A stretch of 29,417 nucleotides of DNA from a virus. The notes under the pieces are model-generated. The model ran no database searches, was not told where the DNA came from, and saw only the letters and a list, made by a program, of their open reading frames with translations. The DNA lies in the IMG/VR virus record IMGVR_UViG_3300043446_004814, positions 1 through 29,417 of that record. One strand, given 5' to 3'. Shown piece after piece: positions 1-29,417 of the stretch (positions are counted from its first letter, which is position 1; the number at the start of each line of letters is the position of its first letter). Both the position numbers and the translations under genes were made by a program.

Positions 1-292
1 TCTGCCATGCCTGAGGCCGCACGCGCTCGTATGGCACCCGCAGCGCGGTCAGAACCGCTTGAAGGCGTCCATACCCCTCGCCGAAGGTGAAAGCGCTTTT
101 AACGCCCATCTGCGGGCTGCTGTGGACCAACTCCAGCACCGCCCGAGGTTCTGCCAGCGAAATGGCATCGCCGAGCAGGTCGATCAGGTCGCGGTCGGTC
201 TCAGGCATTTTGTGTGCCCATGGGTCGCCGAGGGTTGGGATGAATGCGATGCCGCCGGACAATCCGGGGTCTATGCCGATGTAGAGTTTCAT
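1..292 (-). CDS. RuvC-like Holliday junction resolvase (3' end cut by window)
   Basis: The reading frame starts at the ATG at 292 and runs off the left edge, so about 97 N-terminal residues are seen. They begin MKLYIGIDPGLSGGIAF, the first beta-hairpin of the RuvC/RNase H-like nuclease fold; Asp8 is the expected first metal ligand. A second conserved stretch (LELVHSSPQMGVKSAF, then FGEGYG) matches the E-x-PxxG-x-SxF-xFG pattern of RuvC and phage RuvC-like proteins, with the Glu as second ligand. Such enzymes resolve branched DNA during replication or before packaging. The start overlaps the stop of the upstream helicase gene as ATGA, so it is the last visible gene of the early operon. The catalytic C-terminal Asp residues lie outside the window. 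Confidence 0.85.
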   Translation of the reverse strand, partial: MKLYIGIDPGLSGGIAFIPTLGDPWAHKMPETDRDLIDLLGDAISLAEPRAVLELVHSSPQMGVKSAFTFGEGYGRLQAVLTALRVPYERVRPQAWQ

Positions 293-1560
293 GATTCTTG
301 GAGTTGGGTGAATTTGGCGATGGAGCCGTCCATGTGGACCGGCACCGCGTGGCCGCGCTCGCCGTCGCGGTTCTTGTCGAGTGAAATGAACGATTCGTCC
401 CCGTGCTTAATCATCCACACATGGTCCGAGTGCATGCCGATGGCGCGGGATTCGCGCAGTTTGCCGTCCTCGTTGAGTTGGCTGGCCGTGGCGACCGCGA
501 TGTTGAGTTGGAGCGCCAACGCCTTGAGCCGCCGGGTGATCTCGCTCACATGCTGCTCCCGCGTCTCGTTCGACGCCATCGCCCGCAGGTGGACGAGTTG
601 CACATAGTCCACGATCACGAGGTCGGCTTGGCCCTTGCCCGCGAGGTCACGCGCCGAGGCGTCGATTGATTCCATGTCGGTGAAGCCCGACTCGACCACG
701 AGGCCGGATTGGGAAATCAACCCCGAGGCCGCATTGAATTTCGCCAGCATGTCCTTGTTGACCGCGCCCTTGGCGCCAGCGATGCGAAAGACGCCGACAT
801 TGAATCCAGCCATGTGCGACACCATGCGCGCCAGCACCTGCGTCGCCGGCATCTCCAGCGAGAAGACCGCCACCTTTTTGCCCGCCAGAATCGCCTGCAC
901 CGCCATTTGGATCAGCAGGATCGACTTACCGCCCGAGGTCGGCGCGCCAATCGTCAGGAGTTCCCCACGCTTCACCCCGCCATTCGTCACGCGGTCTAGC
1001 CACTCGATCCCTGTGCCAAACGCCTCCGCCGGTTTGTGGTTCTCCAGCTCCTCCGTCAGCTTGAGCAGGAGGTCTTTCGTCGAAACCCTCGGCCGGTCCA
1101 CCATCATCGCCGCTTCGGAGAGAGCCAGCGACACGCTCGCGATGTCCCCCTCCTGCCGTAGAAACGCCCCCTCGGCCTCCCGCACCGCTGCCAATGCCCG
1201 GCGATACCTCGCCGCGTCCATGAGCGTCGAGCGGTAGATCGCCGCCGTGCCCGGATCGCTTGTGCGAATGTAATCCATCAGCCGTGTGAACTCATCCAAG
1301 CCGCCAATGGCATCCAGCAGCCCCTTCTGCTCGAGCTTCGCCTGCACCGCGAGCGGGTCGGTCTTCATGCCGGTCTCGGCCAGCTCCTTCGTCGTGGCCA
1401 AAATGATTTTGTGCGCCTCCGAAAAAAACAACTCCTCCGGCCAGGACATCACGCGCAGGCACTCGAAGTTTTGCAGGATGCACGAGATCGCGGCCTTTTC
1501 GGCGGTTTCGTTCATTGGCACGCTCGGGAGCATCGGGATAATCTTTGCGCTCGGTGTCAT
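289..1560 (-). CDS. DnaB-type replicative helicase
   Basis: This 423-residue protein has the two-domain layout of DnaB (SF4) helicases. The N-terminal helical domain (about residues 15-95) carries the typical E-KAAISCIL start. The RecA-like motor has Walker A GAPTSGGKS (about 205-213), SLEM (about 234-237), Walker B LVIVD (about 314-318), a TASQLN segment and a KNRDGERG arginine-finger-like stretch near the C-terminus. The helicase would unwind the phage replication fork. A longer frame opens at 1587, but the ATG at 1560 overlaps the upstream stop as ATGA, the spacing used throughout this operon, so I prefer it. Length is slightly short of the usual 440-470. Its neighbours are an initiator-like protein upstream and a RuvC-like resolvase downstream. 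Confidence 0.93.
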   Translation of the reverse strand: MTPSAKIIPMLPSVPMNETAEKAAISCILQNFECLRVMSWPEELFFSEAHKIILATTKELAETGMKTDPLAVQAKLEQKGLLDAIGGLDEFTRLMDYIRTSDPGTAAIYRSTLMDAARYRRALAAVREAEGAFLRQEGDIASVSLALSEAAMMVDRPRVSTKDLLLKLTEELENHKPAEAFGTGIEWLDRVTNGGVKRGELLTIGAPTSGGKSILLIQMAVQAILAGKKVAVFSLEMPATQVLARMVSHMAGFNVGVFRIAGAKGAVNKDMLAKFNAASGLISQSGLVVESGFTDMESIDASARDLAGKGQADLVIVDYVQLVHLRAMASNETREQHVSEITRRLKALALQLNIAVATASQLNEDGKLRESRAIGMHSDHVWMIKHGDESFISLDKNRDGERGHAVPVHMDGSIAKFTQLQES

Positions 1561-2009
1561 ACGCAGGTGGGGAGGAAGCGGTCGCAAGACCGCTCTTTAT
1601 TCTTCTCTTCTCTGGTTACAGATTTGTTACGCTTGCCCCGTAACTTTTCCGTAACGGCATCGTTACCTCGTTTCTTGGCCATCCGCAGGGCCGCAAGTGC
1701 TCTGTCTTTAGAGGTTTGGCTGTTGTGCCGATCGAAGTTCACAAACTCGATTTTGTCGCCTTTCACGATCAACCAACCGCATTTTGCCATCGCTTCGTCG
1801 AAGGTCGGCGTGTGCGTGATTTCGCGGATGATGCGCAGTGCCGTAACGCCCGTTACGCCGTCAGCGTAACAATTCCGTGACGCCCAAGCCCACACCTTCA
1901 CGAGCTTCCCAACCACCGCATCGAGGTCTAATCCGGTGTGCTCGGCAATCGCCGCCACCTCGACCTTCTCGTGCAGGTGGTTCTCCACCTTTATCCATTC
2001 ACCGGCCAT
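1557..2009 (-). CDS. Phage replication initiator-like protein (replisome organiser type)
   Basis: The protein has 150 residues. The N-terminal part (about 1-95) begins with GEWIKVENHLHEKVEVAAIA and reads as a winged-helix domain of the kind found at the N-terminus of phage replisome organisers and DnaT/O-like proteins. After FVNFDRHNSQTSKDRALAA comes a basic stretch with VTREEKNKE; this NFxRHN...K-RA-A...VTREEK wording is typical of phage replication proteins that recruit the helicase. The family assignment is recollection, not a search. Position directly before dnaB (4-nt overlap) supports a role in loading the helicase at the phage origin. Compared with full-length relatives it is short, ending soon after the basic linker, so it may lack a C-terminal helicase-loading domain. 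Confidence 0.6.
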   Translation of the reverse strand: MAGEWIKVENHLHEKVEVAAIAEHTGLDLDAVVGKLVKVWAWASRNCYADGVTGVTALRIIREITHTPTFDEAMAKCGWLIVKGDKIEFVNFDRHNSQTSKDRALAALRMAKKRGNDAVTEKLRGKRNKSVTREEKNKERSCDRFLPTCV

Positions 2010-2010
2010 G

Positions 2011-2280
2011 TTATTTATTCTCCTTCATCAGTTTGATTTGTTCCCAGCGTTTCACCCGGCGCTCAAAGTTCTGCCACCGGATGTATTCCAGCTCCCCCAT
2101 CGCCCCGTCGCGGTGCAGGAGGTCGGCAAACCAGCACCCTTGGGCGGCCATACTCCAACCGGTTGTGTGGATGTGATGGCGAGATTCCAAAACCTCCCTC
2201 GGCCAATCGCGGAGACGCCGGCGCCAATAGCGATGCAGATGCTCGTTTGGGAGAGTTCCAAAGAGGTCGAGTTGAGTCAT
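2011..2280 (-). CDS. Hypothetical early phage protein, 89 aa
   Basis: I do not recognise this protein. It begins MTQLDLFGTL and is rich in Trp, Arg and His, with a basic amphipathic C-terminus (ERRVKRWEQIKLMKENK) that could contact nucleic acid. The start overlaps the upstream 65-aa gene as ATGA, and the stop lies one base before the start of the initiator-like gene. This tight coupling is the main reason to accept it. A role in early metabolism or replication is inferred from position only. There is no signal peptide or membrane segment. Confidence 0.6.
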   Translation of the reverse strand: MTQLDLFGTLPNEHLHRYWRRRLRDWPREVLESRHHIHTTGWSMAAQGCWFADLLHRDGAMGELEYIRWQNFERRVKRWEQIKLMKENK

Positions 2281-2474
2281 TTCCTACCCTTCATAATGTT
2301 TGCATTGCGCTCGATGTATTTCCGCACCCGCTCCATGTCCGCCTCGGCCTCCGCCTGTTCCTCGAGGCCGTAGGTGTGCCGGTAGTTCGGCAGCGGCTCC
2401 CCTCGCTGGATGCGCGGCCCGATCGGGCAACCGTTGGCGCAAATGGCTAAACGGAGGGTGATTTCAGGGAGCAT
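2277..2474 (-). CDS. Hypothetical early phage protein, 65 aa
   Basis: This small unrecognised protein carries a CANGCPIGPR stretch (two Cys three residues apart) in the N-terminal third. An acidic, Ala/Glu-rich helix (YGLEEQAEAEADMERV) and a basic end follow. It starts at an ATG 4 bases after the upstream stop and ends in an ATGA overlap with the next gene, as expected for a real member of the operon. No function can be assigned. The two Cys alone are too few for a clear zinc site unless it dimerises. Confidence 0.5.
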   Translation of the reverse strand: MLPEITLRLAICANGCPIGPRIQRGEPLPNYRHTYGLEEQAEAEADMERVRKYIERNANIMKGRK

Positions 2475-2478
2475 AGGT

Positions 2479-2841
2479 TTAAAGAATTGGCGCTCTGGAA
2501 AAAATGTAGAGGCGCGTATTTGGATGCCATGGCCCCGGATTCATTGACTGCAATACGCAGCCGTGATCTTCGGCAAACTTTTCAGCGAGTTGCAAATGAT
2601 CGCCATAAGGTTGCGTGATAACGCTCCTATCTCTTCCAATCTCTATGCTTCCCCAATGATCCCAGAGCCCCTGATAATCCCGGTCGTTTATGAAATGCAT
2701 CATATGCGACTCTCCCTTTTGCCACTTCCCTTTGCTGATCGCTGTTTTACGAATTAATGTTTTAAACCAGAGCGGGAAATGATGATGCTTGTAAGTCGGA
2801 TTATATTCTAATACAGCCGCATGGCCTGTTTTTGGTTTCAT
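2479..2841 (-). CDS. Hypothetical early phage protein, 120 aa
   Basis: I do not recognise this soluble protein. It is rich in aromatic residues and His (YKHHHFPLWFKTL, HMMHFINDRDYQGLWDHWG) and ends with a Pro/Trp/His segment (PGPWHPNTRLYIFSR). The coding DNA is visibly more AT-rich than its neighbours, which suggests a separate origin (a moron-like insertion) inside the early operon. The start ATG at 2841 follows a 42-nt gap after the SSB-like gene. Confidence 0.6.
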   Translation of the reverse strand: MKPKTGHAAVLEYNPTYKHHHFPLWFKTLIRKTAISKGKWQKGESHMMHFINDRDYQGLWDHWGSIEIGRDRSVITQPYGDHLQLAEKFAEDHGCVLQSMNPGPWHPNTRLYIFSRAPIL

Positions 2842-2883
2842 AATTTATTTGCGCGTATCCACGCCGCGCCCCGGAGTGTTGAA

Positions 2884-3318
2884 TCAGAACGGGATATCGT
2901 CCGTCTCTTTGGCAGCCTTGGCCTTCGGCGCTGGGGCCGAGGATTTGGGTGAAACCCATCGCTCGAGGGTATTGAAGCGATGGCCGGCGTCGGCTCCCTC
3001 TTCCTCGCCAAGAACGACCGTGGCCGTCTTGCCGATGAAATCCTCGGGCTGCACATCCACTTCCTCCCCTGGCACCACGGCGAACCCGCAGGCTTCGCGC
3101 ACTTGGTCGATCTTCCACCCCGCTTTTTCGGTGAATGTCAGGTGCTCGTGGACTTCCGGCCCCTTCGCTCCCTCGCCGATCTCCACGCGGCAGATGAGTT
3201 TGATCATGGGGTTCCCCGCCTTGGATAGCTTCTCCATGGCGTTGACGATTTCGACTTTGTAGGTTCCCGGCTCTACGAAATAGACGGGTTTCGGTTCGGA
3301 TTGTTTGTAGGTAGGCAT
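2884..3318 (-). CDS. Single-stranded DNA-binding protein-like, SSB-type acidic tip
   Basis: The protein has 144 residues. The body (about 1-115) reads as a beta-rich OB-like domain (PGTYKVEIVNAMEKLSKAG, PMIKLICRVEIGEGAKG) similar to the DUF669-type proteins that phages carry in recombination modules. A Pro/Ala/Lys-rich linker follows and the protein ends exactly in DDIPF, the acidic tip by which bacterial SSB recruits partner proteins. The family link is recollection; the terminal motif is seen directly. It lies immediately before the nuclease and RecA-like ATPase genes (2-nt gap to the upstream stop), so the three probably act together in ssDNA handling during replication and recombination. 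Confidence 0.75.
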   Translation of the reverse strand: MPTYKQSEPKPVYFVEPGTYKVEIVNAMEKLSKAGNPMIKLICRVEIGEGAKGPEVHEHLTFTEKAGWKIDQVREACGFAVVPGEEVDVQPEDFIGKTATVVLGEEEGADAGHRFNTLERWVSPKSSAPAPKAKAAKETDDIPF

Positions 3319-3319
3319 A

Positions 3320-4369
3320 TTATTTCTTTGTTTTGATTTGGCGGAGGGTTGTGATCGGTGCTCCGGCTTTCACCGCGGACTCGTCCACCTCCACGCCGGC
3401 ATCGGCGCAGAACTGGCGAAATTTCTCGGCGCTCATTTTCCCGCCCAAGGCGAGGATGAGCGTCTCTTTGCTGACATTGGCGGAGGCCCGAGCGATGGCA
3501 TCGGCCTCGACGAACTGACGCCCCGCGCCAGTCGTGACCTTCCAGCCGGGGATGTCCTCACCAGCGGCGAGGCGTTCTTTCAGCGCATCCATCACCGGCT
3601 CGGCGATTTGCTTCTCGGCGAGTTTCCAGTTGGCGGCGAAGGCCGAAAGCTCGACCGGATTGGCGAGGATTTGGTCGCGGATCTCGGCAAGGGAGGTCTC
3701 GGACTTGACCAACGCCAGCGCCTCGGAGGATTGACGCACCAAGGCCCGACACCCGTTAGCATGAGCGCACCAGCCGCAATACTCATTTGGCGTCGGCTCC
3801 GCCAACCGGCTCGACGCCTCGGCGATCGTGTTGCTGACGATGGCCTCCGCCTGGTCGCGGGTGAAATCGTAGGTGCGGCGGAGTCGCTGATCGACATAGA
3901 TCACATGGGCCGTCCACGAGTTGGCGAAATGCTCGACCATGCAGGCGAGGGCGTAGGCCGCGAGCTGCTGGCGGTAGTTCCGCACTTGGCCGCACTTGAT
4001 GTCGGACACCCATTTCGCCCGAACGCATACCGCGTCGGCCGTTCCGGGTTTCGAGAGGCCCGGCACCTCCATGCCAAGATGCTCCTCCCGAGTTTCCACA
4101 TGGTAGCCGCCCGACAGGGTGCGGAGTTCATCCACGCCCCACCGCGCCACAGCCTGATCCTCAGCGGCAAGGCCGTCGTAGGTGGTCGGATCGTCAACCA
4201 AAAGCTCCCTGATAGCCTTGTCTAGAAGCGTTCCACGCTCGGCTGCCGCGCTGGTGCCGGGTGCGCTCGTGTAAAGCGCGCACTCGGCCAGCTTTGGCAG
4301 GGAACTCGGACTGATCTCCTTTACCACCAACTCTGTGACCTCTGTGTCCTTTGTGGTTAATCCGCTCAC
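3320..4369 (-). CDS. PD-(D/E)XK nuclease with probable 4Fe-4S cluster (DUF2800/AddB/Cas4-like exonuclease)
   Basis: This is a 349-residue RecB-family nuclease. Visible motifs are GTAD (Asp112), SDIKCG (Asp123 and Lys125) and QLAAY (the QxxxY motif, about 135-139). Cys30 and the cluster CGWCAHANGC (Cys198, Cys201, Cys207) give the one-plus-three Cys spacing of AddB/Cas4-type Fe-S nucleases. The likely role is 5' or 3' resection that makes ssDNA for the phage recombination system encoded by its neighbours. The start is GTG, overlapping the upstream ATPase stop as GTGA. Residues 4-14 (LTTKDTEVTEL) are encoded by a repeat-like sequence and may not belong to the fold, which would begin near KEISPSSLPKLAEC. 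Confidence 0.82.
   Translation of the reverse strand: MSGLTTKDTEVTELVVKEISPSSLPKLAECALYTSAPGTSAAAERGTLLDKAIRELLVDDPTTYDGLAAEDQAVARWGVDELRTLSGGYHVETREEHLGMEVPGLSKPGTADAVCVRAKWVSDIKCGQVRNYRQQLAAYALACMVEHFANSWTAHVIYVDQRLRRTYDFTRDQAEAIVSNTIAEASSRLAEPTPNEYCGWCAHANGCRALVRQSSEALALVKSETSLAEIRDQILANPVELSAFAANWKLAEKQIAEPVMDALKERLAAGEDIPGWKVTTGAGRQFVEADAIARASANVSKETLILALGGKMSAEKFRQFCADAGVEVDESAVKAGAPITTLRQIKTKK
4330..4360 (-). repeat. AACCACAAAGGACACAGAGG-type dispersed repeat inside a coding start
   Basis: Read on the minus strand, this stretch is TTAACCACAAAGGACACAGA followed by GGTCACAGAG. I recall the ACCACAAAGGACACAGAGG motif as a common short dispersed element in many environmental bacterial genomes, where it is translated as TTKDTEDTE-like peptides at spurious or extended starts. 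Here it forms residues 4-14 of the nuclease gene. Only one copy is present in the window, so its repeat nature is knowledge-based. Confidence 0.45.
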
Positions 4370-5298
4370 GCTGCCACCTCCATCTGTGCGGCCTTGGCCT
4401 TGGCGACCAAAGCCTCGGGCCGTGCTACGATCTGGGCGCGGAGTTTCGGAGCCGCGTCACGCCATGTCTGCCCCTCGGTCAGCGAGCCATTAGCGAGGAG
4501 GAAGGCGTTGACGATCTCCTCGTTGTCCTCGAGCGTCGCCACCGACTCGCGGCCGATGATCTCCACCGCAGGCGCCGAGGTTTTGGCTTTCGCCACCGGC
4601 TGGAAGAGGTGCGCCACCGCGCTCCACTCCATCGGAATCTCGTCAGGGAGGCCGCTGCGGGTCTTTGCGTCGTAAGCGGCGCTGTGCGTGGTATAAATCA
4701 CGCGCTCCTTGCCCCCGATCCCCTTGGCCTTGCCGCCGTCGTTGGTCACCGATTTCGTTTTGAATCGGAAAAACCAGAGTTCATCGGCCCACTCTTTCAC
4801 GAGAGGCGAGGATTGCTTGGAGAGCTTTAGCTCGTAGCGGTCGTAAGCGGCCAGGATGTCCGGCGGTTCCGTGCGCTGAACCTTCGAGTGAGCGATAACC
4901 ACCACATTTTTGCCGCACTCGATCAGGCGATCCAAGGCACCGAGGAACCGGCTCATCTTTTCGGCCGCCATCACCCAGCCCTTGCCGAAACCGAAATCCT
5001 CGACCGATTGCTTCTTGTTAGCCGCCAAGAGGTCTTCCACCGCCAACCGCTCCGCCCAATCCGCCGAGTCGATGACCACCGTGCCGTATTCCGTTTTGCC
5101 CACCTCGGCGATGCACTCGCCGAGTTGCTTCCACGAGTCCACCGCCACGCGATCCACATCGAGGTGCGCCGTGCCGCCCTCGATGTCGAGGAATAATGGC
5201 TTGGGGAATTGAGCCGCAAAGGTGGATTTGCCAACGCTTTCGACCCCGTAAATCACGACCCGCTGTGGTCGTTGTTGTTTTCCAGATATTATTTTCAT
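4366..5298 (-). CDS. RecA-like AAA ATPase (AAA_24 / Sak4-like recombination protein)
   Basis: The protein has 310 residues. Walker A GVESVGKST lies at about 18-26, followed by PKPLFLDIEGG, the signature of phage AAA_24/Sak4-type ATPases. Walker B VVIDS is near 74-78, and a VVVIAHSKV strand sits in the middle. These proteins are RecA-fold single-strand annealing or DNA-binding ATPases acting with phage SSB and exonuclease. All three are adjacent here, forming a recombination module. The C-terminal about 90 residues are Ala/Lys-rich and less conserved in appearance. The ATG at 5298 is preceded by about 90 nt of non-coding DNA, a possible internal transcript start or processing site; I see no clear promoter there. 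Confidence 0.82.
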   Translation of the reverse strand: MKIISGKQQRPQRVVIYGVESVGKSTFAAQFPKPLFLDIEGGTAHLDVDRVAVDSWKQLGECIAEVGKTEYGTVVIDSADWAERLAVEDLLAANKKQSVEDFGFGKGWVMAAEKMSRFLGALDRLIECGKNVVVIAHSKVQRTEPPDILAAYDRYELKLSKQSSPLVKEWADELWFFRFKTKSVTNDGGKAKGIGGKERVIYTTHSAAYDAKTRSGLPDEIPMEWSAVAHLFQPVAKAKTSAPAVEIIGRESVATLEDNEEIVNAFLLANGSLTEGQTWRDAAPKLRAQIVARPEALVAKAKAAQMEVAA

Positions 5299-5392
5299 GT
5301 CACTCTTTCGTTGTTATTGTTGCGCGTTGTTGGGGATGCGCGCCCCCCGATGGCTCCTGCCGCCAGTTAGGGACTAGCGACATAGCCGAAAT

Positions 5393-5545
5393 TCAGTCCT
5401 CGAAGTCCTCCCACTCCTGCCAGCGGCGGCGCTTCTCTTGCTGGTCGCGCATCCGCAGCCACATGTTGCGTTGGCCCGCCCAGTAGCAGGCCCACATCGA
5501 GAGAAAGGTCAGGAGGCTCAGCGCCAATGCCGTCGTGCCGCTCAT
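5393..5545 (-). CDS. Small single-pass membrane protein, 50 aa
   Basis: From the ATG at 5545 the protein begins MSGTTALALSLLTFLSMWACYWAG: one hydrophobic segment (about residues 5-24), then a very basic and Trp/Glu-rich tail (LRMRDQQEKRRRWQEWEDFED), so it is probably N-out with a cytoplasmic tail. A longer frame starts at 5590, but the start at 5545 overlaps the upstream stop as ATGA and removes an implausible Gly-rich leader. Function unknown. Confidence 0.6.
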   Translation of the reverse strand: MSGTTALALSLLTFLSMWACYWAGQRNMWLRMRDQQEKRRRWQEWEDFED

Positions 5546-5724
5546 TCCACTTCCTCCCCAGCCGCCGGCCAATTTTCGTAAGTCTCCCAAATCTCGGGAA
5601 AGGCCGCCTTGAGTCTTTGCAGATTGTCCGGATCAGCCGCCGCCGAGGCGTGAGCCAAAGCCCGCACAAACGCCCCGCCGAATCGGTGCATGAATTCGAT
5701 CGCCTTGAGTTCTTGGATCGTCAT
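5542..5724 (-). CDS. Hypothetical early phage protein, 60 aa
   Basis: This small soluble protein is mostly helical by composition (MTIQELKAIEFMHRFGGAF...) with an acidic end (YENWPAAGEEVE). Both ends are coupled to neighbours by ATGA overlaps (5721-5724 and 5542-5545), which is the main support. No family recognised. The residues PDNLQRLKAAFPEIWETY resemble short phage accessory proteins of unknown role. Confidence 0.6.
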   Translation of the reverse strand: MTIQELKAIEFMHRFGGAFVRALAHASAAADPDNLQRLKAAFPEIWETYENWPAAGEEVE

Positions 5725-5912
5725 CGGGCATCCTCCGGTGGTGGTGGAAACGGCATCCAGTGCGTGACATCAATGTCGATCTGGCAGGCATTGACCCACC
5801 GCCAGATGCGACCGTCGTGGAACCCGGCCTCCACATGCCCGTCCTCGGCGGCGACGATGACATCGGTGTCCGAGTCCGGCATTTGATCCTCCACGGAAAG
5901 CCAGCCGCTCAT
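5721..5912 (-). CDS. DUF551-like protein, 63 aa
   Basis: The protein matches the pattern of DUF551: a start with W-SVEDQMPDSDTDVIVA, a middle with G-HVEAGFHDG--WRWV, and an end with THWMPFPPPPED. This family is frequent in phages and prophages, usually in early regions, with no established function. Length is typical (about 60-70 residues). It is coupled to both neighbours by ATGA overlaps. The family identification is from the motif order, not a search. Confidence 0.75.
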   Translation of the reverse strand: MSGWLSVEDQMPDSDTDVIVAAEDGHVEAGFHDGRIWRWVNACQIDIDVTHWMPFPPPPEDAR

Positions 5913-6016
5913 CGTGCCAGCCTCCCCGTCAGCGCCAGAAGCAAGACCGGCACGGCGATGATTTGAATGAACTCGAGCGCGTAGCCGAGACAGCGGAGCG
6001 TCGTATCGGCGTCCAT
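5909..6016 (-). CDS. Tiny membrane protein, 35 aa
   Basis: The frame reads MDADTTLRCLGYALEFIQ and then IIAVPVLLLALTGRLAR before a TGA. It has one hydrophobic helix (about 14-31). The start shares a base with the upstream stop (TAATG) and the end overlaps the DUF551 start as ATGA; these two couplings argue for a real gene despite its size. No function recognised. Confidence 0.55.
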   Translation of the reverse strand: MDADTTLRCLGYALEFIQIIAVPVLLLALTGRLAR

Positions 6017-6165
6017 TATTTCGCCCTCCGTTCGAAGACCACCGCGAAAGGCGTGACCTTAAATGTGCGCCAGAATTTCAGCCGCGCCTCGGCCGGCGTA
6101 GCCGCGTGGATGTAGTCGCCGAAGGGTCCGTAAATGCCGTTGGCGGTGCAGAGGTAGAGATTCAT
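6016..6165 (-). CDS. Hypothetical early phage protein, 49 aa
   Basis: From the ATG at 6165 the protein reads MNLYLCTANGIYGPFGDYIH and continues AATPAEARLKFWRTFKVTPF with a basic end. The pattern (YLCT-NGIYG--GDYIHAATPAEARLKFWRTF) looks like a compact alpha/beta fold seen in small phage proteins with an A-x-EA helix. A longer frame extends to 6423 but would overlap the whole HTH gene. The TAATG coupling at 6165 supports the short start. Function unknown. Confidence 0.6.
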   Translation of the reverse strand: MNLYLCTANGIYGPFGDYIHAATPAEARLKFWRTFKVTPFAVVFERRAK

Positions 6166-6371
6166 TAGGCAGCCCTCCTCGTAGCCATCGCGGCGGCTTT
6201 GGCTGCTTTGTTCCCTTTGGTGCAGGCCAGCGAATTCGTTACCTCTTCCAGCGACCGGAACCGCCAGTCGCGGCCAACCTTGAAGGCAGGGATCAAATTT
6301 AGGCGGGCATATTTGCGAACCGTAAAAGGCGCCAGATGGATCGCCTCGGCGAGTTGATCGACGGTGATCAT
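6165..6371 (-). CDS. HTH_17/MerR-like DNA-binding protein, possible excisionase
   Basis: The 68-residue protein begins MITVDQLAEAIHLAPFTVRKYARLNLIPAFKVGRDWRFRSLEEV, a classic excisionase-type winged HTH: helix-turn-helix at about 5-25, then the wing K-GRDWRF. Proteins of this class (Xis, AlpA) bend DNA at attachment sites or regulate early genes. It is the second gene of the leftward early operon, coupled by ATGA to the RHH regulator, and int lies about 0.6 kb away, so a recombination-directionality role is plausible. A second role as transcription factor cannot be excluded. The C-terminus is a basic Ala/Lys tail. Confidence 0.75.
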   Translation of the reverse strand: MITVDQLAEAIHLAPFTVRKYARLNLIPAFKVGRDWRFRSLEEVTNSLACTKGNKAAKAAAMATRRAA

Positions 6372-6529
6372 TTCCGCGCCCTCCGTCCATCGTTGTCCTT
6401 TTGCTTCTTGATCGCTTGGGCAATCAAACGGCTGATCGGAGTCCCTCCATTTTTCTCCGCCTTTTCCTTCAGATACTCGAAGAGGTCTGTCGGCAGGCTC
6501 AGGCTTGTTTTCACATATGCGGTTTGCAT
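6368..6529 (-). CDS. Ribbon-helix-helix regulator, first gene of early operon (Cro-like position)
   Basis: From the ATG at 6529 the protein has 53 residues: MQTAYVKTSLSLPTDLFEYL, then a long helix with EKAEKNGGTPISRLIAQAIK and a basic tail. The beta-strand KTSLSLP, helix and second helix after a Gly turn are the CopG/Arc/MetJ ribbon-helix-helix layout. An upstream extension to 6580 would read through the operator repeats and is rejected. There is no Shine-Dalgarno; the start sits right beside the GGTGCTACCG repeats. Being the first gene leftward and facing another RHH gene, it is a good Cro-like candidate. Confidence 0.8.
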   Translation of the reverse strand: MQTAYVKTSLSLPTDLFEYLKEKAEKNGGTPISRLIAQAIKKQKDNDGRRARK

Positions 6530-6564
6530 GGTGCTACCGATAGCTCCGGTGCTACCGGTGTAGC
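6530..6564. promoter_or_regulatory. Operator candidate: two GGTGCTACCG repeats over the early gene start
   Basis: GGTGCTACCG occurs at 6530-6539 and again at 6548-6557, 18 bp apart (about two helical turns). The second copy is part of an inverted repeat, GCTAC-CGGT-GTAGC (6551-6564). The cluster abuts the ATG of the leftward RHH gene and lies downstream of a TTGACA box, where a bound protein would block early transcription or translation. RHH proteins typically bind tandem or palindromic 6-8 bp sites. Confidence 0.65.
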
Positions 6565-6574
6565 AATAAAAATA

Positions 6575-6580
6575 TGTCAA
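6575..6580 (-). promoter_or_regulatory. Candidate -35 box (TTGACA) of the leftward early promoter
   Basis: The minus strand reads TTGACA at 6580-6575, a perfect sigma70 -35 hexamer, about 50 bases before the ATG of the first early gene. It is followed by an AT-rich stretch (TATTTTTATTG) and the operator repeats. No convincing -10 hexamer stands at 16-18 bp (GGTAGC is the nearest), so this is a partial match only. Confidence 0.4.
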
Positions 6581-6648
6581 TGGGGTGTTCTGCTTAGATG
6601 AAAATTTCTCTTGACTTCCGCATGGACACTAGGTTTGCGGGCGAAAAT

Positions 6649-6666
6649 AAATTTTCATGAAAATTT
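6649..6666. promoter_or_regulatory. 18-bp perfect palindrome between the divergent RHH genes
   Basis: AAATTTTCATGAAAATTT is its own reverse complement over 18 bases. The half-site GAAAATTT also occurs at 6600-6607, about 59 bp away. Its place in the centre of the divergent intergenic region makes it a likely binding site for a dimeric regulator, distinct in sequence from the GGTGCTAC repeats. Confidence 0.65.
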
Positions 6667-6673
6667 GCGCACT

Positions 6674-6696
6674 GGTGCTTTCGGTGCTACTAGTAG
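6674..6696. promoter_or_regulatory. Operator candidate: GGTGCT repeats and CTACTAGTAG palindrome over the rightward start
   Basis: GGTGCTTTC and GGTGCTACT stand in tandem at 6674 and 6683 (9-bp step). The second copy runs into the perfect 10-bp palindrome CTACTAGTAG (6687-6696). The site touches the AGGA ribosome-binding sequence (6695-6698) of the rightward RHH gene. The core is the same as at the leftward start, so one protein may control both genes. Confidence 0.6.
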
Positions 6697-6701
6697 GAAT
6701 C

Positions 6702-6941
6702 ATGAAAGAGAAAACGCACAAGAAATTGAACATCTCACTGCCTCTCGATCTGCACGCTTTTTGCGTTGAAAAGAAAAACGAGGAGCAGGCAAAAAACCCA
6801 ATGGTAACGGTGCCCATCTCCAAAATCATTTCGGAAGCCGTCAGAGAGATGAGAGATTCCGAAAAGAAAGCAAACGCCCCTGCATCGAATGCCCGACCTT
6901 CCTCTCCTACCTATCTCCGTGGAAAAACTAGGCGTCAATAA
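6702..6941 (+). CDS. Ribbon-helix-helix regulator, only plus-strand gene (repressor candidate)
   Basis: The protein has 79 residues. It starts MKEKTHKKLNISLPLDLHAFCVEKK, with the beta strand KLNISLP and a following helix, then a second helix after VTVPISKIISEAVREM: the ribbon-helix-helix layout of Arc/CopG regulators. A basic Pro/Ser-rich tail follows. I choose the ATG at 6702 because AGGA stands 4-5 bases upstream; an in-frame ATG at 6657 would encode a hydrophobic leader out of the operator DNA. It is the only gene of the window on the plus strand and faces the early operon, the usual place of a prophage repressor. Function is inferred from position and fold. Confidence 0.78.
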   Translation: MKEKTHKKLNISLPLDLHAFCVEKKNEEQAKNPMVTVPISKIISEAVREMRDSEKKANAPASNARPSSPTYLRGKTRRQ

Positions 6942-6983
6942 AAAGCCGTTTTGTGCGCAGGCTTAAATGCGCCGCCAGCTTAT

Positions 6984-8012
6984 CTAAAGCGCCCAAAAAG
7001 CCTTTGCCTCTTTTTCCCGCACCGCCCGCGCGTAGCGTTCCCGCACCATCTTGGGCGAGGAATGCCCGAGGAAGTAAGCTGTCTTGCCCGCATCCTGCCA
7101 CGCCGCGTAGTGCATCGAGGCCGATGTGTGACGAAGGCAATTCTGCGGCCACTCCTGCCATCCCATCGCGTGCGCCAGCTCCGTGCGCGCCCGCTTGATG
7201 TGATCTTCGCCCAGGCAATCCCATTTCTTCGGCATGTGCCGCCGCAAGGCCGGCAGGATCGGCACAAACCGCGAGCGAGGCACAGGGTCGGTGGATTTGA
7301 TGATAGGCACGAAGATTTCCGTCTCCTCGATGTGCTCCGGCTTGGCCCGCCCCACCTCCGAGATTCTCATCCCCGCAAAGACACCCAGAACCAGCCATGC
7401 GCGCATTCGGTCACAATCCGAAGTGAGGCCGATCAGCCTCTTTACCTGCGCCACCGTCAGCAAATGGTGGACCGGAGCCGCCTGCGGCCTCTCCGCCCGC
7501 TGCACCGGCGAGCGATCCAGGTGCTCGTATCGCACGAGCCAATTAAAAAAGAGGCGAAGATAAACAAACCCCTGTTGCCGCGTCGTGCCCACCCACTCCT
7601 TCCGCGCCAGAAACGCATCAATGTCCCGAGGCGACACCGCCGCCAGCGGCATCCGCCCCTGCGCCTCGACATAGTGCCCGATCCACCATTGCACCAACCT
7701 TGCATTGCTCCCTCGGAGTTTCGGCAACCTGAGCATCTGAAACTCCCGCCACCCCTCCGCCACCGTCTTGCCAGACCCGACAAACGACTCCGTTCCCTTC
7801 GCCTCAAGCTGCCGCAAAATCTGATCTCTGTAGGCAACCGCCCCCGCCGCCTCATCAAAAAAAGCCCGCTTCCGCTTGCCCGAAATTTTCGTCCAAACGC
7901 AAAATTTTTCCACCCCCCGGACCATCGCCCTCTGAATCGAGACCGTGTTGGTGTTGCTCCGCGTTGCTAGGGCTGTTGGCACTGTTGGCACGATGTTGGC
8001 TCGTTTAGGCAT
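6984..8012 (-). CDS. int: Tyrosine integrase
   Basis: The protein has 342 residues with the layout of phage integrases: a basic N-terminal arm-binding part (about 1-75), a SAM-like core-binding domain (about 80-175) and a catalytic domain (about 185-342). Catalytic residues seen are Arg216 in AGMRISEV, Lys239 (tentative), Arg294 in CLRHTSAS, His317 in FLGHSS and Tyr327 in RERYARA. The His of the usual HxxR box is Asn291 (NCLR). It catalyses recombination between attP and a host tRNA-Thr gene. The start is about 90 bp from the tRNA-like core, and the first 13 codons contain arm-type repeats, so integrase may bind and repress its own gene. The leading RANIVPTVPTA peptide is a by-product of those repeats. 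Confidence 0.95.
   Translation of the reverse strand: MPKRANIVPTVPTALATRSNTNTVSIQRAMVRGVEKFCVWTKISGKRKRAFFDEAAGAVAYRDQILRQLEAKGTESFVGSGKTVAEGWREFQMLRLPKLRGSNARLVQWWIGHYVEAQGRMPLAAVSPRDIDAFLARKEWVGTTRQQGFVYLRLFFNWLVRYEHLDRSPVQRAERPQAAPVHHLLTVAQVKRLIGLTSDCDRMRAWLVLGVFAGMRISEVGRAKPEHIEETEIFVPIIKSTDPVPRSRFVPILPALRRHMPKKWDCLGEDHIKRARTELAHAMGWQEWPQNCLRHTSASMHYAAWQDAGKTAYFLGHSSPKMVRERYARAVREKEAKAFWAL
7974..8002 (+). repeat. Integrase arm-type site candidate, three TGTTGGC repeats (int side)
   Basis: TGTTGGCAC occurs at 7974-7982 and 7983-7991 in perfect tandem, followed by TGTTGGCTC at 7994-8002. The 20-bp unit 7983-8002 recurs with two mismatches at 8181-8200 on the other side of the tRNA-like core, in the same orientation. 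This is the geometry of arm-type sites of tyrosine integrases. The repeats lie within the 5' coding part of int. Confidence 0.65.
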
Positions 8013-8048
8013 TTACAGCAATCAAGCGCAACGAATGGAAACATCAAC

Positions 8049-8087
8049 AAAAAACCCGCAGAAGCACAATAGAAGCGCCTCTGCGGG
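8049..8087 (-). terminator. Intrinsic terminator after the attP core, before int
   Basis: On the minus strand a 13-bp stem (8087-8075 with 8067-8055, including two G-U pairs) closes a 7-nt loop and is followed by six T. It lies downstream of the late operon and of the tRNA 3' half, so it should stop late transcription before int. After integration it would also end the restored host tRNA transcript. Confidence 0.85.
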
Positions 8088-8100
8088 CATTTAAGAAGGG

Positions 8101-8147
8101 AGCCGACGACGGGATTTGAACCCGTGACCTATCGATTACGAATCGAG
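8101..8147 (-). other. attP core: 3' half of tRNA-Thr(CGT)
   Basis: On the minus strand the sequence gives an anticodon arm with loop TTCGTAA (8142-8136, anticodon CGT), variable loop AGGTC, a full T-arm (8125-8109, with TTCAAAT loop), the acceptor 3' strand CGTCGGC (8108-8102) and discriminator T at 8101. No D-arm or 5' acceptor strand (GCCGACG) lies upstream, and the outermost anticodon-stem pair is already mismatched, so the identity to a tRNA ends in the anticodon stem. CCA is not encoded (CCC follows). A tRNA 3' half next to int, between late and early phage genes, is the expected structure of attP. Integration would restore a complete host tRNA-Thr. Confidence 0.88.
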
Positions 8148-8163
8148 AAACGGCCACTTATTT

Positions 8164-8469
8164 TCAACGCCTTGCAGAGATGTTGGCACGGCGTTGGCTC
8201 ACTGGCCGGAAAATAGCCACTCCTCGCACGCCGTTGGAGCACATGACGCGAATGATTTTTTTTTCAAAAGATTTTTGCGTGGTGAGCGTTTTCATCTGCG
8301 AATTCACCGTTGCGAGCGATTGTCCGGATTCTTCGGCAATACTGGCGAGGGTTTTCCAGCCTGCGGATTCGTAGGCGGCCAAGTTATCTTCCTTCGTGCT
8401 CGCGTAGTATTTCGCCCAGGCGGCGCTCAGATCGGGAGCAGCCAGGGATTCCCCTTTTTTCTTTCGCAT
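8164..8469 (-). CDS. Small HTH-like protein, last gene of the late operon
   Basis: From the ATG at 8469 the protein has 101 residues, starting MRKKKGESLAAPDLSAAWAKYY. The middle part (SAGWKTLASIAEESGQSLATVNSQMKTL) reads as a helix-turn-helix (TLASIAEESG-S-ATVNSQMKTL), with a following wing-like segment (IIRVMCSNGVRGVAIFRPV). The longer frame to 8628 lies within the phosphoesterase gene and starts with an Arg-rich, antisense-like peptide, so I reject it. The gene overlaps the upstream phosphoesterase by 43 nt, and its last residues (RRANISARR) are encoded by an arm-type repeat. Role unknown; it could regulate late or integration functions. Confidence 0.6.
   Translation of the reverse strand: MRKKKGESLAAPDLSAAWAKYYASTKEDNLAAYESAGWKTLASIAEESGQSLATVNSQMKTLTTQKSFEKKIIRVMCSNGVRGVAIFRPVSQRRANISARR
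8181..8200 (+). repeat. Integrase arm-type site candidate (late-gene side)
   Basis: TGTTGGCACGGCGTTGGCTC differs at two of 20 positions from the copy at 7983-8002 and has the same orientation. The two copies lie 198 bp apart and bracket the tRNA-Thr core and the terminator. This copy is inside the last codons of the HTH-like gene. Confidence 0.65.
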
Positions 8470-9158
8470 AAGTTGACGGTCAAAGCCGTGTCGCAGTAGT
8501 GGCCCCACGCGAAGCCTTGCGACCACGCTAAAGTGGCGCGGCGTTCGGCGGCGTAAGGCATGTCGAAGTTGGCGAGCATTCCCACGCAATAGCCAGAGGC
8601 TCCGTCGATGTTGCGGGCTCGTTCCCAACCGACGCGGTGGAGGTGGGCCATCACGACATTGCCGTAGGTCTCGGCGTGATCCCTGATGGCCATGGTATTG
8701 AACATACTTCCATGCACGAATTTGGTGCCGCCGAGTTCGACATAGTTGCGGATTCCGTAGGGGGTGATTGGCGCGCGGAGCTTTTTGGCGGTCTCTTCGA
8801 TTTTTTGGATCGTGAGGTTGGCGGCGTAGGCGAGGAGGGCGTTTGGGCTTTTGGAGAATTTCCAGAGGCGGGCTTCGTGGTTCCCGCAGAGGATTTGGTT
8901 TGGCTCAAGTTCGTGGAGGAATTCAATGCCGGCCATCAGGTCGCCAGCGACATCAGAGGCATGGTCTGCGTCGTTGCTGTCGCGCACGGCTCCGGCGCGG
9001 AAGGCGGAGAGGTCGATGAAGTCGCCGAGGTGCAAAGTGGTGTGGGGCTTCCAGGCACTTCTGAACCTAAGCACACAGGCGCGGGCTTCGGGGTCGATCT
9101 CCGCGCCGTGGCTGCATCCGACGGCCATCCACTTTTTCCATTTTTTGATCGGGGTCAT
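8427..9158 (-). CDS. Calcineurin-like metallophosphoesterase
   Basis: The protein has 243 residues and carries the motif series of the calcineurin-like superfamily: CSHG near residue 15, HLGDFID (Asp46), CGNHEAR (Asn93, His94), VHGS (His149) and AHLH (His172, His174). The first motif usually reads DxH; here Cys15 stands in place of Asp, so one metal ligand is altered or supplied elsewhere. Substrates in this superfamily range from phosphoproteins and nucleotides to nucleic acid ends; none can be deduced. It sits after the lysis genes, coupled to the 86-aa gene by ATGA. Possible roles include DNA or RNA end processing or nucleotide clearance; this is speculation. Confidence 0.82.
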   Translation of the reverse strand: MTPIKKWKKWMAVGCSHGAEIDPEARACVLRFRSAWKPHTTLHLGDFIDLSAFRAGAVRDSNDADHASDVAGDLMAGIEFLHELEPNQILCGNHEARLWKFSKSPNALLAYAANLTIQKIEETAKKLRAPITPYGIRNYVELGGTKFVHGSMFNTMAIRDHAETYGNVVMAHLHRVGWERARNIDGASGYCVGMLANFDMPYAAERRATLAWSQGFAWGHYCDTALTVNLCERKKGNPWLLPI

Positions 9159-9415
9159 GGGAGGTCGGGGATTTCGTTATCTTTGCGAAGCTCCCAAATG
9201 TAGGAGCGGACTTTTTCAAGCGTGTGATCGCACGCTGTGACGACATTGCCGGTCTCTTCATCGCGCCATTCGCGGAACTCGCCGGCGCCGTGTTTAAGGA
9301 AAGAGCGGATTTCGTTAAGAAGGTCATCCAGTATTAAAATGGCATCCATGCCTTTTACCGCCGCGATGTGCTCGGTGCGTTCTTCGGGAAGGTTGAATTC
9401 CAAAGTGGCCTTCAC
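9155..9415 (-). CDS. Hypothetical late phage protein, 86 aa
   Basis: The protein begins with a GTG read as Met (MKATLEFNLPEERTEHIAAV) and continues as a mostly helical acidic polypeptide (GMDAILILDDLLNEIRSFLKHG, ...TLEKVRSYIWELRKD). The ATLEFNLPEE---H--A--G pattern recurs in many small phage proteins of unknown function. It is coupled on both sides (GTGA upstream, ATGA downstream). I know of no tested role. Confidence 0.65.
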   Translation of the reverse strand: MKATLEFNLPEERTEHIAAVKGMDAILILDDLLNEIRSFLKHGAGEFREWRDEETGNVVTACDHTLEKVRSYIWELRKDNEIPDLP

Positions 9416-9666
9416 GCGGTTTCCTCCTCGTCGTCTTCCTCTTCCTCTTCGTCTTCGAGTGGCCAGAGAATTTCTTCAGCCTCGCGGGCGAGGTTGCGGG
9501 CGGCGTGGCTGTTGCCGAACTTGAAATCCATGTCGAATGTTGTGCCTTGGTCCTCCCACGAGACAACGCACACGCCGCAATCAAAGTGCTCGGCGAGGGT
9601 TTGCCGGACTTGGAGGAGGATGGCCTCGCGGTCTTTGGGCGGGTTGGATTTTGCTTTGCGGCTCAT
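9412..9666 (-). CDS. Hypothetical late phage protein with acidic tail, 84 aa
   Basis: The N-terminal part is basic (MSRKAKSNPPKDREAILLQV). The middle has a Cys-containing strand (FDCGVCVVSWEDQGTTFDMDF), and the protein ends in a run of about 15 mostly Glu and Asp residues (EDEEEEEDDEEETA), from a CTT/CTC-like low-complexity DNA stretch at about 9420-9460. Such acidic tails often mimic DNA or bind basic partners. No family recognised. It is coupled by ATGA to the endolysin gene upstream. Confidence 0.6.
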   Translation of the reverse strand: MSRKAKSNPPKDREAILLQVRQTLAEHFDCGVCVVSWEDQGTTFDMDFKFGNSHAARNLAREAEEILWPLEDEEEEEDDEEETA

Positions 9667-10142
9667 GCCAAGATGTCGCGCTTCGCCTCCACGCGGGCGC
9701 GGAGGCTGGCGAGGAATTCGCGTTCGGCGAGGCCGCGCGCCCAGGCGGGGCGGAACTGGTAGTGGGGGTCATCCACAAACTTCCAGCGGCCGCCCCACTC
9801 GAGGCCGAGGCTTTCGCCCAGCGGGCCGAGTTCGCGGTAGAGTTTGTGCGTGCCGTGGTAGGTCTTGCCGTCGCCGCTGAAGACGCCGACATCGATGGCG
9901 AGGCCGAAATTGTGGTTCGAGAATCCGCCACGGGCGTTGGTGACTTTCGGCCCCGCCGTGGTGCGGCCCTTCGCGTAGAGGGCATCCTGCTCGGCATAGC
10001 TGCGCAGGCCGGAGATCGCGCGCACATCGAGGTTTTGCTTTAAGGCGATGGCTTTTGCCGCCATCACAAACGAGCGCATGACCTGCTGGACCTCCGGGTG
10101 GAGGGTGGAAATGGTGCGGTCGCTGCGCTGGTCGAGCGTCAT
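9663..10142 (-). CDS. Endolysin, M15 family peptidase (VanY/CwlK-like)
   Basis: The protein has 159 residues. The zinc-peptidase motif SNHNFGLAID gives His77 and Asp84 as zinc ligands; Glu115 in GLEWGG is the likely catalytic base and His127 in DDPHYQF the third ligand. The upstream stretch ISGLRSYAEQDALYAKGR is typical for phage M15 peptidases. These cut the peptide stem of peptidoglycan (D-Ala-D-Ala or L-Ala-D-Glu bonds) and act as endolysins. There is no signal peptide, so export must depend on a holin; two candidates lie just upstream. It is coupled by ATGA to the Lys-rich peptide gene. Confidence 0.93.
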   Translation of the reverse strand: MTLDQRSDRTISTLHPEVQQVMRSFVMAAKAIALKQNLDVRAISGLRSYAEQDALYAKGRTTAGPKVTNARGGFSNHNFGLAIDVGVFSGDGKTYHGTHKLYRELGPLGESLGLEWGGRWKFVDDPHYQFRPAWARGLAEREFLASLRARVEAKRDILA

Positions 10143-10297
10143 TTCTTTTTCGGTGCAGGCTTTTTTTTCGCGGCAACTATTCGGGATTTCCTAATAGTTG
10201 GCTTTTTGGCGCGCGGCTTGCGCAGCGGCTTGATTGCTGGCTCGGCGGGTGGCTGGGCCATGGGGAACATGCGGCGTAGGAAGTCGAAAATGTGCAT
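10139..10297 (-). CDS. Lys/Pro-rich small basic protein in the lysis cassette, 52 aa
   Basis: The frame reads MHIFDFLRRMFPMAQPP and then a strongly basic region (KPLRKPRAKKP, RKSRIVAAKKKPAPKKK). The start shares a base with the upstream stop (TGATG) and the end overlaps the endolysin start as ATGA. The short amphipathic N-terminus and polycationic tail might bind membrane, peptidoglycan or nucleic acid; cationic lysis aids are known in phages, but no homology is recognised here. Confidence 0.55.
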   Translation of the reverse strand: MHIFDFLRRMFPMAQPPAEPAIKPLRKPRAKKPTIRKSRIVAAKKKPAPKKK

Positions 10298-10548
10298 CAC
10301 TTGTCTCGGAGGGTGCGGGTGGAGAGTTGGAATTGATCAAGGGCGTGGAGTAGGCCAGCGGCATCGCGCTCGCCTTCGCTGAGGCGCGGCTCAAAGCGGA
10401 CGCTTGTGCGGATGTGCAGCGTGCCAGCCTCGCCGACTCTGTCACCGAAGGGCGGCACGGGGACGGCCACGCACGAGGTGAGGAACGCGAGTGCCAAGAA
10501 TATCCACCCGAGGATCACCATCGTGGCGGCGACTTTGGCGGGCGTCAT
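10297..10548 (-). CDS. Small lipoprotein, Rz1/spanin-like candidate
   Basis: From the ATG at 10548 the protein has 83 residues. A hydrophobic signal sequence (about 7-22: AATMVILGWIFLALAF) ends in the lipobox LTSC, so Cys26 should be lipid-modified. The mature part starts VAVPVPPFGD, Pro-rich as in outer-membrane spanin subunits. The longer frame to 10671 lies over the holin-like gene and is rejected. Position between the holin-like gene and the endolysin fits a spanin or other envelope-disrupting role and points to a diderm host. No separate inner-membrane spanin is recognised unless it is one of the small membrane proteins here. Confidence 0.65.
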   Translation of the reverse strand: MTPAKVAATMVILGWIFLALAFLTSCVAVPVPPFGDRVGEAGTLHIRTSVRFEPRLSEGERDAAGLLHALDQFQLSTRTLRDK

Positions 10549-10718
10549 TTGCTGCGGCGAAGTATGTTTATCGCCCCAACCGCCGTGAGCGCAAAACTGA
10601 TCAGGGCCTCTTGATGGTCTGGAGAAATTTTTAAACCCAACGCCACGGCCAAAAATATCAAACCGCGCCATGTCGAGCTTTCCGATAACCGATCTGCCAG
10701 ATAATTGAGTGCTTTCAT
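10545..10718 (-). CDS. Holin-like small membrane protein, 57 aa
   Basis: The frame reads MKALNYLADRLSESSTWRGL and then IFLAVALGLKISPDHQEALI and SFALTAVGAINILRRSK. Two hydrophobic segments (about 19-30 and 38-52) flank a short acidic turn, and the wording LSESSTWRGL--L-VALG---SP---EAI is typical for a common small phage holin family. It would form the membrane lesions that release the M15 endolysin. The start codon lies inside a hairpin (10716-10734), so its expression may be limited by RNA structure. It ends in an ATGA overlap with the lipoprotein gene. Confidence 0.72.
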   Translation of the reverse strand: MKALNYLADRLSESSTWRGLIFLAVALGLKISPDHQEALISFALTAVGAINILRRSK

Positions 10719-10734
10719 CTCCCTTGTGGAGATG
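10716..10734 (-). promoter_or_regulatory. Hairpin covering the holin start codon and ribosome-binding site
   Basis: CATCTCC-ACAAG-GGAGATG forms a perfect 7-bp stem with a 5-nt loop. The 3' arm contains the only Shine-Dalgarno-like sequence (AAGGGAG) and the ATG itself, so folding would hide the start. Timing control by a start-site hairpin is known for phage holin genes. Confidence 0.55.
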
Positions 10735-10742
10735 TCAAAGAC

Positions 10743-10925
10743 TCAATCCTTTTTGTCTTTGAGCAGCTTAAAAAGGGTAACCAAGCCGACGACGAGGCCG
10801 ACGGTAACGGAGCAGAGGCGCACCCAGGCTTCGAGGTGGGGGAGTAGGGAGTAAATTGCCGCGCCGATGGAGGTGGCACTGCCGAAAAGGCCGGTGGCGA
10901 ATGTTTTCAAAGGGTGGCTGTCCAT
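10743..10925 (-). CDS. Small two-segment membrane protein (second holin candidate), 60 aa
   Basis: From the ATG at 10925 the protein reads MDSHPLKTFATGLFGSATSI, followed by two hydrophobic segments (about 9-28 and 36-55, with RLCSVTVGLVVGLVTLF) and the charged end KLLKDKKD. A much longer frame to 11612 is antisense-like His/Arg-rich sequence over the tail gene and is rejected. It follows the large beta-repeat gene by 8 nt. It may be a holin, or an antiholin partner of the adjacent 57-aa protein; which is which cannot be told from sequence. Confidence 0.6.
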   Translation of the reverse strand: MDSHPLKTFATGLFGSATSIGAAIYSLLPHLEAWVRLCSVTVGLVVGLVTLFKLLKDKKD

Positions 10926-10933
10926 CTCTGCGA

Positions 10934-13873
10934 TTAGGAGATTGTCAAAGTGCTGGTGGCTGAATCGTAGCTTCCGGTGCGGCCGGGTGCTCCGGCGAGG
11001 GTGACGCTGGCGTAGGTCTGCGTGGTAGAGCCAGGGAAGAAGCGGAAGGTCATGCCGACCGTGGGCGCGGTGTTGAAGCTCACGCCGAGCGTGGTGGGGC
11101 CGAAGGTGGCGGTGGCGGTGCTGGCTCCGTTGGTTTTGGAAACGGTGATGGCGCCTGCCGAGATCGAGGTCGAGCCGGTGTAGGCGTGGGCGGCGCTGCC
11201 GAGTGCGAGGGTGCCTGCGCCTTGCTTGGTGAGCCCGCCGCCGCCGGTGCCGTCGGCGAGCGTGGCGGCGACTGTGAGCGCGCCAGCGACATTGAAAATG
11301 GCACCGCCGGATTTGACCGAGAGCGTGATCGTGGCGGGGATCGAAAGGGTGTTGAGGCTTTGAAAGGTGCCGCCATTGAAGTTGATCGTGGCGGGCTGGG
11401 CGGTGGTGATGTGGGTGATGCCTGTCGTGGTGAGGGTGCCGCCGTTGAGGTTGATGACGGTGGAGACTCCTGCCGAACTGCCGCGATTGATGAATAGTGA
11501 TCCGGAGTTGATGGTCCCCGTGCCGGAGACGGTTAAAACTCCCGCGCCTGTGCCGCCGCCGCACTCGATGCCGATCGTGGTGATGGTGCCGCCGGAGACA
11601 TTGACAAGGCAATTCGCTCCGGCCAGCCAGGTGCCGCCATTTGTGTTCACGGTGCCGCCGGAGATATTCAGTGTGCCGCTGCCGCCGTTATTGTCGCCGA
11701 GCATCATTCCGCTTCCGAGCGAGACGACTGCCGTGCCGCTGATATTAACCGTGCCTGTGTTGCCTCCGGTGGCTGCTATCTGGAATCCGCGGACACTCCC
11801 GGCGGTGTAGGATTGGGTGAAATTTCCCGAGATATTTAAGACGGGATTTGCCGCGCCGTTGATGGATACGGCGTTGTTGGCGGTGAATGTGCCGGGGATC
11901 GTTAGCTCGCCTGCGGCAACGGTGGTGGCTCCGCCGTAGGCGTTGCCAGATCCGGAGAGGGTGAGCGTGCCGGTGCCGGATTTCACGAGGCCGCCGGTGT
12001 TGGTGGATGCGAGCGAGCCGAAGCTGATTGATTCGCCATTGGAATCGATGCGGATCGCCGATGTGGAGTTTTTGATTTGAGAGGAAATGTCGATGGTGAT
12101 GCCGGTGGCATATTGGAGCGTTCCGCCGGTGAAAACGAGCGTGCTGGTGCCGATGGCGCTGGCATGGCCTAGCTGGAGCGTGCCGCCATTGAGCGTGGTG
12201 GTGCCTGAGTAGGTATTCACCCCAGTGAGGGCGAGCGTGCCGTTGCCTTGCTTGGTGAGGCTGCCGGTGCCGGTGATGAGGTTGGCAAAAGTGATATTGT
12301 CGGCGCGGTTGAAAAGGAGCGTCGCGGCGTTGGCGATCGCGCCGAGGATGCTGCCGTTGATTTGCAGGGTGCCTGCGTTGATCGTGGTGCCGCCGCTGTA
12401 GGTGTTCGCTCCAGAGAGAATGAGGATGCCGCTGCCGGTCTTGGTGAGTGCGCCGGTGCCGGTGATCGCTTGTGGGATCGTGAGGTTGCCCGAGGCGGCG
12501 TTGATCGTGCCGCCCGCATCTTGAATCAAAACGACAAGCTGGGAAATCAGTGCAAATGTCGCGTTGTTTTGAAATGTGCCGCCATTGAAAATGAGCGCGT
12601 GTGAGCCCGCGCTGTATAATGAGCCAGAGCAGATGAGCGTGCCGCCTGCGCTGCCGTTGCCGAGGGTGATCGTGGTGCTGGCGCCCGCGCCACCCTGGCC
12701 GAAAACGATCGAACCGGTGGTCATGGTGCCGGTGCCGTAGATATTGAGGAGGCTAGTGGAGTTTGGCACACCTGCCGTGGAGCCGCCGCCGATGTAGAAA
12801 GTGTTCCCGCCGGTGGTGAGTGAGCCACTGGCGATGTTGGCAACCGAGGTCGGCCCAGCGAACCAGAGTTGGCCGACGGTATTGAGCGAGCCGCCGAGGA
12901 TGTTGAGCGTGGAGGTGCCGACTCCGTTGTCGCCGAGCATCATTCCCGCGCCGAGCGTGGCGGTGCCGTAGACATTCAGAACGGAGTTGTAGTTGAGGGA
13001 CTGAGCGAGCTGGAATGAGCGCACCGAGCTGCCAGGGTTGCTCTGCGCAAATGTGCCGATGAGGTTGGTCGTGCCATTGCGGAGTTGCACCACCACCGAG
13101 GCCGTGCCAGCGAGGCTTTGGGTGCCGGTGCCGGTTTTGAAAAGGGTGTTCGTGCCGGTGATCGCTCCGGAGAAGCTGGCCGTGCCGGAGTTGTCGGCGA
13201 GCTCGAGAAAAAATGTGCCGAGGGCCAGCGTGCCCGCGCCGGAGATATTGAGCACGGCCTCGTTCCCGCCGAGTTGGAAGGTCGCGCCCGCATCGACGAC
13301 CAGCTCCGAGGAGTTGCTGATGCGATCAGCGGTGCTGGTGGTGAGCGTGCCTTCGCGCACGCGGGTCGTGCCGGTGTAGGTATTCGCTCCCGAGAGGGTG
13401 AGCGTGCCCGTGCCGACTTTTAAAAGGCAGAGCGCGCCTTGCGAGGTATTGCCGCGCGCGATCGCGTAGGTGCGCGCGCCGCTGGTGGTATCGAAGCCGA
13501 TGAATGCACCGGCCGCGAAATTTGTCGTGGCAAGCATGGCGGTGATCTCGGCGTCCGTTATCGCATTGTAAACCGCGAGGGCCGCGCCGGAGGCCACGGA
13601 GAAGCGGCCATTGGTGGCATTGCCGGGGAGCGCAGCGAGCGTTTCGATCGTGAGCACGCCATCGCCCACGGTGGTGTTGCCAGTGTAGGTGTTCGCGGTC
13701 GAGAGCCGCAAAATGCCCGCGCCGGTTTTGACTATGTTTATCGCGCCGCTGAGGGCCGAGGTGATCGCGGCCTCGGTGAAGACATAGAATGACCGGATCG
13801 AGGCCGTGGCGCTGGCGATAGCACGCACCACGCTGGTGCCGATCCTCGCTGCGCTGGAGTCCGGTAAAATCAT
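10934..13873 (-). CDS. Putative tailspike/receptor-binding protein made of autotransporter-associated beta-strand repeats
   Basis: The 979-residue protein starts at the ATG at 13873 (ATGA overlap with the upstream adaptor gene); the frame beyond it is spurious. At least six units match the autotransporter-associated beta-strand repeat (G-G-L-L-G-NTY-G-TT---GTL): about residues 48-76, 151-178, 477-505, 538-566, 628-657 and 880-909. A second, longer duplication of about 130 residues links 275-405 and 684-815, each with GMMLGDN. The predicted fold is a long right-handed beta-helix. There is no signal peptide, beta-barrel or PEP-CTERM anchor as in cellular relatives. It closes the fibre cluster and precedes lysis, so I infer a virion spike that contacts the host surface. 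Confidence 0.78.
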   Translation of the reverse strand: MILPDSSAARIGTSVVRAIASATASIRSFYVFTEAAITSALSGAINIVKTGAGILRLSTANTYTGNTTVGDGVLTIETLAALPGNATNGRFSVASGAALAVYNAITDAEITAMLATTNFAAGAFIGFDTTSGARTYAIARGNTSQGALCLLKVGTGTLTLSGANTYTGTTRVREGTLTTSTADRISNSSELVVDAGATFQLGGNEAVLNISGAGTLALGTFFLELADNSGTASFSGAITGTNTLFKTGTGTQSLAGTASVVVQLRNGTTNLIGTFAQSNPGSSVRSFQLAQSLNYNSVLNVYGTATLGAGMMLGDNGVGTSTLNILGGSLNTVGQLWFAGPTSVANIASGSLTTGGNTFYIGGGSTAGVPNSTSLLNIYGTGTMTTGSIVFGQGGAGASTTITLGNGSAGGTLICSGSLYSAGSHALIFNGGTFQNNATFALISQLVVLIQDAGGTINAASGNLTIPQAITGTGALTKTGSGILILSGANTYSGGTTINAGTLQINGSILGAIANAATLLFNRADNITFANLITGTGSLTKQGNGTLALTGVNTYSGTTTLNGGTLQLGHASAIGTSTLVFTGGTLQYATGITIDISSQIKNSTSAIRIDSNGESISFGSLASTNTGGLVKSGTGTLTLSGSGNAYGGATTVAAGELTIPGTFTANNAVSINGAANPVLNISGNFTQSYTAGSVRGFQIAATGGNTGTVNISGTAVVSLGSGMMLGDNNGGSGTLNISGGTVNTNGGTWLAGANCLVNVSGGTITTIGIECGGGTGAGVLTVSGTGTINSGSLFINRGSSAGVSTVINLNGGTLTTTGITHITTAQPATINFNGGTFQSLNTLSIPATITLSVKSGGAIFNVAGALTVAATLADGTGGGGLTKQGAGTLALGSAAHAYTGSTSISAGAITVSKTNGASTATATFGPTTLGVSFNTAPTVGMTFRFFPGSTTQTYASVTLAGAPGRTGSYDSATSTLTIS

Positions 13874-14214
13874 CCGACGATGATGTAGAGAGTAGTCGCC
13901 GATGGCGTGCCGATGGCGTTGTAGCCTGCCTGCGTGATCTGCACGACATTCGAGAGCGCGGTCGCGCCCGTGAGCCCGCTGGTGCTCGAGGCCACGGCTC
14001 CGATCGCGGCGGGCGTAAGGACATCCGCGCCGCCAGCGGCGTGCGTGCTCGCGTGCGGCGAGGAGGCGAGGGAGGGTTTGCTGGTGATATCCTGCCACGA
14101 GACGGCCCGCGCCTGCGCGCCGACGACGACCCAGGCGCTTCCGGTGTAGCGCCAGGTCTTGTCGCCGCTTGTGAAAAGATCGTTGGCGCTCGGGCTGTCG
14201 GGGAAGTCGATCAT
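13870..14214 (-). CDS. Tail fibre adaptor-like protein, 114 aa
   Basis: The first 30 residues, MIDFPDSPSANDLFTSGDKTWRYTG, match the FPDSPS-G--FT--G-TWRYTGSAWV module common at attachment ends of phage fibre and collar proteins. The rest is Ala/Thr/Ser-rich (ASTHAAGGADVLTPAAIGAVASSTS), with a THAAGGAD motif seen in fibre shafts. It is coupled by ATGA to the beta-rich gene upstream and to the large beta-repeat gene downstream. It may link the spike to the tail, or form the N-terminal attachment subunit of that spike. Not an enzyme as far as can be seen. Confidence 0.7.
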   Translation of the reverse strand: MIDFPDSPSANDLFTSGDKTWRYTGSAWVVVGAQARAVSWQDITSKPSLASSPHASTHAAGGADVLTPAAIGAVASSTSGLTGATALSNVVQITQAGYNAIGTPSATTLYIIVG

Positions 14215-15317
14215 GGTGTCGAGAGGGCGGCTGCAAGTTGCTCGCCCACGATCTCAGCAGTGGCGCAATTTTTTACCCGCTCGCCGATCGATCCGGAGGT
14301 GGTGAGCGAGCTGGTGAGTGCGTCCCACACGGCTGAGGCCACGGCCGCGCCGGTGAGGAGTGCCGTGCCGGTGGTGCTTCCGACGGGAACGCCGAGGGCC
14401 ACTGATCCGGCGGCTGGGACTGCACAAGTGCCGACCATGCCGCCGCCGTAGCTGATGCCGCTGCGGACATCGGTTGTCGCTGGGCCAAGGCCGGTGTTGT
14501 CAGCGGTGAACATATCGACATAAGTTCCCGCGCCAGAAAGCGCGTAGCGGGTTTTTGCGGCGAGGGGCGTAGTGTCCAGCGTGAACTTTTGAGCGTAGAT
14601 TGGAACAATACCAGTTGATGAGTGAATGAATGAGCCGCTGAGCCGGTTGGTCGCGCCTGCATTGGATGAGGTGAAGGCAGGCACTGCCCCGGCGGTGATC
14701 GTTCCGAGGATTGTGACGGTTCCGGTGGAGGCATTATTGACTCCTGCCGCTGCGCTTCCGGAGGTGACATTGCCAGAAATTGTTACTGCTCCAGTGGAGT
14801 TGTTGTTTACTCCAAAATTCCCCGATCCAGACCCGCCAGTAATAGTGCCAGAAACGGTGATATTTATGCTTCCAGTTCCACTATTTTGCACGCCTTGGTT
14901 GCCGGCATTTGACACACTGTTTGAGATATTTACGCTAGTCAATGTCAATGCGCCTGTTGAAGAGTTGTTTACCACAATAATCGACCCCGCGCCTCCCAAA
15001 TTCGAAACATTTCCAACAATGGCTGCGGAATTTGCACCGGTAAGAGACACGCAGGAACCACCTGCCCCGCCTATTACATTTGCGGTAAGCGTGACGCCGT
15101 TGGATAAAACAAACCCACCGCCTGATGCACCCCCGTAAATTGTGCCGTTGGTCACATTGTCGCAAGTTGCGTTTGCGGTGATTGTGACCGTGCGGTTGTT
15201 GGCAATAGCATTGTCGCCAGCGATGGGCACGGATGCGCCGGGGGAACCGGCGGCGGTCGTTGACCATGTGGCGGTGTCGTTAAAGTTGCCAGAGGCAACG
15301 GCGAAGCGATTTGCCAT
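14211..15317 (-). CDS. Beta-rich tail fibre or decoration protein, 368 aa
   Basis: The N-terminus MANRFAVASGNFNDTATWSTTAAG resembles a module frequent in phage structural proteins. Residues about 50-210 consist of short Gly/Asn/Ser/Thr-rich repeats (SNGVTLTANVIGG, NNSSTGALTLTSVNIS, NSGTGSINITVSG, NNSTGAVTISG, NNASTGTVTILG), the pattern of a right-handed beta-helix with about 20-residue turns. The C-terminal third (about 240-368) is a different, Ala/Gly-rich domain (YALSGAGTYVDMFTADNTGLG, ...GAAVASAVWDALTSS). The DNA of the repeat part is more AT-rich than its neighbours. It is likely part of the host-recognition cluster. Confidence 0.7.
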   Translation of the reverse strand: MANRFAVASGNFNDTATWSTTAAGSPGASVPIAGDNAIANNRTVTITANATCDNVTNGTIYGGASGGGFVLSNGVTLTANVIGGAGGSCVSLTGANSAAIVGNVSNLGGAGSIIVVNNSSTGALTLTSVNISNSVSNAGNQGVQNSGTGSINITVSGTITGGSGSGNFGVNNNSTGAVTISGNVTSGSAAAGVNNASTGTVTILGTITAGAVPAFTSSNAGATNRLSGSFIHSSTGIVPIYAQKFTLDTTPLAAKTRYALSGAGTYVDMFTADNTGLGPATTDVRSGISYGGGMVGTCAVPAAGSVALGVPVGSTTGTALLTGAAVASAVWDALTSSLTTSGSIGERVKNCATAEIVGEQLAAALSTP

Positions 15318-15320
15318 GGC

Positions 15321-15602
15321 TCAAAGTCCTTTCTCGTTGATGTAGGCTTGGAGAGCCGATTGGATCGCGCCCACGGCTTGCTGGGTGGCTTCGTCGCTGC
15401 CAGCGATGGAGCCGAGGGCGATGCCTTTAGCCGCTTCATCGGCGGTGACAACTTCGCCGTTTTCAATGCGGGTGGGCACGAGGCGCATGGCGACATTGGC
15501 GTCGGGGCTGCCGTCGGCGTTGTATTTGCCGGTGATGGCGAGGTTGAGCGAGTAACGGTCGAATGTCTGGCCGTCGATGGTGATGGGATTAGATGCGGTC
15601 AT
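15321..15602 (-). CDS. Hypothetical tail-associated protein, 93 aa
   Basis: From the ATG at 15602 the protein reads MTASNPITIDGQTFDRYSLNL, then AITGKYNADGSPDANVAMRL and an Ala-rich helical C-terminus (AAKGIALGSIAGSDEATQQAVGAIQSAL). Short proteins of this form (strand-rich start, ITGKYNADG, RL-P-R---G) occur next to fibre genes in several phages I recall; function unknown. Start and upstream stop overlap as ATGA. The longer frame to 16004 covers the neighbouring fibre gene and is spurious. Confidence 0.6.
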   Translation of the reverse strand: MTASNPITIDGQTFDRYSLNLAITGKYNADGSPDANVAMRLVPTRIENGEVVTADEAAKGIALGSIAGSDEATQQAVGAIQSALQAYINEKGL

Positions 15603-16087
15603 GTGTAGCTTAGGTTTGATCTGTTCGACCACGCGCCGGTGGCGGTGGTTTTTGTGGTGGTTCCTGCCGAGCTGATTTGCAGGCGGGTGATTGTCCAGGT
15701 GGTGGCGGCTTCGGCGGTGCCGTCGGCGGCGGTGCCGGTGTAGCTGTAGGGCGCGGCGTAAGCGTGGCGAACCTCGTAGCTTTGCGCGCCGCTCAGGCCG
15801 AACTCGACCCATTGGAAGTCGTAGTAAACAAAGGCGCGGAGGGTGCTCTCTTCGATCCAGAGCGTGCCGGAGGATGGCGAGGCGGGAGGGTTTGCCGAAA
15901 TGCTGGCGACGGCCGCGCCGCCTCCGCCGCCTGAGGTGAAAGTGACGATGGTGTTGTTGCCAGGGTGCCGCCCGTAGATTTTGGCGTCGGCGTAGTTCAG
16001 GCAAATCTCGCCTGGCTGGAGGTCCGAGGTGGTCGGAACTTTGGAAGCAATCGTGCTCTTTTTTGGAATGAAAACTGGAGATGCCAT
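15599..16087 (-). CDS. Tail fibre protein with shared C-terminal module, 162 aa
   Basis: The N-terminus carries the fibre attachment motif TTSDLQPGEICLNYADAKIYGR (P--L--GEI-LN-AD-KIY), as in many phage fibre subunits. A Gly-rich hinge (GGGGGAAVAS) and a middle strand-rich part (GTLWIEESTLRAFVYYDFQWVEFG) follow. The last about 50 residues (YTGTAADGTAEAATTWTITR ... GAWSNRSNLSYT) are clearly related to the C-terminus of the fibre encoded at 17758-18882, so the same module ends two proteins. The start lies just after a GC-rich hairpin and has the context CGATAAATG, as does the gene at 24947. Confidence 0.72.
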   Translation of the reverse strand: MASPVFIPKKSTIASKVPTTSDLQPGEICLNYADAKIYGRHPGNNTIVTFTSGGGGGAAVASISANPPASPSSGTLWIEESTLRAFVYYDFQWVEFGLSGAQSYEVRHAYAAPYSYTGTAADGTAEAATTWTITRLQISSAGTTTKTTATGAWSNRSNLSYT

Positions 16088-16101
16088 TTATCGAAATGGT
16101 G

Positions 16102-16126
16102 CCGCCGGGGGATCGAACCCCGGCGG
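16102..16126 (-). terminator. GC-rich hairpin after fibre gene (9-bp stem, no U-run)
   Basis: A perfect stem CCGCCGGGG/CCCCGGCGG closes the 7-nt loop (GATCGAA on plus) 17 bases after the stop of the fibre gene. No T-run follows on the minus strand, so it is more likely an RNA processing, stability or attenuation element than a full terminator. The strand outline GCCCGCCGGGGT...CCCCGGC recurs at 24974-25009. Confidence 0.6.
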
Positions 16127-16142
16127 GCTTGGTGGGTTGATT

Positions 16143-17006
16143 TTAGTAGCTGCCGCAGTCGATCGTCACATCGGAGATCGTGACGAAGGAGATCGCGCCG
16201 CCGGTGATCGAAACATTGTTCGCGTTCTGCGTGGCGATGCTGCCGAGGCCGAGATTGGTGCGGGCGACAGAAGCGTCGGCGAGGTCGGAGAGGTTCGAGG
16301 CTTTGACCAATTTCTCGCCCAGGCTGGTGCCGATGGTGGCGGCGAAGTTTGCGTCTCCACCGATTGCTTGTGACAGCTCTTGGAGCGTGTCCAATAATGC
16401 GGGCGCGCCGTTGACCAGGTCGGAGACCTTGGTATCGACATAGCCTTTGTTCGCCGCATCGCTCGAGCTAGTCGGATCGGCGAGGGAGACGATTTTGTTG
16501 GAGTTCAGCGAGACATTCGCAGTCGGCGCGGCCATCTGGTCGAGGCGGCTTGTGCGGACTTGGGTATCGAAGTCGCTGATCTTGGAGGCCGTGAGAGTCG
16601 GGATGTCGGCCGCGTCGAGGCTTGCGCCGGAAGTCGCCAAACCTTTTGCGTTCACGGTGAGCTTTGTGAAAGTTCCCGCTGTGATTCCAGAATTCGCCAG
16701 CGTGACGGCGATGTCGGCATTCGCGCTGCCATCGAAGCTGGTGGAGCCGGTGGCGTCCGCGCTCAGCGAGATCGTGCGAGCGGTCTGGAGCTTGGTCGCT
16801 GTCGCGGCATTGCCCGAAGAGGAAGCGGAGTCCGCGTAGGCTTTGGTGGCGAAGATGCCTTCACCGCCAATCGCGAGCGCGGTGCCGTCGGCCTGGCCGA
16901 CATAGAGGTTTTTGTTTGAGAGGTCGATTGCCAGCTCACCTGCGAGGAGAGCGTTATTTGCTGGGGCATTACTGCCCCGCTTGATTTGGAGTTTTGGTGC
17001 GGCCAT
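16143..17006 (-). CDS. Tail fibre protein, 287 aa
   Basis: The protein begins MAAPKLQIKRGSNAPANNALLAGELAIDLSN, the classic fibre start (KRG---P----L--GELAID---KLYVG) seen in T4 gp36-like and related fibres. The shaft is Ala/Thr/Ser-rich (SSGNAATATKLQTARTISLSADATGSTSFDGSANADIAVTLAN) and includes AANKGYVDTKV, a frequent fibre motif; a helix-like region (LLDTLQELSQAIGGDANFAATI) follows. It would trimerise into a fibre. It is preceded by a CA-rich leader with no Shine-Dalgarno and followed by a GC hairpin, an arrangement shared with the major capsid and major tail genes, which suggests strong expression. Confidence 0.85.
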   Translation of the reverse strand: MAAPKLQIKRGSNAPANNALLAGELAIDLSNKNLYVGQADGTALAIGGEGIFATKAYADSASSSGNAATATKLQTARTISLSADATGSTSFDGSANADIAVTLANSGITAGTFTKLTVNAKGLATSGASLDAADIPTLTASKISDFDTQVRTSRLDQMAAPTANVSLNSNKIVSLADPTSSSDAANKGYVDTKVSDLVNGAPALLDTLQELSQAIGGDANFAATIGTSLGEKLVKASNLSDLADASVARTNLGLGSIATQNANNVSITGGAISFVTISDVTIDCGSY

Positions 17007-17021
17007 TTGGTTTTTTTAGGT

Positions 17022-17034
17022 TGGTGGTTGGGTT
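17022..17034 (-). promoter_or_regulatory. CA-rich leader motif AACCCAACCACCA (fibre gene)
   Basis: AACCCAACCACCA stands 15 bases upstream of the fibre ATG at 17006, in a leader of almost only A and C on the minus strand with no Shine-Dalgarno sequence. The identical 13-mer precedes the major capsid and the major tail genes. Confidence 0.55.
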
Positions 17035-17050
17035 TGGTTGTGGGTGAGTG

Positions 17051-17704
17051 TCAAAAGGTGCCCGCGTCCACGGTGCCGGGGGCTTGTGCGTAAGCGGTGC
17101 CGGTCCAGCGCCAGAGGGTTCCGTCGTCGGCGGCGAGATAGAGGCGGTTCAACCGGCCGGAGACCGGGAAAGCCGTGGCGGTGCTGTATTGATAAACGAT
17201 CTGCGCGGCCTCGATGGCCTGAGCCGTGCGGAGCGGAGTCATCCACGCGGAGTTGTTTGTGCCTGCCTCAGCTTCGGCTTGGGTGGCCTTGCCATCGGGC
17301 ATTGCCTGCGGCGTGCCCTCGGTGCCAAGGATCACAGAGTTTTGGACTTCGGCTTTGAGCGTGGCAGTGCGGGTCACCTCGCCGGGCACGGTCCAGCGGA
17401 TCTCGATGAGCGCGGGGAGGGAGGCTTTGCCGGTCGAAAAAGATGCCTCCAGGGGGACGGTGTTTAGGTTTAGGGTGGGTGGTTCCCCGGAGGCAAGAGC
17501 GAGAAAATTAGCGTCGTTGAAAGCGAGCTTAAGCGCGCAGGTGATTGCGGTGCCTGCGGGCGTGGCCACGGCTTTGCCGTTTTCGCAAAACACATATTCC
17601 AGCGGAATGAGGTCGCGGCGCTTGAGGACGAGGCGGTCGAGCGCGACATTGCTCGCAGCGGACTTAATGAGTTCCCGCTTTTTTGTGTCGATGAAAAGTT
17701 TCAT
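17051..17704 (-). CDS. Tail fibre protein A, paralogue of the next gene, 217 aa
   Basis: The N-terminal about 160 residues (MKLFIDTKKRELIKSAASNV, LDRLVLKRRD, AVATPAGTAITCALKLAF, NSVILGTEG, NSAWMTPLRTAQAIEA) align along their length with those of the upstream gene at 17758-18882, so the pair arose by duplication. After the TPLRTAQA hinge the two diverge: this one ends with PVSGRLNRLYLAADDGTLWRWTGTAYAQAPG, the short terminal domain typical of fibre or adaptor tips. The shared N-terminal domain probably docks to the baseplate; the different ends would contact different partners. A 23-bp identical DNA block lies at the hinge. Confidence 0.75.
   Translation of the reverse strand: MKLFIDTKKRELIKSAASNVALDRLVLKRRDLIPLEYVFCENGKAVATPAGTAITCALKLAFNDANFLALASGEPPTLNLNTVPLEASFSTGKASLPALIEIRWTVPGEVTRTATLKAEVQNSVILGTEGTPQAMPDGKATQAEAEAGTNNSAWMTPLRTAQAIEAAQIVYQYSTATAFPVSGRLNRLYLAADDGTLWRWTGTAYAQAPGTVDAGTF
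17223..17245 (+). repeat. 23-bp direct repeat at the fibre hinge, copy 1
   Basis: The block from GCCGTGCGGAGCG to ATCCA at 17223-17245 is identical to 18404-18426. On the minus strand it encodes the MTPLRTAQ hinge in both fibre paralogues, the point where their C-termini diverge, so it could serve as a recombination site for exchange of fibre tips. Confidence 0.7.
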
Positions 17705-17757
17705 GCCGCTGCGACTCGCGGCGTGTCAAAAAGCCCTCCGAGCTTTTCCAGATGCGG

Positions 17758-18882
17758 CTAGGCGTAGACCAGCGAGGCGCGCTGATCCCAAGCCCCAGAA
17801 GCAGTGCCAGAGCTGGTCACCGAGCCTGCGGAATTTGTCACCGTGCGGCGGATCGTCCACCCGGAGGCGGACTCGGCAGTCGCAGGGGCGGCGCGGCCGG
17901 TATAGATCGTGCCGCCGGAAACTGCGCTTTTGGCAATGAAGGCGGACATTTTTGCGGCGAGCGCATCGGCGAGGCCGGTGATCTCGCTGATCGCGTGGGT
18001 GTGGCCGGGCTGGCTGGCGGTATCGGCTTTGGCTCCCTGCGCGGCGGTGGCGTAGTTGCCGAGTGGTTGCTTCGTGGCGAGCGCGGAGTCCAGGCCAGTG
18101 ATCTCGCTGGTGGCGTGCGTGTGGGAATCGGGCGGGAATGTCGCGGGCTTGCCGGTGAGAGTGCCCCAAGCGGCGGGCGGCGAGACGGCGCTCACGGCGG
18201 CGGCAAAATCCGAAACCTCGGCGGCCGTGTGCGTGTGGGTGGCTGCCGCGTAAGAGCCAGAGTCTTGTTTGCCATCAAGCGCGGCTTGCAGGCCGAGGAT
18301 TTGGCTCGTGGTGTGGGTGTGGCTCGCGGGCGGAAACTCGGAAGGCTTGCCGGGGAGGCTCGCCCAAGTCACCGAAGCGCTGCCGAGCGCGGCGATCGCC
18401 TGCGCCGTGCGGAGCGGAGTCATCCAAGTTTCGTTGGAAGTGCCAGCGGTCGCCTCGGCGGCGGTGGCTTTGAGGCTCGGCACCGAGGAGGGCAGGCCCT
18501 CATCGCCGAGGATCACGGAGTTCTCAATATCTACGCAAAGCGTGGAGGTGCGGGTCTCTTCACCTGGGCGGGAGGTCTTGACCTCTAGGAAAGCGGAGAC
18601 CGATGCGGGATCATCGGCAAAAAGCGCCTCGAGGTCGGTCGTGTAGAGATCCAGCAAGCCGGTTAAGTCGGAGAGCGCGAGGAAGGCGGTGTCGGAGAAT
18701 GCGGTCTTGAGGCCGGTGGAAAAGCTCGTGCCGGTGGGCGTGGCGACGATGGCGGATTTTTCGACAAAGACGATCTCGACATCTACCTTGTCGCGGCGCT
18801 TAAGGAAAAGCCGCTCGAGCGGAATACTGGATGCCGGACCGCGCACGAAACGGCGGGTCGCGATGTCGATGTAAAACTTCAT
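17758..18882 (-). CDS. Tail fibre protein B with four HTH metal-binding repeats, 374 aa
   Basis: The protein has the same N-terminal domain as its paralogue (MKFYIDIATRRFVRGPASSI, FLKRRDKVDVEIVFVE, NSVILGDEG, WMTPLRTAQA at about 153-161). After the hinge come four shaft repeats of about 28-40 residues with the core HTH (188-190, 216-218, 254-256, 294-296), e.g. LTGKPATFPPDSHTHATSEI. HxH repeats bind iron in trimeric fibres such as T4 gp37, so metal-stiffened shafts are likely. The C-terminal about 50 residues (IYTGRAAPATAESASGWTIR...GAWDQRASLVYA) match the end of the protein at 15599-16087. Inferred role: host-contacting fibre. Confidence 0.82.
   Translation of the reverse strand: MKFYIDIATRRFVRGPASSIPLERLFLKRRDKVDVEIVFVEKSAIVATPTGTSFSTGLKTAFSDTAFLALSDLTGLLDLYTTDLEALFADDPASVSAFLEVKTSRPGEETRTSTLCVDIENSVILGDEGLPSSVPSLKATAAEATAGTSNETWMTPLRTAQAIAALGSASVTWASLPGKPSEFPPASHTHTTSQILGLQAALDGKQDSGSYAAATHTHTAAEVSDFAAAVSAVSPPAAWGTLTGKPATFPPDSHTHATSEITGLDSALATKQPLGNYATAAQGAKADTASQPGHTHAISEITGLADALAAKMSAFIAKSAVSGGTIYTGRAAPATAESASGWTIRRTVTNSAGSVTSSGTASGAWDQRASLVYA
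18404..18426 (+). repeat. 23-bp direct repeat at the fibre hinge, copy 2
   Basis: This is the second exact copy of the 17223-17245 block, in the same orientation, 1181 bp away. Recombination between the two would fuse the N-terminal domain of one paralogue to the C-terminus of the other and delete the segment between. Confidence 0.7.
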
Positions 18883-18888
18883 TGCGCG

Positions 18889-19212
18889 CTACTGCGGCGC
18901 GCCTGTCAAAACCTCGGGAGCAGGCGTGACGGCCTCCCACTTCCCGAGCGGGCAGCGCTCAGTCGCCATGCGTAGCTTGGCCCAGGTGGAGCATCCGCAT
19001 TTGCGGCACCGGCCGGTGGCGTTCAGCGCGGCGGCGTCCCACTGATCACACGCTCGGCAGGTCGCTTCGCGGGCGGCGAGGGCTTCTGGCGGCGTGGTGG
19101 CGAAGCCGGAGCGGGCGAAGCGGTTCGCGGCGTGGCCGATGCGGGCGAGTTGCTCGGTGAATTCAGTGAGGGCTTTGGCCCGCTCCTCAAACCGGCACGA
19201 TCGTGTATCCAT
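18889..19212 (-). CDS. Zinc-ribbon-like small protein, 107 aa
   Basis: From the ATG at 19212 the protein starts MDTRSCRFEERAKALTEF; an in-frame TTG at 19227 is possible but less likely. The C-terminal half has six Cys in the order CRAC (52, 55), CRKCGC (69, 72, 74) and CP (87) in REATCRACDQWDA...GRCRKCGCSTWAKLRM...CPLGKW. This CxxC...CxxCGC...K-R----CP-GKW layout is a zinc-binding module I recall from many phage tail regions, with no known function. It overlaps the upstream gene by 26 nt and lies directly before the fibre pair. Confidence 0.75.
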   Translation of the reverse strand: MDTRSCRFEERAKALTEFTEQLARIGHAANRFARSGFATTPPEALAAREATCRACDQWDAAALNATGRCRKCGCSTWAKLRMATERCPLGKWEAVTPAPEVLTGAPQ

Positions 19213-19555
19213 TGGAGTAGGTGCCAAAGATTGTGTTGGTGTTGTTTATAAATCCGTTGGATCCGCCAATCGATATTGTGGCGCGCATCATCTCGGTATC
19301 CAGAGAAACGCCGCCGTAGCCCACTTTTGACCAGCCAAATAAACACGCCCCCATGAAACACAAAAAACCACCGTCATTGCACCCGCTCAAAATCTCGCCG
19401 CCGACCACTCGGACTTGAGTGGCTCCGCAAAATTGAGCGTAAGGGCCCGAGCAAGTCAGTGAGCAATCCGAGCAACACGCGCACTCGACGGCGCGGGTGG
19501 TGCCGCCGTCGGTTTTAATCTTGATGGCTCCGGAAGATGCTCGCCCGAGAGTCAT
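19187..19555 (-). CDS. Cys-rich hypothetical tail-region protein, 122 aa
   Basis: From the ATG at 19555 the protein starts MTLGRASSGAIKIKTDGGTTRA and then has a dense Cys cluster (ECACCSDCSLTCSG) followed by further Cys at spaced positions (QFCG, SGCNDGGFLCFMGAC). The second half is a Gly/Asn/Thr-rich beta-like region (ATISIGGSNGFINNTNTIFGTYSNGYTIVPV). The Cys may bind metal or form disulfides in the virion. The longer frame to 19612 would overlap the upstream gene by 56 nt; the chosen start follows that stop by one base. Unknown family. Confidence 0.65.
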   Translation of the reverse strand: MTLGRASSGAIKIKTDGGTTRAVECACCSDCSLTCSGPYAQFCGATQVRVVGGEILSGCNDGGFLCFMGACLFGWSKVGYGGVSLDTEMMRATISIGGSNGFINNTNTIFGTYSNGYTIVPV

Positions 19556-19556
19556 A

Positions 19557-19907
19557 TCAACACGCCTCCGTGGCGAGCCATGTGAGTGTGCCATCCACAG
19601 AGCCGAGGACATGGGTGCCGCTGGCTGGCGGGGTGGGGATGCCTCCGGCAGCGGCCCAGGAAAGCGAGCCTCCCGTGGCCGTGAGCGCTAGCGGAGACTC
19701 GCCGGGAGGGATGGCTGGGATTTTGAGCTTCCGGCCGGGGTGGCCGCCGGAGCCGCTGGTGGACTCGATGAGCGATTCGTCGGCATCCAGCGTGGCGAAG
19801 GCGAAGTTTTTCATGAGGTCCGCCGCCGAAATCTGAGTCGGATAGCCGCCGGAAACTCCTGGTGGCGATTTGAGTTTCGCCTCGAAATCGACGGGGAGTT
19901 CAACCAT
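19557..19907 (-). CDS. Hypothetical distal tail or fibre-associated protein, 116 aa
   Basis: The protein is rich in Ser, Gly, Pro and Ala (MVELPVDFEAKLKSPPGVSG, ...LIESTSGSGGHPGRKLKIPAIPPGESPLALTATGGSLSWAAAGG) and ends with GTHVLGSVDGTLTWLATEAC. The ALTATGGSLSW---GG-P and THVLGSVDGTLTWL phrases resemble strands of fibre or baseplate attachment domains. It starts 8 bases before the end of the upstream gene. No enzyme motif. Assignment as a structural protein rests on composition and position. Confidence 0.55.
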   Translation of the reverse strand: MVELPVDFEAKLKSPPGVSGGYPTQISAADLMKNFAFATLDADESLIESTSGSGGHPGRKLKIPAIPPGESPLALTATGGSLSWAAAGGIPTPPASGTHVLGSVDGTLTWLATEAC

Positions 19908-20580
19908 ATGAAAAAATCCACTCGGTCCAATACCCGTAGTTCGTGGATGAGAAGTTTAGGATCAGGGAGTTGTCGTCAAAGAGTGTGGGGTCCTCATAGG
20001 CCGAAAAGGGATAGCCTGGCGTTAGAAGTCGCGTGGACTTCTGCGGCACCGTCGGGAATGTGAATACAATGTTCTTGTAGGTGGCTCCACCGATTGAGCC
20101 TCCTCCGCTTTGGGAAAATCCGGTGGATTGCTCGTTTTCGGTAAAAGCGGAAATGGGGTCAAAATAACTTTCTGGGATTTGGCCAAAAACAAAATTAGGA
20201 AAAGTTTGGCTCACCACTCTTACAATTACGCTGCCTCGGACCATGGCGCCCCACGAGAGTTGGCACTGCTTTACTTTTCGCTCGATGGTCGCGGTCGATT
20301 TCGCCCGCCCGTAGGCGCTGACGATGAACTCGGTGAATCCATCTTCGCGGCGGCGCTCCTGCGCTTCGGGGAAAATCTTGAGGCCGTCGATGCAGGGGGA
20401 GCTGTCGCCGTCGGGCATGTTGTTGCCGACCGCGAGGGTGGCGCGGTGGGTGGCGGCTTGGCTGGTGAGGCCGAGGTAGGTCTGATCCACGCGCACGAGG
20501 CCGGAGGGGAAGGTATTCACGGCGCGGCCGGGCTGGGCGATCAGGGCGGTGGGGTTCGAGGTGAAGATCGTGTAGCTCAT
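19900..20580 (-). CDS. Distal tail protein candidate, 226 aa
   Basis: The gene is directly downstream of the tape measure gene (TAATG coupling at 20580), where siphophages usually encode the distal tail (Dit) or baseplate hub protein. The protein starts MSYTIFTSNPTALIAQPGRA and is strand-rich (GLVRVDQTYLGLTSQAA, FTEFIVSAYGRAKSTATIERKV, GSVIVRVVSQTFPNFVFG), consistent with a beta-sandwich ring protein, but I recognise no Dit signature. The 3' part of the gene is more AT-rich than its surroundings. Function is inferred only from synteny. Confidence 0.5.
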   Translation of the reverse strand: MSYTIFTSNPTALIAQPGRAVNTFPSGLVRVDQTYLGLTSQAATHRATLAVGNNMPDGDSSPCIDGLKIFPEAQERRREDGFTEFIVSAYGRAKSTATIERKVKQCQLSWGAMVRGSVIVRVVSQTFPNFVFGQIPESYFDPISAFTENEQSTGFSQSGGGSIGGATYKNIVFTFPTVPQKSTRLLTPGYPFSAYEDPTLFDDNSLILNFSSTNYGYWTEWIFSYG

Positions 20581-23054
20581 TAGGCGGTGAGTGCGGCGAC
20601 GGGCAGGCGGGGTTCGATTTTTTCGACGAGCTTGAGGATTTGATCCACGATGCCTTCGAGGCCCTTCTTGCCGCCGGTGTCGCCACGAGTCGGGGGCTTT
20701 TGGCCGTCTTGACCGGGCTTATCGACTTTGGCGCGGCGGGCGGCGAGTTCGTCTTTCAGGGAGCCTTTGGCTTTGAACTCCTCAAGCGCGGATTTCTTCT
20801 CGGGTTTGCTGAAATCTTTGTAGACGCCATCCTCGCGGGCGGCGCGGATGCGCTCGCGGAAGCCGCTGGAGCTTTCTCCCAGGCCGCGACTCAGGCCGTA
20901 GTCCTTCCCAATGTCCGCCATGTTGCGCCGGTCGCGGTTTTCGCCGACCCCGGTGAGAGCGGCTTGGGCTTCGTTCTCGGCGATCTTACTGGCCGTGCGG
21001 CGCGCTCCGGAGAAGTCGCCACGGGCGATCTGGTCCTGGGCTTTTTTCTGGAGCTTTCCGCCTTGGTCCACGGCATCTTTGGCCTCGGCGTCGGCGATGT
21101 CTTTTAGAATCTGCTGTGAAATGGCGAGTTCCTTGTTGATGCCTGCCTGCTCTTGGCGGGCGCGGGCGATCTGGTCGGCGAATGCCTCGGCCTCGGATTT
21201 GCCCATACCGGCATCGATGGCTTGCTTGAGTGCGGCGTTGTAGTCTCTCTTATAGTTGAGGGCTTTGACCTCTTCGTCATTGCCGCTGATCTGGGCTTTG
21301 AGGATGGCCAGGTCGAGTTCGAGGTTTTCGCGGAGACCGGCTTGGCGCTCGGCTTGTTTTGCGGCGGCTTCTTTTTCTTTTTCGGCACGCTTGGTCTCGG
21401 TATCGAGCAGGAGTTTTTTTAGCTCCGAGGTTGTCTCTAGTTGTTCATTCTGGCCGCCGATGCTTTGGCTTTGTTCCTCGACCTTTCCGGTAATCGAGTC
21501 GGTGAGGGAGAAATTGCCCTCGAGAAGCGGCTTGGTGCCTGAGATCTTGGAGTTGAGGTCGGACCAGCCAGAAGTAATGCCGTCCACCGTCGGCTTGAAA
21601 TCCGAGTTGATGGTAAACGCGCTGGCGATGCTGTTGCCTGTATCTTCGGCTTTTGAGGCGAGGCCGGAAAATTCCCCGCTTGCGGCGGCGGCTTCGAGGC
21701 TTGCTTTGGTAAGTTTGCCGGATGCATCTTGAGCCGAGTCGCCGAGTTTCCCGAGGTTTTGCTCGGCGGCGGAGGAATTGGCGGCTGCTTGATCGATTTG
21801 CGGCGCGGCGGCTGCGGCGGCATCCCCTACTTTTTGCACTCCTTCTGCGGCGGCTTTTTGCCCGGCTCCAGCTTCAGTGCCTTTATCCCGCAGAAGCATC
21901 ATCAAATCATCCATAGGCGAGATGAATTTGACCGCTTCGTTCATCCAATAATTGAAGCCATTTAGAGACTCTGCGACGGCGTTTACTGATCTGCCAGCAA
22001 CCGTGGTGTTGTCCGGCGTGGAAGAAAGAAAAGCTAAGAACTCTTTTCCGTATTTGATCGCGCCTTGCATGGCCGGGATCAGGTCGTTGTTGAGCGTGGA
22101 GACAACCTCTAGCGTGGGTTTTTGCAGCCCATCGCCAATCGAGGTTTTGAGTTCAGCGTAGGTAGCGGAAAGGATTTTGAGCTGATTGGAAACAGACCCA
22201 GAGGTGTTCGCAAAATCCCCCTGTGCAATTCCGCTTTGTCCGAGAATGGCGTTGTAGGCGGCAAGGGCCTTTGCCTGGGAGTCGATAGCTCCTTTGCCGT
22301 CATAGAGGCCGAGCTTCATTGCCTCGGCTTTCAATGTGGCATCATCTAGCAGGATGCCATATTTGCGGATCGGCTCAGACTCTCCGCGAAGCGCCGCGCC
22401 GATGGCTTGGATAGCCTCCTCTGGCGAGGTGTTGTAGAAGCTGGCAAAATCCGTGGCGAGTTGGACAAGGTTCCTCGAGAAGCCTACAAGCTCGCCGCCT
22501 GCCAATCCTGCGGACTTCCCAAAGACCGCGAAAGTCGAAGCGGCATCCAGAGCCTGCTGGCGGGTCATGCCGAGTTCTTGCACGGCCGTCGCGGCAAAAT
22601 CGGCGACGGCACCGGCGGCAGAGCCGAAGACGACATTCACCTTGTTCATCGTCTCGGCGAGGTCGGAGGATTTTTTGATAGAATCCCCGATGAACATAAA
22701 CGCTTCTTGGAAGCCCATGATCGCGGCGTAGGCCCCCGAGATCGCGCCGGTCAATTTGCCGAAGCTGATGCCGCCTGCATTCACGGAATCATTGGCACGG
22801 TCGAGCTGGCGGATCTCGCTTTCAAGCCGGTTCACCTGAGCGGCAGACTCAGCGGAGTTGTCCCCCATGGCCTTAATTCGCTTTTCCATCGACTCCACCT
22901 GGCCGATCCGGCGCATGGTTTTCTCAAGCTCCTCCATGGAAAGCTCGCCGCTTTTGACCGACGAGCGAAGTCCGGCCATCTCGTCTTGAATTTTCGAGAG
23001 CGTCTTTTGCAGGCCGACATCCTGCGCGCCGAATTCTACTGTGACATCAGCCAT
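20580..23054 (-). CDS. Tail tape measure protein
   Basis: The 824-residue protein starts MADVTVEFGAQDVGLQKTLS, then a coiled-coil region (EKRIKAMGDNSAESAAQVNRLESEIRQL). The conserved TMP core (about 85-330) includes MNKVNVVFGSAAGAV, ELGMTRQQALDAASTFAVFGKSAGLAG, ALRGESEPIRKYGILLDD and AILGQSGIAQGDFANTSGSVSNQLK. Long helical, Ala/Glu/Lys-rich parts (about 540-760) and a charged Pro/Gly C-terminus follow. It sets the tail length; at about 0.15 nm per residue the tail would be near 120 nm. It is short for a TMP and carries no clear lytic domain. It lies between the chaperone genes and the distal tail genes, as in lambda-like tails. Confidence 0.93.
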   Translation of the reverse strand: MADVTVEFGAQDVGLQKTLSKIQDEMAGLRSSVKSGELSMEELEKTMRRIGQVESMEKRIKAMGDNSAESAAQVNRLESEIRQLDRANDSVNAGGISFGKLTGAISGAYAAIMGFQEAFMFIGDSIKKSSDLAETMNKVNVVFGSAAGAVADFAATAVQELGMTRQQALDAASTFAVFGKSAGLAGGELVGFSRNLVQLATDFASFYNTSPEEAIQAIGAALRGESEPIRKYGILLDDATLKAEAMKLGLYDGKGAIDSQAKALAAYNAILGQSGIAQGDFANTSGSVSNQLKILSATYAELKTSIGDGLQKPTLEVVSTLNNDLIPAMQGAIKYGKEFLAFLSSTPDNTTVAGRSVNAVAESLNGFNYWMNEAVKFISPMDDLMMLLRDKGTEAGAGQKAAAEGVQKVGDAAAAAAPQIDQAAANSSAAEQNLGKLGDSAQDASGKLTKASLEAAAASGEFSGLASKAEDTGNSIASAFTINSDFKPTVDGITSGWSDLNSKISGTKPLLEGNFSLTDSITGKVEEQSQSIGGQNEQLETTSELKKLLLDTETKRAEKEKEAAAKQAERQAGLRENLELDLAILKAQISGNDEEVKALNYKRDYNAALKQAIDAGMGKSEAEAFADQIARARQEQAGINKELAISQQILKDIADAEAKDAVDQGGKLQKKAQDQIARGDFSGARRTASKIAENEAQAALTGVGENRDRRNMADIGKDYGLSRGLGESSSGFRERIRAAREDGVYKDFSKPEKKSALEEFKAKGSLKDELAARRAKVDKPGQDGQKPPTRGDTGGKKGLEGIVDQILKLVEKIEPRLPVAALTA

Positions 23055-23058
23055 GGCG

Positions 23059-23907
23059 TTACGCGGCCTCCTGGAGTTTGGGTTGGCGGTGTTTAAGGAT
23101 GCGCTCCATTTGCTTTTTCATTTTGCCACCCACGATCGAGAGCGCTTGGAGCTTTTCGGTTTCGCGCAAAACCTTGTCGGCATATTTGCAGGTGTTCGTG
23201 AGGATGACGGTGGGGGCTGAAGTGTTAGTGGTGTTGTCTTGGACTTCACCTAATCCATAGTCTCCGAGGTGGCGTGTGACCCACTTGGGAATGTCTCGAG
23301 TCATTGATCCAGAGCCGACTTTTTTGAGCTTTGTGGCGCACCAGGCCCACCCCGATTTTGCAATACCAACCTTGGCGTATTGAGCCGCAACAAATGCTTC
23401 CAAGGCTGGCTTTGGGACAAAGTATTTATTAATGAATTTCCAGCGTCCGATATTGTGAGTGTCACCCCCGGCGGCACTCATTTTACCATTCACAAAATTT
23501 GCTCGGTGAATTGACGCAATATCTGAAGTTGATGCATCGGGCAGAAAGTGAGCGCGATCTATGCCGTAGATGTCGCCTTTTTTTGTTGCGTGCACGGTAA
23601 TATAGTCGCTGCTGCTGAAATTGTCTGCGTAAGCTATCTGTCGCGGCGTGACATGAGCAAACAGACCGGCGCGGCCCTTGCCTTTAGCACTGCTTCGGCG
23701 ACCGCCATAGATGTCTTTTGCAATGGCTTTTTCGCTTATCTTTTCTTCGCCAGTTTTATTTCCAAACGGCTGAGTCCGGCGGGCAAGTTCGACACACAGA
23801 ATCCGAGCGCTCATGTGGACGGCGTCGGGGATCGTGGTCTCAAGGATCTCGGCGTAGTCCTTCATGATCTGCTCGAATTTCAGATTGGTGAGTTTGAATT
23901 TTGGCAT
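23059..23907 (-). CDS. Hypothetical protein between tail chaperones and tape measure, 282 aa
   Basis: The N-terminal about 80 residues (FKLTNLKFEQIMKDYAEILE, TTIPDAVHMSARILCVELARRT) resemble HK97 gp10-like or minor tail proteins (helix, then IPDAV--SAR-LCVEL---T). The rest is basic and unremarkable (RRSSAKGKGRAGLFAHVTPRQIAYA, GRWKFINKYFVPKPALEAFVAAQYAKVG). The DNA is distinctly more AT-rich than the genes on both sides, which suggests separate acquisition. A role in tail assembly fits the position but is not shown. Four bases separate it from the tape measure gene. Confidence 0.6.
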   Translation of the reverse strand: MPKFKLTNLKFEQIMKDYAEILETTIPDAVHMSARILCVELARRTQPFGNKTGEEKISEKAIAKDIYGGRRSSAKGKGRAGLFAHVTPRQIAYADNFSSSDYITVHATKKGDIYGIDRAHFLPDASTSDIASIHRANFVNGKMSAAGGDTHNIGRWKFINKYFVPKPALEAFVAAQYAKVGIAKSGWAWCATKLKKVGSGSMTRDIPKWVTRHLGDYGLGEVQDNTTNTSAPTVILTNTCKYADKVLRETEKLQALSIVGGKMKKQMERILKHRQPKLQEAA

Positions 23908-23913
23908 CGCGGA

Positions 23914-24539
23914 TCAGAGTTTTTGAAAGACGCTTTCTATCGCTTGTAGGGAGTCAAAAACCGTTGCCGGATCATCGCGCAGGTAAACGCGAGGTATGCC
24001 GCGAGCGAATGAATCGGCGTCCAAAATTTGGAGACCGGCCGCGTAGGGGATCTCCCACATGCACTCGTGGAAGCCCCAACCGGTGACACTGGCGAGTCTG
24101 TAAACATACGAGGCGAGCCAGTTGGGGCTTGCTACTTTCCCCCGCTCGAGCCGGTGGGCGCGGAGGCGTGCTGCGCGCGGGTTTCGGATGCGTTCACTTT
24201 GTCCCACGCGGCGGAGACCAGGCGGGAGAGTTCGTTCTGTTCCTCGAGGTCGGAGATGTTTTCGATCTGCCATTTGCGAACCGCCTTGTTGAAGGCGACG
24301 GGATCGGAATCCACGGCGAGGACATCCTCGAGCGGTGCGGTGTGGACAAAGGCAAATGCGGCGACGAACCAGAACTCATCGCGCTTCTCGAGCATATTGG
24401 ATCTGATGATGCTGATCGTGCCGGGCACGCAGGGGCGGAGCTTGAATTTTCCGGAGGTGCGCGTGCCTTCGCGCATTCCCGCTTCGCGCAGGGCTTCGTC
24501 GTCGGTTTCGATGTCTTGGGTTTCTTTCGTTTTTTTCAT
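23914..24539 (-). CDS. Tail assembly chaperone, -1 frameshift fusion product (gpGT-like)
   Basis: Ribosomes that slip back one base at GGGAAAG (24141-24135) leave the first frame at its last Lys codon and continue KVASPNWLASYVYRLASVTG in the second frame to the stop at 23914. The product has 208 residues: 135 from the first frame and 73 from the second. The second-frame part (TGWGFHECMWEIPYAAGLQI, then DADSFARG) is a coherent helical domain with conserved-looking aromatic residues and has no start codon or Shine-Dalgarno of its own after the overlap. In lambda the gpG/gpGT pair chaperones the tape measure before tail tube polymerisation; the same place upstream of the tape measure supports this. 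Confidence 0.85.
24071..24141 (-). promoter_or_regulatory. Programmed -1 frameshift signal: GGGAAAG plus 13-bp downstream stem
   Basis: On the minus strand the heptamer G GGA AAG (24141-24135) is in frame and is followed at once by the TAG stop of the first product. Four bases later begins a stem of 13 pairs with one G-U (24130-24118 with 24083-24071: AAGCCCCAACTGG with CCGGTTGGGGCTT) closing a 34-nt loop. GGGAAAG is the slippery sequence of the lambda G/GT pair. The reading frames on both sides agree with a -1 shift. Confidence 0.88.
24132..24539 (-). CDS. Tail assembly chaperone, unshifted product (gpG-like)
   Basis: The unshifted frame encodes 135 residues, from MKKTKETQDIETDDEALREA to the stop directly after the slippery site. 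The N-terminus is charged and likely flexible; the middle (FKLRPCVPGTISIIRSNMLEKRDEFWFVAAFAFVHTAPLEDVLAV) is the folded part, followed by a helix (FNKAVRKWQIENISDLEEQNELSRLV) and a Ser/Gly-rich end at the shift point. Position between the tail tube gene region and the tape measure fits the major chaperone. The ATG is preceded by AACCAACCCAACGACAAACC, again a CA-rich leader without Shine-Dalgarno. Confidence 0.82.
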   Translation of the reverse strand: MKKTKETQDIETDDEALREAGMREGTRTSGKFKLRPCVPGTISIIRSNMLEKRDEFWFVAAFAFVHTAPLEDVLAVDSDPVAFNKAVRKWQIENISDLEEQNELSRLVSAAWDKVNASETRAQHASAPTGSSGGK

Positions 24540-24557
24540 GGTTTGTCGTTGGGTTGG

Positions 24558-24947
24558 TTAAATGAATTTTGCGAAGCGGGCCTTGTCCTCGGCCGTGGCG
24601 TTTTCGCTGATGGAAATGATCTTTCCGTTTCGCTCGAAGACGATCTGGCGGGGTGTTTGCTTCACGACGCTGACGAGTTCGTCGCGGTTCTTGAGGACGG
24701 CGAGCATGTAGGCCACGGGCGAGTCGGGCTGGGCAGAGACGAATTCCTCGCCTTTGGCGAAGGAGCGCATGACATCATCGGCACGCTGGCCGGTGGGTGA
24801 GTCGGCGAGGAAGTGGAAGACGGTGCTCTCGTCGCCGGATTCGCGCTTGATGCGGGTCGCTGGGCGGGCTGGGTTTTCAAACTCAAAGCCAAGAGTCGCT
24901 AAGATGGCGGCGAGCTTGAGGTCGCGGGTGCTGAAGACGGCTTTCAT
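24558..24947 (-). CDS. Hypothetical tail-region protein, 129 aa
   Basis: The protein starts MKAVFSTRDLKLAAILATLG and has FEFENPARPATRIKRE, then FHFLADSPTGQRADDVMRSF and a helical/strand end (IVFERNGKIISISENATAEDKARFAKFI). The beginning (F-TRDLKLAA-LATLGF-F) resembles DUF5659-like proteins I recall from phages and environmental bacteria. It lies between the major tail protein and the tail chaperones, where minor tail components or chaperones are usual. The start context is CGATAAATG, shared with the gene starting at 16087, and both follow a similar GC hairpin. Confidence 0.6.
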   Translation of the reverse strand: MKAVFSTRDLKLAAILATLGFEFENPARPATRIKRESGDESTVFHFLADSPTGQRADDVMRSFAKGEEFVSAQPDSPVAYMLAVLKNRDELVSVVKQTPRQIVFERNGKIISISENATAEDKARFAKFI

Positions 24948-24973
24948 TTATCGTGGAATTTCTCGTGGGGTGC

Positions 24974-25009
24974 CCTGCCGGGGAGCCGCGTGGCGACTAC
25001 CCCGGCGGG
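24974..25009 (-). terminator. GC-rich hairpin after the major tail gene (10-bp stem, no U-run)
   Basis: CCTGCCGGGG (24974-24983) pairs with CCCCGGCGGG (25000-25009), one T-G pair included, around a 16-nt loop, 13 bases after the stop of the major tail gene. It lacks a T-run. The outline GCCCGCCGGGGT...CCCCGGC is shared with 16102-16126, and the downstream gene starts in the same CGATAAATG context. Confidence 0.6.
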
Positions 25010-25022
25010 CGGCGTTGGGGAA

Positions 25023-25388
25023 TTAGGCGGTCATCGCTGTCGCGTAGCTGCGGGCGGTCAGGGAAACCGTCTCGAACTGCTCAGCGGCGAAGTTGGTCGT
25101 AAGGCCGGTGACGAGCGTGGTGGCTCCGAGCGTGACGCTCGCGGGCATGGTGATCGAAAGAGTGTCGCCCACATCGGCGGAGAAACTGCCGGTGCGCATT
25201 CCCTCGATGCTGATTTCTTTGATGACTTCCGAGACTGCCACCGCGACCACGCCACCCTGGTCATCCTTCACCTCGGAAAGTGACGCGGTTTCGTTGACGG
25301 AGAAGCTGGTGACGATGAGGCCCGAGACATCGGGAGTGCCGTAAGTGGCCGAAGAAACGGCCGATGAGCGATAGAGTGTGGCTGCCAT
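25023..25388 (-). CDS. Major tail tube protein candidate
   Basis: The 121-residue protein is strand-rich with many Ser/Thr/Val (MAATLYRSSAVSSATYGTPD, LIVTSFSVNETASLSEVKDDQGG, EISIEGMRTGSFSADVGDTLSI). The pattern (SFSVNETA--SEVKDD-G-VVAV--SE--KEIS-EG) is that of small tail-tube proteins, where the loop after SVNETA and the EVKDD stretch are recurrent. It is smaller than lambda gpV but similar to the tubes of other short-tube siphophages. Position (after head-tail joining genes, before chaperones and tape measure) fits. It is flanked by a CA-rich leader and a GC hairpin, as expected for a highly expressed gene. Confidence 0.75.
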   Translation of the reverse strand: MAATLYRSSAVSSATYGTPDVSGLIVTSFSVNETASLSEVKDDQGGVVAVAVSEVIKEISIEGMRTGSFSADVGDTLSITMPASVTLGATTLVTGLTTNFAAEQFETVSLTARSYATAMTA

Positions 25389-25400
25389 GTTATTGAGTGG

Positions 25401-25413
25401 TGGTGGTTGGGTT
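25401..25413 (-). promoter_or_regulatory. CA-rich leader motif AACCCAACCACCA (major tail gene)
   Basis: The 13-mer AACCCAACCACCA lies 12 bases upstream of the ATG at 25388 in a C/A-rich leader without Shine-Dalgarno (CCACCACTCAATAAC precedes the ATG). It is identical to the motifs at 27122-27134 and 17022-17034. Confidence 0.55.
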
Positions 25414-25438
25414 GCGGGTTACGGAGAGGTGGCGGGTG

Positions 25439-25846
25439 TCAAATCGCGGACTCGACGAGGCCGAGGGTCAGCGCGGCGGTGGTGATCCATCGGCCGTCTT
25501 GCTGGCTTTCCGACCAGGTGCGGAGGTCGGCCCCGGCGAGGGTGAGCGGCGCGGCGAAGGAGGCGGCGAGTTGGTCCGCGGCGAGGAGGGAGGTTTTGAG
25601 CGAGTCGGCGAGGGCGGCGTGGGTCTCGAGCGCGGCCTCGACGACGCTCGGGGTGGCGAGGACGATCGAGGCGCTGACTTTGTAGAGGCCGCGAACGATG
25701 GCTTCGGTGGACTCGACGCCGACGATGAGGACCGGTTGGTCGTTTGGGATCGGGTCGCTGCTCTGGCCGGTGTGGACGGGGATGCCGTCAAAGGCGGGTT
25801 GCCCGCGGAGCCAGGCGGCGAGGGAGGTCTCGACTTCTAAATTCAT
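25439..25846 (-). CDS. Tail terminator or completion protein candidate, 135 aa
   Basis: The protein starts MNLEVETSLAAWLRGQPAFD and shows the order seen in small tail terminator/completion proteins (gpU or HK97 gp10-like neighbours): an N-terminal helix, a strand with Pro (IPVHTGQSSDPIPNDQPVLIVGVE), a strand for the ring interface (YKVSASIVLATP) and a C-terminal helix/strand (ALADSLKTSLLAAD, ...WITTAALTLGLVE). Position immediately before the major tail protein is that of the tail terminator. It is coupled to the head-closure gene by ATGA. No diagnostic motif, so moderate certainty. Confidence 0.6.
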   Translation of the reverse strand: MNLEVETSLAAWLRGQPAFDGIPVHTGQSSDPIPNDQPVLIVGVESTEAIVRGLYKVSASIVLATPSVVEAALETHAALADSLKTSLLAADQLAASFAAPLTLAGADLRTWSESQQDGRWITTAALTLGLVESAI

Positions 25847-26169
25847 TGGCCACCTCCGGCGGGTGAGACGGTGGCGGTGAACTCGGCGGGGTTGTTGAGG
25901 GATTCGCCGACTTGCTGGATGAGGTAGGACCGGCCGTGGAAGTGGACGCTCTCGCCACGGCGTGGGGCGCTTTCGAGATCGCTAGCTTGAAAGCGGACGG
26001 TGAACTCGCCGCCCTGGCGGAGGCCGCCGCTTTCGAGATCGAAGGAGACGGCGACGGGCGAGACGCAGGCTTTCAAATCCTGCGCGCGGAATTTTACCGG
26101 AATGCCGAGGAGCGAATTGCGCGCGGCGGCGGCGAGGCTTTCGAGGCGGGATTTTTGCGACGGCGACAC
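25843..26169 (-). CDS. Head-tail connector (head closure) candidate, 108 aa
   Basis: The GTG-initiated protein (MSPSQKSRLESLAAAARNSLL) has a helical N-terminus and a strand-rich body (IPVKFRAQDLKACVSPVAVSFDLESGG, GGEFTVRFQASDLESAPRRGESVHFHGRSYLIQQV). The GE-VHF-GR-YLIQ-V segment resembles head closure or neck proteins such as phage gp16/gpFII-like factors. The start codon lies in a small hairpin (GACACG...CGTGTC, 26165-26186). Position between capsid and tail terminator supports the assignment. Confidence 0.6.
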   Translation of the reverse strand: MSPSQKSRLESLAAAARNSLLGIPVKFRAQDLKACVSPVAVSFDLESGGLRQGGEFTVRFQASDLESAPRRGESVHFHGRSYLIQQVGESLNNPAEFTATVSPAGGGQ

Positions 26170-26186
26170 GCTTCTCGCGCCGTGTC

Positions 26187-26230
26187 AAAAAGCAGAACGC
26201 CCCGCCGGGAGTGAGAACCGGCGAGGCGTT
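26187..26230 (-). terminator. Intrinsic terminator/attenuator after the major capsid gene
   Basis: On the minus strand AACGCCTCGCCGG pairs with CCGGCGGGGCGTT (13 bp, one T-G) around a 9-nt loop, followed by CTGC and five T. It lies 30 bases after the capsid stop and before the head closure gene, where many phages use a partial terminator to make more capsid than connector mRNA. Confidence 0.75.
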
Positions 26231-26259
26231 TGCGGGCTGGTTTTGTCGGGTGTCGGGAA

Positions 26260-27105
26260 TTAGTCGACCATCAGTGCCATCGTGCCATCGGTGAGGCCGG
26301 CGGCTGCGCCGAACATCACTTCGAGGGATGCGATGAGCGAGCGGGTGGACTTGTCGCTATACACATTGTAAGCGACAGAGAGGCCGATCTGATCGAGGGT
26401 GACGGAGTCGCTGACGAGGTAGTCGTTGTCCGCGAGCGCAGGCACGGCGGCGGCCATGACGAGCGCCTCGGGCGAGCATGCGAAGCCGTAGAGGCCTGCC
26501 TCACCGCCGAAGCTGGTGGCGTAGTGGACGCCGTTCTCGAAGCCGTAAGCGCCGTCGCCTAGGTTCAGGGCGGTAGTGCTGGTCGGGATGAGTTGGCTGT
26601 AAACGACGGGCGAGACCACGAGGCCTTTGCGGGCGCTCTTGTGGACTCCGGCCCAGAGCTTGGCGAGGTCGCCGCTGGCGGCGTTCACGCTCGAGGGAGC
26701 TGCGGTAACAACGGCTGCACCGAAGTTCGCAACGGTCACGGGAGTCGTGGCGAGGGTCCAGATCTTGTCCGCGATTGCGTCGAGGTTGATCTGGATGAGG
26801 CGCTCCAAGCGGTGTGCGGATTGGAGGTCGCTGTAGCTGAGGCCGAATGGCTGATAGATGTGATCGAGGCTGACCGTGGCTTTGCCGAGGGTCGTGCCGC
26901 CGATGCTGTTGAAGGTGGTGGGGTTCACCGAGGTGCTGGCAGTCGCGGAAGCGATGGGCACATGGACGGTGTCTTTTGGCTTCTTAACATCGGAGGAGAA
27001 GTCCGAGGCGAAGAGGTTGAGCGCGCTGAGGCGCTTGCTGAGGACGGTTTTGGTCTGCTGAGCGATGGAGTCAGCAACCAGGGCGCTGTCGAATGTATTG
27101 GGCAT
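26260..27105 (-). CDS. Major capsid protein
   Basis: The 281-residue protein begins MPNTFDSALVADSIAQQTKTVLSKRLSALNLFASDFSSDV, a helical N-arm, followed by KKPKDTVHVPIASATASTS and a long body with TTLGKATVSLDHIYQPFGLS and RLERLIQINLDAIADKIW. The layout, N-arm then strand-rich E-loop-like part then helical spine, fits an HK97-fold coat protein. Its position after the protease/scaffold gene, with strong flanking signals (CA leader upstream, terminator downstream), is the usual one. No cleavage motif is obvious at the N-arm. Family assignment rests on synteny and general pattern, not a hit. Confidence 0.82.
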   Translation of the reverse strand: MPNTFDSALVADSIAQQTKTVLSKRLSALNLFASDFSSDVKKPKDTVHVPIASATASTSVNPTTFNSIGGTTLGKATVSLDHIYQPFGLSYSDLQSAHRLERLIQINLDAIADKIWTLATTPVTVANFGAAVVTAAPSSVNAASGDLAKLWAGVHKSARKGLVVSPVVYSQLIPTSTTALNLGDGAYGFENGVHYATSFGGEAGLYGFACSPEALVMAAAVPALADNDYLVSDSVTLDQIGLSVAYNVYSDKSTRSLIASLEVMFGAAAGLTDGTMALMVD

Positions 27106-27121
27106 TTTGGTGGTGTTGGGT

Positions 27122-27134
27122 TGGTGGTTGGGTT
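27122..27134 (-). promoter_or_regulatory. CA-rich leader motif AACCCAACCACCA (major capsid gene)
   Basis: The 13-mer lies 16 bases upstream of the ATG at 27105; the whole stretch before the start reads AACCCAACCACCAACCCAAC and then ACCACCAAA. A Shine-Dalgarno-like AAGGAG stands at 27135-27140, about 30 bases from the ATG and too far to act in the normal way. The motif is identical to those at 25401 and 17022. Confidence 0.55.
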
Positions 27135-27143
27135 CTCCTTGGC

Positions 27144-27641
27144 TCAGGCCTTGGAAATTTTATTGCGGTGAGCCCAGATAAGGGCCTTGTGTTTCTCGAA
27201 GAGGAGCGAGGCGGCTTTGCGGTCGCCGGCCTCGACTGCGGCCAGATACTCGGCAACGGGATCGGATGCCTCTGGCGCGGAATTTTCGATGACAGGGACG
27301 ACGCGGGCAGGAGCGAGGCCGAGGCTGCGCTCGAGGCGGGCGAGGTCTTGGGTGACGCTGTCGAACTTCGCCTTGTAGGCGGAGGCTTCGGCGAGGGCGC
27401 TGTCGAGCTTCGCGGAAAGTTCGTTGTATTTGGCGAGGATGGAGTCGGCGGCGCTGGCCTTGGCTTGCGGCTCGGCGACTTCTTCGGCGGGGATTTCCTC
27501 AACGACTTCCTCGGCGGCGGGAGTCTCGACGACTTCGACGGCGGGCTGGTCGGCGGGGGCGGATTCGCTCACGATGCTGGCCTCGGGGGTCTCGACGACC
27601 TCGGGCTGTTCGGGCGTTTCGGTGACTACTGGTTCGGTCAT
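27144..27641 (-). CDS. Possible separate scaffold protein from an internal start (Nu3-like)
   Basis: An in-frame ATG at 27641, preceded by AAGGG, could start a 165-residue protein (MTEPVVTETPEQPEVVETPE...) equal to the linker, coiled coil and basic C-terminus of the protease gene. In lambda the scaffold Nu3 is made from such an internal start within C, and the domain border fits. The Shine-Dalgarno spacing is short and weak, so this remains a proposal. Confidence 0.35.
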   Translation of the reverse strand: MTEPVVTETPEQPEVVETPEASIVSESAPADQPAVEVVETPAAEEVVEEIPAEEVAEPQAKASAADSILAKYNELSAKLDSALAEASAYKAKFDSVTQDLARLERSLGLAPARVVPVIENSAPEASDPVAEYLAAVEAGDRKAASLLFEKHKALIWAHRNKISKA

Positions 27642-28232
27642 GCCCTTGGCGAATTTGTCAAATCGCGCGCGCAAACTCTCCGGTGTGGCGGTGGCTGCGG
27701 CGGCGACGCCTTCCTCGATGGCGTCGGCGAATCCGAGGGCCACGGCTTCGACGGCATCGAGCCAGGTCTCGGCGTCCATCATCTCGGCGACTTGGTTTTG
27801 CTCCATGCCTGTTTTTCGGACATAGGCGTTGACGAGGGTGGACTTGAGCTTGTCGAGGAGGTCGGCTTCTTTGCGGAGCTGGTCGGCATCGCCAGCAGAA
27901 ATCGTCCACGGATTGTGGATCATCATGAGGGCGTTGTCGGCGATGTAGACCGGAGCGCCTGCCATGGCGATGACGCTGGCCATCGAGGCGGCGAGGGCGT
28001 CGATATGGACGGTCAGCCCGCCTTTGTGGCGGCGAAGTGAGTTGTAGATGGCGGAACCTTCGATAACCGATCCACCGGGTGAATTGATCCGAAGATGGAT
28101 GTGCTGGCCGTCGAGCTTGGCGAGGTCTGAGAGGAACTCTTTTGAGCCTGCGCCGAAAGCACCGACCTCATCGTAGAGATGAATCGTTGCCGTGCCGTCG
28201 TTGGATTTTTCCAAAGCATAAAATTTGGTCAT
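27144..28232 (-). CDS. ClpP-like prohead protease fused to scaffold-like tail
   Basis: From the ATG at 28232 (ATGA overlap with portal) the protein has 362 residues. The N-terminal domain (about 1-185) is a ClpP/S49-like protease: INSPGGSV (about 50-56), catalytic Ser83 in ALAASMASVIAMAG, His106 in MMIHNPW, and an Asp near 153-159 in MDAETWLDAVEA. Then come a Pro/Glu/Val-rich acidic linker (about 195-260), a coiled-coil stretch (SILAKYNELSAKLDSALAEASAYKAKFDSV) and a basic end (AHRNKISKA). As in lambda gpC/Nu3, the protease and scaffold are one polypeptide that directs capsid assembly and then digests itself. A longer frame from 28310 overlaps portal and is rejected. Confidence 0.88.
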   Translation of the reverse strand: MTKFYALEKSNDGTATIHLYDEVGAFGAGSKEFLSDLAKLDGQHIHLRINSPGGSVIEGSAIYNSLRRHKGGLTVHIDALAASMASVIAMAGAPVYIADNALMMIHNPWTISAGDADQLRKEADLLDKLKSTLVNAYVRKTGMEQNQVAEMMDAETWLDAVEAVALGFADAIEEGVAAAATATPESLRARFDKFAKGMTEPVVTETPEQPEVVETPEASIVSESAPADQPAVEVVETPAAEEVVEEIPAEEVAEPQAKASAADSILAKYNELSAKLDSALAEASAYKAKFDSVTQDLARLERSLGLAPARVVPVIENSAPEASDPVAEYLAAVEAGDRKAASLLFEKHKALIWAHRNKISKA

Positions 28233-29417
28233 GATGGGATTGGGGTTGAGGTGAGTTGGCTTTGCTGGTTGGGGAAGACTTGGCCGAGGTCGAGGCCGAG
28301 GGCTTCGCACTTGGCTTTGCGGCGGATGTAGGCGGCGAGGATGTCGTCCTCTTCAGCTTCGGCATCGAGGCCGTGCATGTTGCAGTAGCGCTCCCAGCTC
28401 AGATAACCGGAGTCGAGGAGTTGGGCGTAGAGGCGGCCGTCGCGGCCGTTGTCAACGGTGATCTTGCGGGGCGTGACCCACTCGACGCGCCACCAATCAT
28501 CTCCGGGATATGGCAGGCGACCGGCTTGGATTTCCTGATAAATCCAATACTTCCACGCAGGGAAACAAAACTGATCGATGACCATCTGCTGGATGCGGTC
28601 GAGGAAGTTCTGCGCGACCTCGAGGAGGGCGCGGGTCTCGGTGCCTGCGAGGCCGACGAGGAGCATGAGCGCCTCGGGCGGAACGCCGATGGCGCGGGCG
28701 ATGTCGCTCGTGTAGTCGCGCATGAGCGGCTCGAACGCGGGGCCCGGGATTTCGTTTTTGAAACTTTGAATGTTTTCGCCTGGCTTGAGGCGGGGGATAA
28801 GCGTGCCGTTGTAAAGGTTGTCGGTGGTGATTTCCTCCCCGGCGGCGTTGGTGATTTTCCCAGCGCCGAGGCCGATCTTCACGGCTTCGTTGCTGGTGAT
28901 GGAATAGCCGATCTGGCTCCCGGCTTTGAACGCGCCTTTCACATAGGCTTTTGTCTCGCTTTGGTCTTGCGCGGGGATGATGGCGGAGTGGAGCCACGAG
29001 ACTCCGCGCGGCTGGCCGATCCGGCGGACATGGCGGATGTGCATCATGTCATCGGCGGGGACATCGACATACTTCCCATTGGTGCGGTCGGTGATGACGC
29101 GGTAGCTGCGGGGTGCGCCGAAGCGGTCGAGGAGCAGGCCGTCGAATGCGTAGTCGGGGGAGTTCAGCGTATTGCCGACGCTCTCGCCACCGATGAAGCG
29201 GAAGCGCGCGCCGTCGGTGCCGGTGACGAGTTTTTGCGCGAAGACATCGCCGTCGAGTGCGACCTGGCGGACGATGAGGCTTTGCGCGCTGTAGAAATTG
29301 ACGGAGTCGCTGGCGTCGAACGCCCAGGCTTCTCCGCAGGCGCGGTCCTCGAAATGGCGCTCGGCGATGCGGTTCCACGCTGGGTCGGTCGTGCGGGCTT
29401 TTGGAACAATGCCGAGG
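28229..29417 (-). CDS. Portal protein (5' end cut by window)
   Basis: The frame is open from the right edge to the stop at 28229, about 395 residues; the shorter 272-residue frame is only its part from the first ATG. Seen motifs are GDVFAQKLVTGTDG, VGNTLNSPDYAFDGLLLDRFGAPRSYRV, ADDMMHIRHVRRIGQPRGVSWL (the portal crown/stem region of lambda gpB-type portals), TDNLYNGTLIPRLKPGE and SDIARAIGVPPEALM. The portal is the dodecameric DNA entry channel at one capsid vertex and docks the terminase. The gene is coupled to the protease by ATGA. The lambda-like order portal, protease/scaffold, capsid places the terminase genes just outside the window. Confidence 0.93.
   Translation of the reverse strand, partial: LGIVPKARTTDPAWNRIAERHFEDRACGEAWAFDASDSVNFYSAQSLIVRQVALDGDVFAQKLVTGTDGARFRFIGGESVGNTLNSPDYAFDGLLLDRFGAPRSYRVITDRTNGKYVDVPADDMMHIRHVRRIGQPRGVSWLHSAIIPAQDQSETKAYVKGAFKAGSQIGYSITSNEAVKIGLGAGKITNAAGEEITTDNLYNGTLIPRLKPGENIQSFKNEIPGPAFEPLMRDYTSDIARAIGVPPEALMLLVGLAGTETRALLEVAQNFLDRIQQMVIDQFCFPAWKYWIYQEIQAGRLPYPGDDWWRVEWVTPRKITVDNGRDGRLYAQLLDSGYLSWERYCNMHGLDAEAEEDDILAAYIRRKAKCEALGLDLGQVFPNQQSQLTSTPIPS

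Follow-up and report, generated by a model that had tools for sequence, protein, structure and literature searches.

A probable lysis-lysogeny switch made of two divergent ribbon-helix-helix genes and matching operators in temperate phages of Verrucomicrobiota

The window analysed here is an entire 29,417-bp IMG/VR virus record (IMGVR_UViG_3300043446_004814), possibly a fragment, in which two small ribbon-helix-helix (RHH) genes, RHHm on the minus strand and RHHp on the plus strand, diverge from a control region. An earlier note on this DNA had described such a pair facing each other over about 170 bp, and the distance between the two genes is indeed 172 bp. The genes and predicted features of the locus are the following:

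6165 to 6371, minus strand: HTH_17 / excisionase-like gene, downstream of RHHm with a 4-bp overlap
6368 to 6529, minus strand: RHHm, RHH protein of 53 aa, first gene of the leftward early operon (the Cro position)
6530 to 6542, plus strand: predicted left operator 1, GGTGCTACCGATA, adjoining the RHHm start codon; mean identity of 99% over 23 distinct A-type sequences
6547 to 6559, plus strand: predicted left operator 2, CGGTGCTACCGGT; 94% mean identity in the 23 A-type sequences; makes GCTAC-CGGT-GTAGC together with 6560-6564
6576 to 6649, no strand assigned: promoter-like core with GTCAATGGGG, TTGAC(A/T)-TCCGCATG and TGCGGGCGAAAAT, kept across most operator types
6674 to 6696, plus strand: predicted right operator, GGTGCTTTC-GGTGCTACT-AGTAG, overlapping the RHHp ribosome-binding region
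6702 to 6941, plus strand: RHHp, RHH protein of 79 aa with a C-terminal tail, opposite RHHm (the CI position); proposed maintenance repressor
6984 to 8012, minus strand: tyrosine integrase, convergent with RHHp in the window

On the RHHm side, GGTGCTACCG occurs twice with an 18-bp step (6530-6539 and 6548-6557), the first copy touching the RHHm start codon (6529), and on the RHHp side a tandem repeat with a 9-bp step (GGTGCTTTC at 6674-6682, GGTGCTACT at 6683-6691) lies directly before the ribosome-binding region of RHHp, the ATG of which is at 6702. Both sets of repeats had been pointed out in the earlier note together with two palindromes; the arms of the first, GCTAC-CGGT-GTAGC at 6551-6564, do pair, although its centre is unpaired, and the second, CTACTAGTAG, is located at 6687-6696. 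The pattern GGTGCTACY has three copies in the 29.4-kb window, all of them inside the RHHm-RHHp region (mean of 0.09 in shuffled sequences, with 0 of 100 shuffles reaching three), and in nearly all loci searched it is limited to the switch and rare outside it. When one mismatch is allowed, CGGTGCTAC is found six times in the window, where 4.6 are expected; this count being ordinary, the weight rests on the exact copies and on their location. According to the earlier note, its reading should be abandoned if the repeats were unconserved where the RHH genes occur. They proved to be conserved, with 94-99% identity as against 47-78% for the spacers, the successive stretches between conserved boxes being 47%, 78%, 70%, 68% and 73% identical in the same 23 distinct A-type intergenic sequences. 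For the right operator, the core at 6682-6691 is 98% identical in these 23 sequences and the full stretch at 6673-6697 is 82% identical. This conservation of the A-type operators persists where RHHp identity drops to about 32-48%. A perfect 18-bp palindrome, AAATTTTCATGAAAATTT (6649-6666, between the core and the right operator), was considered as a second operator and dropped, because it is found in the closest relatives only. Note also that a search of a phage collection with positions 5900-8100 of the window returned no match.

The boxes of the promoter-like core are 93-94% identical in the A-type sequences. The perfect TTGACA that had been noticed between the two genes is present on the minus strand at 6580-6575, but it is not the most conserved promoter-like element, which is the plus-strand TTGAC(A/T) box at 6611 (TTGACT at 6611-6616 in the window) within the longer core. 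Most operator types keep TTGACA-CCGCATG-TGCGGGCGAAAAT in the middle of the region; type G is without the TTGACA-CCGCA part at that place, and in type P the RHHp side is longer. Among the 19 types having it at that place, the TTGACA is separated from RHHm by 77-82 or by 89-91 bp, two clusters that lie about one helical turn apart, and TTGACWYCCGCWTG is present as a single copy in each of 90 loci and absent from the other 61 of the 151. A scan of 6300-7050 gave neither sigma-70-type promoters nor terminators, the cross-type alignment reveals no evident -10 box, including after the conserved TTGACA, and the predicted DNA fold of the core (z -1.92) is not decisive. Just after TTGAC, an inverted repeat CCGCA/TGCGG is found at 6618-6640 of the window and at the same place in most relatives, with the variants CGCCC/GGGCG and CCCGC/GCGGG in other types; it is perhaps a site for another dimeric regulator, and a covarying stem was considered for it, without a formal count. 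In many types (L025, L130, L084 and others) the palindrome GGGGTGATCACCCC, or part of it, stands to the left of the core and is unlike the type-specific operators.

The RHHm protein scores below the Pfam cut-offs for RHH_1 (17.1 bits, cut-off 20.5) and for CopG_antitoxin (18.1 bits), and matches the PHROGs family phrog_3180, 'Arc-like repressor', with an E-value of 4.9e-6. Its Foldseek matches to NikR, Arc and omega are weak (E 0.18 and up), and a PDB sequence search returned AvtR at E 0.22. RHHp has no Pfam match and no meaningful RHH match in a PDB sequence search. AlphaFold monomer models of both proteins present an extended start followed by two helices, which is the layout of the RHH superfamily (helices 14-26 and 32-52 with pLDDT 82.5 in RHHm; helices 15-31 and 39-57 with pLDDT 78.4 in RHHp; the N-terminal strand is not formed in either model). 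The assignment of RHHp as a probable RHH protein rests on its profile comparison with RHHm (hhalign 96.9%), on this two-helix model and on ParD antitoxins as weak Foldseek hits (ParD2, E 1.9). For relatives of operator types G, I, I2 and M, RHHp was assigned to the RHH proteins partly by eye, and the members of G, I and M that were scanned with Pfam gave sub-cut-off or no matches. At the end of RHHm, the stop codon overlaps the next start (ATGA) and the C-terminal codons contain GGAGGG, the Shine-Dalgarno sequence of the following gene; the stop codon lies within ATGA in 19 of 20 type representatives, most of which also have a GGAGG-like Shine-Dalgarno sequence in the last RHHm codons.

Beyond the excisionase-like gene, the minus strand encodes Sak4, an exonuclease, a single-strand binding protein and DnaB. 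The claim that RHHp is the sole plus-strand gene agrees with the genes identified by domain or profile matches, which are a subset of the ORFs and otherwise all lie on the minus strand. RHHp shares its strand with the integrase and with small genes for membrane- or lipoprotein-like products in types C, D and F, as would be expected of the lysogeny side. Neither a toxin nor a ParA-type match was obtained among ten window proteins scanned, no toxin gene stands in the same operon, the neighbours being the HTH_17 gene and the integrase, and no antirepressor (ant-like) gene was found among the ten proteins, a set that covers the small early ORFs in part. In 19 records, which are possibly incomplete, there is no HTH_3 match over the cut-off and no S24 peptidase; sub-threshold HTH_3 matches occur in nine of them. 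Around the integrase we would like to point out some further observations. Just upstream of it, 8101-8171 of the window (minus strand) has a weak Rfam tRNA match (31 bits, cut-off 29; none by ARAGORN), and a relative (L022) carries a tRNA-Thr at 5841-5915, in the corresponding place. Downstream of the integrase, C or G runs follow a AACAATTTA motif in L018 (about 7074-7091) and at the ends of L019, L020 and L024; these last three contigs stop at such a run or close to it, and in L024 a HigA-like helix-turn-helix reading frame follows the integrase before the contig end.

Viral contigs scanned with RHHp, the integrase, RHHm and their alignments yielded 16, 11, 17, 61, 12 and 50 loci, many of which are overlapping views of the same contigs. 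All RHHm copies with enough DNA have a divergent RHHp (one contig, L037/L055, ends too early), which amounts to 52 distinct sets with start-to-start distances of 157-179, within a search window of 150-185 imposed by the script. The integrase provides a sample chosen independently of the RHH genes: it comprises 50 loci, 47 of them with an integrase at least 51% identical, 11 of which end before the region, and by the analyst's reading of individual loci the pair is present in 34 of the 36 loci having the region. The three loci with distant integrases have no RHH pair. In one exception among the 36 (L135, 1010-2516), the HTH_17 gene is preceded by two RHH genes in tandem and a divergent partner is lacking, the core and a GGTGCAATGCACC palindrome still being present there; the other (L024) has no RHH pair in the 1.3 kb available after the integrase.

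That these phages infect Verrucomicrobiota is suggested by, and rests on, occurrences of the integrase and of RHHm in metagenome-assembled genomes (MAGs) and genomes. A genome scan with the integrase found relatives in two MAGs, named Chthoniobacter flavus and Terrimicrobiaceae, and RHHm is present in three of 213 genomes of the order of those MAGs, one of them (L157) with A-like operators on both sides; a genome scan with the RHHm alignment returned 63 stretches, none of which was confirmed. The MAG contig with the A-like switch (L157, L160, L161) was considered as proof of a lysogen and set aside: by the analyst's reading of its ORFs, all of its 56.8 kb looks like phage, and integration is therefore not proven by it. 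Another genome of the same order (L158, 9235-9695) has a compact RHH pair with about 107 bp between the starts and GGTATTACT-like sites, apparently without the conserved core.

Ten or more operator types occur among the related phages. Types B, E and N have GGTATTACC-like operators, type D has GATCATATC in a 9-bp tandem, F and O share TTACTACC, and the motifs of the others are CCAACAATT (G), GGTGCAC (I), ATCGGTA (K), ATTATTGGCAAT (L) and TTGTGCACAA (M). Within each type, the 40 bp next to RHHm were compared with the 40 bp next to RHHp, and the best match of the two stretches was taken as the score. With representatives and supergroups chosen by hand after the sequences had been inspected, as were the ribbon registers used below, matched sides scored 9.72 and mismatched sides 6.83 for 20 types, and 10.45 and 6.47, respectively, for 10 supergroups, 0 of 100,000 permutations reaching the observed value in either case. 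Reruns with 100 random representatives, which here and in the ribbon and helical-body comparisons below vary the representative within a supergroup only, gave a worst P of 0.001, and control comparisons of the left and of the right side with the centre were null. Types K and P are the weakest, ranking second and fourth of ten in their own rows, and the weakest matched types score 7.0-8.0. An operator type common to both sides of the region is thus well supported by these comparisons and, judged by sequence alone, one operator type stands at both putative promoters, as in CI/Cro systems.

The operators are replaced together with parts of both genes. Two near-identical phages of types F and D (L027 and L028) have long flanks that are 90-100% identical on both sides, the last compared block falling off, and between them an island of about 470 bp (RHHm head, both operators and RHHp head) that is mostly 28-60% identical, with 80-82% in the central core. 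A similar island separates types H and L (L122 and L120). RHHp tails are common to types with unlike heads, as in H and L, with 27% identity of the heads and 97% of the tails, and in D and F (33% and 97%), and in 133 of 176 between-group pairs the tails resemble each other more closely than the heads do. Such islands, and shared tails under unlike heads, indicate that heads and operators have been replaced together. The tail codons of 15 pairs have 120 third-position changes and 129 at the first and second positions, with mixed dN/dS values that exceed 1 in some pairs; this pattern suggests that the shared tails reflect common descent more than strong selection. The exchanged cassette would take in both operators and the heads of RHHm and RHHp, leaving in place the RHHp tail and the end of RHHm with the ribosome-binding site of the next gene, and this exchangeable unit probably sets which viruses recognise each other.

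The residues of the N-terminal ribbon bear on whether both proteins read the same sites. At the positions that we take, from known RHH structures, to face the DNA, in a register set by hand, RHHm and RHHp have 2.16 of 3 residues identical in matched pairs and 1.20 in mismatched pairs (P at most 0.0005), whereas the buried ribbon residues have no within-pair likeness by identity (median P 0.44) and a weak one by BLOSUM62 (median P 0.07). Partners of one type also resemble each other more in their helical bodies (median P 0.001), so that a common origin of both heads may account for some of the ribbon match. A Mantel test of operators against ribbons is confounded and does not discriminate, because the buried residues (r 0.50) correlate as strongly as the exposed ones (r 0.52). 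We consider it likely that both RHHm and RHHp bind the shared sites. A distinctly less probable arrangement is that only one of them binds all sites, acting as autorepressor and as repressor of its neighbour, with the partner serving, for example, as a co-repressor in mixed dimers or as an accessory early regulator. A single binder would suffice for the left-right matching of operators, the descent shared by the heads can produce the ribbon likeness, and mixed dimers are conceivable between two proteins close enough for profile alignment; what speaks against this arrangement is that the within-pair match is found in the DNA-facing and not in the buried ribbon residues, and that the cassette swaps both heads together.

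The lambda-type CI/Cro and the TP901-1 CI/MOR switches consist of divergent HTH repressors with shared operators, the Cro-like gene heading the early operon, and in the lambda type the repressor and its operators are exchanged jointly as the immunity region. The locus described here resembles them in its divergent repressor genes, one of which heads the early operon, and differs in that the proteins are RHH proteins of 53 and 79 aa without the S24 cleavage domain, so that induction must differ from the lambda type. As HTH_3 (over the cut-off) and S24 are absent from the 19 records, the system would be CI/Cro-like in its working, outside that protein family.

The closest parallel according to the earlier note was Arc/Mnt of phage P22, and the layout of P22 immI is indeed the nearest one, with two small divergent RHH repressor genes of a temperate phage (mnt at 37994-38245, minus strand; arc at 38336-38497, plus strand; 90 bp between them) that flank a short control region. 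The parallel does not extend to their standing, since the P22 pair is secondary to a separate HTH c2/cro switch and immI governs the antirepressor, while in the 19 records no HTH_3 over the cut-off and no S24 was found that would point to such a locus beside the divergent pair. Arc and Mnt have two of three ribbon residues in common and read different operators despite this likeness; the left-right score of P22 is 7.0, as compared to 5.64 (sd 0.95) for shuffles. Two papers describe Arc and Mnt as proteins that repress ant during lytic and lysogenic growth (PMC7549136, PMC2629481). By the P22 precedent, in which the same divergent layout stands beside a separate c2/cro locus, our pair could govern an antirepressor or exclusion gene while an unrecognised repressor makes the main decision. 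We regard this as improbable, because RHHm is the first gene of the replication/recombination operon and has the excisionase-like gene and the integrase as neighbours, because HTH_3 over the cut-off and S24 are each found in 0 of the 19 records, and because P22 is without clearly matching flanking operators. An RHH antitoxin or plasmid-partition module is more improbable still and was rejected for want of the partner genes: RHHm has its sub-threshold CopG_antitoxin score, the folds resemble ParD, omega and NikR, and RHH partition proteins bind tandem repeats, but here two divergent RHH genes adjoin an HTH_17/excisionase-like gene and an integrase, with no toxin or ParA-type partner in the operon or among the ten proteins scanned. 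Single RHH proteins also take part in the control of other viruses. Dormancy of the archaeal virus SSV1 is maintained by the small RHH protein F55, whose binding sites are short repeats found at a number of promoters including its own; it is a single RHH repressor, for which the passages on F55 describe no divergent RHH partner (PMC9608457). In SP-beta, YosL is an Arc-type RHH protein of the prophage control circuit that acts beside the master repressor MrpR and does not constitute a divergent RHH pair (PMC10516654).

With a probability of roughly three in four, we therefore read the locus as the lysis-lysogeny switch of a temperate Verrucomicrobiota phage, in which two paralogous RHH repressors replace the HTH repressors, share their operators and belong to an exchangeable immunity cassette. 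The non-cI/Cro switch proposed in the earlier note gains support, as other operator types change the sequence and yet both sides still match, and it fits the position of the genes, RHHm standing first in the early operon and overlapping the excisionase-like gene, and RHHp lying beside the integrase. With HTH_3 over the cut-off and S24 absent in 19 records, the RHH pair is the foremost candidate for making the main decision, within which RHHp is a better candidate than RHHm for the lysogeny repressor and RHHm would be the Cro-like lytic partner. RHHp, CI-like, would occupy the operators at the RHHm start cooperatively, in the form of dimers that recognise 9-bp units, and thereby shut off the early operon (RHHm, the excisionase-like gene, Sak4, the exonuclease, the single-strand binding protein and DnaB), which would maintain lysogeny. 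RHHm, first made in lytic growth, would bind the same operator type at the RHHp start and silence RHHp, making repression mutual. Each protein would also limit itself, because each meets sites at its own start. Both promoters would lie within the constant core, around which operators and DNA-binding heads vary jointly; as these change together, each type would represent one immunity specificity. Since an S24 domain is lacking, an antirepressor, proteolysis or some other signal would have to bring about induction, and the RHHp tail might, speculatively, provide a handle for it.

On a balance that we see as tipped slightly in its favour, these phages represent an undescribed class of phage immunity, with an RHH-only main switch, two paralogues, the same operators flanking a constant promoter core, diversification through a single cassette and at least ten specificities in one phage group; a literature search limited to open-licence papers found no description of a shared-operator RHH pair or of an exchangeable RHH immunity cassette. 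Among the open-licence papers no control circuit of a temperate Verrucomicrobiota phage was found either, so that this one may be the first to be outlined. If true, the logic of CI/Cro would be independent of the helix-turn-helix, a second fold with tandem short operators doing the same job. The family would then constitute a natural experiment, with many head/operator pairs around one core in phages that are otherwise nearly identical, which would allow direct tests of the code by which RHH proteins recognise DNA and of how immunity groups evolve.

Follow-up and report, generated by a model that had tools for sequence, protein, structure and literature searches.

The gene described here encodes a phage protein built from PATR repeats, and its closest described relatives are the type Va autotransporter passengers (TibA, Ag43, IcsA, Ssp and fusolisin), which it resembles in its PATR-type sequence and predicted beta-helix, and the HK620-type tailspikes, with which it has in common a structural gene that lies where a fibre cluster of the phage ends and a predicted right-handed beta-helix. 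The same PATR repeats also make up surface proteins of Verrucomicrobia and Lentisphaerae (assemblies L027 and L028), several of them with PEP-CTERM. Unlike the type Va autotransporters, the phage spike has no barrel, shows no signal peptide that we could see, and is coupled to a fibre gene; it also has a PATR-free N-cap and a C-cap, for which the cellular genomes searched gave no clear match. It differs from HK620-type tailspikes in that the repeats of its family are PATR, from one to many, and that its N-terminal segment is a family of its own, whereas the proteins of L027 and L028 have a signal-peptide-like start and a C-terminal sorting signal and, in a sample of the phylum, show no N-cap and, if weak or spurious hits are set aside, no C-cap. 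Both beta-helical spikes and PATR repeats are already known, and PATR has been annotated automatically in phage proteins before: A0A6J5M3L0 of an uncultured Caudovirales phage is labelled ‘Autotransporter-associated beta strand repeat’, and matches our spike only weakly by fold (E 0.47). In the open-access literature searched, we found no paper on PATR proteins in phages and no description of a capped PATR family of variable repeat number paired with a fibre tip; the family is so far unnamed.

The window, that is, the whole stretch of DNA analysed, is a 29.4-kb virus record whose minus strand carries, in order, a portal, a head protease, a putative head protein, tail genes, the tape measure, fibre genes, the spike, lysis genes and an integrase. 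The preliminary description had placed the spike inside a fibre cluster, and the neighbourhood bears this out, with PTR, Mtd_N-like and Phage_tail_C genes upstream and an endolysin downstream, all on one strand. The same strand carries the portal, head protease and tape measure still farther upstream. The genes nearest to the spike are:

20580-23054, minus strand: tape measure protein (phrog_7025, E 4e-25)
16143-18882, minus strand: further fibre and minor tail genes of the same cluster
14211-15317, minus strand: beta-rich gene without a Pfam or PHROG match, overlapping the tip gene by 4 bases, with relatives in L012, L136 and L143
13870-14214, minus strand: tail-tip gene, PF24243 Phage_tail_C at residues 89-113, product ending TLYIIVG, stop codon overlapping the spike start (ATGA)
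10934-13873, minus strand: PATR spike gene, 979 aa, predicted beta-helix (PF12951 six times, E 2.2e-44; AlphaFold pLDDT 84.6)
10743-10925, minus strand: holin-like 60-aa ORF (label by eye), starting 8 bases after the spike stop
9663-10142, minus strand: endolysin (phrog_2649, E 2.3e-27)

The spike sits in a late structural-to-lysis gene arrangement. A promoter scan, which is a weak test, found no promoter-like site in window positions 9400-15400, and terminator-like sites were at chance level. Within the fibre cluster, positions 16143-17006 give a weak match to Mtd_N (22.0 bits, below the cut-off of 26.3); Mtd_N is the N-terminal domain of a retroelement-diversified tropism protein.

The spike open reading frame proposed at 10934-13873 was recovered with exactly these ends, on the minus strand. 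Mechanically it extends upstream to a TTG at 14236, and the ATG at 13873 is supported as the start because it forms an ATGA overlap with the upstream stop and because relatives start at the same residue. The claim of at least six repeat units held: the protein contains six PF12951 stretches (149.6 bits against a cut-off of 27), and the six copies were also found singly in a six-frame search of the contig (E 3e-17 to 8e-11). An internal duplication is likewise real, and its size had been put too low at 130 residues; it spans about 390, residues 138-524 against 527-936. Along the gene, these elements are arranged as follows:

13739-13873, minus strand: N-cap, residues 1-45, PATR-free and conserved in the family, the proposed docking segment (residues 1-20 at low pLDDT)
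13646-13735, minus strand: PATR repeat 1
13340-13426, minus strand: PATR repeat 2
12359-12448, minus strand: PATR repeat 3, the best (E 3.1e-17)
12170-12259, minus strand: PATR repeat 4
11897-11989, minus strand: PATR repeat 5
11141-11233, minus strand: PATR repeat 6
12302-13462, minus strand: internal duplication, copy 1, by self-alignment
11066-12295, minus strand: internal duplication, copy 2, by self-alignment
10937-11176, minus strand: C-cap, residues about 900-979, conserved in the family alignment

The duplication was measured by split alignment, as self-BLASTP gave only the trivial match; the best non-overlapping self-alignment has 155 identities over 368 aligned positions and a BLOSUM62 score of 525, against a mean of 154 and a maximum of 201 in 200 composition shuffles. 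Such shuffles lose the repeat structure; the duplication, however, spans stretches that are not PATR as well. By this alignment the spike body appears close to a tandem duplication of most of its length.

The absence of a barrel or anchor noted in the preliminary description was also borne out. PATR is the sole Pfam match of the window spike (E up to 0.01); Pfam gave no translocator beta-barrel at the C-terminus, which is occupied by the C-cap, and no PEP-CTERM sorting signal, the protein ending in ...SATSTLTIS. N-terminal hydropathy, a weak test and the only one applied here, is 1.34 for the window spike, 1.9-2.0 for four cellular PATR proteins and up to 1.96 for other phage members, and by this measure no signal peptide of the cellular-PATR kind was seen in the window spike. 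PHROGs gave two weak matches only (E about 5e-4), one of them annotated as tail fibre. These features bear on the alternative feared in the preliminary description, a protein that the lysogen would make and, as with cellular PATR proteins, export to its surface. The phage has an integrase and cellular PATR proteins look secreted, but in the spike no signal peptide was seen and no barrel or sorting signal was found, its start codon lies in the stop of a fibre gene, the holin-like ORF follows it by 8 bases and the promoter scan, weak as it is, was negative for the region. With the gene placed in this way between fibre and lysis genes, we consider a lysogenic-conversion surface protein highly improbable.

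The spike belongs to a family carried by many environmental phages, with relatives in numerous viral contigs. A protein scan found six full-length loci at about 50% identity, an alignment-based scan found 20 loci, some of them partial, and a scan with the first 60 residues of the spike found 54. The N-cap scan combined with a scan for the upstream tip gave 67 distinct full spike sequences; at 90% redundancy 56 remained, and once an artefactual start (L086:4334) was dropped there were 55 non-redundant full spikes, the window included. These complete members range from 147 to 1166 aa; every one has a PATR match (55 of 55, E up to 0.001) and none matches any other Pfam family. All are built alike, with an N-cap free of PATR at the start, a C-cap at the end and between them a repeat body that differs in length: M1, L3, S6, A9, G43, K49, G51, G53 and L55 are invariant within the first 55 residues and G900, T902, G907, L959, S974 and T975 within the last 80, and the family alignment has no invariant position between the two ends. 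The shortest member, of 147 aa (L069, the same gene as in L124), consists of the N-cap, one repeat and the C-cap, and the family can therefore be described as a capped solenoid of variable length. By tblastn, the spike found a single short match, covering 10% of the query, among 50,697 named phage records. A scan of viral contigs with one repeat pair returned only three loci because it relies on exact short peptides, and it does not measure how prevalent PATR is. One relative, at L021:10001-12817, ends early at 938 aa with a C-terminus different from that of near-identical relatives, its C-cap lost either by frame change or by assembly error.

The gene directly upstream of the spike recurs as well. 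In all 18 junctions examined, several of them from near-identical phages, the product of the gene just before the spike ends in a conserved tip peptide of the form QIT.aGY.a plus TLYIIVG, in some cases slightly altered. In the window this peptide corresponds to the Pfam family PF24243, ‘Phage tail tip domain’; the genes overlap as ATGA in 17 junctions and meet as TAATG in L025. In the scan that started from the N-cap, the tip gene lies directly upstream in 45 of the 54 loci, usually with the 4-base ATGA overlap; in seven its place is taken by another fibre-cluster gene, ending TVATTGDQIAAAFNSP, and in two the upstream end is divergent. One peptide pattern, which misses the tip of L136, places a tip upstream of 46 of the 55 non-redundant members. 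In the scan that started from the tip, among the best 80 of 144 confirmed loci, an N-cap gene directly follows in 63, a proportion biased upward because the scan was seeded with tips from such pairs; another gene follows in 13 and nothing was called in four. Twelve of these 17 spike-less loci have an NTIYIIVG type of tip with no spike behind it, and in nine of those twelve a holin-like ORF lies at +45; in L073 and L081 the contig ends shortly behind the tip. The pairing is not strict, since nine N-cap loci out of 54 have no tip of the usual kind upstream and at least nine of these 80 tips are followed by a holin-like ORF.

Several further genes accompany this junction. The genes upstream of the spike otherwise differ among phages, some carrying collagen-like repeats, and in L035, L041, L047 and L143 a spike gene coexists with a separate collagen-like fibre that has a C-terminal tip peptide and no spike behind it. 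The C-terminus of the window product at 14211-15317 is similar to that encoded upstream of the spike, in place of the tip, in seven of the 54 loci. Directly after the spike, often with a 4-base overlap, some loci carry a small gene of 70-110 aa with a start like MII.PN.NGWS and the motif LFVGT (L024:12958-13218, L035:4446-4661, L041:3858-4073, L135:6852-7064, L136:5885-6106, L143:6864-7079 and L152:9503-9835), which the window lacks and which may be a third gene of the cassette.

The pair is found in phages that otherwise differ. The tail genes and tape measure of the window have relatives in L012, L013, L017, L138, L157 and L053, and its endolysin has relatives in L012 and L013, yet the place of the pair in L012, L013 and L017 is between head protein (phrog_1005) and tail genes, not before the lysis genes. 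Conversely, of the window proteins tested, only three have counterparts in L011-like phages within the available DNA: the tip, the spike and a metallophosphoesterase. The different place of the pair in the first group and the few genes in common with the second indicate that tip and spike move as a unit between backbones. The metallophosphoesterase (window 8427-9158) is itself kept near the spike across otherwise different phage backbones, at 62% identity to that of the window in L011, 65% in L012, 59% in L113 and 41% in both L024 and L029.

Since L012, L013 and L017 have the pair behind the major head protein region and ahead of the tail genes, a head fibre is possible there, and the family could act in adhesion, with a PATR body on the capsid or along the fibres that holds the virion near particles, exopolysaccharide or cells rather than binding a specific receptor. 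Several spike members do follow collagen-like fibre genes, and the solved PATR structures are autotransporter passengers, several of them adhesins. The window spike, however, has the minor tail and fibre genes upstream of it and the lysis genes downstream, and the C-terminus of its upstream partner is a Pfam tail-tip domain, so that we regard a head- or virion-surface adhesion fibre as unlikely. In the same three phages, sugar-transferase-like genes (label by eye; L012:4772-8040, also in L013 and L017) separate the head protein from the collagen-like fibre/spike pair and may modify the fibre.

AlphaFold, run on an alignment of 15 sequences, gave an all-beta model of the spike (pLDDT 84.6, pTM 0.66) in which residues 1-20 are poorly defined. 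Foldseek against the PDB returned no match at E <0.001; a second structural aligner matched the model to TibA (Z 18.5, 258 residues, 3.3 A), to the HK620 tailspike (Z 15.9, 315 residues, 4.1 A), to Ag43 (Z about 16, at large rmsd) and, at similar scores, to PL6 alginate lyases, while two matches under E 0.001 in BFVD were not informative. On these structural matches the spike is predicted to belong to the right-handed beta-helix class. At the sequence level, a profile of 15 spike relatives matched solved autotransporter passengers, namely IcsA (1.7e-6), Ssp (2e-5) and fusolisin (5.4e-4). The 147-aa minimal member was predicted at pLDDT 90.0; its fold search found nothing significant, and its best matches, which are weak, are fusolisin (Z 4.7) and Ssp (Z 4.3), in both cases to the stalk.

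Many beta-helical tailspikes cleave host surface polysaccharide, and with the HK620 tailspike and PL6 alginate lyases among its structural neighbours the spike might be a depolymerase. We consider this quite improbable: neither the window spike nor any of the 55 members matches a Pfam enzyme family, the one-repeat member of 147 aa is hardly large enough for a catalytic cleft, and the likeness to HK620 and PL6 is that of a common beta-helix fold, which is no indicator of function.

Variation among close relatives is concentrated in the middle of the protein. In nine close phages, from which L021 with its different C-terminus was excluded, the ends of the spike are 95-98% identical per 50-column block, whereas columns 351-400 and 451-700 are at 73-88%, with single pairs down to 46%; three neighbouring genes average 95%, 98% and 93%. 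Across seven of the ten relatives, the ends have a pN/pS of 0.06-0.12 and most of the middle one of 0.24-0.33, always below 1, so the middle is of moderate diversity and under purifying selection. Between L009 and L011, identity falls to 50-63% in columns 481-660, while blocks 1-180 and 721-996 are at 92-98%, which points to an exchanged segment in the middle of the L009 spike. The pattern, a moderate signal in these alignments, fits a host-contact surface between constrained ends.

Cellular relatives offer a limited view of where the repeats came from. A scan of genome collections found two only, remote and partial, in Verrucomicrobia (L027) and Lentisphaerae (L028) assemblies with at least 150 and at least 92 PATR matches per genome, respectively; these are large proteins with signal-peptide-like starts, and several carry PEP-CTERM tails. 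The N-cap alignment matched 35 of 387 Verrucomicrobiota genomes, mostly over PATR columns only, and the C-cap alignment matched two of 377, both weakly, one in a PEP-CTERM protein and one in a protoporphyrinogen oxidase-like ORF (label by eye). Such bacteria thus share the repeats, but the caps look phage-specific. The preliminary description had suggested a comparison with host proteins as a test of recent transfer; none is visible, and with cellular relatives remote and partial and the caps essentially absent from the genomes searched, we reject it for now. We also considered the C-cap as a remnant of a pre-PEP-CTERM domain, which was not supported.

As for the host itself, the best named relative of the portal is that of Akkermansia phage Moulinsart (25.8%), which only hints at Verrucomicrobiota. 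Distant relatives of the head protein occur in 18 of 387 Verrucomicrobiota genomes, a count that has no control phylum, and the window head protein had no match among named phages. The tip alignment matched none of the 387 genomes in a search without a positive control, and the tape measure matched neither of two. GC content is 60% in the window and 32-51% in 13 related loci.

The preliminary description had further proposed that the spike mimics or docks to the host's own repeat proteins, and for this we found nothing beyond the shared repeats. A version of the idea, in which a spike of self-associating PATR repeats takes the abundant PATR surface proteins of the host as its receptor through an Ag43-like handshake between like beta-helices, strikes us as a long shot; if true, phage and host would compete in repeat number and sequence. 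The spike reading of that description is favoured: PATR repeats of the autotransporter type and a predicted beta-helix occur here in the product of a phage structural gene, which is probably a spike or fibre-tip protein because its gene lies in a late structural and lysis run, is coupled to a fibre gene, encodes a conserved PATR-free N-terminus and a variable middle, and has many relatives in viral contigs.

From the sequence family, its repeats and duplication, the overlap with the fibre gene, the pattern of conservation and the signs of segment exchange, together with the predicted fold, we favour with reasonable confidence a modular receptor-binding virion spike, in which an N-cap sits on the fibre tip and a PATR beta-helix closed by a C-cap presents a repeat-variable, host-contacting body. 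The fibre and spike genes would be translated in step by translational coupling. We infer that the product is located in the virion, where the tip peptide of the upstream fibre would hold the N-cap, the beta-helix would point away from the particle and the C-cap would close its far end. The body would evolve by gain, loss and exchange of repeats, and its variable middle would touch the host and bind the receptor.

The spike is most likely part of what the virus uses to contact its host. Repeats of the bacterial autotransporter type would then be the building unit of a fibre-tip family in phages with different genome backbones. The minimal member, with a start, one repeat and an end, makes the evolution of repeat number and the docking easy to test, and the recurrent tip and spike gene pair can guide the annotation of proteins for host recognition in uncultured phages, most of whose tail tips bear the label hypothetical.

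Follow-up and report, generated by a model that had tools for sequence, protein, structure and literature searches.

The window, the whole stretch of DNA analyzed here, is a 29.4-kb virus record, and the region studied lies on its minus strand, with the following features.

24132..24539, minus strand: ORF1, a putative gpG-like chaperone frame of 135 aa; this is the zero frame and ends with TAG at 24134-24132
24135..24141, minus strand: candidate slippery heptamer G_GGA_AAG, in the phase of ORF1
24132..24134, minus strand: zero-frame stop TAG, directly behind the heptamer
24118..24130, minus strand: stem 5′ arm, 13 nt, with a conserved core of 11 nt at 24128-24118
24071..24083, minus strand: stem 3′ arm, 13 nt, with a conserved core of 11 nt at 24083-24073
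23914..24135, minus strand: −1 continuation (frame 2), a putative gpT-like domain of 73 codons (VASPNW...QKL) followed by a stop
23059..23907, minus strand: 282-aa gene between the chaperone and tape measure genes, without a family match
20580..23054, minus strand: tail tape measure gene, 824 aa (phrog_7025, E 4e-25)

Read 5′ to 3′, the minus strand codes for a lambda-family portal piece, a ClpP-like head protease, and a weak major-head match, followed by several genes without an assigned family, ORF1 with frame 2, the 282-aa gene, and the tape measure protein. This is the usual siphophage head-to-tail gene order, and the ORF1/frame 2 pair sits where lambda has G/GT. A tape measure homologue is present downstream of the junction in 80 of the 81 testable loci, and the pair has the position relative to the tape measure gene that is expected of tail chaperones, with one gene, of 282 aa, intervening in the window; this position is judged relative to the tape measure gene. 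The intervening gene is no obstacle to the placement, since HK97 similarly has gp15 between its chaperone and tape measure genes, and two of the relatives (L221 and L227) lack the 282-aa gene altogether. Where present, it varies among the relatives, with about 21 to 51% identity in the loci compared.

Two Verrucomicrobia MAGs carry ORF1 homologues, one close (L140, 98%) and the other distant (L141, 33%), and the host is therefore probably a member of this phylum. A separate feature of the window is a gene at 10934-14236 (minus strand) whose 1100-aa product contains passenger-associated-transport repeats (PF12951, E 8.7e-44, in six stretches), is unusual for a phage, and is perhaps a host-attachment protein.

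ORF1 ends ...ACC GGC TCG AGC GGG GGA AAG TAG, bearing out the original prediction that its last codons are GGG GGA AAG TAG, which named no strand; the reading is on the minus strand. The heptamer GGGAAAG proposed there as the slippery site is present at 24141-24135 in phase with ORF1, and a −1 slip on it enters, as foreseen, a second open frame, of 73 codons, that runs to the stop at 23914. Across the junction the −1 frame translates as VASPNWLASYVYR..., and the codons after the slip, GTA GCA AGC CCC AAC TGG..., give VASPNWLASYVYRLASVTGWGFHECMWEIPYAAGLQILDADSF..., open to 23914. The stop codon expected between the slip site and the stem is there as well, in the form of TAG. As a bare 7-mer GGGAAAG occurs 3 times in the window versus 5.4 times expected, so it is not rare, and the weight of the frameshift prediction lies not on the 7-mer but on its phase, its position, and the order of heptamer, stop, and stem, which recurs in 87/87 junctions.

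These junctions derive from a scan of IMG/VR with profiles of ORF1 and frame 2, to which the window and two Verrucomicrobia MAG loci were added; in total there are 87 distinct ones, from virus and prophage sequences, with identity down to about 50% in frame 2, and there are 48 ORF1 homologues from IMG/VR in addition to L140 and L141. In every one of the 87, the slippery heptamer is in phase, the next zero-frame codon is a stop, and the −1 frame continues. The arrangement is gap-free throughout (87/87), as is the alignment of the 75-nt segments, of which 67 are distinct. The heptamers and stops are combined as GGGAAAG-TAG (27/87 junctions), GGGAAAC-TAA (27/87), GGGGGAG-TAG (17/87), AAAAAAC-TAG (5/87), CCCAAAC-TAA (5/87), GGGAAAC-TGA (4/87), and GGGAAAC-TAG (2/87). 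The conserved GGGAAAG on which the original prediction had staked itself is thus present literally in 27/87 junctions, with the rest carrying other slippery heptamers; in the upstream phase the X_XXY_YYZ heptamer is canonical in 70/87 and the non-canonical G_GGG_GAG in 17/87. The zero-frame residues at the slip vary (GK, GN, GE, KN, and PN) while the slip pattern persists, indicating that it is the nucleotides and not the peptide that are conserved. On the protein tree there are at least four heptamer changes and at least four stop changes, each retaining a slippery heptamer and a stop; the 87 junctions share descent and are not independent, and it is just these four heptamer and four stop changes that are separate events on the tree.

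Runs of 5 to 6 G in the window and in L005, and of 6 A in the AAAAAAC class, are the kind of sequence on which RNA polymerase, rather than the ribosome, could slip to change the frame. However, many relatives hold only GGG AAA or CCC AAA, and runs of this kind are too short for polymerase slippage. Moreover, the relatives keep the XXXYYYZ pattern of ribosomal slippage, properly phased and followed after 6 nt by a conserved stem, and a transcriptional origin of the frame change is extremely improbable.

The non-canonical heptamer marks a subclade of 17 junctions (L012 to L047; for example, L012:2408-2414) that read TCG GGG GAG TAG, such that G_GGG_GAG TAG replaces G_GGA_AAG TAG. Here the Gly tRNA could re-pair perfectly, but the Glu tRNA in the A site would require a middle-position G-U pair on GGA, which counts against a G/GT-type ribosomal frameshift. 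The heptamer GGGGGAA follows the same re-pairing logic and is common in the tail chaperones of SEA-PHAGES (PMC10885494), and a shift on GGGGGAA has been proposed for corynephage phi16 (PMC5506516). The GGGGGAG subclade is similar to this type in its five-two pattern with G-U re-pairing, although its last base is G instead of A, its stop is immediately behind, and it sits beside canonical heptamers within one homologous family. A further possible precedent (PMC3091744) was rejected, as the GGGGGAA described there is a ribosome-binding site.

Frame 2 has codon-position differences in the near clade of 7504/4672/15826, and this third-position excess indicates that the −1 frame is coding. Its sequence is conserved to about 50% identity, with the conserved block starting right at the junction (VASPNW or LNSPGW). 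The claim that frame 2 has no start of its own at a sensible place holds for the relatives: 46/87 junctions have no ATG, GTG, or TTG in the upstream open stretch and 64/87 have no ATG, only 3/87 have a start codon within 60 nt before the junction, and in 23/87 the upstream open stretch spans just 3 to 21 codons. It does not hold for the window itself, where the −1 frame is open through the 80 codons ahead of the junction and includes potential starts at distances of 72 nt (GTG) and 138 nt (ATG). These window starts, and the slight resemblance of the slip-site purines to a Shine-Dalgarno sequence, would suit a frame 2 that is a separate gene expressed by termination-reinitiation or from its own start, with the overlap with ORF1 being incidental. 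Such a gene is highly improbable, however, given the many junctions with no in-frame start and a conserved block that begins at the junction, and it would leave the conserved class of heptamers unexplained; relatives with separate, self-started genes were looked for, and none were found. Readthrough of the stop was also considered, with the zero frame remaining open for about 64 further codons in 66/87 junctions, and was rejected because synonymous recoding leaves this frame open as often (mean P 0.42).

Downstream of the junction the window contains the stem as originally described, 13 bp with one G-U pair and a 34-nt loop, separated from the heptamer by a 4-nt spacer; the single-strand MFE is −27.6 kcal/mol (z −3.3 versus dinucleotide shuffles). 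Not all of this stem belongs to the family: the relatives share an 11-bp core starting 6 nt after the heptamer, a suitably spaced structure, but conservation does not extend to the two outermost A-U pairs, which are unpaired in 36/67 and 30/67 of the relatives' segments. RNAalifold predicts the identical helix when given no hint, and across the 67 distinct rows 89% of the cells of the 13-bp stem are paired, compared with 84% in shuffled and 24 to 57% in slid alignments. The compensatory changes that had been suggested as a check are present, with 49 two-sided changes observed versus 23 in shuffled data (67 rows). Pair 14/69 swaps between GC and CG by way of Ser AGC/TCC and Gly GGC/GGG codons, and its columns change together on the same branches 7 times (with 9 and 11 changes over 168 branches; p 2e-8), a stronger association than for any other column tested, with long branches raising the background. 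Pair 15/68 shows a change from CG to GC, and pair 20/63 is AU or GC in 55/67 rows and broken in 12/67; by parsimony the changes in 20/63 are not on shared branches, and it is weaker evidence.

Some of the stem is forced by Trp and Gly codons. In a synonymous recoding test, 10.6 of the 11 core pairs are kept compared with 8.3 expected, and the mean MFE is −26.9 versus −19.7, with a per-sequence median p of only about 0.04. Pro codon 4 is CCC in 87/87 junctions, whereas Pro codon 30 uses four codons. A conserved pseudoknot, for which a search had been suggested, was rejected as a family feature, with the best 6-bp helix between the loop and downstream sequence complete in at most 42% of the sequences; the search does give a candidate in the window, a 9-bp loop-downstream complementarity (CTCGTATGT / GCATGTGGG, within 24112-24054, minus strand) that is absent in the relatives. 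An upstream Shine-Dalgarno stimulator was likewise rejected, with no consistent match among the relatives, and an Rfam search returned no match.

At the stop codon adjoining the slip site, the first new codon is GTA in all 44 of the 44 Val cases, compared with 7/282 Val codons elsewhere in frame 2; where it encodes Leu, it is CTA or CTG with A or G as the next base, so that a stop always results. The zero-frame stop lies 5 codons after the heptamer in lambda and 8 codons after it in TP901-1, and the conserved adjacent stop is seen in neither of these, the only two known phages in the comparison; HK97 was left out because its slip site is other than GGGAAAG. The fixed slip-stop-stem layout, together with the G_GGG_GAG subclade, sets the family apart from lambda and TP901-1.

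A comparable order of slip site, adjacent stop, and stimulatory hairpin is found in the polymerase frameshifts of BYDV, RCNMV, and PEMV, although these are plant RNA viruses with unrelated genes, eukaryotic ribosomes, and long-range RNA contacts, and the parallel is one of layout only. In luteo-, diantho-, and umbraviruses the stop is at the slip site or 3 nt after it, at the hairpin base; in PEMV other stops also work, and a sense codon lowers shifting by 72%, while in BYDV the results from reporters and full-length RNA differ (PMC4737148). We tentatively propose that the adjoining stop here could be a working part of the signal, with slow release-factor entry or ribosome stacking raising −1 slippage, a mechanism already proposed for luteo- and umbraviruses, and that slip site, stop, and stem may have been kept as a unit in these probably Verrucomicrobia phages while heptamers and stops swapped. 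A short protein that merely ends at the adjoining stop is a simpler reading than a stimulatory role.

The frameshift might also be real with neither stem nor stop contributing to it, the stem then reflecting protein and codon constraints and the adjacent stop serving to keep ORF1 short. The G-C pairs forced by Trp and Gly codons, the 8.3/11 pairs retained by recoding alone, and the more distant stops of lambda and TP901-1 are all compatible with this. It is nonetheless unlikely: the Ser and Gly codon swaps coincide in a way that preserves the pair, Pro is invariably CCC, GTA is the sole Val codon at the junction and scarce elsewhere, and three different stop codons occupy one place.

Neither protein has a match in Pfam or PHROGs, tblastn over 50,697 phage records gives no match, and hhalign with lambda G and T stays below 1% probability. 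The AlphaFold2 model of ORF1 is all-helical (mean pLDDT 68) and has no PDB match at E≤0.001, and that of frame 2 (pLDDT 56) is too poor for a structure search. As there is no similarity to annotated tail chaperones, assignment of function rests on position and layout, and the best-supported description of the pair is G/GT-like by layout, position, and recoding signal, with homology not implied.

In lambda, the roles of gpG and gpGT and the G_GGA_AAG shift site are established, and both products are needed in ratio (PMC5009743). Slip-site and fusion mutants of Lactococcus phage TP901-1 show that it too needs both products in ratio (PMC4493119), and shift rates of 6% and 7% have been measured for two genes from a phage tail-chaperone cluster (PMC3711429). 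The system described here shares with lambda the identical heptamer, the −1 direction, a slip site close to where the first frame ends, Val as the first new residue, a small first protein with a C-terminal extension, and a location before the tape measure gene. It differs in the immediate stop, in the extra gene before the tape measure gene, and in that neither protein has detectable sequence similarity to its lambda counterpart. The label lambda-type used in the original prediction is thus apt for layout and mechanism but does not extend to sequence homology with G or T. TP901-1 gpG/gpGT has the GGGAAAG slip site and the same gene order, but its stop is more distant and the structure downstream of its slip site is weak (−7.5 kcal/mol over 68 nt).

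With high confidence, therefore, though from sequence comparisons, ORF1 and its −1 continuation are predicted to be a tail assembly chaperone pair of the lambda G/GT design with a programmed −1 frameshift; that this is a −1 frameshift in tail-chaperone genes, as first claimed, is supported by the 87/87 junctions, the covarying stem, the missing frame 2 starts, and the tape measure synteny. It is very probable that a −1 ribosomal slip gives this phage a second, longer version of a protein that helps to build the tail, and this familiar device looks to be unusually tightly built in this family, with slip site, stop, and hairpin together. Slippage and its rate, a stimulatory effect of stem and adjoining stop, and the function of each protein are inferred from this anatomy, as follows. 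Most ribosomes would terminate at the TAG of ORF1, yielding the short protein, and a minority would slip one base back when the hairpin downstream arrives at their mRNA entry channel, with the tRNAs on GGA and AAG moving to GGG and AAA. The slipped ribosomes would bypass the TAG, and their product would gain a C-terminal domain of 73 residues. Coating of the tape measure is the predicted role of the short form, and recruitment of the tail tube protein that of the rare fusion.

This would widen the range of G/GT recoding to a family of phages with proteins that are recognized by no library used, the chaperones being identifiable from layout alone. As a natural experiment, the family offers five slip heptamers (one of them non-canonical), three stops, and a covarying hairpin around one fixed frame, and exchanging these natural variants would directly test what heptamer, adjacent stop, and stem each contribute.

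Eight far more distant Verrucomicrobia loci code for similar frame 2 domains and have no immediate stop. In four of them (L263, L264, L268, and L270) the zero-frame stop comes 1 to 6 codons later, and the other four have no zero-frame stop in the stretch examined. In L263, L264, L265-L268, and L270 the gpT-like frames are near CCCAAAC, GGGAAAC, or an A run, with the stop not adjacent, and these distant loci are probably further chaperone families with −1 shifts.
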